From Candidatus Barnesiella excrementigallinarum (GTDB lineage Bacteria > Bacteroidota > Bacteroidia > Bacteroidales > Barnesiellaceae), in NCBI GenBank assembly GCA_019114445.1, contig DXFL01000019.1, forward strand, positions 1 through 64,000: DNA of 64,000 nucleotides, read 5' to 3'. Below the pieces are notes generated by a model. The model saw only the letters and a program-made list of their open reading frames with translations. It was not told the DNA's origin and ran no database searches. Below are positions 1-64,000 of this stretch, in pieces; position 1 is the first letter of the stretch, and every line of letters starts with the position of its first letter. A program made the translations under genes and the position numbers.

Positions 1-1185
1 TTCATTTGCTCTGCCATACTGTACCTCGGCCTTATCGGAGGCTCGACTATGGGACTATATGCACAAACCGAAAACGGTGAGACCAATTCTATTGTCGCCG
101 ATACTGCGGCTACGCCCCATATAAAGGAACAAAAAACGAATATCTTTCAAAAAGTACTGAACTACTTTGAAAATTCGAATAAACCCGAACCCGACAAAAA
201 ATTCGACTTCGGAATCTTGGGTGGTCCCCACTACTCCTCCACCACAAAACTGGGTATAGGTATCGTCGCCTCCGGCTCGTACCGTATGCGCAACGATTCC
301 ATTACCCGCCGCTCCAACGTCTCGCTCTATGGCGATGCCACCACCAGCGGATTCTTGCTGATAGGCTTACGGGGGAACAACATTTTCCCCGAAAACCGAT
401 ACCGTATAGATTACGACTTTTTCCTCTATACATTCCCCAGCGATTTTTGGGGTATCGGCTATACCAACGGGAACAACAATGCCAACAAAAGTTCGTATAA
501 CCGGCTCGAAACCATTTTGCGTGTCGACTGGCTGGCACAGTTTCACAAATACCTCTACGGCGGTATCTCCACAGGCTTCAACTGGGTTAAAGGTTCCGAC
601 TTTACCAAGCCGCAACTTCTCGTAGGCGAAGCGCACGAAGTAACCAGTACCAGTTTGGGAGTTACCCTTATATACGACAGCCGCGATTTTATTACCAATG
701 CGGCAAAAGGAATCTATGTAAGGATAAACCAACGATTTTTCCCGGAGTTCCTCGGCAACAAAAATCCTTTCACCCGCACCGATTTCACCTTCGACAACTA
801 TCACCGGCTATGGGAAGGCGCAATCCTTGCCTTCGACCTGAACGGCGAATTCAACTATGGGAAAGTACCCTGGAATATGCTTGCGACACTGGGAGGTTCG
901 AGCCGTATGCGGGGATACTACGAAGGCCGATACCGCGACAAAAATTCGATCGAAGCTCAAATAGAGTTACGACAGCATATTTGGCACCGAAACGGAATTG
1001 CCCTATGGGTAGGTGCCGGCAACGTATTCCCCTCTTTCGACCGTTTCCAATGGAACCACACCTTACCGAACTACGGGATTGGTTACCGCTGGGAATTTAA
1101 AGACCGGGTGAACATACGTATCGATTACGGGTTTGGTAAAAAAGGACAATCGGGATTCATATTCAACATCAATGAAGCATTTTAA
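1..1185 (+). CDS. Outer membrane protein of the BamA/TamA (D15 surface antigen) beta-barrel family, 5' end outside window
   Basis: Frame is open from base 1 (FICSAILYLGLIGGSTMGLYAQ, signal-peptide-like); C-terminal barrel with GGSSRMRGYYEGRYRDKNSIEAQIELR and a terminal aromatic residue. Confidence 0.8.
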   Translation, partial: FICSAILYLGLIGGSTMGLYAQTENGETNSIVADTAATPHIKEQKTNIFQKVLNYFENSNKPEPDKKFDFGILGGPHYSSTTKLGIGIVASGSYRMRNDSITRRSNVSLYGDATTSGFLLIGLRGNNIFPENRYRIDYDFFLYTFPSDFWGIGYTNGNNNANKSSYNRLETILRVDWLAQFHKYLYGGISTGFNWVKGSDFTKPQLLVGEAHEVTSTSLGVTLIYDSRDFITNAAKGIYVRINQRFFPEFLGNKNPFTRTDFTFDNYHRLWEGAILAFDLNGEFNYGKVPWNMLATLGGSSRMRGYYEGRYRDKNSIEAQIELRQHIWHRNGIALWVGAGNVFPSFDRFQWNHTLPNYGIGYRWEFKDRVNIRIDYGFGKKGQSGFIFNINEAF

Positions 1186-2857
1186 CCGACTGTTCACACA
1201 GCAACGATTGTTCGTACTCTTTTTGGGAATCATGTTGGTTCCCAATATTTTTCTATGCTTTACCGAACCGCTTCCCCTTCTCTTCAAAGGGAGTTACCTA
1301 CTCATTCCGGGAGCACTTTATCTGCTGTTGTTGAATCTTTCCCGCAAGCCGGGCATTACCTTTTGGGCTCTCCTCCCGCTCCATTTTGTCGGCGCGTTCC
1401 AACTGGTATTGCTCTATCTTTTTGGCAACTCGGTCATCGCCTCCGATATGTTCCTCAATATGTTCACCACCAACAGCGGCGAAGCCTTCGAACTGCTCGG
1501 CAAGCTGGCACCGGCGGTCATAGGGGTATTTTTGCTCTATATCCCTGCATTAGCGCTTGCCGTCTATTCCATACGCCGACCCGACACCCTTCGGCCCCTC
1601 TTCCGAAAAAGAGTATTCATGCTGGCCTTGATCATGCTCTGCTGCGGAGTGTTCACCTACACCCCTGCCCACCGCAAAGCGCCCCATATAGCCCGGCTCG
1701 ACAACCTCTACCCCATCAACGCCTTCAACAATGCCCGATTTGCCCTCCTCAGTTGGAGGGCCGCCCAAGAGTATCGGCACACCTCCAAAAACTTCGACTA
1801 TCAGGCCGTATCGACAAGAGAATCCAACCTGCCCGAAATCTACATCTTCGTCATTGGCGAAACTTCCCGGGCCGAGAACTGGGGATTATACGGATATGAA
1901 CGGAACACCACTCCGCTACTCTGCGCCCGGCACGATATTATCCGGTTCGACGACGTCCTCACACAAATCAACGCCACCCACAAAAGCGTTCCTCTCATGC
2001 TATGCCCGGCCAGCGCCCTCGATTACGACCAAATCTACCGGCAGAAAAGTTTGATTACGGCATTTAAACAAGCCGGCTTTCACACCGCTTTCATCTCCAA
2101 CCAACTGCGCAACGGTTCGTTTACCGATTTTTTCGCCGACGAAGCCGACTGCACCCTCTACCTTACCGCACCCAAAGACACCCCGCACCTGAACGACAAT
2201 GCCCTGCTGCCGGTCGTCGACTCGTTGCTTCACAGCCAAGCACCGAAACAACTGATCATATTACACACCTACGGCTCCCATTTCAACTATTGCGAACGAT
2301 ACACTCCCGATTGCCGACGATTCACGCCCGACCACATCGAGAAAATAGACCGTAAAAACCGGCAAGCCATGATCAATGCCTATGACAACTCGATTGCTGC
2401 TACCGACCAATTTCTCGACCAAGTAATCGACCGGCTCGACCGTACCGGCAAGACTGCTGCCATGCTATACCTCTCGGACCACGGGGAAGACCTGCTCGAC
2501 GACAGCCGCGAACGATTCTTGCACGCCTCACCACGTCCCACCTACTACCAGTTGCACGTCCCGTGTATCCTTTGGTTTTCGCCCCGCTACACCAGCCAGT
2601 TCCCTCACGACATAGAACAGGCTCAGGCACACCGCATCACCCCCTTCGACTCACGAGTCGCATTTCATACCCTGCTCGACATCGGAGGCATAGCGACCGA
2701 TTACCGCAACGACAAACTCTCGCTCGTGAGCGCCTCATTCCACCCCGGAAAACGGTACTACATGGGCGAACGCAACACTCCTATACCGGTGCAACATATC
2801 CCATTCGGCAAAGAGGATCGCCATGCCTTCGAATTACACAATATCTCGGCCCAATAA
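1172..2857 (+). CDS. Sulfatase-fold phosphoethanolamine transferase (EptA/CptA-like)
   Basis: N-terminal transmembrane segments followed by IYIFVIGETSRAENWGLYGYERNTTP, THKSVPLMLCPAS and YLSDHGEDLLDD; start chosen at MKHFNRLF, overlapping the previous gene. Confidence 0.85.
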   Translation: MKHFNRLFTQQRLFVLFLGIMLVPNIFLCFTEPLPLLFKGSYLLIPGALYLLLLNLSRKPGITFWALLPLHFVGAFQLVLLYLFGNSVIASDMFLNMFTTNSGEAFELLGKLAPAVIGVFLLYIPALALAVYSIRRPDTLRPLFRKRVFMLALIMLCCGVFTYTPAHRKAPHIARLDNLYPINAFNNARFALLSWRAAQEYRHTSKNFDYQAVSTRESNLPEIYIFVIGETSRAENWGLYGYERNTTPLLCARHDIIRFDDVLTQINATHKSVPLMLCPASALDYDQIYRQKSLITAFKQAGFHTAFISNQLRNGSFTDFFADEADCTLYLTAPKDTPHLNDNALLPVVDSLLHSQAPKQLIILHTYGSHFNYCERYTPDCRRFTPDHIEKIDRKNRQAMINAYDNSIAATDQFLDQVIDRLDRTGKTAAMLYLSDHGEDLLDDSRERFLHASPRPTYYQLHVPCILWFSPRYTSQFPHDIEQAQAHRITPFDSRVAFHTLLDIGGIATDYRNDKLSLVSASFHPGKRYYMGERNTPIPVQHIPFGKEDRHAFELHNISAQ

Positions 2858-3166
2858 AAGATATTTAAATTCTATTTCAAGGCAAGGCAGGATAAATAAA
2901 AATATATTTCATTCATAATCAATATGATAAAAGATCTTATTTTCTTCCCTTTTTATGGCTTAGAAAAAGAGCGAATAAAAAAAGTCATTATATTTGTATG
3001 AAATAGGATACGCCTTAACAAAAAAACTTCAAACGAGCTTGGTTTTTTGCGTGCGACTTTTCCTATATTTGTATGGATAAAATACCGACAAGCCGTATAG
3101 AGAAGGGGAACGCCCAGCTCTACGGTCACCGGCAAAAATCTGTGACAACACCCAAACAAGAGCTAT

Positions 3167-3928
3167 ATGGACAACATTGCGTCTTCGAGATCAGAATGTA
3201 TCGTTCTCATTCCCACCTACAACGAGAAAGAGAATATCGCTGCGATTATCCATGCCGTATTCGAGCTGCCTCGCCAATTTCATATTCTCATCATCGACGA
3301 CAACTCTCCCGACGGAACCGCCGATATTGTCAAATCGTTGCAAAAGCAATTCCCCGGAGCGCTTCACCTGTTGGAAAGAGCGGGCAAACAGGGATTGGGC
3401 ACGGCCTACATCGCCGGTTTCAAATGGGCTATCGAACATCGGTACGAATTTATTTTCGAAATGGATGCCGATTTCTCCCACAATCCGCAAGACCTCATGA
3501 AACTGCTGGCCGCCTGCAAAACCGGAGGCGCCGATATGGCCATAGGTTCGCGCTACGTAACCGGAGTAAACGTTGTAAACTGGCCTATGGGCCGGGTAAT
3601 GATGTCGTATTTCGCTTCGAAATATGTACGCATCATCACCGGCATGAAGGTGCACGATACCACCGCCGGATTTGTGTGCTACCGGCGACGAGTACTCGAA
3701 ACCATCGGGCTCGACTCTATCCGCTTCAAAGGATATGCCTTTCAAATAGAGATGAAATTCACCACCTACAAATGCGGGTTCCGCATTACCGAAGTTCCCA
3801 TCATATTTATCAACCGGGTACTGGGCGAAAGTAAAATGAACAGCAGTATCTTTGGAGAGGCGGTATTCGGAGTCATCAGGCTGAAAATTGACAGTTGGTT
3901 CCGCAAATATCCCAAACCGATATACTAA
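3167..3928 (+). CDS. Polyprenol monophosphomannose synthase-like glycosyltransferase, GT2
   Basis: VLIPTYNEKENI, IIDDNSPDGTADIV, EMDADFSHNPQDL and GSRYVTGVNVVNWPMGRV are typical of the DPM1 family. Confidence 0.88.
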   Translation: MDNIASSRSECIVLIPTYNEKENIAAIIHAVFELPRQFHILIIDDNSPDGTADIVKSLQKQFPGALHLLERAGKQGLGTAYIAGFKWAIEHRYEFIFEMDADFSHNPQDLMKLLAACKTGGADMAIGSRYVTGVNVVNWPMGRVMMSYFASKYVRIITGMKVHDTTAGFVCYRRRVLETIGLDSIRFKGYAFQIEMKFTTYKCGFRITEVPIIFINRVLGESKMNSSIFGEAVFGVIRLKIDSWFRKYPKPIY

Positions 3929-3954
3929 CCCCCTCAAATATAGACGTACCGACC

Positions 3955-5304
3955 ATGTGCAGGACAATCATCAAAAACGGAATGATCGTAAATGAAGGCT
4001 CGCACTTTGTCGGGTCGATCATAATCGACGGTGAGTTTATCGAAACCATCATACCGGGCGAACTTCCCGGCCATATTGCCGACACCGCCCAACGTATGGT
4101 CGATGCCAAAGGAAAATGGATATTACCCGGCGTAATCGACGACCAAGTGCATTTCAGGGAACCGGGGCTCACCCACAAAGCCGAAATCGCCACCGAATCG
4201 ATTGCCGCAGTGGCGGGTGGGGTCACGTCGTTTATGGATATGCCCAACACACTCCCCCAAACAACCTCGCTCGAAGCGCTCGAATGGAAGTACAACCGCG
4301 CGGCCGAAGTGTCACCTGCCAATTACTCGTTCTACATCGGTGCCACCAACGACAACTTCGAGGTTCTCAAACGGGTCGATTTCTCGCAAGTTTGCGGAGT
4401 AAAAATATTCATGGGATCATCGACCGGCAATATGCTCGTCGACAACGATACATCGCTGCGGAAAATCTTCGCCGAAATTCCGGCGCTCATTGCCGTGCAT
4501 TGCGAAAAGGAAGAGATTATACAAGCCAACAAAAAATACTATACCGAACGGTTCGGCGAAGAGTTGCCCATCTTCTTCCACCCGCTCATTCGTAGTGCCG
4601 AAGCTTGCTATGCGTCATCGGCACAAGCCGTGGAACTCGCCACACAATACGGCACCCGGCTACACTTGCTACACCTGTCGACCGCACGGGAAACCACCCT
4701 GCTCGATCAGTCGCCGCTCTCCGAAAAACGCATTACCGGCGAAGTGTGCGTACACCACCTTTGGTTCGACGACAACGACTATGCCCAATACGGGAACCGA
4801 GTAAAATGGAATCCGGCCATCAAAACCTGCGGCGACCGTCAAGCCCTGCGCGAAGCCCTGCACAACAACCGGCTCGATGTCGTTGCCACCGACCATGCTC
4901 CCCACCTGTGGAGCGAGAAACAAGGCTCGTGCCTCAAAGCCGCTTCGGGCGGTCCATTGGTACAACACTCCCTGCAACTCATGTTGGAATTGTCTCAACA
5001 AGGCGTATTTACCCTCGAACAAGTTGTCGAAAAAATGTGCCATGCCCCGGCTCAACTCTATCGCATAGATCGTCGAGGACATCTTCGTCCCGGATATTAT
5101 GCCGACCTCGTTGTAGTCGATCCCTGCAAGCCCTATACGGTCACACCCGAAAATATCCTGTCGAAATGCCGTTGGTCGCCCTTCGAAGGTCATACCTTCC
5201 CCGCCACAATCGAACGCACCTTTGTCAACGGCCACGAAGTGTTTGCCGAAGGAAAACCTTCGGGAAAAACACAGGGGAAACGACTGGCATTTCGAACCGA
5301 CTGA
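3955..5304 (+). CDS. pyrC: Dihydroorotase
   Basis: DDQVHFREPGLTHKAEIATES, ATDHAPHLWSEK and an amidohydrolase fold; start chosen at MCRTIIKNG. Confidence 0.88.
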   Translation: MCRTIIKNGMIVNEGSHFVGSIIIDGEFIETIIPGELPGHIADTAQRMVDAKGKWILPGVIDDQVHFREPGLTHKAEIATESIAAVAGGVTSFMDMPNTLPQTTSLEALEWKYNRAAEVSPANYSFYIGATNDNFEVLKRVDFSQVCGVKIFMGSSTGNMLVDNDTSLRKIFAEIPALIAVHCEKEEIIQANKKYYTERFGEELPIFFHPLIRSAEACYASSAQAVELATQYGTRLHLLHLSTARETTLLDQSPLSEKRITGEVCVHHLWFDDNDYAQYGNRVKWNPAIKTCGDRQALREALHNNRLDVVATDHAPHLWSEKQGSCLKAASGGPLVQHSLQLMLELSQQGVFTLEQVVEKMCHAPAQLYRIDRRGHLRPGYYADLVVVDPCKPYTVTPENILSKCRWSPFEGHTFPATIERTFVNGHEVFAEGKPSGKTQGKRLAFRTD

Positions 5305-5579
5305 ATAAAAATCGAAGGGGTGTTAATAGAGGTTCACACTCCTTAATTTTTCATAAAAGTTCATTCCCTCAAAAGATAGAAGTAATTTTTCGTAGATTTT
5401 TATTCCAAAGTTTACTACTTTTATCCTATAAAATAATGCTGTTTTATACTAACATCACACATTAGGCTTATTCATCTTGCACCCGTAGCGTATCTTTTAC
5501 CTTACCGAACAAGATTAGGCTTATTTGCGTCAATACAAAAAACACAACATATTCATTTCAATAAAACAGATCTACTCTC

Positions 5580-6983
5580 ATGAAAACTTTCTCGAAAAAA
5601 TGGGTCGCAGCACTCTTGATTCTACTCTGCTCGACAACAATCTCAGCCAAAATGCCCAAATACATATTTTACTGTATAGGCGATGGCATGAGTTTCTCAC
5701 ACGTTACGGCTACACAACTGTACTACGAACATGGGAACTACCACAACGGCGAAGAATCTTTGATATTTCTCGATTTTCCGGTTCGATCGGCCATCAGGAC
5801 CTATGCCAACAACAGCCTCATTACCTGTTCGGCTGCTGCCGGTACAGCCTTAGCCACCGGACACAAGACCAATTTGGAACACATCGGAATCGATCCCGAT
5901 AAAAAACCGCTCACTTCCATCGCCAAACAATTACGAGACAAAGGATACGGAATCGGAATCATTACCAGCGGACAACTCGACGACGCTACTCCCGCCGCTT
6001 TCTATGCTACACAAATGAGAAAAGAAGCCTACCTTATCGGGAAAGATGGAGCAGACAGCCAATTCGACTTCTTGGCGGGCAGTACCGTAAGAAGACTTTA
6101 CGACACAATTCCCGAAAACCCCTATCTATTCGACTACTACCAACAAAAAGGCTATACGATATGCCGAGGCCCCGAAGGCTATAATGCGCACAAAAATGCC
6201 GATAAAATACTTTTGCTCGACGCCGATTCGACCCTCCGCTCTTGGCTCCCCTACTTTATCGAAAGAGAACCCGACCAAATGGGCTTGGAATTTATGGTTC
6301 AAGCCGGCATCGAGAAACTATACAATAACAAGCAAAAGAAAGGTTTCTTTATGATGATCGAAGCCGCCAGTATCGACCACGCCTCTCACCCCCGCGATTT
6401 AGCCACGGCCATTAAAGAGACCATCGAATTCGACCAAAGCATACGCATTGCCTACGAATTTTACAAAAAGCATCCCGACGAAACCCTCATCATCGTTACA
6501 GCCGACCACGAAACCGGTGGCCTTACCATAGGCGAAGGGACTTTACGGCCCCTCTATATGGAGTATGTGAACTATCAAACCATGTCCAAAGAATCTCTTT
6601 CCAAACTATTCAGCAAAATGAGGCAGACCGGCGAAATAGACACTTGGGAAAAGGCAAAAAAAATATTGGCCCAAAACACCGGGCTGTGGGACAAAATACC
6701 GGTGAATGCAGGTGAAGAGGCCCAACTTATGCAGTGCTATTACGAAACCGTACAAAAGAAAAGCTCCAAAAAAGAGATTACGTTATATACCAACAGCGAA
6801 CCGCTCATTGCCGATGCCATTGCCTTGCTTAATAAAAAAATAGGAGTAGGCTGGACGACTTTCTCCCATACAGGTAGTTTCGTTCCGTTCTATGCCATCG
6901 GCAGCCAAGCATCCCTCTTCGGGACACTAAACGACAATACCGAAATACCTAATACCCTGCGGAAAATCATGAAAATAAAATAA
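5580..6983 (+). CDS. Alkaline phosphatase
   Basis: Signal peptide; YCIGDGMSFSHVTATQLY, TCSAAAGTALATGHKTN and TADHETGGLTIGEG. Confidence 0.9.
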   Translation: MKTFSKKWVAALLILLCSTTISAKMPKYIFYCIGDGMSFSHVTATQLYYEHGNYHNGEESLIFLDFPVRSAIRTYANNSLITCSAAAGTALATGHKTNLEHIGIDPDKKPLTSIAKQLRDKGYGIGIITSGQLDDATPAAFYATQMRKEAYLIGKDGADSQFDFLAGSTVRRLYDTIPENPYLFDYYQQKGYTICRGPEGYNAHKNADKILLLDADSTLRSWLPYFIEREPDQMGLEFMVQAGIEKLYNNKQKKGFFMMIEAASIDHASHPRDLATAIKETIEFDQSIRIAYEFYKKHPDETLIIVTADHETGGLTIGEGTLRPLYMEYVNYQTMSKESLSKLFSKMRQTGEIDTWEKAKKILAQNTGLWDKIPVNAGEEAQLMQCYYETVQKKSSKKEITLYTNSEPLIADAIALLNKKIGVGWTTFSHTGSFVPFYAIGSQASLFGTLNDNTEIPNTLRKIMKIK

Positions 6984-7013
6984 ACACGCCGAAACTTTTA
7001 TCGGGCAAAAATC

Positions 7014-7059
7014 ATTTGAGGCGGGGACGTTCAAACATCTCCGCCTCAAATATTTTTTA
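7014..7059 (+). terminator. Rho-independent terminator after the alkaline phosphatase gene
   Basis: ATTTGAGGCGGgGA ... TCtCCGCCTCAAAT stem followed by ATTTTTT. Confidence 0.8.
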
Positions 7060-7080
7060 GCAAGCATTATCGAATCGCAC

Positions 7081-7113
7081 AAAAAAAGAGCTATTCCCTC
7101 GCGGGAGTAGCTC
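7081..7113 (-). terminator. Terminator of the small lipoprotein gene
   Basis: GAGCTATTCCC-TCGC-GGGAGTAGCTC hairpin; a T7 tract follows on the minus strand. Confidence 0.75.
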
Positions 7114-7139
7114 CAATTCTTTTCTTTTCGAGTTGCAAA

Positions 7140-7340
7140 TTATTCAGCAACAACAGCAGCAGCTGTATCAACAGCAGCAGAGTCAACAGCAACAGTATCA
7201 ACTACTTCTACTGCAACTTCTTCTACAACAGCAACACTGTCAGTAGCTTCTGTAGATTCAGCAGCTTTATTGCCACAAGAAGCGAAAGACATTGCAAATG
7301 CAACAGCGAAGAACAAAACTAACTTTTTCATTTCCTTCAA
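7140..7340 (-). CDS. Small low-complexity lipoprotein (V/A/D/S/T/E-rich)
   Basis: MKKLVLFFAVAFAMSFASCGNK lipobox, then VAVVEEVAVEVVDTVAVDSAAVDTAAAVVAE; flanked by its own terminator. Confidence 0.75.
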   Translation of the reverse strand: MKEMKKLVLFFAVAFAMSFASCGNKAAESTEATDSVAVVEEVAVEVVDTVAVDSAAVDTAAAVVAE

Positions 7341-7473
7341 ATTAAAGATAAAACAATATTTTTTTGCTTCAAAAACGATACAAAGGTATACATTCTTTTT
7401 ATATGTTGTACATCTAAACTTACTTTTTTTTCAGAATCTTTTTATTTTTCTATAAAAAATCTCTCAAAAAGGG

Positions 7474-9135
7474 TCAATTATCATATAAATACCGCTTTAT
7501 ACTCCGTTTCGGTGTCTTTTCAAACTCGTTGGGATAAAGTTGGATACGAGATATTTGTTCGTAAGGAGCCAACATTTTGTTTAAATTATTTCGAACTTCC
7601 TCCATCGCCATAGGCAAATCGCGGTTAGAAACACCGTAACTGTCCATTGCTTCATAATCGGGACACACCAAAGCAACCAGTTTTCCTTCACGTTCCACCA
7701 CCAAACTCTCCATTACAAACGGCATATTGTTTAGCTTTGCTTCTATCTCCTCGGGATAGATATTCTGCCCGTTCGAAGTAAGAATCATCGTTTTATAACG
7801 GCCTTTTATAAATATGGTACCGTCGGGAGTCATGGTTCCCATATCGCCGGTGTGCAACCAGCCCTCTTCATCGAAAACAGCTTTGGTTGCCTCCTCGTTT
7901 TTGTAATAACCTTTCATTACATGTTCTCCGCGCACACAGATCTCGCCCGGTATGTTTTCGGGGTCGAGCGAATCGATTTTGGTTTCGACATATCCAAACA
8001 ACGTACGTCCCGAAGAACCCGGTCGGAACTCCCTGTGCGGCGTGTAACTTATCAGGGGGGCACATTCGGTCATTCCGTATCCTACGGTAAAGGGGAATTT
8101 TATCTTATGCAAAAAGGCCTCGACCTCGCGATTGATAGGGGCCCCTCCTACAATTACCTCTTCGAACCGTCCTCCAAAGGCATCGGTAAGTTTCTTACGT
8201 ACTTGACCGTAAATACGGCTGTCCAATATAGGAATATTCAAGGCCCAGCGCATAGGGGTTTTGTTCAGTAACGGTTGTATTTGCTTCTTATAAATTTTCT
8301 CCAATATCAACGGTACGCAAATAATCAAATTGGGCCGTACCTCCTCCAATGCCTTCAATAGAATTTTAGGCGAAGGGACTTTCCCCAACAAAGTAACGTG
8401 TGTACCTACGGCCAACGGCACCAACAAATCGAAAGCGCAACCATAAGCATGAGCCAACGGCAAAAACGAAATACACTTGCTACCCCTGTAATGCAAATGC
8501 GAACGAATACCAAACATGACATTGCCCGCCAAATTATTGCCGGTAAGCATTACTCCCTTGCTGAATCCCGTGGTTCCCGAAGTATAATTAATGAGTATTA
8601 CCTTGTCATTATCCAAATCGGCATATTTTATATCTTCCCGGGAAAATCCATTCGGATAAGCAAGCTTGAACCGACGTTTCATGTCGCGCAAACATTTTGC
8701 AATCTCTTCTCCGTCGCGTTGCACCAGACAAGAAAAATCTTGCAACGAAATGGCCGCACGCACCTCAGGAAGTTTTTCCATCTCGATATTTTCCCAAATG
8801 TGATCTCCCACAAAAAGCAATACCGAATCGGAATGATTAATAATATGGTGTATGTCGTGCGGGTTGAACTCTTGCAAAATAGGGACCAAAATAGCTCCAT
8901 ACGACACCGTAGCCATGAAAGCGACACACCAATTGGGCGTGTTTTTGCCCACCAAAGCAATTTTGTCGCCCCTGCGGATTTGACAATGACGGAAGAGAAT
9001 ATGCAACTTGGCTATCTCCCGAGCCATATCCTGATAGGTATAACTTCGCTGTTCGTTGTAATCGGTTAACGCTGGCAAATCCCAATTTTCACGAAAACTC
9101 GACTCATATATCTTTATAAAATTTTCGGGAATCAT
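7474..9135 (-). CDS. AMP-dependent synthetase/ligase, long-chain acyl-CoA synthetase-like
   Basis: INYTSGTTGFSKGVMLTGNN, GYGMTECAPLISY, GWLHTGDMG and KRYLYDN. Confidence 0.9.
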   Translation of the reverse strand: MIPENFIKIYESSFRENWDLPALTDYNEQRSYTYQDMAREIAKLHILFRHCQIRRGDKIALVGKNTPNWCVAFMATVSYGAILVPILQEFNPHDIHHIINHSDSVLLFVGDHIWENIEMEKLPEVRAAISLQDFSCLVQRDGEEIAKCLRDMKRRFKLAYPNGFSREDIKYADLDNDKVILINYTSGTTGFSKGVMLTGNNLAGNVMFGIRSHLHYRGSKCISFLPLAHAYGCAFDLLVPLAVGTHVTLLGKVPSPKILLKALEEVRPNLIICVPLILEKIYKKQIQPLLNKTPMRWALNIPILDSRIYGQVRKKLTDAFGGRFEEVIVGGAPINREVEAFLHKIKFPFTVGYGMTECAPLISYTPHREFRPGSSGRTLFGYVETKIDSLDPENIPGEICVRGEHVMKGYYKNEEATKAVFDEEGWLHTGDMGTMTPDGTIFIKGRYKTMILTSNGQNIYPEEIEAKLNNMPFVMESLVVEREGKLVALVCPDYEAMDSYGVSNRDLPMAMEEVRNNLNKMLAPYEQISRIQLYPNEFEKTPKRSIKRYLYDN

Positions 9136-9160
9136 AGTTGAAAATTTAATAGTTTAATCG

Positions 9161-9168
9161 CAAATATA
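9161..9168 (-). promoter_or_regulatory. Bacteroidetes -7 box (TATATTTG on minus) for the acyl-CoA synthetase gene
   Basis: CAAATATA on plus, 26 bp upstream of the start codon. Confidence 0.55.
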
Positions 9169-9270
9169 CAACTTTGTTTGTAAAATCGCTCATTCATACA
9201 CAACTATTAAAGCCCGTCGGAAGGATATTTTCAAACGAAATGAGTAACTTTGTCACCTATATTGCACTTC

Positions 9271-10587
9271 ATGATAGATATCAATACATTTCAAAATAAA
9301 ACGGCAGCCTATTATACTTTGGGTTGCAAACTCAATTTCGCCGAGACCTCATCGCTGGGGAAGATGCTCGAAGAAAAAGGGATTCGCAAAGTTCGTCCCG
9401 GCGAGAAAGCCGATATTTGTATCATTAACACTTGCTCGGTGACCGAGCTGGCCGACAAAAAGTGCCGACAAACCATTCGGCGCATAGCCCGCCAGCATCC
9501 CGGAGCGTTCATAATCGTAACCGGCTGCTATGCCCAACTCAAACCCGAAGAGATAGTCCATATCCCCGACGTAGATTTGGTACTGGGAACCGAGCAAAAA
9601 CTGGATATACTCCTCTATCTGGAAAACTTGGATCGGAAAGAAAAAGGACATATCGTCACTACCCCCACCAAAGATATTCAGAAATTCTCGCCCTCCTGTT
9701 CGCGAGGCGATCGCACCCGCTACTTCCTGAAAGTACAAGATGGCTGCGATTACTATTGCACCTACTGCACCATACCGTTTGCCCGGGGCCGAAGCCGAAG
9801 CGGGACCATCGAACAACTCACCGCACAAGCCCGCCACGTGGCCGAAGCCGGAGGAAAAGAGATTGTACTCACGGGGGTGAATATAGGCGATTTCGGCAAA
9901 CAAACCGGTGAAACATTCCTCGGCTTGATCCAGTCGCTCGACCAAGTGGAAGGCATCGAACACTACCGAATCTCCTCAATCGAGCCCAATTTGCTCACCG
10001 ACGAGATTATCGCTTTTGTCGCCCAATCGAAGCGGTTTGCCCCGCACTTTCACATTCCCCTGCAATCGGGGAGCGACACCGTGCTGAAACTCATGCGCCG
10101 CCACTACGACACCGCCTTGTTCGCCCACAAGATAGAGATGATTCGCCACACGATTCCCGATGCGTTCATCGGGGTCGACCTCATCACCGGAGTGAGGGGA
10201 GAAACCGAGGCGCTGTTCGAAGAGAGCCGACAATTTGTCGAAAACCTCGACATCTCGCAACTGCACGTGTTCACCTATTCCGAACGAGCCGGGACACAAG
10301 CCCTCAAAATAGAGCCCATCGTACCTGTTCCCGAACGGCACGACCGCTGCCGGCGTATGCTCGAAATCTCGGATAAAAAGCTACACGAGTTTTATGTCCG
10401 CTTTCAAGGGAGCACACGACCCGTATTGTTTGAACAACCGCGCAAAGGCGCTCCCATGCACGGGTTCACCGACAACTACATACGGGTGGAAATGCCTTTC
10501 CGCAAAGAGTGGGTAAACACCTGCCGGCCCGTCAGGCTGGGCGATTTCAATCCTGCGGGCGACGCACTCATGGCCACCGAAATATAA
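9271..10587 (+). CDS. mtaB: tRNA threonylcarbamoyladenosine methylthiotransferase MtaB (radical SAM)
   Basis: YYTLGCKLNFAETSSLGKML, NTCSVTELADKKCRQ, QDGCDYYCTYCTIPFARGRSRS and LQSGSDTVLKLMRRHY. Confidence 0.92.
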   Translation: MIDINTFQNKTAAYYTLGCKLNFAETSSLGKMLEEKGIRKVRPGEKADICIINTCSVTELADKKCRQTIRRIARQHPGAFIIVTGCYAQLKPEEIVHIPDVDLVLGTEQKLDILLYLENLDRKEKGHIVTTPTKDIQKFSPSCSRGDRTRYFLKVQDGCDYYCTYCTIPFARGRSRSGTIEQLTAQARHVAEAGGKEIVLTGVNIGDFGKQTGETFLGLIQSLDQVEGIEHYRISSIEPNLLTDEIIAFVAQSKRFAPHFHIPLQSGSDTVLKLMRRHYDTALFAHKIEMIRHTIPDAFIGVDLITGVRGETEALFEESRQFVENLDISQLHVFTYSERAGTQALKIEPIVPVPERHDRCRRMLEISDKKLHEFYVRFQGSTRPVLFEQPRKGAPMHGFTDNYIRVEMPFRKEWVNTCRPVRLGDFNPAGDALMATEI

Positions 10588-10597
10588 TGTTTGCAAC

Positions 10598-11509
10598 ATG
10601 AAAAAAGAGACACTCCAAAATATCCTTTATTCGCCGCTTTACGTGTGGTTCAAACTGCACGCCATGCTGCCCTTGCCCATTCTCTACGGATTATCCGACA
10701 TACTGTTTTTCCCACTCTACCACATTGTACATTACCGCCGGAAACTGGTACAGGAAAATCTGCGCAACGCCTTCCCCGACAAGGATAAAAAAGAGTTGAA
10801 ACAACTCGAAAAAAAATTTTACCATCACTTCTGCGACTACATCGTCGAAACAATCAAACTCATGCACATTTCCGACGAAGAGATGCGCCGCCGCATGGTA
10901 TTCGAACAAGTAGAAATCATCGATCGGGTTTTTGCCCAAAACCGCTCCATCATTATTCTGCTGGGACATTTCGGCAACTGGGAATGGGTTCCCTCCATCA
11001 CCTTGTGGACACACACCACCGATGTCATTTTCGCCCAAATATACCGGCCTCTCAATAACGAATGGTTCGACCGTTTCTTCTTGAAACTCCGCTCTCGTTT
11101 CGGCTCTATATGCATTGCCAAAAAAGAGACCCTGCGGGCTATCTTGCAAATGAAACGCACGGGGAAACCCTCCATTACCGGATTCATGTCCGACCAAACC
11201 CCCTCGCCGGCCAATATCCACCATTGGGCCAAATTCCTTTCCCAAGATTCCCCGGTACTGACCGGCTACGAAAAGATAGCCCGAAAAACCGATTTTGCCG
11301 TACTCTACTTCGATGTAGAAATTGTAAAACGAGGATACTACAAAACCACCATACGGGAAATTGCCCTGCATCCCAACGAACTGCCCGAATTCGAAATTAC
11401 CGACCGCTACACCGCTATGATGGAAAAGACCATACTCCGCAATCCGTGGGCTTGGTTGTGGACCCATAAACGCTGGAAATACAAACATGAAAATTTCCCC
11501 GACTCCTGA
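10598..11509 (+). CDS. Lysophospholipid/lipid A acyltransferase (LpxL/HtrB family)
   Basis: IILLGHFGNWEW, FMSDQTPSPANIHHW and NPWAWLWTHKRWK. Confidence 0.88.
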   Translation: MKKETLQNILYSPLYVWFKLHAMLPLPILYGLSDILFFPLYHIVHYRRKLVQENLRNAFPDKDKKELKQLEKKFYHHFCDYIVETIKLMHISDEEMRRRMVFEQVEIIDRVFAQNRSIIILLGHFGNWEWVPSITLWTHTTDVIFAQIYRPLNNEWFDRFFLKLRSRFGSICIAKKETLRAILQMKRTGKPSITGFMSDQTPSPANIHHWAKFLSQDSPVLTGYEKIARKTDFAVLYFDVEIVKRGYYKTTIREIALHPNELPEFEITDRYTAMMEKTILRNPWAWLWTHKRWKYKHENFPDS

Positions 11510-11510
11510 C

Positions 11511-12506
11511 ATGAAAAAAATCGCCGTCGTCATACTCAACTGGAACGGAGCCGAACTGCTCCGCCGATTCCTCCCTTCGGTTTGCTCCCACACCAATACC
11601 GAAATAGCCGATGTTATCGTCGTCGACAACGGATCGGACGACAACTCTGTGCAAATCATCAAACAGGGATTTCCGCAGGTACGTACCCTCCTCTTCCCCA
11701 AAAATTACGGATTTGCCGAAGGGTACAACCGGGCATTGGATGCTCTTGACTACGAATATGCCGTGCTGCTCAACTCCGATGTAGAAACTTCGCCCCACTG
11801 GCTCGAACCGCTACTCGATTTTGTCGAGAAAAATCCCGACGTAGCAGCCTGCCAACCCAAAATAAGGTCCTTACGGGAACGTGAAAAATTCGAATATGCC
11901 GGTGCTGCCGGCGGATTTATCGACCGCTACGGCTATCCTTTTTGCCGCGGAAGGGTATTCGGTACGATAGAGGACGACCACGGACAATACGACGACAAAC
12001 CTTGCGACATATTTTGGGCCAGCGGAGCCGCCCTATTCGTCCGCACCGAGGTATACCGCAAAGTAGGTGGACTCGACCCGCTGTTTTTCGCCCACATGGA
12101 GGAGATAGACCTCTGTTGGCGCATACATTTGGCCGGCTACCGGGTAACCGTCGTCCCGCAAAGCATGATATTCCATCAGGGAGGGGCTTCGCTCGATGCC
12201 GCCAACCCGCGGAAAACCTACCTCAACTTCCGCAACAATCTGCTTATGCTGTATAAAAATCTGCCCCGGAAAGAGGGGAAAAGCATTCTATTCATTCGCC
12301 GGCTCTACGACACACTGGCTTTCGCCCGATTCGTACTGCTGGGACAAATAGCTCACGCCAAAGCCGTACTCCGGGCCCACAACGATTTCAGGAAAATGCG
12401 TAACAAATACACCCGGTTTCCCGAAACGAACCTCTTGGGTACATTCCCCGAAACCCGGCGCAACATTACAATAGACTATTTTCTCAAACGGAAAAAACTG
12501 TTTTAA
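11511..12506 (+). CDS. Glycosyltransferase family 2 (rhamnosyltransferase-like)
   Basis: VVILNWNGAELLRRFLPSV, VVDNGSDDNS, ALLNSDVETSPHWL and MEEIDLCWR. Confidence 0.88.
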   Translation: MKKIAVVILNWNGAELLRRFLPSVCSHTNTEIADVIVVDNGSDDNSVQIIKQGFPQVRTLLFPKNYGFAEGYNRALDALDYEYAVLLNSDVETSPHWLEPLLDFVEKNPDVAACQPKIRSLREREKFEYAGAAGGFIDRYGYPFCRGRVFGTIEDDHGQYDDKPCDIFWASGAALFVRTEVYRKVGGLDPLFFAHMEEIDLCWRIHLAGYRVTVVPQSMIFHQGGASLDAANPRKTYLNFRNNLLMLYKNLPRKEGKSILFIRRLYDTLAFARFVLLGQIAHAKAVLRAHNDFRKMRNKYTRFPETNLLGTFPETRRNITIDYFLKRKKLF

Positions 12507-12521
12507 CAGCCGTACCCCACA

Positions 12522-13739
12522 CTAACGGAACATCTTCACCACCCGTTCCAATGCTGCGATAAAAGCATCGGCTTCGGCTTTCGTATTATAGGCGGCAAAC
12601 GATACCCGCACCGTGCCTTCTATGCCGAGGGCGGTCATCAACGGCTGCGCACAATGGTGCCCCGTGCGGACTGCCACACCCAGTTTATCGAGCAACATAC
12701 CCATGTCGTAGTGGTGTATGCCATCGACCAAAAACGATATCACGGCACTCTTATGATCCGATGTCCCGAAAATACGCATCCCTTCGATGGCCTGCATCCG
12801 CTCGGTCGCATAGCGCAACAATTCATTCTCGTGGGCGGCAATGGCTTCTAAACCTATCCCCTCGACATAATCGAGAGCCGAGGCAAAAGCCGCCGTCCCC
12901 ACATAGTCGGGGGTACCGGCTTCGAATTTAAAAGGTAATTCGCCAAAGGTGGTACCCGAAAAATCGACATGAGCAATCATCTCGCCCCCACCCTGATAAG
13001 GAGGCATGGCATCGAGCCATTTCTCCTTGCCATAGAGTACGCCTATGCCCGTAGGGCCATATACTTTATGTGCCGAGAACGCATAAAAATCGGCATCCAA
13101 CGCCTGCACATTCACCCGCAAGTGGGGTATTGCCTGCGCCCCGTCGACCAAAACAGGAACACCTTGCGAATGGGCATAAGCAATCATTTCGCCCACCGGG
13201 TTTATCGTACCCAACACATTGGAAATGTGTGTAACTCCTACCAAACGGGTATGTTCGTTGAAGAGTTGTTTATACACCTCCAACTCCAATTCGCCCCGCT
13301 CGTTGATGGGAACCACCCGCAGTTTGATGTGACGCCGACGTTGCAGCAGTTGCCACGGCACAATATCGGCATGGTGTTCCATCACGGTAAGAATTACCTC
13401 GTCGCCATCGTGCAGGAACTCGTCGCCAAACGACGAAGCCACCAAGTTGATAGCCTCGGTAGTTCCCCGGGTAAACACAATCTCGCTCGACGACCCGGCT
13501 CCGATAAACTGCTGGACCCGACGACGAGCTGCCTCGTGGGCGTCGGTAGCTTCCTGACTCAGAGTATGGACACCGCGATGTACATTGGCATTCACCCGGT
13601 AGTAGGTGTCGGCTATATGGTCGACTACACATTTGGGGGTTTGCGACGTAGCAGCGTTATCGAGATAAATCAATGGACGCCCCGAAACCTCCCGCTTCAA
13701 AATGGGGAAGTCTTCTCTTATTTTTTCCACATCAAGCAT
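12522..13739 (-). CDS. sufS: SufS cysteine desulfurase
   Basis: YLDNAATSQTP, FSAHKVYGPTGIGVLYGK and VRTGHHCAQPLM; last gene of the suf cluster. Confidence 0.95.
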   Translation of the reverse strand: MLDVEKIREDFPILKREVSGRPLIYLDNAATSQTPKCVVDHIADTYYRVNANVHRGVHTLSQEATDAHEAARRRVQQFIGAGSSSEIVFTRGTTEAINLVASSFGDEFLHDGDEVILTVMEHHADIVPWQLLQRRRHIKLRVVPINERGELELEVYKQLFNEHTRLVGVTHISNVLGTINPVGEMIAYAHSQGVPVLVDGAQAIPHLRVNVQALDADFYAFSAHKVYGPTGIGVLYGKEKWLDAMPPYQGGGEMIAHVDFSGTTFGELPFKFEAGTPDYVGTAAFASALDYVEGIGLEAIAAHENELLRYATERMQAIEGMRIFGTSDHKSAVISFLVDGIHHYDMGMLLDKLGVAVRTGHHCAQPLMTALGIEGTVRVSFAAYNTKAEADAFIAALERVVKMFR

Positions 13740-13760
13740 GGCTCAAATCTCTTTTTATTT

Positions 13761-15110
13761 TTAACGACAAGCCCTACAACCCGAACATTTGGCCAACTCG
13801 CCCCGGAAACGTTTCTCTACCAACTGGCGCAACCGGTCTTTCAAGGCGTCGAGACGCACCTGCTCGATCACATCGTTGGTAAAGGCAAACATCAACAACA
13901 TACGGGCTTCGGCCTCGGGAATACCGCGCGAGCGCATATAAAACAATGCATTAGGATCGAGCTGTCCCACGGTGGCACCGTGGCTGCACTTCACATCGTC
14001 GGCATAAATTTCGAGTTGCGGTTTGGTATACATTTTAGCCAACGGCGAAGCACACAAATTTTTGTTGCTTTGGTAGGCCTCGGTTTTCTGTGCGCCGTGA
14101 CGCACCAATATTCGACCGGCAAAAGAGCCTCGGGCCGAATCGTTCAACACATATTTAAACAACTCGTTGCTGTGGCAATGCGGAACGGCATGGTCGATAA
14201 ACGTACACGTATCGACCGACTGCTCCTTGTCGACAATGGCCATACCGCACAACGAAAGTTCGGCATACTCACCGGCAAACTCGGTGTAATAGTTGCTGCG
14301 GGTAACTCCGTTGTGCAACACGATTCCGTTGACCAGCACGTTGGAACGGGCACCCTGCCGGACAAACACCGAAGCCACCTTCGAGGTATGTTCCGACGAC
14401 TCCTCCATATCGTAGTAATCAAACACGGCATCGTCGTCCACAAATATCTCGCACACCTGCGACGACATATAGTTTGCCGACGTGTCGTCCGAGTGGTCGC
14501 ACACCAGCAATTTGGCCTGCGCACCTTTTCCCACGACAATCAGCAACCTGCGGTTCACCATGAAATCGACACTCCCGAACAAAATATTCACCAACTGTAT
14601 GGGTTTCTCAACCACTACCCCATCGGGGACATACAAGAAAAACCCATCTTGCGCAAAAGCGGTATTCAAAGCCACGGTACCGTCGCGATTCATATCGGCT
14701 ATTTTTCCGTAATAGCGCGACACCAATTCGGGATATTGCACCGACAGGTCGTGAAGGCCACCCACCAAAACCCCTTCGGGGAGCTTGGCAGCCGCCGGCC
14801 GAACCGACTTGTAAAACGAATCGTTGACCACAAAATAGAGCAGCGTACTCAGGTTGGGCACATCGCACCGAAATACTTCATAAGGGTTGGTCTCTATATT
14901 CAGCCGAGCCAAATTCAAGCCATAATCGGGAGCATAAAGCGATTCTACATCGGTACGGCGAAACTCTTCGTCTTTCAACGAAGGTAAACCCTTACGCTCC
15001 AACAAAGCCACAGCCTCCTCGCGCAAACCATTCATCACGGCCGACGAATGCGATGCGATTAAATCCCTCTGCGACCTGTACAATTCTATGTATTGCTGTA
15101 CTGCACTCAT
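13761..15110 (-). CDS. sufD: SufD, Fe-S assembly scaffold protein
   Basis: SufBD fold (CSHGATVGQLDPNALFYMRSRGIPEAEARMLL) between sufC and sufS; start could be 15116. Confidence 0.93.
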   Translation of the reverse strand: MSAVQQYIELYRSQRDLIASHSSAVMNGLREEAVALLERKGLPSLKDEEFRRTDVESLYAPDYGLNLARLNIETNPYEVFRCDVPNLSTLLYFVVNDSFYKSVRPAAAKLPEGVLVGGLHDLSVQYPELVSRYYGKIADMNRDGTVALNTAFAQDGFFLYVPDGVVVEKPIQLVNILFGSVDFMVNRRLLIVVGKGAQAKLLVCDHSDDTSANYMSSQVCEIFVDDDAVFDYYDMEESSEHTSKVASVFVRQGARSNVLVNGIVLHNGVTRSNYYTEFAGEYAELSLCGMAIVDKEQSVDTCTFIDHAVPHCHSNELFKYVLNDSARGSFAGRILVRHGAQKTEAYQSNKNLCASPLAKMYTKPQLEIYADDVKCSHGATVGQLDPNALFYMRSRGIPEAEARMLLMFAFTNDVIEQVRLDALKDRLRQLVEKRFRGELAKCSGCRACR

Positions 15111-15116
15111 ACCCAC

Positions 15117-15872
15117 TTATATTTCGCCCAACTCTTTTTTTATCCAATCATACCCGCGCTCTTCCAATTCGAGAGCCAGTTCGGGACCGCCCGATTTTAC
15201 AATACGTCCTTTGTACAATACATGGACAAAATCGGGAGCGATATAGTCCAACAACCGTTGGTAATGGGTAATCACGATTGTTGCATTCTTCTCCGACTTC
15301 AACTTGTTCACACCGCCGGCAACAATACGCAGAGCGTCGATGTCGAGGCCGCTGTCGGTCTCGTCGAGAATAGAGAGGCGGGGTTCGAGCATAGCCATTT
15401 GGAAAATCTCGTTCCGCTTTTTCTCGCCACCCGAAAAACCTTCGTTTACCGAACGGCTGGCCAACTTGTTATCCAACTCTACAATCTCGCGTTTCTCGCG
15501 CATGAGTTTCAAGAAATCGGTAGCCGACAACGGTTCGAGCCCCTTGTATTTGCGCTGTTCGTTTACCGCCGTACGCATAAAGTTAACCATGCTCACGCCC
15601 GGAATTTCCACCGGATATTGGAAACTAAGAAACAGTCCCTCGTGCGAGCGGTCCTCGGGCGACAAGGCCAAGAGGTCCTTTCCGTAAAACTCCACACTGC
15701 CCCGTGTGACTTCATAGGCCGGATTCCCGGTCAACACGGCCGAAAGGGTACTCTTTCCCGAACCATTCGGTCCCATAATGGCATGGACCTCACCCGGTTT
15801 CACTTCGAGGTTGATTCCTTTCAATATCTCTTTACCATTTATATTGGCATGCAAGTCGTTAATCTTCAACAT
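15117..15872 (-). CDS. sufC: SufC, Fe-S assembly ATPase
   Basis: GPNGSGKSTLSAVLTG, FSGGEKKRNEIFQMAMLEP and LDETDSGLDIDALR. Confidence 0.96.
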   Translation of the reverse strand: MLKINDLHANINGKEILKGINLEVKPGEVHAIMGPNGSGKSTLSAVLTGNPAYEVTRGSVEFYGKDLLALSPEDRSHEGLFLSFQYPVEIPGVSMVNFMRTAVNEQRKYKGLEPLSATDFLKLMREKREIVELDNKLASRSVNEGFSGGEKKRNEIFQMAMLEPRLSILDETDSGLDIDALRIVAGGVNKLKSEKNATIVITHYQRLLDYIAPDFVHVLYKGRIVKSGGPELALELEERGYDWIKKELGEI

Positions 15873-15940
15873 AGATATTTGGTTTTATTTTTTTCAGTTT
15901 TACATTTTGCCGCAACGGAATCACGGGAATCACAAATTTT

Positions 15941-17392
15941 TTATCCCACCGAGCCTTCGAGCGAAATTTGCAACAATTTCTGCGCTTCGACGGCAAACTC
16001 CATCGGCAATTTGTTCATTACCTCTTTGGCATATCCGTTCACGATAAGTCCCACGGCATCCTCGGTGGAGATTCCCCGTTGGTTGCAATAGAATATTTGG
16101 TCCTCGTTGATTTTCGAAGTAGTAGCTTCGTGTTCCACCACAGCCGATTCGTTTTGTATATCCATATACGGGAATGTGTGTGCCCCGCAATCGGAACTAA
16201 GTAACAGGCTGTCGCACTGGGTAAAGTTCCGGGCATTTTCGGCACCGGGCAATACCTTTACGAGACCCCGATAGCTGTTTTGGCTGCGGCCTGCCGAGAT
16301 ACCTTTCGACACAATGGTGCTGCGTGTATTCTTGCCAATGTGGATCATCTTCGTACCGGTATCGGCCTGTTGGAAATTATTGGTCACGGCCACCGAATAA
16401 AACTCGCCCACCGAATGGTCGCCGGCCAATACGCAACTGGGATATTTCCACGTGATGGCCGAACCCGTCTCAACCTGTGTCCACGACAGTTTCGAATGGT
16501 CGCCCTTGCACATACCGCGCTTGGTTACGAAATTGTAAATGCCGCCTTTCCCCTCCTTGTCGCCGGGATACCAGTTTTGCACCGTCGAATATTTCACTTC
16601 GGCACGGTCGTGTACCACAATTTCGACAATAGCAGCGTGCAGTTGGTTTTCGTCGCGCATGGGCGCCGTACAACCTTCGAGGTAGCTCACATAGCTATCG
16701 TCGTCGGCCACAATAAGCGTACGCTCGAACTGACCCGTATTGGCGGCATTGATACGGAAATAGGTCGACAACTCCATCGGGCAACGCACGCCTTTGGGAA
16801 TATAGACAAACGACCCGTCGCTGAATACCGCCGAGTTGAGTGCGGCAAAGAAGTTGTCGCGATACGACACCACCGAACCCAAATAGCGTTTCACCAAATC
16901 GGGATAATCTTTCACGGCCTCGCTGAACGAACAGAAAATCACGCCCAACTCGGCCAGTTTTTCCCGGAAGGTCGTCCGCACCGACACACTGTCCATTACG
17001 GCATCAACGGCAATTCCCGACAGTTTCATCTGCTCTTCGAGCGAGATACCCAGTTTGTCGAAAGTCTTTCGCAATTCGGGATCAACCTCTTCGAGGCTTT
17101 TAGGTGCCGTCTTGGTCTTGGGAGCGGCATAATAGCTAATGGCTTGGTAGTCGATCTCGGGAATCGTCAGGTGTGCCCAATGGGGCATCTCCATAGTTTT
17201 CCAATGGGCATACGCTTTCAAGCGAAATTCGAGCAGCCACCCGGGTTCGCCTTTCTTCTCCGAGATATGGCGGATAATATCCTCGTTGAGCCCGTTAGGA
17301 ATAATATCGGTCTCTATATCGGTTACAAAACCATATTTGTAATCGTTAGAGGTAACGTCGTTCAATATTTCATTCGAATGGTCTTGTTTCAT
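15941..17392 (-). CDS. sufB: SufB, Fe-S assembly scaffold protein
   Basis: [53 protein letters not shown] and [22 protein letters not shown]. Confidence 0.96.
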
Positions 17393-17976
17393 TTTTTGTC
17401 GACTTTTCTGTTTTCACAATATAGTGAATAATCCTCGTCCATCGAGTAAGGAATAAACAATCCCGACGACGGTTTGGTTGTCGAGACGAGTGTCTCTTGC
17501 GCTATCGAGAAAAGCGTCGGCGCAGCCTGCATGGTATAACCGTAAAAACGCGAAGCCGAGATCACCTGTTCGGGAATGAGTTTTCCTTTGGGATCGATAA
17601 TATGGACAAGATTCAATACAATACTCAATATTACCCAATATTTAACGGCGCCGAACAAGGCTCCTGCCAATCGATCGAGCCAGCCCAACGCCACTTGGCG
17701 ACTGATGTGGTGTATCAACCTCATCAACTGTACACACACGATATACACGACAAGGAACAACAGGGAGTATGCGATAATCCGACTTACACCAACAGGCAGG
17801 TCGAACATCTCCTGTAACAATCTGCCAAACGATTCGCCAAACAGTCGCGAGACTATCACTCCCGCCACAAAACCGCCCAGCGAACCCAACTGCCGCAACA
17901 CGCCTTTGATAAGCCCATACAACGCTCCTACCACGGCAATCAACAATATGGAAAAATCTATATAGTTCATCTCCAA
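17389..17976 (-). CDS. CvpA family membrane protein
   Basis: [45 protein letters not shown]; overlaps the sufB start by 4 bp. Confidence 0.85.
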
Positions 17977-18062
17977 CTATCGTTCCTTAGTGTTGCAAAA
18001 TTACTTTTTTATTTTGAATAAGTTTCCCATTTCGGCCTTATTATACACGAAAACCGATAACA

Positions 18063-18096
18063 AAGGCTGCCCCGTTTTTTTTACAGAGCAGCCTTC
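18063..18096 (-). terminator. Terminator downstream of infB
   Basis: AAGGCTGC ... GCAGCCTT inverted repeat just past the infB stop codon. Confidence 0.6.
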
Positions 18097-18120
18097 GATA
18101 TGCGAAACCCGTTTCTGTCA

Positions 18121-20997
18121 TCAAAGGGTCTTTTTCACTTCCACTTCTTCGTAGGCTTCTACAAGGTCGCCTATCTTCACATCGTTGTAATTGGTAATGT
18201 TCAATCCGCATTCAAATCCGGTGGTAACCTCTTTCACGTCGTCCTTGAATCGTTTCAACGAGCCCAGATCGCCGCTATAAATAACTATACCGTCGCGAAT
18301 CAACCGTACCTTGCTCGACCGTTTGAGTTTGCCCTCTTTCACAATACAGCCGGCCACCGTTCCCACTTTGGTGATGTGGTAGGTTTCCAATACCTCGGCC
18401 GTACCCAAAATTTCTTCTTTGATTTCGGGCGACAACATTCCTTCCATAGCCGATTTTACCTCCTCGATGGCATCGTAGATAATCGAGTAGAGGCGTATAT
18501 CCACACCCTCTTTCTCGGCCAATCGACGGGCGGCAACCGACGGACGCACTTGGAAGCCTATGATAATGGCATTCGAAGCGGCAGCCAGTGTAATATCCGA
18601 TTCGGAAATCTGTCCCACGGCCTTGTGCAATACGTTGATTTGTATCTCGGGAGTAGACAGCTTGATGAGCGAATCGCTCAACGCTTCGACCGAACCGTCC
18701 ACGTCGCCTTTCACCACCAAATTCAGTTCTTGGAAGTTGCCTACGGCAATCCGTCGGCCTATATCGTCGAGTGTCAAAAGCTTGTGAGTACGCAATCCCA
18801 ACTCGCGTTGCAACTGTTCGCGCTTGTTGGCAATCTCTCTTGCCTCTTGCTCGGTATCCATCACGTGGAATACATCGCCGGCTTGGGGCGCACCATTCAA
18901 ACCGAGGATTTGTACGGGAGCCGAAGGACCTGCTTGTTCGATACGGACATTACGCTCGTTGAACATAGCTTTTACCCTTCCGTGATTGGTTCCGGCCAAT
19001 ACCACATCGCCTTTACGCAAAGTTCCGTTCTGTACCAGTACGGTGGCTACATAGCCACGGCCTTTGTCCAACGTCGATTCAATAATCGAACCGGTGGCCT
19101 TGCGATTGGGGTTGGCCTTCAAATCGAGTAACTCGGCCTCCAACAATACCTTCTCCATCAATTCATGGACCCCGGTACCTTTTTTCGCCGAAATTTCCTG
19201 CGACTGGTATTTACCGCCCCACTCCTCAACCAAGTAGTTCATGTTGGCCAATTCCTCTTTAATCTTGTCGGGGTTGGCATTGGGTTTATCTATTTTATTG
19301 ATGGCAAAAACAATAGGCACACCGGCAGCCGAAGCGTGGTTGATAGCCTCGACCGTCTGCGGCATCACATTGTCGTCGGCAGCCACAATAATAATGGCAA
19401 TATCGGTCATTTGGGCACCGCGGGCACGCATGGCGGTAAATGCTTCGTGACCCGGAGTATCGAGGAAGGTGATACGGCGGCCATCGTCGAGCTTCACATT
19501 ATAAGCACCGATGTGCTGGGTGATACCTCCGGCCTCGCCGGCAATCACATTCGAATTGCGAATGTAGTCGAGCAACGATGTTTTACCGTGGTCTACGTGA
19601 CCCATTACGGTTACTACCGGCGGACGCGATTGCAAATCTTCTTCTTTATCCTCTTCTTCGTGAATGGCTTCTACCACCTCGGCACTCACATATTCGGTTT
19701 TGAAACCGAACTCCTCGGCTACGATATTGATGGTTTCGGCATCGAGACGCTGATTTATCGACACCATCATGCCAATACTCATACAGGTGGCAATTACCTC
19801 GTTGACAGGTACGTCCATCATCGAAGCCAAGTCGTTGGCGGTAACGAACTCGGTAAGTTTCAAAATCTTGCTTTCGGCCTCTTCTATTTCGGCGAGTTCA
19901 CGTTCGCGATTCGAGAAGGCTTCGCGTTTTTCCTTCCGCCATTTGGCCGATTTCTTCTGACCTTTGGTAGTGAGGCGAGCCAGTGTCTCCTTGATTTGTT
20001 TCTGTACATCTTCTTCGCTAACCTCAGCCTTTATGGGACGTTGTTTCTGCTTATTGAGTTTGTTGTTTGCGGCGTTGTTCTTGCCATTGCCGCCCCGGGC
20101 AGGTTGCCCGCCACCCATATTCGAAATGCTTTTCGATATATCTACTTTTTCTTTGTTGATCCGTTGGCGTTTACGGCGCTCGCCACCTTGTGCATTGGTA
20201 TCGTCGCCACCAACATCTTTATGGGTATCTTGACGCTGTTTTTCTTTATTCTCCCGCTCTTTCCGTTTCTCCTCTTTGCTCTTCTTCTTCGGTCGGGTCT
20301 GTTGGTTCAAAGCATCAAGATCGATTTTTCCTACGACATTGATGTTCGATGTAAAAGTAGGTCGATTAAGAGTAAACACCTCATCGTCATGCGAAGTTTC
20401 TTCCTCTTCTTTATCCTCTGTTGCCGGTTCTTTCACCTCTGGCTCGGCCTCCGAAGGATTTTCGGCAGGTTGAGGTACGGGCTTCGTATCCTCAGCAGGA
20501 ACCTCGGCCACTGGCTCCTCAACAACAGGAGCCTTCTCGACCGTTTGTACTTCGGGTTCTTTCGCCACAGGTTCGGCAACCGCGGGTTCTTTCTTCTCCT
20601 CGACGGCTCCTTTGGCTTTCGGCTCCGACGCTTTCGGCCGATTCAGTGCGGAGAGATCGATTTGCCCTACGATCTTCGGGCGTTGTATCTCGGTAACGAT
20701 AGTTTTCAACTCTTTCGGTTCTTCCTTCCCTGCCGATGAAGCGTTATTGCCCTCTTCTGCATCGGACGTTACCGTAGCTCTGTTTTTTTCTTTATGACGT
20801 TCAAGACTGATACTCTCCGATTCGAGTTTCAGATTCTTATCTTTATTAAACTCCTTAACGAGCAGTGCATACTGTTCGTCGGTTATTTTGGTATTGGGGT
20901 TTGCTTCTACCGTAAAACCTTTCTTTTGCAGGAACTCGACAGCGGTCTGGATTCCTACATTCAAATCTCTTGCTACTTTATTTAACCTTATCGACAT
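18121..20997 (-). CDS. infB: Translation initiation factor IF-2
   Basis: [36 protein letters not shown] and [12 protein letters not shown]; long K/E/P-rich N-terminal region. Confidence 0.97.
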
Positions 20998-21090
20998 ACT
21001 CAGTTTTAGTTTATAAATAATGGAAGAATGAAAAGATGCCTCGTTACTCAGGCAGAAGAGCCGAAAAAAATTCGGCTCCCCGAAAACGGA

Positions 21091-22344
21091 TTATTCTTCA
21101 AACTCCGCCTTCAATATGGCGAGAACCTCGTCTACGGTGTTCTCTTCGAGGTCGGCTTTCTCGATCAGGGTTTCACGCGGCAAGGCCAATACGCTCTTCG
21201 CCGTAGCACAACCGATACCTTTCAAGGCATCTATTACCCAATCGTCGATTTCGTCGCTAAACTCATCGAGATAAATATCCTCTTCTTCCGCCTCGTCTAT
21301 ATCGCGGTAAACATCTATATTGTAGCCCGTGAGCATACAAGCCAACTTGATATTCAACCCCCCTTTACCAATCGCGAGCGACACCTCCTCGGGTTTGAGG
21401 AATACCTCGGCCTTTTTCTCCTCCTCGTTCAACCGTATGGACGAGATTTTGGCGGGGCTTAACGCACGTTGTATAAACAACGAAGGATTGGCTGTATAGT
21501 TGATGACATCGATATTTTCGTTACGCAACTCTCGTACGATTCCGTGAATACGCGATCCTTTCACACCCACACAGGCACCTACCGGGTCGATACGGTCGTC
21601 GTACGACTCGACGGCTATCTTGGCCCGCTCGCCCGGTATACGGGCAATGGCTCTTATAAGGATAAGTCCGTCGTGTATTTCGGGCACTTCCAATTCGAAA
21701 AGGCGGCGCAAGAAATCGTTCGACGTACGCGAAACGATAATCTTGGGATTGTTGTTCTTGTTGTCGACATCGAGCACCACAGCCCGCACGGTTTCGCCCT
21801 TGCGATAGAAGTCCGATGGTATCTGTTCGGTTTTCGGCAACAGCAATTCATTACCGTCGTCGTCGATCAACAGCATCTCTTTTTTCCATATTTGGTAAAC
21901 CTCGGCGCTTACCAACTCGCCAATCTTATCTTTATACTTATTGTAAATGGCATCTTTTTGCAAATCGAGAATCTTCGAGGCCAAAGTCTGACGCAAATTC
22001 AGGATTGCCCGACGGCCGAATTTCTCGAAATGCACTTCGTCGGTCATCTCTTCACCAACCTCGAAATCGGGATCGGTCTTTCGTGCCTCCGACAGAGAAA
22101 CTTGCAGGTTACTGTCCGTTACGGCACCATCTTCTACAATCTCACGGTTGCGCCATATCTCAAAATCCCCTTTGGTCGGGTTCACGATTATATCGAAATT
22201 TTCATCGGTCCCGAACATCTTTGCCAATACGTTGCGGAAAGATTCTTCCAGCACACTAATCATCGTAGTTATCTCGATGTTTTTCAACTCTTTGAACTCT
22301 GCAAAGGTGTCGACCATGCTAACGGGTTCCTCTTTTTTTGCCAT
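21091..22344 (-). CDS. nusA: Transcription termination/antitermination factor NusA
   Basis: S1/KH architecture; VGACVGVKGSRIHGIVRELRNENIDVINY and AIGKGGLNIKLACMLTGYNIDVY. Confidence 0.96.
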   Translation of the reverse strand: MAKKEEPVSMVDTFAEFKELKNIEITTMISVLEESFRNVLAKMFGTDENFDIIVNPTKGDFEIWRNREIVEDGAVTDSNLQVSLSEARKTDPDFEVGEEMTDEVHFEKFGRRAILNLRQTLASKILDLQKDAIYNKYKDKIGELVSAEVYQIWKKEMLLIDDDGNELLLPKTEQIPSDFYRKGETVRAVVLDVDNKNNNPKIIVSRTSNDFLRRLFELEVPEIHDGLILIRAIARIPGERAKIAVESYDDRIDPVGACVGVKGSRIHGIVRELRNENIDVINYTANPSLFIQRALSPAKISSIRLNEEEKKAEVFLKPEEVSLAIGKGGLNIKLACMLTGYNIDVYRDIDEAEEEDIYLDEFSDEIDDWVIDALKGIGCATAKSVLALPRETLIEKADLEENTVDEVLAILKAEFEE

Positions 22345-22345
22345 A

Positions 22346-22813
22346 TTACTTAAATCTGATTAGATATTTTGTATATTTTACTTCTTCATAACCGAAGGTG
22401 TAATCTTCTTCCACCTCCACTTTGCGTTTGCTGGTTTCGCTCTTCACCTTCTTGGTCACCGTTACGACAAAATTGTCGGCACTGGCGCTCTTCAATATAC
22501 CCGAAAGTTTTTCTCCTTTCTTGGTCAGTAGCTCCACCTCATTGCCTATATTCTTTTCGTATTGTTTCAACACTTTGAAGGGACTGGTGATGCCTGCCGA
22601 ACCTACTTCCAATTCATAATCTTCGACATCGCGATCGAGTTTCGACTCCAAAAAACGGTGCAACGTCTCACAACGCTCTATATCCACACCCTCTTTATTG
22701 TCTATTTCCACCACCAAAACATTGTCGGGTTTTACCTGAACATCGACTACAAAACAGTCGCTGCCCGAAAGCCCCTCTTCTACCAATGCTTCTAACTCTT
22801 TTTTGTCTATCAT
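22346..22813 (-). CDS. rimP: Ribosome maturation factor RimP
   Basis: VEIDNKEGVDIERCETLHRFLESKLDRDVEDYELEVGSAGITSPFK; immediately upstream of nusA. Confidence 0.92.
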   Translation of the reverse strand: MIDKKELEALVEEGLSGSDCFVVDVQVKPDNVLVVEIDNKEGVDIERCETLHRFLESKLDRDVEDYELEVGSAGITSPFKVLKQYEKNIGNEVELLTKKGEKLSGILKSASADNFVVTVTKKVKSETSKRKVEVEEDYTFGYEEVKYTKYLIRFK

Positions 22814-22826
22814 ATTCCTCCATCAG

Positions 22827-22857
22827 GAAAAAAACGAGGGGACACCGTTGCCCCCTC
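22827..22857 (-). terminator. Terminator after the metallopeptidase gene
   Basis: GAGGGGG-CAACGGTGT-CCCCTC followed by GTTTTTTT on the minus strand. Confidence 0.65.
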
Positions 22858-22874
22858 TTCCAATCCTATCGCTG

Positions 22875-22882
22875 CAAAGATA
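22875..22882 (-). promoter_or_regulatory. -7 box (TATCTTTG on minus) for rimP-nusA-infB
   Basis: CAAAGATA on plus, about 60 bp upstream of rimP. Confidence 0.55.
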
Positions 22883-22983
22883 ACACAATATTATATAATA
22901 CACAAATCGCTCTCTATTGCTCGCCTCGAAATAGAATAATCAGCGCCTATAATTTAAACAATTTTTATTGTATATACATTTAT

Positions 22984-23697
22984 TTAACTTATCAAAAAAG
23001 GGAATGAACGCAATTTTTTACGCAACAAAAGTTCTTTTCCCCCGCAATACCGATTGCACAAGGCATGAAACTGGGGTCCATGATTCATATATCGCAAGTG
23101 GGCTAATTCGTGGCAGATAACATAGTCGATAAGCTCCTCGGGCAAAAACATCAAATAAAACGACAACTGTATTTCGCCTTTGAAAGTACAATGTCCTAAT
23201 TTACGACGGCCTCGTCCCACCGAAAGAGGAACCGGCGAAATACCCAAACGCCCCGACACCTGTACGAAACGGCGAGGCAACAACGACTGCGCCCGGCGGT
23301 ATACAAAACGGCAAACACCCCGCGACAGGATTTTATGCACATTCGGCTCGTTCAAATCGGCCTGCTGGGGACAAAACACCTGCAAACAATCGCCCTGATA
23401 CCGAAAAAGAAATCGCTTCGAATCTATCCCCGGCAACAAACATATATCTCCCCCATAACAGGGAATACGATCGCCTATCGACAATCGGCGTTTTTCCCGG
23501 GTTGCTTCATATCGCGCAAAAAGCAATCTCAGTCGCTCTCTGTTCTCGTCCATCACATTTGCGATTTGCGACCAAGTATATTCCCGGGGAACGGTCACAT
23601 ACAACAGCCCCTCCTTTACCCGGAATATTACTCGACAGGCACGACTGTCGGCTCGCAACCGCACTTCGCCAAACTCTTCATCGCAAAACGTATACAT
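22984..23697 (-). CDS. YgjP/SprT-like zinc metallopeptidase (DUF45)
   Basis: LPEELIDYVICHELAHLRYMNHGPQFHALCNRY (HExxH plus downstream His). Confidence 0.88.
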   Translation of the reverse strand: MYTFCDEEFGEVRLRADSRACRVIFRVKEGLLYVTVPREYTWSQIANVMDENRERLRLLFARYEATREKRRLSIGDRIPCYGGDICLLPGIDSKRFLFRYQGDCLQVFCPQQADLNEPNVHKILSRGVCRFVYRRAQSLLPRRFVQVSGRLGISPVPLSVGRGRRKLGHCTFKGEIQLSFYLMFLPEELIDYVICHELAHLRYMNHGPQFHALCNRYCGGKELLLRKKLRSFPFLIS

Positions 23698-23853
23698 GGA
23701 TATGTTATCTCATTTTTCCTGCGAAGATAATGCATTTACAGTCAGGAACAAATTCCCCTCTCAAGGAATCCTATCGAATCGATCGAACATAAAGATATTG
23801 TTAAAATATCTTATGTTACAAGTACTATGCAATACACACTACCAAATAATACA

Positions 23854-23861
23854 TATATTTG
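23854..23861 (+). promoter_or_regulatory. -7 box TATATTTG for the PadR-PspC gene pair
   Basis: Exact TAnnTTTG match, 20 bp upstream of the start codon. Confidence 0.5.
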
Positions 23862-23881
23862 TGCCGTAAAAGGTACTAAAT

Positions 23882-24208
23882 ATGAACACCGACAATGTAA
23901 AATCGCAAATGCGAAAAGGGATATTGGAATATTGCACGCTGCTCATTCTGCAAAAAAGAAGAGCCTATGTCCCGGACATTATTCAATCGCTCAAAGCCTC
24001 GAAACTCATCGTGGTGGAAGGCACACTTTACCCGTTGCTCACCCGGCTTAAAAATTCGGGGTTGCTCACCTATGTGTGGGAAGAATCGACACAAGGGCCA
24101 CCCCGCAAATATTACGAGCTTACCCCCGAAGGGATTCTTTTTCTCAACGAACTCGACAGCGCTTGGGACGAATTAAACCAAGTCGTCGCCCATATCAAGG
24201 AACAATAA
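23882..24208 (+). CDS. PadR family transcriptional regulator
   Basis: MRKGILEYCTLLILQKRRAYVPDIIQSL, VVEGTLYPLLTRLKNSGLL and GPPRKYYELTPEG. Confidence 0.92.
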   Translation: MNTDNVKSQMRKGILEYCTLLILQKRRAYVPDIIQSLKASKLIVVEGTLYPLLTRLKNSGLLTYVWEESTQGPPRKYYELTPEGILFLNELDSAWDELNQVVAHIKEQ

Positions 24209-24227
24209 AAAAAACAATACACCGAAT

Positions 24228-25271
24228 ATGAAAAAAACTGTAACCGTCAACCTCGACAAAATCATTTTCAACATCGACGACGACGCCTACGAACTGCTCG
24301 AAGCCTACCTACAATCGCTAAGCCGCCATTTCAAAAAAGAAGAGGGCGGGCAGGAAATTATAAACGACATCGAAAGCCGTATAGCCGAACTATTCAAAGA
24401 ACGGTTGGGTTTCGACAAGCAGGTAATCACCCTGCAAGAGGTTAACGAAGTAATTGCCATCATGGGGAAACCCGACGAAATAGAGAACCCGCTCGAAAGC
24501 GAAACTACCGACAGCTCAACCGGCAACCCCACCGAATTTACCGACGAAGCGCACACGCCTCGCCGCCGTCGGTTCTACCGCGACCCCGACAACCGCGTAT
24601 TGGGCGGCGTAGCATCGGGTATCGCCCACTATTTGGGAATCGACGTGGTAGCCGTACGTATCGTCATGGTTTTGCTCCTTCCGTTATGGGGGTCGTCGGT
24701 ATGGATATATCTGCTGTTGTGGATCTGCATACCCGAAGCCCGCACCACCTCGCAAAAACTCGAAATGCGGGGCGAAACGCCAACCATCGACAACATACGC
24801 CGGGCGGTCGAAGAAGAGCATGGGAACAATCAATCTTCCGGCACACTCCGCTCGTTCGGCCAAACAGTGGGCGAAATATTCCGCGGGGTCTTCAAATTTT
24901 TCTTCATCTGCATTGGGGCACTCATCGCCCTTTCGATTATCGGAGCATTGGTAACCTGCGTTATCAGCCTGCTGGCTTTTCTTTTCTTAGGAACAACGGC
25001 TATAACCACACCCTTTATCTCGATTTTCCCCGGACACATCACCGTTCTCAACGGGCATTGGGAACTAATTGCATTCACCGTATCGCTGCTCCTCACCTTC
25101 GGGATACCCCTGTATGCCATACTCCGGGCGGTGTTGGGGTCCATATTCCATTGGAAACCACAATCTACGGCACTCAACATCACGCTGCTTGTCCTTTGGA
25201 TCCTCTCCCTTATCGGACTCTTTTTCGCAACGTTCATCGCCATTCCCGAACAATCGTGGCTAAATATATAA
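24228..25271 (+). CDS. PspC domain-containing membrane protein
   Basis: RRFYRDPDNRVLGGVASGIAHYLGIDVVAVRIVMVLLLPLWGSSVWIYLLLWICIPEA; directly after the PadR gene. Confidence 0.88.
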   Translation: MKKTVTVNLDKIIFNIDDDAYELLEAYLQSLSRHFKKEEGGQEIINDIESRIAELFKERLGFDKQVITLQEVNEVIAIMGKPDEIENPLESETTDSSTGNPTEFTDEAHTPRRRRFYRDPDNRVLGGVASGIAHYLGIDVVAVRIVMVLLLPLWGSSVWIYLLLWICIPEARTTSQKLEMRGETPTIDNIRRAVEEEHGNNQSSGTLRSFGQTVGEIFRGVFKFFFICIGALIALSIIGALVTCVISLLAFLFLGTTAITTPFISIFPGHITVLNGHWELIAFTVSLLLTFGIPLYAILRAVLGSIFHWKPQSTALNITLLVLWILSLIGLFFATFIAIPEQSWLNI

Positions 25272-25297
25272 CCGCATAGCTTCCTGATTAAAACCCG

Positions 25298-25338
25298 AAA
25301 CACCCCGAAGAGAACAACTTTGCTCCTCCGGGGTGTTT
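25298..25338. terminator. Bidirectional terminator hairpin between convergent genes
   Basis: AAACACCCCG ... CGGGGTGTTT. Confidence 0.65.
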
Positions 25339-25375
25339 GCTTGTCTTTTCTAGAAATTCATATCGGGGAACGAAG

Positions 25376-26251
25376 TTATTCCCGTTTGTCTACGCCCCAC
25401 ATCAACTTCGCCCGAAGCGTAGCCGAAAAACTGTGTCCCAGCCGCTTCACCACCTTTACGGTAAACGGTGCCTTGCTCAACATCACTTGCGTGGCCGTGT
25501 CGAGCATAACCGAACGCCCGTCGAGACTGAGCAGATAACTATGGCTACGGCTATCGACCCGCAAAGTTATCTCCACATCGTCGTTTACCACCAAAGGTCG
25601 TATGGTCAAACTATGGGGAGCCACAGGCGAAATCACCCAACTGGCCGACTGCGGCATGAGAATGGGACCGCCCACGCTCATCGAATAGGCCGTAGAGCCT
25701 GTGGGTGTAGCCACAATGAGGCCATCGGCCTGATAAGTATTCAAGTAACTGTCTCCCACAGTGGTATGAATGGAAATCATCGACGAGGTATCTTGTTTCA
25801 ACACAGCTACTTCGTTAAGAGCATAAGGCCAAAAATCATCGGGCAAATCGTCGCACTTCACGTGCAGCAACGTGCGCTCTTCTATTTTATAATTGCCCGC
25901 CATAATCTCGGAAAGTACCACCGAAGTATCTTCGGCCGGCACGTCGGCCAAAAAACCCAAACGCCCGATGTTCACCCCCAAGACGGGAATACCCCGGTCG
26001 CCAATCTTCTCGGCAGCCCGCAAAAAAGTACCGTCGCCCCCTATGCTCAATGCCATATCGGCCACACAGCCGTTGCTACAACTTACCGGGACTATCCGCC
26101 TGCTCACATCGGGCAAAGCCTCCGACAAAAAGGCATAAAATTCGCTATCCCCCACCAACAATTCGTGAGCTTGCGACAATGCCTGCAACACCCCGCGGAC
26201 CTGTTCCAACCGGGAACCCTGATAATTATGACCGAACAACAAAATCTTCAT
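25376..26251 (-). CDS. nadK: NAD kinase
   Basis: SIGGDGTFLRAAEKIGDRGIPVLGVNIGRLGFLADV and DGLIVATPTGSTAYSMSVGGPI. Confidence 0.94.
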   Translation of the reverse strand: MKILLFGHNYQGSRLEQVRGVLQALSQAHELLVGDSEFYAFLSEALPDVSRRIVPVSCSNGCVADMALSIGGDGTFLRAAEKIGDRGIPVLGVNIGRLGFLADVPAEDTSVVLSEIMAGNYKIEERTLLHVKCDDLPDDFWPYALNEVAVLKQDTSSMISIHTTVGDSYLNTYQADGLIVATPTGSTAYSMSVGGPILMPQSASWVISPVAPHSLTIRPLVVNDDVEITLRVDSRSHSYLLSLDGRSVMLDTATQVMLSKAPFTVKVVKRLGHSFSATLRAKLMWGVDKRE

Positions 26252-26258
26252 ACTCTAC

Positions 26259-26915
26259 CTACATTTCAAGATAATACATCAACTCTTTTATCCGTTGTTC
26301 CATGCGATCGTCCATCGCCCCATGCAGTTGGTAACAACGCAACACCCGGTAATCGAACCGCTCCAACGAACGCAGCACCGGGGCGGCATCCTCCCGATCG
26401 ATACGCAGGCACGCGCGCCATGCGCCCGACTTTTCGTCGGGACGTATCATCAAATTGATTACCCGGCAATCGTTATCCTCCACCAACCGGGAAAGCTCGG
26501 TTGCCGAATAGTCGGCCCGGGGAATCTCCAACTCGATGATGGCTCCCGACGACGAAGTTTGGCACAACCGTGCCACCCCCTCCATCACGGCACGAGCCGG
26601 TATGCTCCCGGCGTAACGCTGTTGAGGAGTAATTACCGGAAGAAGGTCGTCGGAATATTGGGCAAACTGATTGACAACCGCCAGTAAATGAGCATCCTCA
26701 CGAACTGCCGGACGTCGCAAATTATCCCGTCCGATCGCTGCTGACGCCAACTCCTGCATCAACTCCCGCTCGTGAACAATACCCACATACATACTCTCCT
26801 CCACCACCGGCAAGCTCGAAAAGCCCGCCGCTTGCATAATCGGCAGAGCTTCGCTCACCTTCATAACCGGGGTTAAAACGGGTATTTCGGGCAATATCAT
26901 ATCTTTTGCTTTCAT
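26259..26915 (-). CDS. CBS domain-containing protein
   Basis: Two CBS-like repeats (ILPEIPVLTPVMKVSEALPIMQAAGFSSLPVVEESMYVGIVHERELMQ). Confidence 0.8.
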   Translation of the reverse strand: MKAKDMILPEIPVLTPVMKVSEALPIMQAAGFSSLPVVEESMYVGIVHERELMQELASAAIGRDNLRRPAVREDAHLLAVVNQFAQYSDDLLPVITPQQRYAGSIPARAVMEGVARLCQTSSSGAIIELEIPRADYSATELSRLVEDNDCRVINLMIRPDEKSGAWRACLRIDREDAAPVLRSLERFDYRVLRCYQLHGAMDDRMEQRIKELMYYLEM

Positions 26916-27155
26916 TTTTTGCTCATATTTCTGTAATTCGTATTACTTTTGCAGGGAATGTAAAGGTACGATTTCTTCGGTGCTATGGAGCCTTGCCGTT
27001 CCTATTCCCGCAAGAGAACCGTACCCGCACAAAAGATCATACAAATATAGCTATTTTTTCGGTTGAAGAACGAGGCAGCCCCTTTTATAAGTTGAAACTT
27101 CGCAGGGAAAACCTCATGTGAACCATCACCGAAAACGATTAAGGTAAAAAAAGAT

Positions 27156-27869
27156 ATGACAAAATTAAGCGTTAATGTCAACAAAATAGCCACCTTGCGA
27201 AATGCGAGAGGCGGCAATATGCCCAACGTGCTGAAAGTTACGTTGGACTGCGAAGCCTTCGGAGCCGAAGGCATTACCGTACACCCCCGCCCCGACGAAC
27301 GGCACATTCGCTATGCCGACGTCTACGAATTGCGACCGGCGGTAAGCACCGAATTCAATATCGAAGGCAACCCTTCGGAAAAATTCCTCGATATGGTGCT
27401 GAAAGTGAAACCCACACAAGTGACGCTCGTTCCCGACGCTCACGACGTAATCACCTCGAATGCCGGCTGGGATACCAAAACTAACTTCGATTTCCTCTCC
27501 AAAGTCATCGACACCTGCAAAAGCGTCAACATACGCACCTCTATTTTTGTAGAGCCCGATTTGGAAATGATCGAATATGCCGCAAAAACCGGAGCCGACC
27601 GCATAGAGTTATATACCGAACCGTATGCTGCCGGGTACAGCCAAGACCGCGAAGCGGCTATCGAGCCGTTTGTCAAGGCCGCCGAATATGCACGCAGCTT
27701 AGGTCTTGGAGTAAACGCGGGGCACGATTTGAGCCTCGAAAACCTTCGGTATCTGCACGAGAGAATCCCGTTGCTCAGCGAGGTATCCATTGGACACTGT
27801 CTCATTTGCGACGCGCTCTACTTGGGTCTCCAAGAGACCATTAAACAATATAAAGAATGTCTGAAATAA
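27156..27869 (+). CDS. pdxJ: Pyridoxine 5'-phosphate synthase
   Basis: [44 protein letters not shown] and [15 protein letters not shown]. Confidence 0.95.
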
Positions 27870-27887
27870 CCCTTTAAATAAATTCCC

Positions 27888-28592
27888 ATGAACCTATTGT
27901 CTTTGCTTCTGCAAACCACCGACACACTGGCTACGCCTCCCGTACTCACGCCCACCATCGAAACGGCGAGCGACCTCAATCTGTGGGAACTGGCCTGTAA
28001 AGGCGGTATCATTATGATTCCGCTGCTTCTCCTATCCCTGCTCTCCATCTATATCTTTTTTGAAAGGTTGCAAGTCATTCGACGGGCTGCCCGCGAAGAC
28101 AACTCTTTCATGGAGCGTATCAAAGACTATATCCACGAAGGCGACATCGACAGCGCCATGAAGCTCTGCAAAAAAACCAATACCCCCTATTCGCGCCTTA
28201 TAGCCAAAGGAATTTCGCGATTGGGCCGTCCCATGAACGACGTACTGGTTGCCATCGAAAACGTGGGGAACATCGAAATTGCCAAACTCGAAAAAGGATT
28301 CCCGTGGCTGGCCACTACCGCCGCCGGAGCTCCCATGTTGGGATTCCTCGGTACGGTTACCGGTATGGTTCGGGCATTCTACAATATGGCTTCGGCCGGA
28401 AACAACGCCGACATATCGACCCTTTCGGGGGGTATCTACGAAGCTTTGGTAACCACCGTTGCCGGACTTGTAGTAGGTATCATCGCCCTGTTTGCCTACA
28501 ACTACTTGGTAGCTCGCGTCGATGGCGTAATGAACCAGTTAGAGTCGAAAACTATGGAATTTATGGACCTGCTCAACGAGCCGGCCGAATAA
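27888..28592 (+). CDS. exbB: MotA/TolQ/ExbB proton channel protein
   Basis: AKLEKGFPWLATTAAGAPMLGFLGTVTGMVRAFYNMASAGN; followed by exbD and tonB-like genes. Confidence 0.92.
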   Translation: MNLLSLLLQTTDTLATPPVLTPTIETASDLNLWELACKGGIIMIPLLLLSLLSIYIFFERLQVIRRAAREDNSFMERIKDYIHEGDIDSAMKLCKKTNTPYSRLIAKGISRLGRPMNDVLVAIENVGNIEIAKLEKGFPWLATTAAGAPMLGFLGTVTGMVRAFYNMASAGNNADISTLSGGIYEALVTTVAGLVVGIIALFAYNYLVARVDGVMNQLESKTMEFMDLLNEPAE

Positions 28593-28604
28593 AACCGAAG
28601 GATC

Positions 28605-29021
28605 ATGGCGCTCAAACGACGACATAAAATAGACGCAGCATTCAGCATGGCATCCATGACCGATGTCATCTTCCTGCTGCTCATCTTCTTTATGATTACC
28701 TCGACGATCGTTTTCCCGAACTCCATCAAGGTGAACCTCCCGCAAAGCAACCAGCAAGCGGCGGCAAAACCGCTCACCCGGGTAACCATCGACGAAAACC
28801 TCAACTATTACGTTGCATTCGGCAACGAAGCGGCAAAACCCGTCACCTACGACCAGTTGGTTCAGCAACTTGCCGAAACGCCCCTCAACGATCCCGAACG
28901 GTTTGTCGCCCTGTATGCCGACGAAACGGTTCCCTACCGCGAAATTGTCAAAGTGCTCAACATCGCCAACGACAACCATTTAAAAATGGTTTTGGCTACC
29001 AAACCCATTAAAAACCAATAA
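28605..29021 (+). CDS. exbD: ExbD/TolR biopolymer transport protein
   Basis: ASMTDVIFLLLIFFMITSTIVFPNSIKVNLPQS. Confidence 0.92.
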   Translation: MALKRRHKIDAAFSMASMTDVIFLLLIFFMITSTIVFPNSIKVNLPQSNQQAAAKPLTRVTIDENLNYYVAFGNEAAKPVTYDQLVQQLAETPLNDPERFVALYADETVPYREIVKVLNIANDNHLKMVLATKPIKNQ

Positions 29022-29039
29022 CCCTCTGCCGCCTCTCCC

Positions 29040-29801
29040 GTGGAACAGCCCCAAAAAGAAAAAATACAAGCCCTCGTCGCCACAATAGCCCTGCACGCGA
29101 TACTCCTGCTTATCTTGTGGCTCTCGGTCTTGGGTCAAGAGCCCATAGGGTCGGGAAGCGGCGTTTTGGTGCAGGTAGGATTTGTCGACGAAGCATCGGG
29201 TATGTTCGAATCGAATGCCAACCAACCGCAACAAGCCCAAGAAGCCAAGCAGCCCGACGAAAACGACGACAAACTACTCACCCAAAACGACGAAGAGAGT
29301 ATCCATATCGAAGAGGAAAAAGAGAAAAGCGAAAAGAAAAAAGAACAACCCTCGCAAGAGAACAAACAAGACGACCGCATTGCCAACCAGGTGAAAAACG
29401 CCTTCGGGAAAGGGGTATCGAACGACGGTAGCCGAGGCGACAGCGACACGGGCAGCGGCACACAAGGCAATCCCTTCGGCAATGCCTCGACCGGCGAAAT
29501 AACCGGTGTCGGAGGATACGGAGGTTACAATTTGGGCGGCCGGGGACTGGTAGGCTCCCTGCCCTATCCTCAATACGACAACAGCAACGACGCCGGGACC
29601 ATAGCCATATCTATTACCGTAAATCCGCAAGGCGAAGTCATCAACGCCATCGCCACGGTAAACGGCAGCAAAGGTACCGCATTCTCCAATCCCAAACTAC
29701 GAGCTTCGGCCGAAGCCGCAGCCCGCAAATCGCGGTTCGAACGGAGTTCGGGCTCGTCCAACCAAACGGGCGTAATCATATACATCTTTAAACAAAACTG
29801 A
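29040..29801 (+). CDS. TonB-like energy transducer, probable GTG start
   Basis: One transmembrane segment, charged E/K/Q linker and C-terminal TonB-like domain (ISITVNPQGEVINAIATVNGSKGT); follows exbBD. Confidence 0.82.
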   Translation: MEQPQKEKIQALVATIALHAILLLILWLSVLGQEPIGSGSGVLVQVGFVDEASGMFESNANQPQQAQEAKQPDENDDKLLTQNDEESIHIEEEKEKSEKKKEQPSQENKQDDRIANQVKNAFGKGVSNDGSRGDSDTGSGTQGNPFGNASTGEITGVGGYGGYNLGGRGLVGSLPYPQYDNSNDAGTIAISITVNPQGEVINAIATVNGSKGTAFSNPKLRASAEAAARKSRFERSSGSSNQTGVIIYIFKQN

Positions 29802-29988
29802 TTGAACCCCGTTCGCCCTCCCGTTGCGATTCTTAAAAAAACCGGCAAAAGAAAAAGCGGGGGAATCGCAACCACCAAAGCTACGGTTCCTCCGCCATCA
29901 CACACATAACACAGTATATAAACCAAACAATCCACTTTGTAAATGGTTCATAGATACCCAATAAAAAATAGCAATCATTATTAAAACG

Positions 29989-30028
29989 ACAAGTCCCAAA
30001 AGTTCTTCTCACTCTTGGGACTTGTTTT
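29989..30028 (+). terminator. Terminator after the exbB-exbD-tonB block
   Basis: ACAAGTCCCAA ... TTGGGACTTGT then TTT. Confidence 0.7.
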
Positions 30029-30063
30029 ATCCGGTGGGGGTTATCCCCCTGTTACCTTCAATA

Positions 30064-30558
30064 CTACCGTCCTTTCCCTTTGTGTTGGGCATTCTTGCCA
30101 CCATGCCATTTCATCATGGCCCGTGGGAATTTCATTTGAGCGTTTTTGAATTTGAAAAGTTTTTCGTTCGACAGGAACACTTTAAACTTATCGTAATACT
30201 CCCGATCGAGCTGGGCCATCTTCTCGTCTTTTTCGAGCAAAGCCTGTGCCGCTTTTTCATATTCGGTATCGGTAACGGCAGTGGTCGACCGCGCCACCCG
30301 GCGAGCAAACTCGCGGGCCTCCTTGTCTATTTTCCATTTTTTCCCTTCCAGCTCTTCATATAACGGGAAAAACTGCTTGGCCTCCTGTTCGGTAAGCTCT
30401 ATCTGTTTCATCATATAGTCGCGGCGGAACTGGCAAAACTGGTCGAATTTCTCTTTCCGTTGCTGCTTCTTCTCGGCATCGTTGCCATTTTGGGCATTGA
30501 TCGATACCGGCAAAGCCAACCACACAAAAGCCGTAAACAATAAAACTATTTTTTTCAT
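30064..30558 (-). CDS. Periplasmic Spy/LTXXQ-like helical protein
   Basis: Signal peptide MKKIVLLFTAFVWLALPVSINAQ; RRDYMMKQIELTEQEAKQFFPLYEELEGKKWKIDKEAREFARRV. Confidence 0.65.
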   Translation of the reverse strand: MKKIVLLFTAFVWLALPVSINAQNGNDAEKKQQRKEKFDQFCQFRRDYMMKQIELTEQEAKQFFPLYEELEGKKWKIDKEAREFARRVARSTTAVTDTEYEKAAQALLEKDEKMAQLDREYYDKFKVFLSNEKLFKFKNAQMKFPRAMMKWHGGKNAQHKGKGR

Positions 30559-30580
30559 AACGGTTATGGGTATTCGTTCT

Positions 30581-30949
30581 TTAATAATCGCCATCGGTAT
30601 AATAGATCTCGTAGGCTGTATAATCGTCGACATAATGAGCGATCCACTCGTCTTCTACCGAGGTATCTTCGACTACGGATGCTGTCATTTCCACATCGGG
30701 GGTCTCGCCCTTCTCTACCGAGAATATTCCGGTAAACATTTTCAACATGAGCCATATCCCGGCAAACATGGCGGCCATATATACCCACGGCCTTACCCGC
30801 AGCCACAAGGCAGGCTGCACCGGTTCGGGGATTTCCCGCTCAGGAAGACGGTCGACCATCTTCTCGGTAAAATCGTCGAAATAACCCTCCGGGGCTTTCA
30901 GCCCGTGCTTCCGACCGATTTCATCTAATAGGGGAGTTTTCTTTTCCAT
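30581..30949 (-). CDS. Small single-pass membrane protein, possible anti-sigma factor
   Basis: APEGYFDDFTEKMVDRLPE then a transmembrane segment VRPWVYMAAMFAGIWLMLKMF; follows the sigma factor gene. Confidence 0.6.
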   Translation of the reverse strand: MEKKTPLLDEIGRKHGLKAPEGYFDDFTEKMVDRLPEREIPEPVQPALWLRVRPWVYMAAMFAGIWLMLKMFTGIFSVEKGETPDVEMTASVVEDTSVEDEWIAHYVDDYTAYEIYYTDGDY

Positions 30950-30992
30950 AGCTGCACCTTTTGTTTGTTAGACACGAAAAAAAGAAAAAGGT

Positions 30993-31544
30993 TTAAATAT
31001 GTGCTTGCAGATATTCCTCTATTTTTTTCGCAGCATGATGGTACGAAGCCTTCAAGGCTCCTACCGACGTACCCAAAATCTCGGACATATCCTCGTACTT
31101 CATTTCATCGAAATAGCGCATATTAAACACCAGCCTTTGTTTCTCCGGGAGTTGCAAAATAGCCTGTTGCAAGAGTTTTTGAACCCGATCTCCATCGAAA
31201 TAGTCGTCGCTCTCGATACTCGTCAACAGAAAATCGTCGGCATCGTCGGCCGTGAGATTGCGACGTTCCCGCTCTTTGGACAAAAAGGTAAGGGTCTCGT
31301 TCACGGCTATACGATAGAGCCAAGTCGACAACTTAGCATCGCCTCTGAAATATTCTATACTTCCCCAAGCTTTCAAAAAAGTATTTTGCAACAAATCGTT
31401 GGCATCGTCGTGCGAAAGTACCATTTTTCTGATTTGCCAATATAACGGCTCGCTATACCGCGCCACCACCCGGGCGAACGCCTGTCGCACAGTCGCCGGG
31501 TTTTGCAGTTGCTCGATGACAATCTCTTCGTTATATTCCTGCAT
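30993..31544 (-). CDS. ECF-type RNA polymerase sigma factor
   Basis: VLSHDDANDLLQNTFLKAWGSIEYFRGDAKLSTWLYRIAVNETLTFLSKE and LPEKQRLVFNMRYFDEMKYEDMSEILGTSVGALKASYHHA. Confidence 0.94.
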   Translation of the reverse strand: MQEYNEEIVIEQLQNPATVRQAFARVVARYSEPLYWQIRKMVLSHDDANDLLQNTFLKAWGSIEYFRGDAKLSTWLYRIAVNETLTFLSKERERRNLTADDADDFLLTSIESDDYFDGDRVQKLLQQAILQLPEKQRLVFNMRYFDEMKYEDMSEILGTSVGALKASYHHAAKKIEEYLQAHI

Positions 31545-31660
31545 AATCTCTTTTTTTCGGGGGATAAAGATACACAGAGGCTTGGGTTTATTCCTAATAT
31601 CTTTGGCTCTTTTTTGTTATTTTTATCATTAGATTAGTTGCAATTGTTTTTATCCATTAC

Positions 31661-31668
31661 TTTTGTAA
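31661..31668 (+). promoter_or_regulatory. -7 box TACTTTTG for the ZIP transporter gene (coordinate approximate)
   Basis: TAnnTTTG match about 75 bp upstream of the start codon. Confidence 0.45.
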
Positions 31669-31737
31669 ACCGGGAACGGAAACCATGTCCAGTGGTTGGA
31701 CCGCTGGCAAATACAAAACCCATTTGTACCTTATTGT

Positions 31738-32532
31738 ATGCAAACAGATTCTATACTTTTAGCATTTATCCTAACCATGATTGCCGGCCTTTCGACCGGA
31801 GTAGGGAGTTTTATCGCCTTCTTTGCCAAACGCACCAATACCAAGTTCCTTTCGGCGGCATTGGGCTTCTCGGCCGGCGTGATGGTTTATATCTCGTTTA
31901 TGGAATTAATGCCAGAAGCATTGGGTATGCTCAGCGAGAATTTCGGGGCCCGCCTATCAAACATCTATATGTTAATGGCTTTCTTTGCGGGCACATCGTT
32001 CATCGCCCTAATAGACTTTCTTATCCCCGAGGACGAAAACCCGCACGAAATTCACCGGGTAGAAGAACTTTCGGGGCAACAGCGGTTACAACGTACCGGA
32101 ATATTGATGGCTTTGGCCATCGGCATTCACAATTTCCCGGAGGGGCTCGCCACATTCGCCTCGGCATTGGGAAACATCGACATTGCCATACCCATTGTCA
32201 TTGCCATTGCTATCCATAATATCCCGGAGGGGATTGCCGTCTCTGTCCCCATCTACCAAGCTACCGGCAGCCGCAAAAAGGCATTTTGGTATTCCCTGCT
32301 GTCGGGTATGGCCGAACCGGTGGGAGCCATCATCGGATTTCTATTCCTGCTGCCGTTTTGGACACCTACCATTCACGCCCTACTGCTGGCTTTCGTATCA
32401 GGAATCATGATTTTCATCTCGTTCGACGAACTGCTGCCGGGTGCCGAAAAATACGGGCACCATCACTACGGGATAGGAGGTGTCATTACCGGTATGGCTG
32501 TTATGGCTGTAAGCCTGCTGTTCTTTATCTGA
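31738..32532 (+). CDS. zupT: ZIP family zinc/metal transporter (ZupT-like)
   Basis: GIHNFPEGLATFASALGN and AIAIHNIPEGIAVSVPIYQATGSRKKAF; start chosen at MQTDSILLAF. Confidence 0.92.
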   Translation: MQTDSILLAFILTMIAGLSTGVGSFIAFFAKRTNTKFLSAALGFSAGVMVYISFMELMPEALGMLSENFGARLSNIYMLMAFFAGTSFIALIDFLIPEDENPHEIHRVEELSGQQRLQRTGILMALAIGIHNFPEGLATFASALGNIDIAIPIVIAIAIHNIPEGIAVSVPIYQATGSRKKAFWYSLLSGMAEPVGAIIGFLFLLPFWTPTIHALLLAFVSGIMIFISFDELLPGAEKYGHHHYGIGGVITGMAVMAVSLLFFI

Positions 32533-32631
32533 AAAATCACTATTATTGATGATTGCAGGAGATTTTTTTCTCGCATTACTTTGTTATCTATATTAACGAA
32601 GATACAAACTGCTGTCAGGTAATTAAGATTT

Positions 32632-35031
32632 ATGAAAAATTTTCTGCTTCCTCTCTTATGGGGAACATGGCTCCTTCCTGTGATGGGAATGCCTTTGTCG
32701 GCAACTACCGACTCATTAGGAAACCGAACGTACAACCTCAGTGCGGTAACCATCATCAGCACTCCCAAATGGGAATCGAAACTATTTGAGTTTCCCGGAT
32801 CGATTACGTATCTCGATACCCGGCAAATCGACGAGATGAATATCCACTCGGTAAAAGACATTTCTACGGTCGTACCCAACCTTTTCATTCCCAACTACGG
32901 CTCCAAACTCATCTCCTCGGCCTATATCCGAGGGATCGGGTCGCGTATCAACTCACCGGCTGTGGGGCTTTACGTAAACAATGTTCCCTATTTGGACAAA
33001 AGTGCCTTCGATTTCGATTTTATCGACATTGCCGATATAGAGGTATTGAAAGGCCCTCAGGGAACACTTTACGGCAGAAATACAATGGCCGGACTTGTCA
33101 ATATACAAACCATTTCGCCTTTGGAAAAACAAGGGTCGAAGGTAAAACTAAGTTTCGGCAACTACAACTTGTGGGGAGTCGCCGCCAGTACCAGTCAAAA
33201 GGTTACCGACGATTTGGCGTTCTCGGTAAATGCCCGCTATCGTGCCGACGACGGCTATTTCAAAAACTCATTTACCAAGAGGAATAGCGGGAGCACCCGC
33301 TCAGGCGGAGGCCGTGTGCAAATAGACTGGCGGGTAAACCGTCAATGGAAGTTGAGTTTCAGCGGCGACTACGAAGGGAGCGACCAACAGGGGTATCCCT
33401 ATGCCTACTACGACCAAACTCAGGGAAAAGCCGGAGACATCGGCTATAACGACGAGGCATCGTACCGCCGCGACCTTTTCACCTCGGGCTTATCGGCTCA
33501 ATATATCGACGAGCGTTTTATCTTCACGTCGACAACCGGATACCAGTATCTCGACGACGATATGCACCTCGACCAAGACTTTACGCCGCTTTCGGTCTTT
33601 ACCCTGCAACAAAAACAAAAAATGCACGCGGTTTCGCAAGAGTTCGTTTTCAAATCGCATAAGGGGAAACGATGGGAATGGGTAGGCGGCGTGTTCGGCT
33701 TTTACCAAAACACACGCACAAACGGCCCGGTCGATTTCAAGAAAGATGGTATAGATTTACTCATCACCCGGCAAACCAACGAGCAACTGGCAGCCCTTAA
33801 ACAAAATCCCGCATTGGCGAATATGCCCGATATTTCGATTGCCATCGACAACGAAAACCTCTATATCGACGGCATTTACAAAACCCCGGCTTACGGGGCA
33901 GCCGCGTTCGGACAAACGACACTCAACCGTATCTTTGTCGACGGATTATCGGCAACCGTAGGATTGCGTATCGACTACGAACACAACCAAATCCATCATC
34001 ACACTCATGCCACGCAGGAGTTGTCGGGGAAAGCCAACGTATCGATCAATGCCGGGGGACACCCCATCACCATACAGCAACCCTTTGCCCTACCCCTCGG
34101 TATCGATGGGAAAGAATCGATGCACGCCATCGAATTATCACCCAAGTTCGAGCTAAAATATGCCATCGGGAACAAAAGTTTCATCTATGCCTCGGCAACC
34201 CGGGGATACCGTTCCGGAGGATATAATTTCCAAATGTTTTCCAACCTCATACAATCGCAAATCCGCACCAGCATGATGAGCGAATTGATGAAAAACATGG
34301 GCGGCGGGACAGGCAACGACAGTCGCCCCGTCGCAAGCCGGGCATCGGGGATGCCCTCTTTCGAAACACCCGACGTAAAACAAGCCATCTCTTACAAACC
34401 CGAACACAGTTGGAACTACGAAATTGGAGGCCGCTCGCAGCTCATCGACAATCGCCTGTTTACCGACTTGGCTCTGTTCTATATCGATTGCCACGACCAG
34501 CAAATCGCCGCCGTAAGCGGATATGGCCGCGTCACCAAAAATTCGGGGCGTACTGCCAGCTACGGGTTGGAAGCCTCGCTACGGGCAACCCCCACCAACA
34601 GAATCCTGTTATCGGCATCATACGGCTATACCCACGCTACTTTCAAAGAGTATAACGACGGTACAAACGACTATGCCGGCAACTTCGTACCCTTTGCCCC
34701 GGCTCACACACTGGCGCTTTCGGGGGCTTACACGCTGCCTATCGACAAGGCTACCGACGTGACCTTCGACCTGCAATATTTAGGGCAAGGGAAAATATAC
34801 TGGACCGAAGCAAACAATGCAGCACAAAACTTCTACGGATTGGTAAATGCATCGATTCTGCTTTCGGGGAAATATGCCGATTTGAAACTTTGGGGCAGGA
34901 ACCTGCTGAATCGACATTATCAAGCATTTTACTTCGAAACGATGAACGCCGAAAACCTATCGGAGCCCAACAGTTTTATTCAACAGGGGAGGCCAATGAC
35001 TTTCGGGGTCGACATTACCCTTAAATTCTGA
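32632..35031 (+). CDS. TonB-dependent receptor
   Basis: Plug domain (SAYIRGIGSRINSPAVGLYVNNVPYLD, IEVLKGPQGTLYGRNTMAGLVNIQT) and barrel; last residue Phe; no SusD-like gene adjacent. Confidence 0.92.
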   Translation: MKNFLLPLLWGTWLLPVMGMPLSATTDSLGNRTYNLSAVTIISTPKWESKLFEFPGSITYLDTRQIDEMNIHSVKDISTVVPNLFIPNYGSKLISSAYIRGIGSRINSPAVGLYVNNVPYLDKSAFDFDFIDIADIEVLKGPQGTLYGRNTMAGLVNIQTISPLEKQGSKVKLSFGNYNLWGVAASTSQKVTDDLAFSVNARYRADDGYFKNSFTKRNSGSTRSGGGRVQIDWRVNRQWKLSFSGDYEGSDQQGYPYAYYDQTQGKAGDIGYNDEASYRRDLFTSGLSAQYIDERFIFTSTTGYQYLDDDMHLDQDFTPLSVFTLQQKQKMHAVSQEFVFKSHKGKRWEWVGGVFGFYQNTRTNGPVDFKKDGIDLLITRQTNEQLAALKQNPALANMPDISIAIDNENLYIDGIYKTPAYGAAAFGQTTLNRIFVDGLSATVGLRIDYEHNQIHHHTHATQELSGKANVSINAGGHPITIQQPFALPLGIDGKESMHAIELSPKFELKYAIGNKSFIYASATRGYRSGGYNFQMFSNLIQSQIRTSMMSELMKNMGGGTGNDSRPVASRASGMPSFETPDVKQAISYKPEHSWNYEIGGRSQLIDNRLFTDLALFYIDCHDQQIAAVSGYGRVTKNSGRTASYGLEASLRATPTNRILLSASYGYTHATFKEYNDGTNDYAGNFVPFAPAHTLALSGAYTLPIDKATDVTFDLQYLGQGKIYWTEANNAAQNFYGLVNASILLSGKYADLKLWGRNLLNRHYQAFYFETMNAENLSEPNSFIQQGRPMTFGVDITLKF

Positions 35032-35037
35032 CAAAAC

Positions 35038-35076
35038 CAAACACCCCCTCGTTATAAACACGAAGGGGCGTTTGGG
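35038..35076. terminator. Bidirectional hairpin between convergent genes
   Basis: CAAACACCCCCTCG ... CGAAGGGGCGTTTG. Confidence 0.6.
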
Positions 35077-35110
35077 TATCTCGTCTTATCGATTCCAAAA
35101 GGCAGTCCGT

Positions 35111-36088
35111 TTAGTAGCCCAATGCTACATTGTCGATCCAAAAAACGCTGCCCAATCCGCCGACATACGCCGTGCCACAAGTGGCCGAAGCCATCACGAG
35201 CATATGGGTAACCGGCTCGTCGGCCGCTCCCCAACCCACTTCGATAACCGGTACCAGTTTCCCTTTGCTGTTCCGGCAATAATAGGCACTCTCCTCAGAG
35301 ATAAGTCCCATATAGGGTTTATAAAAAGACTTTCCGGTAATATCGCCATAGTAAATGGGAATGGAATGCCCATTTACCCAATCGGGAGTACTTTTCACAT
35401 ATCGTTCCCGACCGGTTCCCACACGATGGGCATATACGTTTCCGTCGGCATCTTCCCACCGATGCTGCAACAAAATATACACCTCGGCACTATCCCGGCC
35501 GGGGAGTTTCTTGCGGGGGCTGAATCCGGTCGATTGCGTACGGAAATCGTCGGGCGAAGCCTTATATTTATAATCGAAAATCAACCTGACCGGCCGTTTG
35601 GTAAAAGGGATTCCCATCTCCATCTTGCTATATGGGTCGTTTGTAGAACGTATAGGCTCATCGATTTCGCCCAAGAAAATACTACCGCTCACCAACACAT
35701 GGAGATTCATCAATCCCAACACGCAACAATCTTCGATAACCGTTTCCATGCGGGCACACGTCCCTCCATCGGCTCGTTTTTCGGGACGCACGGTGTTACT
35801 GGTCTTTATCACACCCATCACATTGGCCATCACATTGGACGAAGCCCACGGCGAACCGCCCATATTTTTGTATGCCTTATTCCCCTTGATATAACGGGTG
35901 GGAGCAATAGCATAGACCATTTTTGTCTTGCCTCCCAACAAAGCCGACTCCTTTATTTCGCGGGTAACCCACTGTTCGAAATCACCAAAAGCAATGGGCT
36001 CGACCCGTTGTGCCGACAATCCACACACACTTCCCAAAGCCAAAACCGCCGTAAGAAAAACGCTTTCTCTTATCTTCTTCATCTCCAT
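35111..36088 (-). CDS. Secreted PCMD-like (putative carbohydrate metabolism domain) protein
   Basis: Signal peptide; FGDFEQWVTREIKES and TRPVRLIFDYKYK-like beta-sandwich region ending FWIDNVALGY. Confidence 0.6.
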   Translation of the reverse strand: MEMKKIRESVFLTAVLALGSVCGLSAQRVEPIAFGDFEQWVTREIKESALLGGKTKMVYAIAPTRYIKGNKAYKNMGGSPWASSNVMANVMGVIKTSNTVRPEKRADGGTCARMETVIEDCCVLGLMNLHVLVSGSIFLGEIDEPIRSTNDPYSKMEMGIPFTKRPVRLIFDYKYKASPDDFRTQSTGFSPRKKLPGRDSAEVYILLQHRWEDADGNVYAHRVGTGRERYVKSTPDWVNGHSIPIYYGDITGKSFYKPYMGLISEESAYYCRNSKGKLVPVIEVGWGAADEPVTHMLVMASATCGTAYVGGLGSVFWIDNVALGY

Positions 36089-36290
36089 TCATCAAATATA
36101 TCTTTTACAAAATTATATCCTCTATCGGTATATTTCCGTCAATTATCTATTTTTAATATTCAAAACCCTTCATTCTTGTTAAAACAATCGATTAATTGCC
36201 TTGTTCATTCACAAAATGTATCTTTTTGTAAAAGAACGCTCCGTTTCGGAAAAGTAGTTTAAATTAAATTTCATCTCTCCGATTTTTACC

Positions 36291-36298
36291 TATTTTTG
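36291..36298 (+). promoter_or_regulatory. -7 box TATTTTTG for the steroid-reductase-like operon
   Basis: TAnnTTTG match 43 bp upstream of the first start codon. Confidence 0.45.
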
Positions 36299-36341
36299 TA
36301 AAAAGATTATCCATATTATTTATTTAACTCGAAAAACACGA

Positions 36342-37118
36342 ATGGACACAACTTTTTTATTCAATATTTTCTTAATCGTCATGGCTGTCACAGCCCTCAT
36401 CGTTTTTATTGCTTTATATTTTGTTAATGCAGGTTATGGTATGTTTTTCGACAAAAAATGGGGACTGTCACTCTCCAACCGTATCGGCTGGATACTCATG
36501 GAAGCCCCCGTATTTATTGCCATGACTTTCCTTTGGATATTCGCACCCGACGAATATCGTTTCGACCCGGTGCGGATTGTATTTCTGCTCCTGTTTCAAC
36601 TCCACTATTTCCAACGCTCATTCATATTTCCTTTCCTCATCAAAGGGAACAGCCGTATGCCATTGAGCATCATAAGTATGGGGGTTATATTCAACTTGCT
36701 CAACGCACTCATGCAAGGCGGGTGGATTTTCTATATCTCGCCGCTCGACTACTATACCCCCGAATGGTTCAGTTCACCCCAATTCATCATCGGGACCATT
36801 GTCTTCTTGGCCGGTATGTTCATCAATATCCAATCCGACTCCATCATACGCCACCTGCGCAACCCTGGTGACCGTCGCCACTATATCCCCCGAGGCGGAA
36901 TGTTCCGCTGGGTATCGTCGGCCAACTATTTCGGCGAATGGCTCGAATGGGTGGGATTCGCCATTCTCACTTGGTCGTGGGCCGGAGCCGTATTCGCATG
37001 GTGGACTTTCGCCAACCTCGCCCCTCGTTCGGCCGCACTTTACAAGCGGTACACCCAAGAGTTCGGCGAAGAATTTACCCAAGAAAAACGAAAACGAATA
37101 ATTCCTTTTATCTATTGA
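36342..37118 (+). CDS. 3-oxo-5-alpha-steroid 4-dehydrogenase (steroid 5-alpha-reductase, SRD5A family)
   Basis: Polytopic; LLFQLHYFQRSFIFPFLIKGNSRMPL, LAGMFINIQSDSIIRHLRNPGDRRHYIPRGGMFRWVSSANYFGEWLEWVGFAILTWSWAGAVFAWWTFANLAPRS, KRIIPFIY. Confidence 0.93.
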   Translation: MDTTFLFNIFLIVMAVTALIVFIALYFVNAGYGMFFDKKWGLSLSNRIGWILMEAPVFIAMTFLWIFAPDEYRFDPVRIVFLLLFQLHYFQRSFIFPFLIKGNSRMPLSIISMGVIFNLLNALMQGGWIFYISPLDYYTPEWFSSPQFIIGTIVFLAGMFINIQSDSIIRHLRNPGDRRHYIPRGGMFRWVSSANYFGEWLEWVGFAILTWSWAGAVFAWWTFANLAPRSAALYKRYTQEFGEEFTQEKRKRIIPFIY

Positions 37119-37122
37119 TAAC

Positions 37123-38370
37123 ATGGCTAACGAAAAATATCCAAACTCACGGCTTTTCACACCCGCCTCGATAGGCCCCGTGACACTGAGAAACCGAACC
37201 ATACGGTCGGCTGCTTTCGAAGGTATGTGCGAGAACAACGCCCCTACCGAACAACTTTACAACTACCATCGCAGCGTAGCTGCCGGAGGAATAGGCATGA
37301 CTACACTCGCCTACGCCTCGGTTACCCGCAACGGGCTCTCGTTCAAGAGCCAACTATGGATGCGCCCCGAAATCGTAAAACCCTTGCGCCGCATTACCGA
37401 TGCCATTCATGCCGAAGGTGCCAAAGCCTCCATTCAGTTGGGGCACTGCGGCAATATGTCGCATCGCAGCACTGCCGGACAGATACCCATATCGGCTTCG
37501 ACCGGGTTCAACCTCTACTCGCCCACCTTCATGCGCGGTATGCATAAAGACGAAATCGTGGCGATGGCCAAATCGTTTGGCGATGCTGTAAATACCGCCC
37601 GCGATGCCGGATTCGACGCCGTAGAAATCCACGCCGGACACGGCTACCTCATCAGCCAGTTCCTGTCACCCTATACCAACCATCGCCGCGACGAATACGG
37701 CGGATCGCTCGACAACCGTATGCGATTCATGCGTATGTGCATGGAACAGGTGATGAAAGCCGCCGGCAACGATATGGCGGTTATCGTAAAGACCAATATG
37801 CGCGACGGATTCAAAGGGGGTATCGAAATCGACGAAGGACTACTCATCGCCCGCGAGCTGGAACAACTGGGAGCCCATGCCCTCGTGTTGAGCGGCGGTT
37901 TTGTAAGCAAGGCACCCATGTATGTCATGCGAGGCGAAATGCCCATCACTACCCTCACTTACTACATGAAGACCTTGTGGCTCAAATACGGCGTGAAAAT
38001 GGCCGGCCGGTTTATGATACCCAAAGTCCCGTTCCGCGAAGCCTATTTCCTCGACGACGCCCTCAAATTCCGCGAAGCATTAAAATTACCGCTTATCTAT
38101 GTGGGAGGATTGGTGGCACGGCCGGCCATCGAAAAAGTCCTCGACCACGGATTTGAATTTATACAGATGGGACGCGCGCTCATCAACGAGCCCGACTTTG
38201 TCAATCGCATGAAAAACGAAAGCGAAGAGCGATGCGGCTGCGACCATACCAACTACTGCATAGCCCGTATGTACTCGATCGATATGGCTTGCCACAAACA
38301 CCTCGAAGGCCAACTGCCTCCCTGCATTGTCAAAGAAATAGAAAAAATTCACCGTAATGACTCGAAATAA
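37123..38370 (+). CDS. NADH:flavin oxidoreductase, Old Yellow Enzyme family, single TIM-barrel domain
   Basis: LFTPASIGPVTLRNRTIRSA, AVEIHAGHGYLISQFLSPYTNHRRDEYGGSLDNRMRF and C-terminal CGCDHTNYCIARMYSIDMAC. Confidence 0.93.
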   Translation: MANEKYPNSRLFTPASIGPVTLRNRTIRSAAFEGMCENNAPTEQLYNYHRSVAAGGIGMTTLAYASVTRNGLSFKSQLWMRPEIVKPLRRITDAIHAEGAKASIQLGHCGNMSHRSTAGQIPISASTGFNLYSPTFMRGMHKDEIVAMAKSFGDAVNTARDAGFDAVEIHAGHGYLISQFLSPYTNHRRDEYGGSLDNRMRFMRMCMEQVMKAAGNDMAVIVKTNMRDGFKGGIEIDEGLLIARELEQLGAHALVLSGGFVSKAPMYVMRGEMPITTLTYYMKTLWLKYGVKMAGRFMIPKVPFREAYFLDDALKFREALKLPLIYVGGLVARPAIEKVLDHGFEFIQMGRALINEPDFVNRMKNESEERCGCDHTNYCIARMYSIDMACHKHLEGQLPPCIVKEIEKIHRNDSK

Positions 38371-39154
38371 AGATTTCTCGTCGTACACGGCACTCGTTAC
38401 CGGAGCCAGTTCGGGCATAGGGCTCGAATTTGCCCGGCAACTGGCCGCCCGAAAAGTGAAGCTGGTCTTAGTCAGTATCGACCGCGAAGAGCTCGAACAG
38501 CAGGCCGAAGCGATTCACGCCGAGTTCGGCGTTCCCGTCGAAACCCGTTGCATGGATTTGGCCCGCCAAGAATCGGCCGACGAGCTCTACCGCTACTGCC
38601 GGGAAAAAGGCAAGACCGTCGACATACTCATTAACAACGCCGGGATCTTTTCTCTCCGAAAAATAACCGATACCGACCCGGAGAAAATCGAAACCATGCT
38701 GCAACTACACATCGGTACCGTTACCCGCTTATCCCGCCTCTTTGCCAACGATATGTGCAACCGGCGTTGCGGGTACATACTCAATATGTCGTCGCTCTCA
38801 TGCTGGACACCCTACCCCGGTATCGCACTCTATACGGCCACCAAAGCCTACATTCGCGTATTCACCCGGGCACTGGCTTATGAGCTGCACGATTATGGGG
38901 TGAAAGTCACCGTCGTGTGCCCCGGCGGTGTAGCTACCGGACTATACGGATTGCCTCCCCGGCTGTTGAAATTAGGGGTAAGGCTGGGAGTGCTCATGCC
39001 CCCCCAAAAGATGGTGCGGAAATCGCTCAATGCCCTCTTCCGAGGCAAAAAGCAACTGATTCCCGGCCTGTTCAACCGTTTTCTCATTCCGTTGGCAGCC
39101 ATCATGCCTACTCGGATTCGTCTCATTGTCAAACACCGTATGCTCGATGAATAA
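38357..39154 (+). CDS. Short-chain dehydrogenase/reductase (hydroxysteroid dehydrogenase-like)
   Basis: VTGASSGIGLEFA, LINNAG, MSSLSCWTPYPGIALYTATKAY and VCPGGVATGLYG; overlaps the upstream gene by 14 bp. Confidence 0.92.
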   Translation: MTRNKDFSSYTALVTGASSGIGLEFARQLAARKVKLVLVSIDREELEQQAEAIHAEFGVPVETRCMDLARQESADELYRYCREKGKTVDILINNAGIFSLRKITDTDPEKIETMLQLHIGTVTRLSRLFANDMCNRRCGYILNMSSLSCWTPYPGIALYTATKAYIRVFTRALAYELHDYGVKVTVVCPGGVATGLYGLPPRLLKLGVRLGVLMPPQKMVRKSLNALFRGKKQLIPGLFNRFLIPLAAIMPTRIRLIVKHRMLDE

Positions 39155-40013
39155 AGACTACTACATCGTTACGGGAGCCAGCGGAAGCATAGGACAAGCC
39201 ATAGCCGAAGCGCTTGCCCAACAAGGGCTGCCTCTGATTTTAGCCTGTCGGAATATGGCTAAATCGGAACCTGTACGGCAACAAATTATCGAAAAAACGG
39301 GGAATAAAGAAGTTAAACTCTTGCCCCTCGATTTGGCCTCGATTCACTCCATTCTCCATTTCGGGGAAATGCTTACCAACGAAGGCTGTTCGATCAAAGC
39401 ACTTATCAACAACGCCGGCGTCATGTGCAAAGATTTCGGGCAAACGACCGACGGGTTCGAAACTACCGTTGGGGTCAACTACATAGGCACCGTACTCCTC
39501 ACCCAACAGCTTATCCCCCTCATGCACCCGGGAAGCCGTATCGTCACCACCACCTCGCTGACACGCTACATCGGGAAAATAGAGCCCTCGTTCTTCGACA
39601 GTATCCCACACGGGTACAAACGGTTCAAGGCATACAGCAAATCGAAACTCGCCCTTACCCTGTACACCGCAAGGCTCGCACAAGAGTTGCAACCTCGGGG
39701 GATTGCCGTCAACGCCGCCGACCCCGGAATCGTCGACTCCGACATGATTACCATGCATTCGTGGGTCGACCCCTTAGCCAATCTCTTTTTCCGCCCCTTC
39801 ATCAGCACACCCCAACAAGGAGCCATCAGCGCAATCTCTGCGGCAAGTTTTCCCGATTCGAGTAAAATTTCAGGCGAAATATTCAACAAAAAACATCACG
39901 CACCCATACCCGCCTCGCTGAAAAACTCGTCACAAACATTATGGTTATGGAACGAAACCGAAAAACTCGTTGCCAAACTATCCGAAAAAACAAAGGCTCA
40001 ACCCCAGTTATAA
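39147..40013 (+). CDS. Short-chain dehydrogenase/reductase (retinol dehydrogenase-like)
   Basis: VTGASGSIGQAIAEAL, LINNAGVM, KAYSKSKLALTLY and ADPGIVDSDM; start overlaps the upstream stop (ATGAATAA). Confidence 0.9.
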   Translation: MNKDYYIVTGASGSIGQAIAEALAQQGLPLILACRNMAKSEPVRQQIIEKTGNKEVKLLPLDLASIHSILHFGEMLTNEGCSIKALINNAGVMCKDFGQTTDGFETTVGVNYIGTVLLTQQLIPLMHPGSRIVTTTSLTRYIGKIEPSFFDSIPHGYKRFKAYSKSKLALTLYTARLAQELQPRGIAVNAADPGIVDSDMITMHSWVDPLANLFFRPFISTPQQGAISAISAASFPDSSKISGEIFNKKHHAPIPASLKNSSQTLWLWNETEKLVAKLSEKTKAQPQL

Positions 40014-40080
40014 CTCACAAATCGGTTTTCATACATTCGGATTTTTTCATCAAATTTATAAACAGAATGAAATTGATAAT

Positions 40081-40111
40081 TTTGTTTTCTCAATAAAAAA
40101 TATTATCTTTG
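40081..40111 (+). promoter_or_regulatory. Promoter TTTG-N19-TATCTTTG for the candidate sRNA
   Basis: -33-like TTTG at 40081-40084, 19 nt spacer, -7 box TATCTTTG at 40104-40111. Confidence 0.55.
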
Positions 40112-40281
40112 TCAAAGAATTAAACAAAATATCCTTTGGATATAGATCCGAACGAATAGGATATAACCCTACATATTTATTTAAGAACAAGTTCTGCCGG
40201 AAAACAATAACGATGTGAATCGTTTATCTATCAGTCCCCTTTTTTATGATATCTATGGTCCGGCAGAACTTTCTTTTTTTA
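40112..40281 (+). ncRNA. Candidate small structured RNA
   Basis: Promoter above; 13-bp stem 40189-40201/40259-40271 (AAGTTCTGCCGGA/TCCGGCAGAACTT), nested AACGAT-GTGA-ATCGTT hairpin, then TTCTTTTTTT; no plausible ORF. Confidence 0.4.
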
Positions 40282-40316
40282 AATTTCTTCATGATAACCA
40301 GTCACACAAAGAGATA

Positions 40317-40351
40317 AAAAAAAACCGCCGATTTCCGTTCAGAAATCGGCG
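40317..40351 (-). terminator. Terminator of fba
   Basis: CGCCGATTTC-CGTTCA-GAAATCGGCG with an A-run on its plus-strand left flank (T-run on minus). Confidence 0.8.
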
Positions 40352-40378
40352 ATTCTATTTAACTTACCGAACTATCGA

Positions 40379-41377
40379 TTAAAGTTTACCGGCGCTACCC
40401 AATACGTTCTCAATTTTGTGAACATAAAGTTTCTCCATGTTGTCACGAGCCGGACCCAAATATTTACGAGGATCGAACTCGGCGGGTTTCGTAGCGAATA
40501 CCTCGCGGATAGCCGCAGTCATAGCCAAACGGCTGTCGGAGTCGATGTTGATTTTGCAAACAGCCGATTTAGCAGCTTTACGCAACTCTTCTTCGGGGAT
40601 ACCGATAGCAGCGTCGAGTTTGCCTCCGTATTTGTTGATCGTGTCGACCTCTTCTTGGGGAACCGAAGAAGAACCGTGCAATACAATGGGGAATCCCGGA
40701 AGTTTCTCCATTACAGCATCCAATACATCGAATGCCAAAGGAGGAGGTACCAAACGACCCGTAGCCGGATCTACGTGGCATTGTTCGGGTTTGAACTTGT
40801 AAGCACCGTGCGAAGTACCAATCGAGATGGCCAACGAATCGCAACCTGTACGTTTTGCAAAGTCGATAACCTCTTCGGGGTTGGTATAAGTATGATGTTC
40901 GGCCGAAACCTCATCTTCAACACCAGCGAGAACACCCAATTCACCTTCTACCGTTACATCGAATTGGTGTGCATAGTCAACCACTTTTTTCGTAAGAGCC
41001 ACATTCTCTTCATAAGGCAGGTGAGAACCGTCGATCATTACCGAAGAGAAGCCCATGTCGATACACGATTTGCACAATTCGAACGAATCGCCGTGATCGA
41101 GGTGCAACACAATTTGAGGATGTTCGCAACCCAACTCTTTGGCATATTCTACGGCACCTTGTGCCATATAACGAAGCAATGTTTGGTTGGCATAGTTACG
41201 AGCGCCTTTCGAAACTTGCAGAATCACAGGCGATTTAGTTTCTACGGCTGCTTTAACAATAGCTTGCAACTGTTCCATGTTATTGAAGTTGAAAGCAGGA
41301 ATAGCATATCCGCCTTTGATAGCCTTGGCAAACATCTCTTTGGTGTTTACCAATCCTAATTCTTTGTAGCTTACCAT
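40379..41377 (-). CDS. fba: Class II fructose-bisphosphate aldolase
   Basis: AYAIPAFNFNNMEQLQAI-like start region, VLHLDHGDSFELCKSCIDMGFSSVMIDGSHLPYEENV and VLHGSSSVPQEEV. Confidence 0.95.
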   Translation of the reverse strand: MVSYKELGLVNTKEMFAKAIKGGYAIPAFNFNNMEQLQAIVKAAVETKSPVILQVSKGARNYANQTLLRYMAQGAVEYAKELGCEHPQIVLHLDHGDSFELCKSCIDMGFSSVMIDGSHLPYEENVALTKKVVDYAHQFDVTVEGELGVLAGVEDEVSAEHHTYTNPEEVIDFAKRTGCDSLAISIGTSHGAYKFKPEQCHVDPATGRLVPPPLAFDVLDAVMEKLPGFPIVLHGSSSVPQEEVDTINKYGGKLDAAIGIPEEELRKAAKSAVCKINIDSDSRLAMTAAIREVFATKPAEFDPRKYLGPARDNMEKLYVHKIENVLGSAGKL

Positions 41378-41411
41378 CTTATTATAAATTATAGGTTAGT
41401 AAATTCTACCG

Positions 41412-41419
41412 CAAAGATA
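41412..41419 (-). promoter_or_regulatory. -7 box (TATCTTTG on minus) for fba
   Basis: CAAAGATA on plus, 34 bp upstream of the start codon. Confidence 0.5.
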
Positions 41420-41807
41420 AGCATTTTTAGCGACTACCTCTATCAACAGACTTAAAAAACACATACAACCCTCATTTTTTTACCGGGTTTGCCTTTTATA
41501 CTTACCCTCTTTCAATCCTTTCAATGTCTCAAAATCCACTTTCTTGTTCATAGTATTCTCTTCAATCATACAACAAGCGCATTAAATAACATATTTTAAC
41601 TCTCAAACTCTATCGGGAGATCTCCCATGCCTCAATATCGCTTTTCTTTTTTTTCTTAATAAAAGAGCCTCCACCACGGATATGCCAACTTACATTTATA
41701 TTCAAAAACAGGTATATTTTTTCTCTAATATATAAAAAAAGCTCGTTGCGGGCAATATGTACTCCCCTTTCTATTTTCTCTATTCAATTATTATCTCTAC
41801 TTTTGTA

Positions 41808-41815
41808 GACTTTAT
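41808..41815 (+). promoter_or_regulatory. -7 box TACTTTTG for speA
   Basis: TAnnTTTG match 38 bp upstream of the start codon. Confidence 0.45.
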
Positions 41816-41853
41816 GTTTTTTATAAAACCCTAAAAATATCTGTTTATAAAAA

Positions 41854-43752
41854 ATGAGAAAATGGCGTATCGAGGACTCCGCCGAACTTTATAACATCAA
41901 CGGTTGGGGCCTGAAATATTTTTCGATCAACGACAAAGGGCACGTTGCTGTAACACCCCGCGAAGGATATGCTTCGGTCGATTTGAAGGAGTTGATGGAC
42001 GAACTGCAAGTGCGCGATGTAACGGCTCCCGTATTGCTGCGCTTCCCCGATATTCTCGATAACCGTATCGAGAAAATATCGAAATGCTTCCAACAAGCGG
42101 CCGACGAATACGGGTACACGGCCAAAAACTTTATCATCTATCCTATAAAGGTAAACCAAATGAGACAGGTGGTAGAGGAGATCGTGAGCCACGGAAAGAA
42201 ATTCAACATCGGGTTGGAAGCCGGTTCGAAGCCTGAGCTACACGCCGTCTTGGCCATCAATACCGACGAGAACTCTCTCATCATCTGCAACGGCTATAAA
42301 GACGAGAATTACATCGAGTTGGCTCTGCTGGCTCAAAAAATGGGGCGTCGAATCTTCCTCGTTGTCGAAAAGATGAACGAATTGAAACTGATTGCCGACA
42401 TCTCGAAACGGCTGAAAATACGTCCCAATATCGGAATCCGTATCAAATTGGCCAGCTCGGGTAGCGGTAAATGGGAAGAGAGTGGCGGCGACGGCAGCAA
42501 ATTCGGGCTCAATTCGAGCGAACTTCTCGATGCCCTCGACTTTTTGGAAAGAGCTAAAATGACCGACTGCCTGAAACTTATCCATTTTCATATCGGCAGC
42601 CAAATTACCAAAATACGGCGAATCAAAAACGCGCTCAAAGAGGCTTCGCAATTCTACGTACAACTCCAAAACATGGGTTTCCACGTCGAGTTTGTAGACA
42701 TTGGCGGGGGATTGGGCGTCGATTACGACGGTACCCGCTCTTCGTCGAGCGAAAGCAGCATGAACTACTCCATTCAGGAATATGTGAACGACTCGGTATC
42801 GGCTCTCGTCGACGCTTGTGCCAAGAACAACTTGCCCCAGCCCAACATCATTACCGAATCGGGCCGCTCGCTTACCGCCCATCATTCGGTGCTGGTATTC
42901 GAGGTTCTCGAAACCACCTCGCTCCCCATTTGGGACGAGAAGGAAGAATTGGGCGAGAACCCCCACGAACTGGTTGACGAACTATACAAGATTTGGGATA
43001 ACATGAACCAGCCCCGGTTGCTCGAATCGTGGCACGACGCTTTGCAAATTCGCGAAGAGGCCCTCGACCTCTTCGGGTTAGGATTGCTCGACCTGCGTAC
43101 CCGGGCACAAATCGAACAACTGTTTTGGTCGGTAGCCCGCGAAGTAAACGAAATAGCCTCGGACATGAAACACGCTCCCGAAGAACTGCGTAAGATTTCG
43201 AAGCTCTTGCCCGACAAATATTTCTGCAACTTCTCGCTCTTCCAGTCGCTGCCCGATTCGTGGTCGATCGACCAGTTGTTCCCCATCATGCCCATCAGCC
43301 GGCTCGACGAACGACCCGACCGTACGGCTACCATACAAGATATCACTTGCGACTCCGACGGAAAAATCAACAACTTTATCTCGCCTCACGGTTCCAATTC
43401 CCATTTGGCCGTACACGCCCTCAACAACAAGGAGCCCTACTATATAGGGGTTTTCCTCGTGGGTGCTTACCAAGAGATTTTGGGCGATATGCACAATCTC
43501 TTCGGCGACACCAATGCCGTACACGTGAGCGTGTATAAAGACCGTTACGAAATAGACCAAGTGATCGACGGCGAAACCGTGGCCGAGGTTCTCGACTATG
43601 TGCAATTCTCGCCAAAAAAACTGGTGCGTAGCGTAGAGACGTGGGTGACTTCGTCTATGAAAGCCGGAATTATTACCCCCGAAGAGGGTCGGGAATTCCT
43701 CTCGAACTACCGCTCGGGACTTTACGGATATACTTATCTCGAAAACGACTAA
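41854..43752 (+). CDS. speA: Biosynthetic arginine decarboxylase
   Basis: YPIKVNQMRQVVEEIVSHGKKFNIGLEAGSKPEL, HFHIGSQITKIRRIKNALKEAS and DIGGGLGVDYDGTRS. Confidence 0.95.
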   Translation: MRKWRIEDSAELYNINGWGLKYFSINDKGHVAVTPREGYASVDLKELMDELQVRDVTAPVLLRFPDILDNRIEKISKCFQQAADEYGYTAKNFIIYPIKVNQMRQVVEEIVSHGKKFNIGLEAGSKPELHAVLAINTDENSLIICNGYKDENYIELALLAQKMGRRIFLVVEKMNELKLIADISKRLKIRPNIGIRIKLASSGSGKWEESGGDGSKFGLNSSELLDALDFLERAKMTDCLKLIHFHIGSQITKIRRIKNALKEASQFYVQLQNMGFHVEFVDIGGGLGVDYDGTRSSSSESSMNYSIQEYVNDSVSALVDACAKNNLPQPNIITESGRSLTAHHSVLVFEVLETTSLPIWDEKEELGENPHELVDELYKIWDNMNQPRLLESWHDALQIREEALDLFGLGLLDLRTRAQIEQLFWSVAREVNEIASDMKHAPEELRKISKLLPDKYFCNFSLFQSLPDSWSIDQLFPIMPISRLDERPDRTATIQDITCDSDGKINNFISPHGSNSHLAVHALNNKEPYYIGVFLVGAYQEILGDMHNLFGDTNAVHVSVYKDRYEIDQVIDGETVAEVLDYVQFSPKKLVRSVETWVTSSMKAGIITPEEGREFLSNYRSGLYGYTYLEND

Positions 43753-43758
43753 CTTTTC

Positions 43759-43808
43759 ACATGGGTTATCGGGAGCGACCGCTTCCCCGGTAGCCCATAT
43801 CTTTTTTA
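43759..43808 (+). terminator. Terminator after speA
   Basis: ATGGGTTATCGGG ... CCCGGTAGCCCAT followed by ATCTTTTTT. Confidence 0.7.
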
Positions 43809-43812
43809 CTCC

Positions 43813-44568
43813 ATGCCCCGCTATTTCATCTATCTCTCGTTCAACGGCGCCCGTTACCACGGCTGGCAGATACAGCCCAACGGTATCACCGTGCAAGAGT
43901 GTCTCGAAAAAGCGTTGGCCACCCTATTGCGTCGTGAAACTCCTGTCACCGGAGCCGGACGCACCGACACCGGCGTCAATGCCCGACTGATGGTCGCCCA
44001 TTTCGATACCGAACAACCCCTCAAAAATCCGGCCGAAACAGCCGACCGGCTCAACCGTATCCTCCCTCCCGACATTGCCGTATACAACATACGCCCCGTC
44101 GTAGCCGAAGCTCACAGTCGCTTCGATGCCCTCAGCCGCACCTACAAATACTACCTCATCGATCATAAATCGCCTTTCCTCGAAACGTTCGCCTGCCGCT
44201 ACCGCGGCTCGCTCGACTTCGAGAAGATGAACGAGGCCGCCGAACAGTTATACCGATATACCGACTTTACCAGTTTCAGCAAACTCCACACCGATGTCAA
44301 GACCAACAACTGTCGGGTAACTTTCGCCCGCTGGGAGCGCGAAGGGGAACAACAGGTATTCACCATCACCGCCGACCGGTTTCTGCGCAACATGGTACGG
44401 GCCATTGTGGGGACACTGCTCGATGTGGGGCGCGGCAAACTATCGGTCGAGGGCTTCTGCCGCATTATCGAGCAGAAAGACCGCTGTGCCGCCGGTACTT
44501 CGGTGCCCGGTAAAGCCTTGTTCCTGCACGATATCGAGTACCCCGATCATCTATTTCTCCCCGAATAA
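43813..44568 (+). CDS. truA: tRNA pseudouridine(38-40) synthase
   Basis: [45 protein letters not shown] and [20 protein letters not shown]. Confidence 0.95.
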
Positions 44569-44579
44569 AGGACCAACTT

Positions 44580-45020
44580 ATGGAGATTAAACACATAACA
44601 CGCCATAAAAAGGATTTTCTCGACCTGCTATTATTGGCCGACGAATGCGAAAAGATGATAGACCGCTACCTCGAACGGGGCGAAATGTTTGCCTTATACG
44701 ACGAGGGATTGAAAAGTATCTGTGTCGTCACGCAAGAGGGAGAAGAGCTTTACGAAATCAAGAATTTGGCCACCTATCCCACTTTCCAGCGTCAAGGCTA
44801 TGCCCGCACACTCATCAAATACGTGGAAAGCCACTATCCCACCGGAGCTACCTTGCAAGTAGGTACAGGTAATTCACCCCTCACAATACCCTTCTACGAG
44901 CAATGCGGATTCCGTTACTCACACCGCATTCCCGGATTCTTTACCAAGCACTATCCACACCCCATCTTCGAGAACGGGCAACAACTTGTCGATATGATTT
45001 ATTTAAAGAAGAAAATCTAA
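44580..45020 (+). CDS. GNAT family N-acetyltransferase
   Basis: LYEIKNLATYPTFQRQGYARTLIKYVESHY and FYEQCGFRYSHRIPGFF. Confidence 0.88.
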   Translation: MEIKHITRHKKDFLDLLLLADECEKMIDRYLERGEMFALYDEGLKSICVVTQEGEELYEIKNLATYPTFQRQGYARTLIKYVESHYPTGATLQVGTGNSPLTIPFYEQCGFRYSHRIPGFFTKHYPHPIFENGQQLVDMIYLKKKI

Positions 45021-45024
45021 AAGA

Positions 45025-45888
45025 TTACTTCGGGGATTTTCTCTGCACCGTTTTCGATGGTCTGCCACCTACGGGTCTGTTCCACTTCGCAATCACGAAA
45101 TAGAGACCCAAAACGACAAACGGGATACTCAATATCTGCCCCATATCAATAGGCAACAGATATTCGAAATCGACCTGCCGCTCTTTGAGGAATTCGATAA
45201 AGAACCTGAACAAAAAGATGAGCGTAATGCACAGCCCGAAATAGAATCCCCGGCCGCAACGGTCGCGGCGGAAACGGGCTACCACAACCATTACCGCAAA
45301 AAAGAGGAAATAGGCCAACGCCTCGTAAAGTTGTGCCGGGTGCCGGGGCAACATATCTTCCCGCTCGAACACAAAAGCCCACGGCACATCGGTAGGCATA
45401 CCTATAATTTCGGAATTCATCAAATTGGCAAGCCTGATAAACCCCGCAACCAATGGAGCAGCAATGCCCATCATGTCGAGAATATCGAGGTAATGGATCT
45501 TCGTTTTACGGCAGAACAGAGCCAATGCAATAATCAACCCCAGTGTCCCTCCGTGACTTGCCAAACCCGCATAGCCTGTAAACCGCCACCCCCCATCGGG
45601 CAGGAATTGTACCGGCAACACGATCTCCAACGGGTGGCTCAGATAATAACCCGGTTCGTAAAACAGGCAGTGCCCCAAGCGAGCCCCGATAAAAATGCCC
45701 AAGAAGCTGTACATGAACAAGGTTTGAAACGTATCGAGAGGCAATCCCCTCAACTTATACATTTTATATACCACTTGGCTACCCGCCCAAATAGCTATGA
45801 TCCAAAAAATACTGTACCAACGTATGGCAATACCCCCTACCGAAAAAAGTATGGGATCGGGATTCCAATGAATATAAAGCAACTCCAT
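45025..45888 (-). CDS. lgt: Prolipoprotein diacylglyceryl transferase
   Basis: IGARLGHCLFYEPGYYLSHPLEIV, GYAGLASHGGTLGLIIAL and HPAQLYEALAYF. Confidence 0.94.
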   Translation of the reverse strand: MELLYIHWNPDPILFSVGGIAIRWYSIFWIIAIWAGSQVVYKMYKLRGLPLDTFQTLFMYSFLGIFIGARLGHCLFYEPGYYLSHPLEIVLPVQFLPDGGWRFTGYAGLASHGGTLGLIIALALFCRKTKIHYLDILDMMGIAAPLVAGFIRLANLMNSEIIGMPTDVPWAFVFEREDMLPRHPAQLYEALAYFLFFAVMVVVARFRRDRCGRGFYFGLCITLIFLFRFFIEFLKERQVDFEYLLPIDMGQILSIPFVVLGLYFVIAKWNRPVGGRPSKTVQRKSPK

Positions 45889-46179
45889 AAATTACAATTT
45901 TCTTACTCACACAGCCGAGACCATCTCCCGACTTTCAAAAAAAACACGTTGTAAAACAAAACCTGTTCGGGCAAAAACGAAAGCAAAAACATTCTTATTC
46001 GCACCTCTTGCAAAGATAGTACAAATCTCTATTCGTCCGAACCCTTCAAAAAAGAAAAGAATAGTTACCTTTGCACACGCAAAACCTCACTGCCCGGACA
46101 GTTCAGGTCACCCCGAATAAAGACGGCTGTACCAGCAAAAAACAAGAGGTTTTCTTACACACTCCAAAAGGTAAAAACG

Positions 46180-47082
46180 ATGTGGTTATCGCTTGCTTTT
46201 TTATCGGCCTTCCTACTGGGCTGTTACGACGTATGTAAAAAAAAATCGCTCAACGGCAATGCCGTCATTCCCGTGCTGTTCCTCAACACCTGCTTTTGCA
46301 GCCTGCTGTTTTTACCGTGTATTATCCTCTCCTACGGCTTCCCCGAACAGATGCACGATTCGCTCTTTTATGTACCTCGCTCGACCCTGCGCGAACACAT
46401 TTATATTATAGGTAAAGCGGCCCTCGTACTCACATCGTGGACGTGCGCCTACTTTGCCACCAAGCATCTGCCCATCACCATTGCCGGGCCCATCAAAGCC
46501 TCGCAACCCATACTTACCCTCATCGGGGCATTGCTCATCTTCGGCGAACGGCTCAACCTCTACCAATGGATAGGAGTGCTTTTGGCCATTATCTCATTCA
46601 TATTACTCTCCTTTTCGGGGAAAAAAGAGGGAATCAATTTTAAACACAATATTTGGATTCTCTTTATTGTCCTTGCCACCATCACCGGAGCAGCCAGCGG
46701 ACTATACGACAAATACCTCATGTCGCACGGGTTCGACCGTATGACCGTGCAGGTGTGGTACTCCTACTACCAAATGGCCATGATGGCCGTTGTACTCCTG
46801 CTCCTGTGGTATCCACAACGGAAACGGTCCACCCCGTTTGTATGGCGCCCCTCGATATTTTTCATCTCCCTCTTTCTTGTTTGTGCCGACTTTGTCTATT
46901 TCTACGCCCTCAGCTATCCCGACTCGATGATCTCGATCGTCTCGATGGTACGCCGGAGCAGCGTAGTAGTAAGTTTCACGGCAGGAGCAATCCTGTTTAA
47001 GGAAAAGAACATTCGCAACAAATCGATCGACCTGCTGCTCGTGATGCTGGGAATGTTTTTCCTTTACCTCGGTACCCGATAA
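46180..47082 (+). CDS. EamA/DMT family transporter
   Basis: Ten-helix DMT pattern; ITIAGPIKASQPILTLIGALLIFGERLNLYQWIGVLLAIISFILLS. Confidence 0.85.
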   Translation: MWLSLAFLSAFLLGCYDVCKKKSLNGNAVIPVLFLNTCFCSLLFLPCIILSYGFPEQMHDSLFYVPRSTLREHIYIIGKAALVLTSWTCAYFATKHLPITIAGPIKASQPILTLIGALLIFGERLNLYQWIGVLLAIISFILLSFSGKKEGINFKHNIWILFIVLATITGAASGLYDKYLMSHGFDRMTVQVWYSYYQMAMMAVVLLLLWYPQRKRSTPFVWRPSIFFISLFLVCADFVYFYALSYPDSMISIVSMVRRSSVVVSFTAGAILFKEKNIRNKSIDLLLVMLGMFFLYLGTR

Positions 47083-47157
47083 TACAGGCTGTAATATTTA
47101 CAAGCCGTTTTTTGGGCTTACCGATACAAATGATTACTTTTGCAACAAACGATTGTC

Positions 47158-47790
47158 ATGAAATTACGGAGCCTGTTATTACTCTTATTCTTCACGGTAT
47201 CGATTGCATCGCAAGCTATCGAACCGGTAGCCCAACTCTTCGTCTCCATGCCCGATTCGCTTCTCCCTTCTATCGAAGTGAACCGTAGAAAAGACATGAT
47301 AGACCTGATACACGCCGGACAAAAGGCTCAAACCGCCACAAAATTGGGCGGAAACGCCGAAATGACACTCCTGCAAGACAGTATCCTCTCGATCGATCTC
47401 TCTTCCCAAAGCAAAATGGCGATGAGACTTTACCAAACCCATCGCAACGATACACTCATCGCCCTCATTAATACGGTATATGCCCCGGCCGGCGACAGCC
47501 GTGTACGAGTATTCAACAGCGCATGGGACGAACTCCCTGCCTCGAAATACATTCGCCCCATAGCAAAAGAAGAATTTTTCATCTTCCCCGACAGCCTCTC
47601 CAAAGAAAAGAGAAAAGAACTTATACGTCCCATCGACATTTATCTCTCTACCTACACCTTCGAAACCGACGGCTCCCTCAAAGTGCAACAATCGTGGAGC
47701 GACTACCTCGACAAAGAGAGTTACCAACAAATCAGACCTTACCTGAAAGAGACTATCGAATTGCATTGGAACGGGAAGAAATTCGAATAA
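47158..47790 (+). CDS. DUF3256-like secreted protein
   Basis: Signal peptide; VSMPDSLLPSIEVNRRKDMIDLIHAGQKAQTATKLGGNAEMTLL. Confidence 0.65.
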   Translation: MKLRSLLLLLFFTVSIASQAIEPVAQLFVSMPDSLLPSIEVNRRKDMIDLIHAGQKAQTATKLGGNAEMTLLQDSILSIDLSSQSKMAMRLYQTHRNDTLIALINTVYAPAGDSRVRVFNSAWDELPASKYIRPIAKEEFFIFPDSLSKEKRKELIRPIDIYLSTYTFETDGSLKVQQSWSDYLDKESYQQIRPYLKETIELHWNGKKFE

Positions 47791-48006
47791 ATCACTCCCC
47801 TACATAAAAAAACTGTTCCCGAATAATTTCGGCCTTAGATTTTGTTTATTTATTTTTTTTAGTTATACTTGTGATTATTTTATTTAATATAAGTATATCA
47901 CACTTAAAATATATAGTTATACATATTCCACATCGAAAAAAAATAGCTACACAAGGGACTAAAAACACATAATCTACAATCAAAACTATTAACCTATTTA
48001 TTTATT

Positions 48007-49038
48007 ATGAAACATTTATGCAAACTCATGTCGTGGGCTGTCTTTTTATTCGCCCTGACAACCCTCGTTAGTTGTTCCAAAGAACAATCCGAACTTTCTA
48101 TTAAAGACATCAAAGGAAGTGCTACCATTTTGGGAAGTCTGAGTTACAGCGAAGGACAAGCATTTAGCAGCGGTCAATTCCAAGAACTCTTGAAACCGGC
48201 CGCAGGAGTCAAAGTAAACATTAAAATAGCCAATGCTTCGCTCGATCCCAACGGTACGGCACAAGGTTTTACAACTTATGAAACGACAACCGACGGGGAA
48301 GGGAATTTCAGTATCGATATTCCAGCCGTAGAAAATACCCGAGTCACTATCCAACCCGCCACTTTTATAGGGAAACGCACGTTAGTCACCGAGTGGGAAA
48401 ATAATGCACCTGTATTCGAGACAGAAGAGGTTGTATTCAGTATCAACGGCACGGAACAAACGGTTTCGCCCGGCGATATCATCATCAGTGACGATATGTA
48501 CGGTTACACCACTCGTAACTTTGTAGAAGGATTCGGTGAGACCGAAGAAATTTCGGGTAAGATAGGAATCGGCAAACTCTACAAAAGCAATACCCAACGT
48601 TATTGGGATATGAAACAAGGCATCAATGTCCTTATCACCGTTACCTACAACCACACGGAGGCCCAAAGCAACGGACAAACGGCATATATGGTTCGTAAAT
48701 TCGGAGCTACCACGGATAGGAATGGAGACTTTTCGGCAATCATTCCGGTGAAAGAAAAAGGGGAAACCTTGCAACGGCTTACAATCGAACCGGTTAGCTT
48801 CTATACCGATGAATTCAAACACTTCGACACTGCCGGAGATCCCGAATACCTCGAAGGAGTTTATCAATCGGGCGGTTACTACTCTGGAATTTACACGAAT
48901 TTCACATTCCCTGTAATCGAAAATATCAAACGCATTGTGTATGCTACCATGATATTCACAGGATTGAACGGCACGTATGACGACCGCAACTGGAGCAATG
49001 TAACAGTATGGGATACAAAAGAATTTGATGAACTATAA
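48007..49038 (+). CDS. Hypothetical lipoprotein with Ig/carboxypeptidase-regulatory-like repeats
   Basis: Lipobox LTTLVSCSKEQ; two repeated beta-sandwich segments ending GNFSIDIPAVENTRVTIQPATF and GDFSAIIPVKEKGETLQRLTIEPVSF. Confidence 0.65.
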   Translation: MKHLCKLMSWAVFLFALTTLVSCSKEQSELSIKDIKGSATILGSLSYSEGQAFSSGQFQELLKPAAGVKVNIKIANASLDPNGTAQGFTTYETTTDGEGNFSIDIPAVENTRVTIQPATFIGKRTLVTEWENNAPVFETEEVVFSINGTEQTVSPGDIIISDDMYGYTTRNFVEGFGETEEISGKIGIGKLYKSNTQRYWDMKQGINVLITVTYNHTEAQSNGQTAYMVRKFGATTDRNGDFSAIIPVKEKGETLQRLTIEPVSFYTDEFKHFDTAGDPEYLEGVYQSGGYYSGIYTNFTFPVIENIKRIVYATMIFTGLNGTYDDRNWSNVTVWDTKEFDEL

Positions 49039-49050
49039 TACGACCTCCTT

Positions 49051-49950
49051 ATGAAAAAATTTATAGCCATTATACTATCGGCCTGCCTGTTTCCGGGAAT
49101 TCTTTGGGCCGAAGAAAAAGAGAAGAAACAATACCTTCCCGAAGAAGGCGACTGGGCATTGGGTATTGATGTAGTTCCTGTATTGAGATATATCGGAAAC
49201 GCATTCAACGGAACCATCGGCACCAACGATTTGACCCATGTGGGAGGAAGCCCCTTTACCAGCGGGAGCACCAATTTCCGCGACAGAGGGCTCATGCCTA
49301 CGGTTTCGATCATGGGTAAATATTTACTCACCGACGAATGGGCCATACGGGCCAATATAGGGCTAATGTTGTCTGGTGAAAACGAAAAAGCCTACTCTAC
49401 CGACGATAAAGCCATGCTTGAAAATCCGCTCAGCGAAACTAAGGTAATAGACAAGGCTCATTACAGCCGCAACGGTATGAGTTTGTTGTTAGGTGCCGAA
49501 TACCGCAAAGGATCCCGCCGCATACAAGGTGTATTTGGTGGTGGCATCCTTTTTGCTTTCCAAAATAATAAAAGCACCTACACATGGGGTAATGCACTCA
49601 CCGAGATCAACCAATCGCCCACTTCGCATCAATTCAACAATATGCCGGCTGCACCCGTTAATGGGTACCGTATCTTGAAAGAAAACGGGAGCGGGAGCGA
49701 CTTCTATACCGGCATAACCGGAAGCGCCGGATTCGAATGGTTCATTGCTCCTAAAATTGCGTTGGGTGCCGAAGTGAACCTGAGCCTTTATTATGTATTC
49801 GGTACGCAAACCTACATCGAAAGCGAAGGGTACAACCGAACAAGCCAAAAGATAGAAACCCGTACCGACATCGACTCTCCGGGCGATAACGGTATCTATT
49901 TCGGTACCGAAAGTTTAGGGGGTTCACTCTACATGACATTCTATTTCTAA
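49051..49950 (+). CDS. Hypothetical outer membrane beta-barrel protein
   Basis: Signal peptide; alternating amphipathic strands; C-terminal LYMTFYF; 12 bp after the lipoprotein gene. Confidence 0.65.
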   Translation: MKKFIAIILSACLFPGILWAEEKEKKQYLPEEGDWALGIDVVPVLRYIGNAFNGTIGTNDLTHVGGSPFTSGSTNFRDRGLMPTVSIMGKYLLTDEWAIRANIGLMLSGENEKAYSTDDKAMLENPLSETKVIDKAHYSRNGMSLLLGAEYRKGSRRIQGVFGGGILFAFQNNKSTYTWGNALTEINQSPTSHQFNNMPAAPVNGYRILKENGSGSDFYTGITGSAGFEWFIAPKIALGAEVNLSLYYVFGTQTYIESEGYNRTSQKIETRTDIDSPGDNGIYFGTESLGGSLYMTFYF

Positions 49951-50053
49951 AACCCAATACTTGTCGAGGGGGTATTCATTCCCCCTCGATTTTTTCCCTC
50001 CTACGTCTGCACCCAACCATAAGTCGTCATAGTCTTTTACACGCTTCGAAAAC

Positions 50054-50095
50054 TAACAGAGCCGCTTCGGGGATCGTCCCGAAGCGGCTCTGTTA
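50054..50095. terminator. 18-bp perfect inverted repeat between convergent genes
   Basis: TAACAGAGCCGCTTCGGG-GATCGT-CCCGAAGCGGCTCTGTTA. Confidence 0.65.
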
Positions 50096-50116
50096 TATCG
50101 ATAAAGACAAATTTCT

Positions 50117-51514
50117 TTAGAACTCGGCATTCTTCGGCGTACGGGGGAAAGGTATCACGTCGCGGATATTGGTCATACCAGTCACGAACAATACCAAACG
50201 CTCAAAGCCGAGACCGAAGCCCGAATGGGGCGCGGTACCGAAACGACGGGTATCGAGGTACCACCACATATCTTTCATGGGGATATGCAGTTCTTCGACA
50301 CGTGAGAGCAACTTGTCGTAATTCTCTTCACGCTGCGACCCACCGATGATTTCGCCGATACGGGGGAAGAGCACGTCCATGGCACGCACCGTCTTGCCGT
50401 CGTCGTTCAACTTCATGTAGAAGGCCTTGATCTCTTTGGGATAATCGGTGAGGATTACCGGTTTTTTGAAGTGTTCCTCTACCAAGAAACGCTCATGCTC
50501 GCTTTGCAAGTCGGCGCCCCAATATACAGGATATTCAAACTTGTGTCCCGACGCTTCCAATATTTTTATTCCCTCGGTATAGGGCAAACGCACAAAATCG
50601 TTCTCTACGACAAACTTCAAGCGGTCGATCAACTCCTTGTCATACATTTGGCAAAGGAATTCGAGGTCGTCCTGACAATTATCGAGGGCGTAACGAATGA
50701 GGTATTTGAGGAAATCTTCCGCCAAATCCATATTCTCCTCGATTTCGTTGAAAGCCACTTCGGGTTCGATCATCCAAAACTCGGCCAAGTGCCGCGGGGT
50801 ATTGGAGTTTTCGGCGCGGAACGTAGGACCAAAGGTATAAATGGCACCCAACGACATGGCTCCCAACTCCCCTTCGAGTTGTCCCGACACGGTGAGGCTG
50901 GTGGGTTTACCGAAGAAATCGGCGCTATAATCGACAGTGCCCTCTTCGGTCCGAGGCAAATTGTTCAAATCGAGCGTGGTTACTTGGAACATGGCCCCGG
51001 CACCTTCGCAATCGCTACCGGTAATCAAGGGGGTGTTCAAATAGAAAAATCCTCGATCGTTGAAATATTTGTGAATGGCGTATGCCAAATGATGACGGAT
51101 ACGGAATACCGCTCCGAACGTATTCGTACGGGGGCGCAAGTGGGCTATTTCGCGAAGGAATTCCAACGTGTGCCCCTTCTTCTGCAACGGATATACATCG
51201 GGGTCGGCACCGCCGTAAAGTTCTATGCTTTCGGCCTGTATCTCGGCTTGTTGGCCTTTGCCCTGCGACTCGACCAAAGTTCCTATAACACTAATACACG
51301 CTCCGGTGGTAATGGGTTTCATCTCCGCCTCGGTAAATTTGGAGAGGTCTACCACAACCTGTATGTTCTTAATTGTAGAACCATCGTTTACCGCAATAAA
51401 ATTTACATTTTTATTGCCTCGACGAGTGCGCACCCAACCTTTTACATTTACCGTTTTCCCGTAAAGAGAGGTATCGAATAGATCGACAACTTTGGTTCTT
51501 TTTATTGTTTCCAT
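50117..51514 (-). CDS. asnS: Asparaginyl-tRNA synthetase
   Basis: [47 protein letters not shown] and [32 protein letters not shown]. Confidence 0.96.
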
Positions 51515-51596
51515 ACTCTTCTATATAATTGTACACTTTTTTTTAAGCATCGCCCCGCAACGGAAATACCGTCCGGGGCGTGATAGTTTTTTTTGT

Positions 51597-52853
51597 TTAT
51601 TCAAATGAACCCATTTGCAACATATTTACCTCTTGTTGTGTGAGGTAACGCCAACGGCCTCGTTGCAAATTTTTCTTGGTCAGTCCGGCAAAATAGACCC
51701 GGTCGAGTTTAACCACCCGATAACCCAGCGCCTCGAAAATACGCCGCACAATACGGTTACGGCCAGAGTGTATTTCGATACCCACTTGATTCCGGTCGGT
51801 CTCGGTGGCATAGCTTACGGCATCGGGTTGTATCGGTCCGTCTTCCAACTCTATGCCATCGGCGATACGTTGCATATCCTCCTCGCTCACATCTTTATCG
51901 AGCCATACGTGATAGATTTTTTTCTTGATAAATTTGGGGTGAGTGAGTTTCGAAGCCAAATCACCGTCGTTGGTCAACAACAGTACACCTGTGGTATTGC
52001 GGTCGAGACGACCTACCGGATAGATACGCTCGGTGCAGGCATTGCGCACAATGTCCATTACCGTGAGGCGGCCCTGCGGATCGTCCGACGTAGTCACACA
52101 ATCTTTGGGTTTGTTCAACAACACGTAAATTTTACGTTCGAGGGTCACCACTTTACCGCGGAAAGTTACCGTATCGTTACGGGTAATTTTCGTTCCCAAC
52201 TCGGTAACCGGCACACCATTTACCAGCACTTCGCCGGCCTGAATAAATTCGTCGGCCTCGCGACGGGAGCAAATACCGGCATTGGCCATGAACTTGTTGA
52301 GACGAATCGGTTCGTTGGGATCTACTTCGGGCAACTCATATTCGATGCGTTGCGGACGATTAGAGACTTTGTTGTTGCGACGCTGTTGCGGACGATTTTG
52401 ATTGTATCCTCCGCGGGCATTGCCATATCCGCCCTGACGGTTGTTATATCCGCCCTGACGGTTCTGTTTCGGGTAATAGGGACGTTCGTTCTCCCCGAAA
52501 GGACGTTGGAATCCCTCTCCCGTTTCGTTATTACGATTATAATCTTGGTTATACCGCGGAGCGTTGTTGTAGTTGTTGTTCCGACGGTTATTGCCATATC
52601 CGCCTTGACGGTTTTGGTTATATCCTCCCTGACGATTATAGTTGTTGGGCCGTTCGTTTGTATACGAGCGGGTTCCACTTTCGCCATAATTGTTGTTACG
52701 AGGATAATGAGGGCGTTCTGCATTGGCGTTGTAAGGTGCATGACCTTCATCTCCGCCACCTCTTCTGTACTCTACTTTTTCATATCGTTCGGTCGCACCT
52801 TCACGGTTCGACATTCCGATGCGCGGGCGTTTAGCTCTTTTTTCGCTTTCCAT
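51597..52853 (-). CDS. Pseudouridine synthase (RsuA/RluB family) with long disordered N-terminal extension
   Basis: S4 domain RLNKFMANAGICSRREADEFIQAGEVLVNG, YVLLNKPKDCVTTSDDPQGRLTVMDIV and YPVGRLDRNTTGVLLLTNDG; N-terminal NRQGGYGN-type repeats. Confidence 0.93.
   Translation of the reverse strand: MESEKRAKRPRIGMSNREGATERYEKVEYRRGGGDEGHAPYNANAERPHYPRNNNYGESGTRSYTNERPNNYNRQGGYNQNRQGGYGNNRRNNNYNNAPRYNQDYNRNNETGEGFQRPFGENERPYYPKQNRQGGYNNRQGGYGNARGGYNQNRPQQRRNNKVSNRPQRIEYELPEVDPNEPIRLNKFMANAGICSRREADEFIQAGEVLVNGVPVTELGTKITRNDTVTFRGKVVTLERKIYVLLNKPKDCVTTSDDPQGRLTVMDIVRNACTERIYPVGRLDRNTTGVLLLTNDGDLASKLTHPKFIKKKIYHVWLDKDVSEEDMQRIADGIELEDGPIQPDAVSYATETDRNQVGIEIHSGRNRIVRRIFEALGYRVVKLDRVYFAGLTKKNLQRGRWRYLTQQEVNMLQMGSFE
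52385..52660 (-). repeat. Degenerate tandem coding repeats (QGGYNNRQGGYGN-like)
   Basis: Repeated CCGCCCTGACGGTTGTTATATCCGCCCTGACGGTT-type units on plus, in frame with the pseudouridine synthase ORF. Confidence 0.75.
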
Positions 52854-52941
52854 AGGAATTATTTGTAATTAAAAACATACAAGCCTCTCGGCCTATTAAA
52901 ATATCTACTTTTATAATGATGATTAGCTTTTTTTCTTGCTG

Positions 52942-52949
52942 CAAAGATA
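52942..52949 (-). promoter_or_regulatory. -7 box (TATCTTTG on minus) for the pseudouridine synthase gene
   Basis: CAAAGATA on plus, 88 bp upstream of the start codon. Confidence 0.45.
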
Positions 52950-53015
52950 CAAAGGTTTTTCCATTTCATCTCTTTCACAATCAAATAAGTTATTATTTTC
53001 TTCTTAAAAAAAACA

Positions 53016-53046
53016 AAAGCCCGGACTATTTGTTCGTCCGGGCTTT
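53016..53046 (-). terminator. Terminator of purB
   Basis: AAAGCCCGGAC-TATTTGTTC-GTCCGGGCTTT; T-rich flank on minus. Confidence 0.8.
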
Positions 53047-53066
53047 GTATTTCGCACACGATTCAA

Positions 53067-54410
53067 TTAAAAACCGGTATAAGTGTGGGGAGTTATTTGC
53101 CGCAATTCCTCTTTGACAGCCTCCGAAACATTGAGCGTGTCGATAAACTCGCGTATCGAATCGGCATTCACCACCGAGTTGGTACGTGTGAGAGCCTTCA
53201 ACGTTTCATAGGGGTGGGGATAGCCTTCGCGGCGCAAAATCGTCTGGATACCCTCGGCCACCACATTCCACATTTGGTCGAGGTCGCGATAGATAGCCGT
53301 CTCGTTAAGCAGCAACTTGTTCAGCCCCTTGATCGTGCTGTGGAAGGCTATGAGCGTATGGGCCACAGGCACGCCCACGTTGCGCAATACAGTCGAGTCG
53401 GTCAAGTCGCGTTGCAATCGCGAAACGGGCAGTTTCGAGGAAAGGTGGTCGAGTATGGCATTGGCAATACCCAAATTGCCTTCGGAATTTTCGTAGTCGA
53501 TGGGATTTACCTTGTGGGGCATAGCCGACGAGCCGACTTCGCCCTCCTTGATTTTCTGTTTGAAATATTCCATCGAAATATATTGCCAAAAATCGCGGTC
53601 GAGGTCGATCACAATCGTGTTGATACGGCGCAAAGCGTCGAACAGAGCGGCCAAGTTGTCGTAGTTCGAAATTTGGGTTGTCCACTCCTCCCGCTCGATA
53701 CCGAGCCGTTCTTTCAAGAATCGGTTCCCAAAAGCGGGCCAGTTGATATCGGGATAGGCAAAATGGTGGGCATTGAAATTCCCCGTGGCACCGCCGAACT
53801 TTCCACTCATCGGCACGGCTTCGAGCAGGGCAATTTGTTTTTCGAGCCGATAGCCAAACACCCGTATCTCTTTACCCAAACGGGTAGGCGACGCCGGCTG
53901 GCCATGCGTTTTGGCCAACATGGGTATATCTTTCCACTCTTCGGCATACCGGTTGATAAGCGCCAGCATTTCGTTCAGCACAGGCAGGTAGCAATCGTGC
54001 AAAGCCTCTTTCAACAACAGGGGCACCGATGTGTTATTGATGTCCTGCGAAGTGAGGCCAAAGTGGATAAACTCCTTGTATGCTTCCAAATGCAATTCGT
54101 CGAACTTCTCTTTGATAAAATATTCGACGGCTTTTACATCGTGATTCGTGACCGCCTCGATCGACTTCACTTTGGCGGCATCGGCTTCGGTAAAATCGGT
54201 ATAGATGGCTCGCAATGCCGGGAAGAGGTCGTGGCTCACTCCCGAAAGCTGGGGTAGAGGCAACTCGCACAAGGCAATAAAATACTCGATTTCGACCCGA
54301 ACCCGGTAACGAACCAAAGCCCATTCCGAAAAATAGAGCGACAATTTTTCCACTTTGTTGCGGTAGCGGCCATCGACGGGCGATATAGCCGTGAGTGATG
54401 ATAATTCCAT
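53067..54410 (-). CDS. purB: Adenylosuccinate lyase
   Basis: LTAISPVDGRYRNKVEKLSLYFSE, THGQPASPTRLGKEIRVFGYRLEKQ and GEVGSSAMPHKVNPIDYENSEGNLG. Confidence 0.96.
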   Translation of the reverse strand: MELSSLTAISPVDGRYRNKVEKLSLYFSEWALVRYRVRVEIEYFIALCELPLPQLSGVSHDLFPALRAIYTDFTEADAAKVKSIEAVTNHDVKAVEYFIKEKFDELHLEAYKEFIHFGLTSQDINNTSVPLLLKEALHDCYLPVLNEMLALINRYAEEWKDIPMLAKTHGQPASPTRLGKEIRVFGYRLEKQIALLEAVPMSGKFGGATGNFNAHHFAYPDINWPAFGNRFLKERLGIEREEWTTQISNYDNLAALFDALRRINTIVIDLDRDFWQYISMEYFKQKIKEGEVGSSAMPHKVNPIDYENSEGNLGIANAILDHLSSKLPVSRLQRDLTDSTVLRNVGVPVAHTLIAFHSTIKGLNKLLLNETAIYRDLDQMWNVVAEGIQTILRREGYPHPYETLKALTRTNSVVNADSIREFIDTLNVSEAVKEELRQITPHTYTGF

Positions 54411-54536
54411 AATCTGAGGTTTGAATTAGCGTACAAAAATACGATTTCCCCCGTAAATTTTATAGAATAATTTTATTTTTGTTTTGCAAATAAAAAAATA
54501 GTATTACCTTTGCAACGCTTTTCGGAAAAACAATCC

Positions 54537-54614
54537 GGGCGTTTAGCTCAGCTGGTTTAGAGCATCTGCCTTACAAGCAGAGGGTCGGCGGTTCGAATCC
54601 GTCAACGCCCACCA
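54537..54614 (+). tRNA. tRNA-Val (anticodon UAC), CCA encoded
   Basis: Acceptor GGGCGTT/AACGCCC, anticodon loop CTTACAA, T-arm GGCGGTTCGAATCCGTC, ACCA 3' end. Confidence 0.95.
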
Positions 54615-54678
54615 CTCACTAAAAACAACATATATGTCCGCACTTGTAAGCGATTTGGCTTGCAGGTGTTTTTTATTT

Positions 54679-56214
54679 TCACCTCTTTTTATCCTTGTAC
54701 TCCACACTCGACCCTACACGCCGACGGCCCTTGTGACGTACCGTTTTGCCACAATGCGAACAACGATAATACGAATAATAGTGTTCGATTGCCGTTGTCT
54801 CCTTCTCGACATATTCATCGACCGTATCTTTGATCACAAGGGTATTGCCATGCCGCTCTACCTTACGGGAAAGCAACCGGCTTTCGTCGTGCTCATCGAC
54901 CGTAACCACGACACGCGAATCGCCTTCGCCCATAAACCGGAGCGAATTGACCCGGTGGCAATAGGGACACCGCACACTGACATTGACGCCTACCAACATC
55001 CACGCTACTGCTATGCCCACGTAAACGAAAAACATATTGACCGACGGCGTCGAGAAATAAAAGAGATAGAGATGGAAAATAACAATAACACACAGTACCG
55101 AAATAAATTTGAGCAACTTATTGGGCAACGGGCGTATATGGAAAAGGGTATGTTCCAATAGCCACGGTATAAAAAAGGCCAAAACGAGCAACAACAGCGT
55201 ATCGGCCAGCCCGGCAATACCCCGTGCCGCCCAACGGGGCAAACAGCGGCTCCCTATCGAACCGCTCAGCGGATATGCCTCGTAATACCCGGCCTTTACA
55301 TCGTTGGGGTTAATGCGTATATGTGAGTTGACAGCCTTAGACAAGAACCGAGTCATTCTCATCTTTTCTTCCGACAACTGATAATCGGCCAACGTATCGT
55401 TTTCAAAGACCAACCGCATCGAGAAATACAATAGCGAATCATTTTGCAACACATTGACATTGGGGAAGAAAGCATACTTGCGACTACCTTTCACCGTTAC
55501 ACTATGTGCAGGTACATACCTGTTTTCTATCGCCGTCAAGCTATCGCCTTTCAGCCCCTCCAAATCTTCGGCAAAGGCCACCATATATTCAAACGCAGGC
55601 TCTCTTTCGCCCTTAATCTTCGAAGTATAGATAGGCATTTGCCCACGGATAGGCCAGTAAATGGGCTCGAAGGCCAGCTCCTCGCCGTTGTCGAGATGAT
55701 ATAAATAGGGATAGTCGCTCTGTTTCTTCTCCGATTTCATCGGGTTCTTGGAGAGGCGTTCTACCCGCTCTACCCGAAAAGGTTTCAGTTCGCCATCGAC
55801 GTTGAGTTTCACCTCCAAACCAGCAGCCGCCTCGGGCACCACAGCAAAACCGCGTGTGCCATCTGGCAACTCAATTTGATACTCGGCCCACGGCTTATAG
55901 CTCAATAGGACTGGCTCATCGGGCAAGTCGTAACAGATCGCCAGCAACCGCACCGTCGTACCGGCCGGCACTTTGCGCACAACCTCCTTGCCGTCGATAC
56001 CCACAACCCGCATATCGGTACTCCACCGCAGTTTTATCTCCCGCGACTGTTCCCGTACCTCCTCCATGCTCATCGATGAATAATCAAGCAAATTCCACAA
56101 CCCGAAATTGCTCCACGGCAATATACAAAGCAGAGCCAAATAGATTACAATAGCGCAAAATCCACGCCATACCTCTTCATTCTTATCAATAATCCTGTAA
56201 CGACTTCTATCCAT
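54679..56214 (-). CDS. Hypothetical multi-pass membrane protein with C-terminal zinc-ribbon-like domain
   Basis: N-terminal transmembrane segment, large soluble part, central transmembrane cluster, then VRCPYCHRVN ... YRCSHCGKTVRHKG. Confidence 0.7.
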   Translation of the reverse strand: MDRSRYRIIDKNEEVWRGFCAIVIYLALLCILPWSNFGLWNLLDYSSMSMEEVREQSREIKLRWSTDMRVVGIDGKEVVRKVPAGTTVRLLAICYDLPDEPVLLSYKPWAEYQIELPDGTRGFAVVPEAAAGLEVKLNVDGELKPFRVERVERLSKNPMKSEKKQSDYPYLYHLDNGEELAFEPIYWPIRGQMPIYTSKIKGEREPAFEYMVAFAEDLEGLKGDSLTAIENRYVPAHSVTVKGSRKYAFFPNVNVLQNDSLLYFSMRLVFENDTLADYQLSEEKMRMTRFLSKAVNSHIRINPNDVKAGYYEAYPLSGSIGSRCLPRWAARGIAGLADTLLLLVLAFFIPWLLEHTLFHIRPLPNKLLKFISVLCVIVIFHLYLFYFSTPSVNMFFVYVGIAVAWMLVGVNVSVRCPYCHRVNSLRFMGEGDSRVVVTVDEHDESRLLSRKVERHGNTLVIKDTVDEYVEKETTAIEHYYSYYRCSHCGKTVRHKGRRRVGSSVEYKDKKR

Positions 56215-56434
56215 AAAGCCCTCCTTCTCGTGATGTTTTTCAAAAAAATTAGATTCTCAATCCCTAATATCGGGCAGCCTACCGAAAAACGGCTTCACCC
56301 GCTTCATTCGGACAAAAATAAAAAAATTTCTCAAAAAGAAAAATAGGTTGCTATCTTTTACCATAACAGCCTATTTTACACTACCACTCTTTATATCGGC
56401 CCCCGATGTTCATCGGAGAAAGCGTATCATCATA

Positions 56435-57310
56435 TTACTCGACAACCAATCGACCCGAAGCGATCACTTTATTCCCCCGGATTACGGTGTAAACATATAC
56501 CCCGCCATTCATCTGCGAAGTTTCTATCTCTACATTTTCGTTATCGCCTGTCGAGAACGATTGAACCAACGAGCCATCGAGCCGAACCACATTCACCACA
56601 GCGTTTTTCATACTGTATTTTCCACGTGCCACAGTATATACCTCGCCCTGCTTCACCGGGTTGGGATACCCCGCCGACACTTTGCTCTCGGAAACCAATT
56701 TCAATACATTACTATTCACCTCTCGATTCACTTCGTACAATTTCAATGAATAACTTCCCCCAGAACCACAATATACAGAAAGATACAATTTGTCTTTCAA
56801 CAGAATAAATTGAGGGGTTTCCATATTTGTACCCTCGGGATAAGTAATATCGGCCAAACAATTCCCATTCGTCTGCATAATTTTAAACCCATAAGGCTGA
56901 TAGTAAGCATACCCCCCCGTATCGACCAATCGGTTTTTCTCAACCATATACTCAAATTCCGCATCGTCATTCAACAAGGTTTGAGAAAACAAAAAACTTT
57001 CATCTGCTCCTTCATACGCATGATGTGCACTATTAAGGAAAGCCGTAGATCTTAAAAAATCAGTGATAGAATGAATCTTCTGCCACGAAGAGTTGTAAAT
57101 ATTATATGAACTGGCTCCTGGCGAAGTATTAAAATCAGGAGCTGTTGCACGAATACACTCCACTAAATAATCTTCTCCATTCTGACAATAAGCCACAAGC
57201 GATAAATCATCTCCTCCAAATGAGAGCGGTGTAAGAATACCGTTATCGGCTACCGCAAAAGAGGTAGCAAAGACCGTCAACATTGCGGTCAAAAGTAAAT
57301 TATGTTTCAT
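56435..57310 (-). CDS. Secreted protein with C-terminal type A T9SS sorting domain
   Basis: Signal peptide; C-terminal SAGYPNPVKQGEVYTVARG ... NGGVYVYTVIRGNKVIASGRLVVE. Confidence 0.75.
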   Translation of the reverse strand: MKHNLLLTAMLTVFATSFAVADNGILTPLSFGGDDLSLVAYCQNGEDYLVECIRATAPDFNTSPGASSYNIYNSSWQKIHSITDFLRSTAFLNSAHHAYEGADESFLFSQTLLNDDAEFEYMVEKNRLVDTGGYAYYQPYGFKIMQTNGNCLADITYPEGTNMETPQFILLKDKLYLSVYCGSGGSYSLKLYEVNREVNSNVLKLVSESKVSAGYPNPVKQGEVYTVARGKYSMKNAVVNVVRLDGSLVQSFSTGDNENVEIETSQMNGGVYVYTVIRGNKVIASGRLVVE

Positions 57311-57446
57311 ATCAGATAAAATTTTAGATGTCCCTCTTCCATAAAATTAAAAAACACAAGGCAAAAATAGTTCAAATCCTCCTGCATACTTCGCAGGTAT
57401 CTGTACTTATGCTTTCCTATTGTCCCCATGATGCCCAAATTCATTT

Positions 57447-57480
57447 CTATAAAAAAAGCGCCTACGTTTACAGTAAGCGC
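57447..57480 (-). terminator. Terminator after tRNA-Lys
   Basis: Minus strand GCGCTTAC-TGTAAAC-GTAGGCGC followed by a T-run. Confidence 0.6.
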
Positions 57481-57490
57481 CGTTCTTGTG

Positions 57491-57563
57491 TGACCCCGGA
57501 GGGGCTCGAACCCTCGACCCAATGATTAAGAGTCATTTGCTCTACCAACTGAGCTACGGAGTC
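57491..57563 (-). tRNA. tRNA-Lys (anticodon CUU), CCA not encoded
   Basis: Minus strand GACTCCGTAGCTCAGTTGGTAGAGCAAATGACTCTTAATCATTGGGTCGAGGGTTCGAGCCCCTCCGGGGTCA; cloverleaf pairs fully. Confidence 0.95.
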
Positions 57564-57698
57564 GTTCTTCAAAAGGAACGGGTGCAAAGGTAACGCTTTT
57601 CGAGAAACCCGCAAAGCGATTATTCAAAAAAATTTTCCCAATCCTCTATTTTTTAACCCTCGAATGTCAATGGCAAAACTATGCGACAACCATATCGG

Positions 57699-58541
57699 TT
57701 ACAAAGTGTGGCCATACCATTCGTCGGGATCTTGCTGCTCTTCGAACCGATAAAGCTCCGAAGGGTGGTTACGGGTCAACGCTACCAGTTCCACATCTTT
57801 GCCCACCCGTATTCCCTCTTCGTACAAACGATTCTCTACCGTTTTGTAAGCCAATTCGGGGTGATTATTGTCGCCGCTCAGGTGACACAGGAAGATATTC
57901 CGCAAGGCAGGCGTATAAATTTGTGCCAAATAGTTGGCTGTATGGGCATTGTCCATGTGTCCGCTCCCGGCAAGGATACGGTTTTGCAGGTGCGGAGGAT
58001 AGGAACCGTGCAACAGCATGGCCTCGTCGTAATTCGACTCGATGACTAAATAATTAGCCTGCCGCAAGTATTTATCGACCGTGGAAGTAATGTGCCCCAA
58101 GTCGGTGGCAAAAGCAAAATGAAGAGTGCCGTATGTAATAAAAAAGCCCACATTATCGCTCCCGTCGTGAGGAACTTCGAAGGCCGTAATCGTAAAATCT
58201 TTTATCTTAAACGGAATTTCCTTGACAATGGGGCGATGTGCGCTATAAATTTTATCGACCATGCAATAGTTACGGTTCATTCCGTTTTTAATCGCCTCGG
58301 TCGTATAAATGGGGATTCCATATTTTTCGCCCAACGTCCCGGCAGCCTTGATATGGTCGGCATGGTCGTGGGTAATACACAGCGCGACAATTTTCTCAAA
58401 AGGGATACCGTAATCTTTCAAGACCTTTTTAATCGTTCGCACTCCTTTACCGGCATCAATCAATATGCCATATTCTTCGTTTCCTATATAATAACAGTTG
58501 CCGCTACTGCCGCTGGCCAGGCTTAGAAACTGTAAACTCAT
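57699..58541 (-). CDS. MBL-fold metallo-hydrolase (YycJ/WalJ-like)
   Basis: FLSLASGSSGNCYYIGNEEYGILIDAGKG, ITHDHADHIKAAGTL and HLSGDNNHPELA; start chosen at MSLQFLS. Confidence 0.9.
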   Translation of the reverse strand: MSLQFLSLASGSSGNCYYIGNEEYGILIDAGKGVRTIKKVLKDYGIPFEKIVALCITHDHADHIKAAGTLGEKYGIPIYTTEAIKNGMNRNYCMVDKIYSAHRPIVKEIPFKIKDFTITAFEVPHDGSDNVGFFITYGTLHFAFATDLGHITSTVDKYLRQANYLVIESNYDEAMLLHGSYPPHLQNRILAGSGHMDNAHTANYLAQIYTPALRNIFLCHLSGDNNHPELAYKTVENRLYEEGIRVGKDVELVALTRNHPSELYRFEEQQDPDEWYGHTL

Positions 58542-58660
58542 ATCCGTTGTTCTCCTCGGGGCACAAAGATAACTTTTTGGCGGCACAATTAAAAATTATC
58601 ACAAGCAAGATATTGGGGTATCTGCTTAAATTCCCTACAAAAAACCGGCAACCCGAATCG

Positions 58661-59368
58661 TTATTTATAAAGCAAAAATATGGCCGGCGTTTTTTTGTAG
58701 TCGTATTTTGCCTTTGCCCACTCGCACAACGGCTGAGTGCGAATATCCTCATCGGGACAAGTAATGTTGGCCGCCACGCATAGGCGGGTATGAGGACGGC
58801 AAGCCCGCACAAGGTCTTCTATCATCTTGTGGTTACGATAGGGGGTCTCGATAAATATTTGAGTTTGATCCTCGGCATAAGCCCGTTGTTCCAATTGCTT
58901 GATCCGCTTTGTCCGCTCGCTCCCCTCGATGGGCAAATACCCTTGAAAAGCAAAACTCTGTCCGTTGAATCCCGATGCCATGAGCGACATCAAAATCGAC
59001 GACGGCCCCACCAGCGGCACAACCGGCAAATGTTCGCGCTGGGCAATAGCTACCACATCGGCCCCCGGATCGGCCACCGCAGGGCAACCCGCTTCCGAAA
59101 TCACTCCCATAGCGCACCCCTGTCGCAACGGTTCGAGGAAACCCGAAATCTCCGTTGCCGGGGTGTGGCGGTTCAGTTCGTAAAAGGTAAGCGAATCGAT
59201 ACAAATATCGGGATTCGACTTTTTCAGGAATCTGCGAGCCGAACGCACATTCTCCACGATAAAATGGCTTATCCCGGCTATTACCTCGCGGTTGTACGGG
59301 GGCAATACCTGCTCGACAGGAGTGTCGCCCAGCGGGACGGGAATGAGGTATAAGGCAACTGTATGCAT
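58661..59368 (-). CDS. SAM-dependent methyltransferase (tetrapyrrole methylase/RsmI-like)
   Basis: MGVISEAGCPAVADPGADVVAIAQRE, VPLVGPSSILMSLMASGFNGQSFAFQGYLP and IFIETPYRNHKM. Confidence 0.88.
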   Translation of the reverse strand: MHTVALYLIPVPLGDTPVEQVLPPYNREVIAGISHFIVENVRSARRFLKKSNPDICIDSLTFYELNRHTPATEISGFLEPLRQGCAMGVISEAGCPAVADPGADVVAIAQREHLPVVPLVGPSSILMSLMASGFNGQSFAFQGYLPIEGSERTKRIKQLEQRAYAEDQTQIFIETPYRNHKMIEDLVRACRPHTRLCVAANITCPDEDIRTQPLCEWAKAKYDYKKTPAIFLLYK

Positions 59369-59397
59369 AAAAGAGTTCTTTTAACCACATGAAACTA

Positions 59398-59423
59398 TCG
59401 GCAAAATTAGCTAATTTTGCCGA
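59398..59423. promoter_or_regulatory. 26-bp perfect palindrome carrying two opposed -7 boxes
   Basis: TCGGCAAAATTAGCTAATTTTGCCGA; contains TAATTTTG on both strands between divergent genes. Confidence 0.6.
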
Positions 59424-59445
59424 ATAGCGAAAAACAAAACCCGTT

Positions 59446-60870
59446 ATGACGAACCTTCCCCAATCGTTTATCGACCGCACCAGCCACCTGCTCGGCGACG
59501 ACTATTCCCGTTTTGCCCTCGCACTCGAATCGGAACTTCCCGCAAGCATTCGCCTTAACCCCGCCAAGAGCATTCCAACCGGTGAGGTTGGCGAAACCGT
59601 AGGCTGGGCGACACAGGGCTACTACCTGCCGAGCCGGCCGTCGTTCACCTTCGACCCACTGTTTCATGCCGGGGCTTACTACGTGCAGGAGGCCGCCTCG
59701 ATGTTCCTCAACCGGGTTATCAACCAATACATTCACACCCCGGTACGCTATCTCGACCTTTGCGCCGCTCCCGGCGGGAAATCGACCGACGCCATCGCCT
59801 CGCTCCCGGCGGGCAGCCTTGTGGTGAGCAACGAGGTCGTACCCAACCGGGCCTATATCCTTGCCGAAAATATCATCAAATGGGGCTCGCCCTACTCCAT
59901 CGTCAGCCGCAACGAAGCGGCCGACTTTGCCCGGCTCGAAGCCTATTTCGATGTGATCGCCGCCGATGTCCCCTGTTCGGGCGAAGGTATGTTTCGCAAA
60001 GACCCCGACGCCATTGCCGAGTGGTCGCCCGCCGGCGTAACCCGCTGCGCCGAACGACAACGGCAAATCCTCACCGACGTATGGGATGCCTTGCGTCCCG
60101 GCGGACTGCTCATTTACAGCACTTGTACCTACAACCTCGAAGAGAACGAAGAGATGGTTCTTTTCCTGATGAAACAGTTTGGCGCCACCCCCCTCGCCGT
60201 CGATACCGATCCCGCTTGGGGTATCGCACCCGCTTTTCTTCCCGAAGTTACCGCCTATCGATTCATGCCTCACCTTACCCGAGGCGAAGGCTTGTTCATG
60301 GCCGTACTGCAAAAACCGGGAGAGCCCGACGAATCCCGACGGGAACGACTGTTGTCTACTGTGGCGACAAGCGGGAAGCGAAACAAAAAAAACGCCTCAG
60401 CCCAACCGGCCATACCTCGGGAATGGCAACAGGCCTTAGCCAACCCCGACGGTTACACGTTCGTCAACGATAACGATACGGTTACCGCCATTCCCCATAA
60501 TTACGAGGCCGATTACAAACTCCTGTCCCGCCACCTCGACTTGCTGCACGCAGGCATTACCATAGCCACCGCCAAAGGAAAAGATTTCATTCCACACGTG
60601 GCTCTCGCCCTCTCGACGGCACTCGCCTCCGACAAGACGCCCCGTTTCGAAGCCGACCTCCCTACCGCCCTTGCCTACCTGCGTCGCGAAAGCATAGTCC
60701 TGCCGCCCGACCAGCCGCGCGGATATGTACTCATTGCCTATCGCCAATTTCCTCTCGGCTGGGTCAAGAACCTCGGCAATCGGGCCAACAACCTCTATCC
60801 GCAAGAGTGGCGCATCCGCAGCGGACACACCCCCGACACTCCGGCAGAACTCTCCATCGCCCATTTGTAA
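59446..60870 (+). CDS. RsmF-like rRNA cytosine-C5 methyltransferase (NOL1/NOP2/Sun family)
   Basis: YYVQEAASMFLNRVI, YLDLCAAPGGKSTDAIASLP, ADVPCSGEGMFRKDPDA and YSTCTYNLEENEEMV. Confidence 0.93.
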   Translation: MTNLPQSFIDRTSHLLGDDYSRFALALESELPASIRLNPAKSIPTGEVGETVGWATQGYYLPSRPSFTFDPLFHAGAYYVQEAASMFLNRVINQYIHTPVRYLDLCAAPGGKSTDAIASLPAGSLVVSNEVVPNRAYILAENIIKWGSPYSIVSRNEAADFARLEAYFDVIAADVPCSGEGMFRKDPDAIAEWSPAGVTRCAERQRQILTDVWDALRPGGLLIYSTCTYNLEENEEMVLFLMKQFGATPLAVDTDPAWGIAPAFLPEVTAYRFMPHLTRGEGLFMAVLQKPGEPDESRRERLLSTVATSGKRNKKNASAQPAIPREWQQALANPDGYTFVNDNDTVTAIPHNYEADYKLLSRHLDLLHAGITIATAKGKDFIPHVALALSTALASDKTPRFEADLPTALAYLRRESIVLPPDQPRGYVLIAYRQFPLGWVKNLGNRANNLYPQEWRIRSGHTPDTPAELSIAHL

Positions 60871-60998
60871 CCGGGGAAGTCCCAAAGGCAAACGGGGCCT
60901 TTCCTGCCAAACCGATACCATATTTCAAAGCCGAAACTTTTTTATTTACCATACCTCAATGTTTCGCGCCCTAATGTTTTATATATCGGTTTTTTTAT

Positions 60999-61006
60999 TA
61001 CTTTTG
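60999..61006 (+). promoter_or_regulatory. -7 box TACTTTTG for glgB
   Basis: TAnnTTTG match about 145 bp upstream of the start codon. Confidence 0.45.
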
Positions 61007-61150
61007 CAAATAGGAATGTAACAAAAGGCAGCTCCCGACAACCGGGGATTACCCCCTATCGACGCCATCTGCCACTTGTTTACAGACCAAGCAGACGGGT
61101 GCACGATACACCCCTGCCGCAAATGTCGTTTTCCCTTAAAAAAAAGCCCT

Positions 61151-63262
61151 ATGAAAACTTTGAAACTGATAAAGAACGACCCGTGGCTAACTCCCTACAA
61201 ACAAGCTATCGAAGGCCGGCACAACCGTGCTGTGGAAAAAATCGCCGAATTGACCAACGGCACAGGCAACCTTTCGGAGTTTGCCGACGGCTATCTCTAC
61301 TTTGGACTACATAAAGAGAAAAAACAGTGGGTATTTCGGGAATGGGCTCCCAATGCCAATGCCATCTATTTGATAGGCAGCTTCTCGGATTGGAAAGAGT
61401 TACCCGAATATCGGCTACTGGCAATCGGCGGAGGCGTGTGGGAAATAAAACTCCCCCTCAAAGCGCTGCACCACCTCGACCTCTACAAACTGTCGGTTCA
61501 TTGGAACGGCGGGCAAGGCGAACGTATTCCCGCTTGGGCCACCCGCGTGATACAGGATCCCGAAACATATATCTTTTCGGCTCAGGTTTGGGACCCGGCA
61601 AAGCCTTATGAATTCGCCAAAAAGAACTTCAAGCCGCAAACCTCTCCGCTACTCATCTACGAATGCCACATCGGTATGGCACAACAAGAGGAGAAAGTGG
61701 GCAGCTACAACGAATTCCGCGAAAAAATCCTGCCCCGTATCGTTGCCGACGGCTACAACGCCATACAAATCATGGCTATACAGGAACACCCCTATTACGG
61801 CTCCTTCGGGTATCACGTGTCGAGTTTCTTCGCCCCCTCATCGCGGTTCGGTACACCCGACGACCTGAAAGCGCTCATCGACGAAGCCCACAAAAAGGGT
61901 ATAGCCGTAATCATGGATATTGTCCACTCCCACGCCGTTAAAAACGAAGTAGAAGGGCTGGGACGGTTCGACGGCTCGTACAATCAATATTTCTATGGCG
62001 ACCACCGTCGGGAACACCCGGCATGGGACTCGCTCTGTTTCGACTACGGCAAGAACGAGGTAATCCATTTCCTCCTCTCCAACTGCAAATATTGGCTCGA
62101 CGAATTCCGATTCGACGGCTTCCGGTTCGACGGCGTTACCTCCATGCTCTATTATAACCACGGTTTAGGACAAGCCTTTGGCTCGTACGACGACTATTAT
62201 AACGGAGGACAGGACGACAATGCCATTGTTTACCTCTCGCTCGCCAACGAATTGATACATCAGGTAAATCCGCGAGCCATCACCATTGCCGAGGAGATGA
62301 GCGGTATGCCGGGATTGGCAACCAAATTCAAGGACGGAGGTATCGGGTTCGACTACCGAATGGCCATGGGTATTCCCGATTTTTGGATAAAGACCATCAA
62401 AGAGAAGAAAGACGAGGATTGGAAACCTACCGCCATATTTTGGGAACTCACCAACCGTCGCGCCGACGAAAAAACCATCAACTACGCCGAAAGTCACGAC
62501 CAAGCACTGGTGGGCGACAAGACTATCATTTTCCGTCTGATCGACGACGTAATGTACTGGCACATGAGCAAAGGCGATTCCAACATGACAGTAGACCGCG
62601 GTATGTCGCTCCACAAGATGATTCGACTGGTAACCCTCTCGACCATCAACGGCGGATACCTCAATTTCATGGGTAACGAATTCGGGCATCCCGAATGGAT
62701 CGACTTCCCCCGTCAGGGCAACGGCTGGTCCTACAAATATGCCCGTCGCCAATGGGACCTCGTAGACCGGGAAGACCTCAAATACCAATACCTCGGAGCT
62801 TTCGACCAAGCCATAATCCATTTGGTTGGTCAACAAAAGAAATTCGAGCAAACGCCTATCGTAAAACTATGCGAAAACGATGGTGACCAAGTTCTTGCTT
62901 TCCTGCGCGACGACCTGCTCTTCGTTTTCAACTTCCACCCCTTCAAATCGTTCAACGGATACGGCATTTTGGCTCCGAAGGGAGAATACGAGCCGGTATT
63001 GAGCAGCGACGATGCAGCTTTCGGCGGATATAACCTCGTTGATATGACGGTAAACCACCATACTCAATTCGACCCGCTTTTCGAAAAAGAAAAGAAAGAA
63101 TGGCTCATGCTCTATCTGCCTGCACGTACAGCCCAAATATTAAGGTGGAAAAAACCTCAGGCAGCAGCAACAAAAGATAAAGCAAAAGCTGCAAAAGCCG
63201 AATCCCCCGCAAAAAAGACAGAGGAAACCAAAAAACGAAAAGCAAAAAATAAAGCCGAATAA
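61151..63262 (+). CDS. glgB: 1,4-alpha-glucan branching enzyme, eukaryote-like subtype
   Basis: VFREWAPNANAIYLIGSFSDW, DEFRFDGFRFDGVTSMLYYNHG, AEEMSGMPGLATK and NEFGHPEWIDFPRQGNGWSYKYARRQW; start chosen at MKTLKLIK. Confidence 0.93.
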   Translation: MKTLKLIKNDPWLTPYKQAIEGRHNRAVEKIAELTNGTGNLSEFADGYLYFGLHKEKKQWVFREWAPNANAIYLIGSFSDWKELPEYRLLAIGGGVWEIKLPLKALHHLDLYKLSVHWNGGQGERIPAWATRVIQDPETYIFSAQVWDPAKPYEFAKKNFKPQTSPLLIYECHIGMAQQEEKVGSYNEFREKILPRIVADGYNAIQIMAIQEHPYYGSFGYHVSSFFAPSSRFGTPDDLKALIDEAHKKGIAVIMDIVHSHAVKNEVEGLGRFDGSYNQYFYGDHRREHPAWDSLCFDYGKNEVIHFLLSNCKYWLDEFRFDGFRFDGVTSMLYYNHGLGQAFGSYDDYYNGGQDDNAIVYLSLANELIHQVNPRAITIAEEMSGMPGLATKFKDGGIGFDYRMAMGIPDFWIKTIKEKKDEDWKPTAIFWELTNRRADEKTINYAESHDQALVGDKTIIFRLIDDVMYWHMSKGDSNMTVDRGMSLHKMIRLVTLSTINGGYLNFMGNEFGHPEWIDFPRQGNGWSYKYARRQWDLVDREDLKYQYLGAFDQAIIHLVGQQKKFEQTPIVKLCENDGDQVLAFLRDDLLFVFNFHPFKSFNGYGILAPKGEYEPVLSSDDAAFGGYNLVDMTVNHHTQFDPLFEKEKKEWLMLYLPARTAQILRWKKPQAAATKDKAKAAKAESPAKKTEETKKRKAKNKAE

Positions 63263-63300
63263 CCGTCGAATCGGACAACACGGTTTTGTAAATCATAGCG

Positions 63301-63340
63301 AAGGGCTGCTCCCGAAAACCAAACGGGGCAGCCCTTTGCC
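63301..63340 (+). terminator. Terminator after glgB
   Basis: AAGGGCTGCTCCCG ... CGGGGCAGCCCTT hairpin. Confidence 0.65.
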
Positions 63341-63471
63341 ATGACCCTATCCCCAGCAATCGGTCCCCTCCGAACCGACCCAAAAAGAAACACGATAGAT
63401 ATATGTTTGTAACTTTTCTGTAACATGAATGTTGTTCCTTTGCAGGTGAAAAGCTATGCAAATTGGAGATT

Positions 63472-64000
63472 ATGGAAACATTCTATCTAATTATCGTTAT
63501 CTTTATTTTCCTTATCGCCGTTTTCGATCTTTCGGTGGGTGTTAGTAACGACGCCGTAAACTTCCTCAACTCGGCAATCGGAGCCAAAGCCGCCTCGTTC
63601 AAAGTAATTATGGCCGTGGCAGCCGTAGGTATCTTTGTGGGGGCATCCATGTCGAACGGCATGATGGATATTGCCCGACACGGTATATACCAGCCCCAAT
63701 ATTTCTACTTGAACGAAATCATGTGTATCCTGCTGGCGGTCATGCTCACCGATGTGGTCCTGCTCGACATTTTCAACACGATGGGGCTTCCCACCTCGAC
63801 CACGGTTTCGATGGTATTCGAATTATTGGGCGGAACTTTCGCCCTCGCTATCGTGAAAATAATTAATAGCAACGGTGCCTTGCAAATGGGCGACTTGATC
63901 AATACCGACAAGGCCCTGCAAGTGATTATAGCCATTTTCGTATCGGTGGCGATTGCCTTCTTCTTCGGGGTCGTAGTACAATACATCGCGCGATTGATCT
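63472..64000 (+). CDS. Inorganic phosphate transporter (PiT family), truncated by window end
   Basis: METFYLIIVIFIFLIAVFDLSVGVSNDAVNFLNSAIGAKAASFKV and FNTMGLPTSTTVSMVFELLGGTFA; open to the last base. Confidence 0.88.
   Translation, partial: METFYLIIVIFIFLIAVFDLSVGVSNDAVNFLNSAIGAKAASFKVIMAVAAVGIFVGASMSNGMMDIARHGIYQPQYFYLNEIMCILLAVMLTDVVLLDIFNTMGLPTSTTVSMVFELLGGTFALAIVKIINSNGALQMGDLINTDKALQVIIAIFVSVAIAFFFGVVVQYIARLI

Follow-up and report, generated by a model that had tools for sequence, protein, structure and literature searches.

The four genes at positions 36342-40013 of the window very probably form a Bacteroidota steroid A/B-ring inversion operon, which, as far as the encoded proteins can be judged from sequence, would turn kinked steroids or bile acids into flat ones. 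The window is the whole stretch of 64,000 nucleotides that was analysed, from contig DXFL01000019.1 of Candidatus Barnesiella excrementigallinarum. Gut Bacteroidota use 5-alpha/5-beta inversion to produce isoalloLCA, a bile acid with activity against Clostridioides difficile, and the same inversion may contribute to the dihydrotestosterone levels of women (PMC10382948, PMC12589954).

In the pathway that we propose, a short-chain dehydrogenase (SDR) would oxidise the 3-hydroxyl to a 3-ketone, and an Old Yellow Enzyme (OYE) flavoenzyme, presumably with 5-beta specificity, would interconvert the 5-beta-3-oxo and 3-oxo-delta4 steroids. An SRD5A-type 5-alpha-reductase (5AR) in the inner membrane would then reduce the delta4 bond with NADPH to give a flat 5-alpha-3-oxo product, and an SDR would reduce C3 to yield a 5-alpha-3-beta-hydroxy (isoallo-type) steroid. 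The product of a divergent gene, PCMD, would be exported to the periplasm, where its probable role is to carry the hydrophobic steroid or to present it, presumably by binding. The substrate used by Barnesiella itself is one that we infer.

Locus organisation and the 5AR gene

Four open reading frames lie on the plus strand: 5AR (36342-37118, 258 aa), a single-domain OYE (37123-38370, 415 aa), the classical SDR1 (38357-39154, 265 aa) and SDR2, of the RDH/PRK06197-like type (39147-40013, 288 aa from its ATG). On re-measuring, 5AR and OYE were separated by 4 bp and the following genes overlapped by 14 bp and 8 bp, exactly the same-strand layout given in the original prediction. When the region was shuffled 200 times, the longest stretch without a stop codon had a mean of 129 codons and a maximum of 242, versus 258-415 aa for the real frames; the four reading frames are not chance. 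All four proteins far exceeded their Pfam cut-offs, with 147 bits for Steroid_dh (PF02544), 189 bits for Oxidored_FMN (PF00724), and 154 and 103 bits for adh_short (PF00106) in SDR1 and SDR2, respectively. The longest listed start of the SDR2 frame is a TTG at 39126. The divergent PCMD gene (35111-36088, minus strand, 325 aa) had been overlooked before.

The 5AR protein matched Steroid_dh over its full length with 146.9 bits (cut-off 22.6), and DUF1295 with 28 bits. The best solved structures were the bacterial steroid 5-alpha-reductase 7C83 (192 bits, E=8e-56) and human SRD5A2, 7BW1 (137 bits, E=6e-39). Residues E54 and Y89 align with the catalytic E57 and Y91 of SRD5A2 and were invariant among 19 aligned homologues. 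Judged by these matches, gene 1 encodes a true SRD5A-type steroid 5-alpha-reductase and is not a DUF1295/ICMT relative. The Steroid_dh score, the two structures and the invariant Glu/Tyr pair bear out the claim that this protein is close to the eukaryotic steroid 5-alpha-reductases, and the grouping with DUF1295/ICMT proteins that had been named as evidence against it was not seen (147 versus 28 bits).

Conservation of the operon and its native substrate

The tight 5AR-OYE-SDR unit recurs with the same gene order in gut and rumen Bacteroidales. At the level of the order, 24 genomes had a 5AR with 52% identity or more, and in 20 of them 5AR and OYE were same-strand neighbours. Among the 80 closest named 5AR loci, which are the related loci referred to below, 5AR adjoined OYE in 74 (median gap 19 bp), and SDR1 and/or SDR2 came next in most. 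The pathway is now placed in all nine Barnesiella genomes searched.

Clusters of this kind have been described before. A review (PMC10382948) reports Bacteroidota 5AR gene clusters with a predicted 3-beta-hydroxysteroid dehydrogenase (3-beta-HSDH) and a BaiCD/BaiH-like NADH:flavin oxidoreductase, and states that disruption of 5AR in Parabacteroides merdae led to the loss of alloLCA products. According to the literature, the 5AR of such a cluster acts on 3-oxo-delta4-LCA, and published work credits the Bacteroidota cluster of 5AR, flavin oxidoreductase (the presumed 5-beta-reductase, 5BR) and 3-beta-HSDH with making isoalloLCA (Sato et al. 2021; Li et al. 2021; PMC10382948, PMC12697870). Because the review describes both the clustered 5AR and the P. 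merdae phenotype, the reference to Bacteroidales 5AR/5BR/3-HSDH clusters in the original prediction was right. The window operon matches the isoalloLCA cluster and, by its gene content, is of this known Bacteroidota type, all three cluster genes being present. The reading as an A-ring reduction pathway is thus supported by the SRD5A-type gene 1, the recurring gene order and the match to the published cluster. No published assay of such a cluster in Barnesiella was found in the literature.

Fourteen of the 80 related loci came from the rumen, reticulum, omasum or abomasum, sites upstream of bile entry. Bile acids are therefore probably not the sole native substrate, and since forestomach bacteria of ruminants, whose surroundings do not normally contain bile acids, also have the operon, its native substrate is a testable question. 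A stronger version of this idea is that, in place of bile acids, the main native substrates are steroid hormones and sterols from the diet or the host (3-oxo-delta4 compounds derived from phytosterols or cholesterol). The pathway would convert these into 5-alpha-stanols or saturated steroids and so serve as an electron sink or in detoxification. The forestomach and abomasum loci point this way, and so does PCMD, which is shared with clusters containing BT_0416, a sulfotransferase that acts on cholesterol (PMC9417993). However, the published activity of Bacteroidota 5AR strains concerns bile-acid intermediates, the genome of the window has a gene of the choloylglycine-hydrolase family, Barnesiella is without the sulfotransferase, and the source label of a MAG is no proof of where the cell is active. 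We consider this version somewhat unlikely.

OYE and the two SDRs

The active site of OYE has the HxxH-GY arrangement, with the pair H170/H173 and Y175, and the C-terminus carries a CxHx3C-x10-C motif; H170, H173, Y175, C373, H375, C379 and C390 showed no variation among all 63 operon OYEs compared. The histidine pair and the tyrosine are suited to hold an enone carbonyl, and the protein is presumed to be a 3-oxo-delta4 5-beta-reductase/dehydrogenase. The BaiCD label was tried and rejected. Against the BaiCD equivalog model (NCBIfam NF041087), OYE scored 185.5 bits, far under the cut-off of 825, and its residues 10-267 matched only positions 3-261 of 642, the two-domain architecture being absent, so BaiCD membership cannot be used to argue for a 5-beta-reductase activity. 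It is conceivable that the double bond reduced by OYE is a different one, such as delta1 or delta6, or that OYE only desaturates 5-beta-3-ketones, in which case the operon would yield only 5-alpha products. OYE retains the HxxH pair of YqjM-type enzymes and has only the first of the two domains in the BaiCD model, and delta6-3-ketosteroid reductases exist in gut bacteria alongside 5-beta-reductases (PMC12238238). We nevertheless regard this as unlikely: in the published cluster the partner of 5AR is a flavin oxidoreductase for which a 5-beta role has been hypothesised, and strains have been observed to convert 3-oxoLCA to isoalloLCA, which requires a C4-C5 desaturase or reductase (PMC10382948).

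SDR1 has the motifs TGASSGIG at residue 15, NNAG at 93 and YxxxK at 159. It is the commonest third gene of the operon, following OYE in most related loci, and is our best candidate for the 3-beta-HSDH. SDR2, with an ACRN motif after beta-2 (NADPH type), was found in approximately one third of the related loci and is a candidate for an optional second hydroxysteroid dehydrogenase. Both proteins carry TGxxxGxG, NNAG and the catalytic Ser-Tyr-Lys residues; these are common to all classical SDRs and so are not specific to HSDHs. No close characterised HSDH relative of either was found: the best NCBIfam models were mycolate reductase and PRK06197 (143.7 bits for SDR2), and no HSDH was prominent among the PDB matches listed. 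We infer the position on which each SDR acts.

In animals, SRD5A3 and the SDR DHRSX turn polyprenol into dolichol. By analogy the operon might act on a non-steroid isoprenoid through SDR oxidation, SRD5A-type enal reduction and SDR re-reduction, and Steroid_dh does cover further lipid reductases (for example the enoyl-CoA reductase 22of among the PDB matches of 5AR) while SDR2 belongs to a broad RDH/PRK06197-like group containing retinol dehydrogenases, but this is very improbable, since gene 1 matches the bacterial steroid 5AR (192 bits) and SRD5A2 (137 bits) better than the enoyl-CoA reductase (44 bits) and has an SRD5A1/2-like length, the published knockout of 5AR from such a cluster led to the loss of alloLCA products (PMC10382948), and PCMD connects the operon with steroid sulfotransferase clusters.

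The divergent PCMD gene

PCMD scored 89.2 bits against PF13201 (cut-off 28) and, judged by eye, has a likely signal peptide and is without a lipobox. It was the divergent neighbour of the steroid inversion operon in nine of nine Barnesiella genomes, and in other genomes it lay inside or beside the operon or, as a homologue, formed the last gene of steroid sulfotransferase (BT_0416-type) clusters. It occurred in 25 of 30 genomes with a 5AR or steroid sulfotransferase cluster versus 2 of 168 without (Fisher 1e-24, shared ancestry being only partly removed), and counted by family in 16 of 19 versus 1 of 101. The exceptions were the two genomes that have PCMD without either cluster and five that have a cluster and lack PCMD. 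On the PCMD tree, the linkage with the operon requires at least four label changes. By this distribution PCMD belongs with the operon system, and its company with steroid-modifying clusters across the order suggests steroid handling. A BT_0416-type sulfotransferase was not found in the nine Barnesiella genomes searched, and a link between reduction and sulfonation within one Barnesiella genome was rejected on that ground.

The AlphaFold model of PCMD was good, with a mean pLDDT of 86.7, and its five structure matches with E < 1e-6 were all of the BT3745 type. Its nearest relatives of known structure are putative glycoside hydrolases without an assigned function. A glycoside hydrolase role was not adopted, because the top matches are unassigned structures with a TM-score of about 0.44, and no function follows from the fold.

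We propose PCMD as a putative periplasmic steroid carrier. More broadly, and with rather less than even confidence, we speculate that it represents a dedicated steroid-handling subfamily that would deliver flat or hydrophobic steroids to two independent pathways of gut Bacteroidales, the 5AR/5BR/HSDH operon and the BT_0416-type sulfonation cluster. The inversion operon would serve sterols as well as bile acids, because bacteria of the forestomach, a bile-free site, have it too. A domain family free of function would thereby gain a hypothesis, that of a steroid carrier common to reduction and sulfonation clusters. If true, the carrier would supply a missing step, the passage of steroids across the Bacteroidota envelope to these enzymes.

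Promoters, terminator and flanking genes

A simple sigma-70 scan gave nothing exceeding the shuffled background, so the Bacteroidetes -7 motif (TAnnTTTG) was taken instead. Pattern matching placed the -7 element of the operon, TATTTTTG, at 36291-36298 on the plus strand and that of PCMD, TAATTTTG, at 36108-36115 on the minus strand, and both were conserved across nine aligned Barnesiella genomes. A terminator-like hairpin with a 10-pair stem lies 3' of the operon (40326-40351, plus strand), convergent with a fructose-bisphosphate aldolase gene; it could be the operon terminator, and the regional count of such sites was no higher than in shuffles.

The TonB-dependent receptor at 32632-35031 was considered as a dedicated steroid importer and left out of the system, because a terminator-like hairpin follows its gene, the Barnesiella loci L038/L039 and L150/L151 have no homologue of it in the neighbourhood of the operon, and its NCBIfam match is siderophore-type, with a score under the cut-off. 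The remaining flanking families were rejected as operon members after inspection of the 80 loci, being housekeeping-like and varying by lineage.

Comparison with known systems

The window operon resembles the isoalloLCA cluster of Parabacteroides merdae, Odoribacteraceae and other gut Bacteroidales in that an SRD5A-type 5AR is grouped with an SDR and a flavin oxidoreductase resembling BaiCD/BaiH; it differs in having two additional genes, the RDH/PRK06197-type SDR2 and the divergent PCMD. The cholesterol/steroid sulfonation cluster BT_0411-BT_0416 of Bacteroides thetaiotaomicron makes sulfate esters, unlike the window operon (PMC9417993), and similarly composed clusters in related genomes end with a PCMD homologue. 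The clostridial 5-beta-reductase ci2350 and BaiCD (PMC12238238; NF041087) belong to the OYE superfamily like the window OYE, and the C4-C5 reaction is presumed to be the same; the BaiCD model, however, has two domains (642 positions), whereas the window OYE covers only the first 261 and retains the HxxH pair. From 3-oxo-delta4 intermediates, BaiP and BaiJ of Firmicutes form bile acids of the allo (5-alpha) series, as is presumed for the window type, but they are flavoproteins reported only in Firmicutes, and their authors set them apart from the membrane-associated enzymes of Bacteroidetes (PMC9645264).

Operon layout and enzymes

The four plus-strand genes encode a steroid 5-alpha-reductase (5AR, 36342-37118), an Old Yellow Enzyme (OYE, 37123-38370) and two SDRs (SDR1, 38357-39154; SDR2, 39147-40013). 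The layout in the original prediction, a 4-bp gap followed by 14-bp and 8-bp overlaps, was confirmed, and the four reading frames were longer than any given by shuffled sequence of the same region. The Bacteroidetes-type promoter motif TATTTTTG (36291-36298) lies 43 bp 5' of the 5AR gene and was retained in 9/9 Barnesiella genomes of the alignment. A hairpin was found 3' of SDR2 (40326-40351) in a terminator scan that overall was at background level.

The 5AR protein scored 147 bits for Steroid_dh and 28 bits for DUF1295, enoyl-CoA reductase trailed far back among its structure matches, and E54 and Y89, which align with the catalytic residues E57 and Y91 of SRD5A2, were invariant in 19/19 homologues. 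For these three reasons, placement with DUF1295/ICMT-type relatives is rejected, and the SRD5A-like reading of the original prediction stands.

The OYE has a single domain, and its BaiCD equivalog label was ruled out (185 vs 825 bits, one domain vs two). The active-site residues H170, H173 and Y175 were identical in 63/63 operon homologues, as were C373, H375, C379 and C390 near the C-terminus. The latter form a C-x-H-x3-C-x10-C motif (residues 373-390, window 38239-38292), which may bind a metal or an iron-sulfur cluster in this one-domain enzyme. Alignment to 3KRZ showed that the carbonyl-binding HxxH pair is common to YqjM-type OYEs and the window OYE; this pair suits a 3-ketosteroid as ligand, and we infer the reaction itself.

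Both SDRs proved to be classical SDRs, as originally called, with intact catalytic motifs. SDR2 falls in an RDH/PRK06197-like group and carries an NADPH-type ACRN motif; a close characterised HSDH relative was found for neither protein. Among the 80 closest named 5AR loci, the most frequent arrangement was 5AR-OYE-SDR1 (31/80), followed by 5AR-OYE-SDR1-SDR2 (15/80). On these counts, we regard SDR1 as the core HSDH candidate and SDR2 as an optional second one. In some named loci, SDR2 directly followed OYE, with SDR1 upstream or missing.

Distribution and substrate

In 198 genomes of the order, 5AR at 52% identity or more occurred in 24, and OYE adjoined it on the same strand in 20 of these. 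All nine genomes of the genus, including Barnesiella sp. An22, carried 5AR at 85% identity or more. A more distant 5AR group in order genomes (34-43% identity) had no adjacent OYE; in two genomes of this group, the contig did carry an OYE gene, at a distance of approximately 10 kb.

A review (PMC10382948) that summarises Sato et al. 2021 describes the conversion of 3-oxo-delta4-LCA to alloLCA derivatives by Bacteroidota strains, the loss of these derivatives after disruption of the P. merdae 5AR, and a cluster in which 5AR is accompanied by genes for a predicted 3-beta-HSDH and for a BaiCD/BaiH-like flavin oxidoreductase. The same enzyme set is stated in PMC12697870 and PMC9645264. By all sequence-testable features examined, the window operon belongs to this published kind, and its addition as a member of an already known kind of cluster is well supported.

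A-ring inversion is probably the activity of the operon. As substrate, bile acids are plausible in the hindgut, with sterols or steroid hormones as a serious alternative. One choloylglycine-hydrolase-family gene is present in the window's genome (G000:C20:15106-16035; bile_salt_hydro 211 bits, below the cut-off of 350). A BT_0416-type sulfotransferase (BT_0416 is the cholesterol sulfotransferase of Bacteroides thetaiotaomicron) was searched for in nine Barnesiella genomes and not found. By a tally of record titles, with RUG read as rumen uncultured genome, 14/80 named 5AR loci originated in rumen, reticulum, omasum or abomasum samples. This forestomach distribution and the PCMD linkage are the parts that a specialist would not expect.

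The PCMD gene

The original prediction overlooked a PCMD (PF13201) gene on the minus strand (35111-36088), divergent from the operon in 9/9 Barnesiella genomes. It has its own conserved -7 promoter motif (36108-36115, minus strand) and, by eye, a putative signal peptide ending LSA-Q. A TonB-dependent receptor gene (32632-35031, plus strand; siderophore-like by NCBIfam, below the cut-off) is convergent with it, with a 16-pair terminator-like hairpin between them (35037-35075); the other Barnesiella loci that were inspected showed no such receptor next to the operon.

Nine loci, mostly ruminant, had a same-strand PCMD that adjoined the SDR1 and SDR2 genes, separated the two, or lay just 5' of 5AR; in a tenth, L089, it was on the opposite strand between SDR2 and SDR1. 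In the 198 genomes, PCMD occurred in 25/30 with 5AR or a close sulfotransferase homologue vs 2/168 with neither; by family (approximately 120 assumed) the tally was 16/19 vs 1/101, which removes shared ancestry only partly. Operon-linked PCMDs required at least four label changes on the maximum-likelihood tree, by gains or losses, and the linkage has therefore altered repeatedly. The AlphaFold model (mean pLDDT 86.7) matched only PCMD structures without assigned function, and a search of the literature library yielded no paper tying PCMD to steroids. We propose that PCMD is a periplasmic steroid carrier.

Elsewhere in the window's genome, three more PCMD-domain matches (L119, L120, L122) lie within 7 kb (G000:C23:92687-99711), in frames longer than the operon-linked PCMD. 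An SDR1 paralogue adjoins PCMD in two further genomes (G089, G192; L148, L149), where the 5AR-OYE operon (L148, L140) is approximately 10 kb distant.

Surroundings were also retrieved where PCMD stands away from the operon. In eight genomes (L127, L128, L129, L133, L134, L135, L139, L141), it was directly 3' of a Sulfotransfer_3 gene; seven of these contigs also showed the PAPS-synthesis genes CysN and CysD and a sulfate-type permease, and six a called APS kinase. In composition, these loci resemble the BT_0411-BT_0416 cholesterol sulfonation cluster (PMC9417993), with one additional gene, PCMD.
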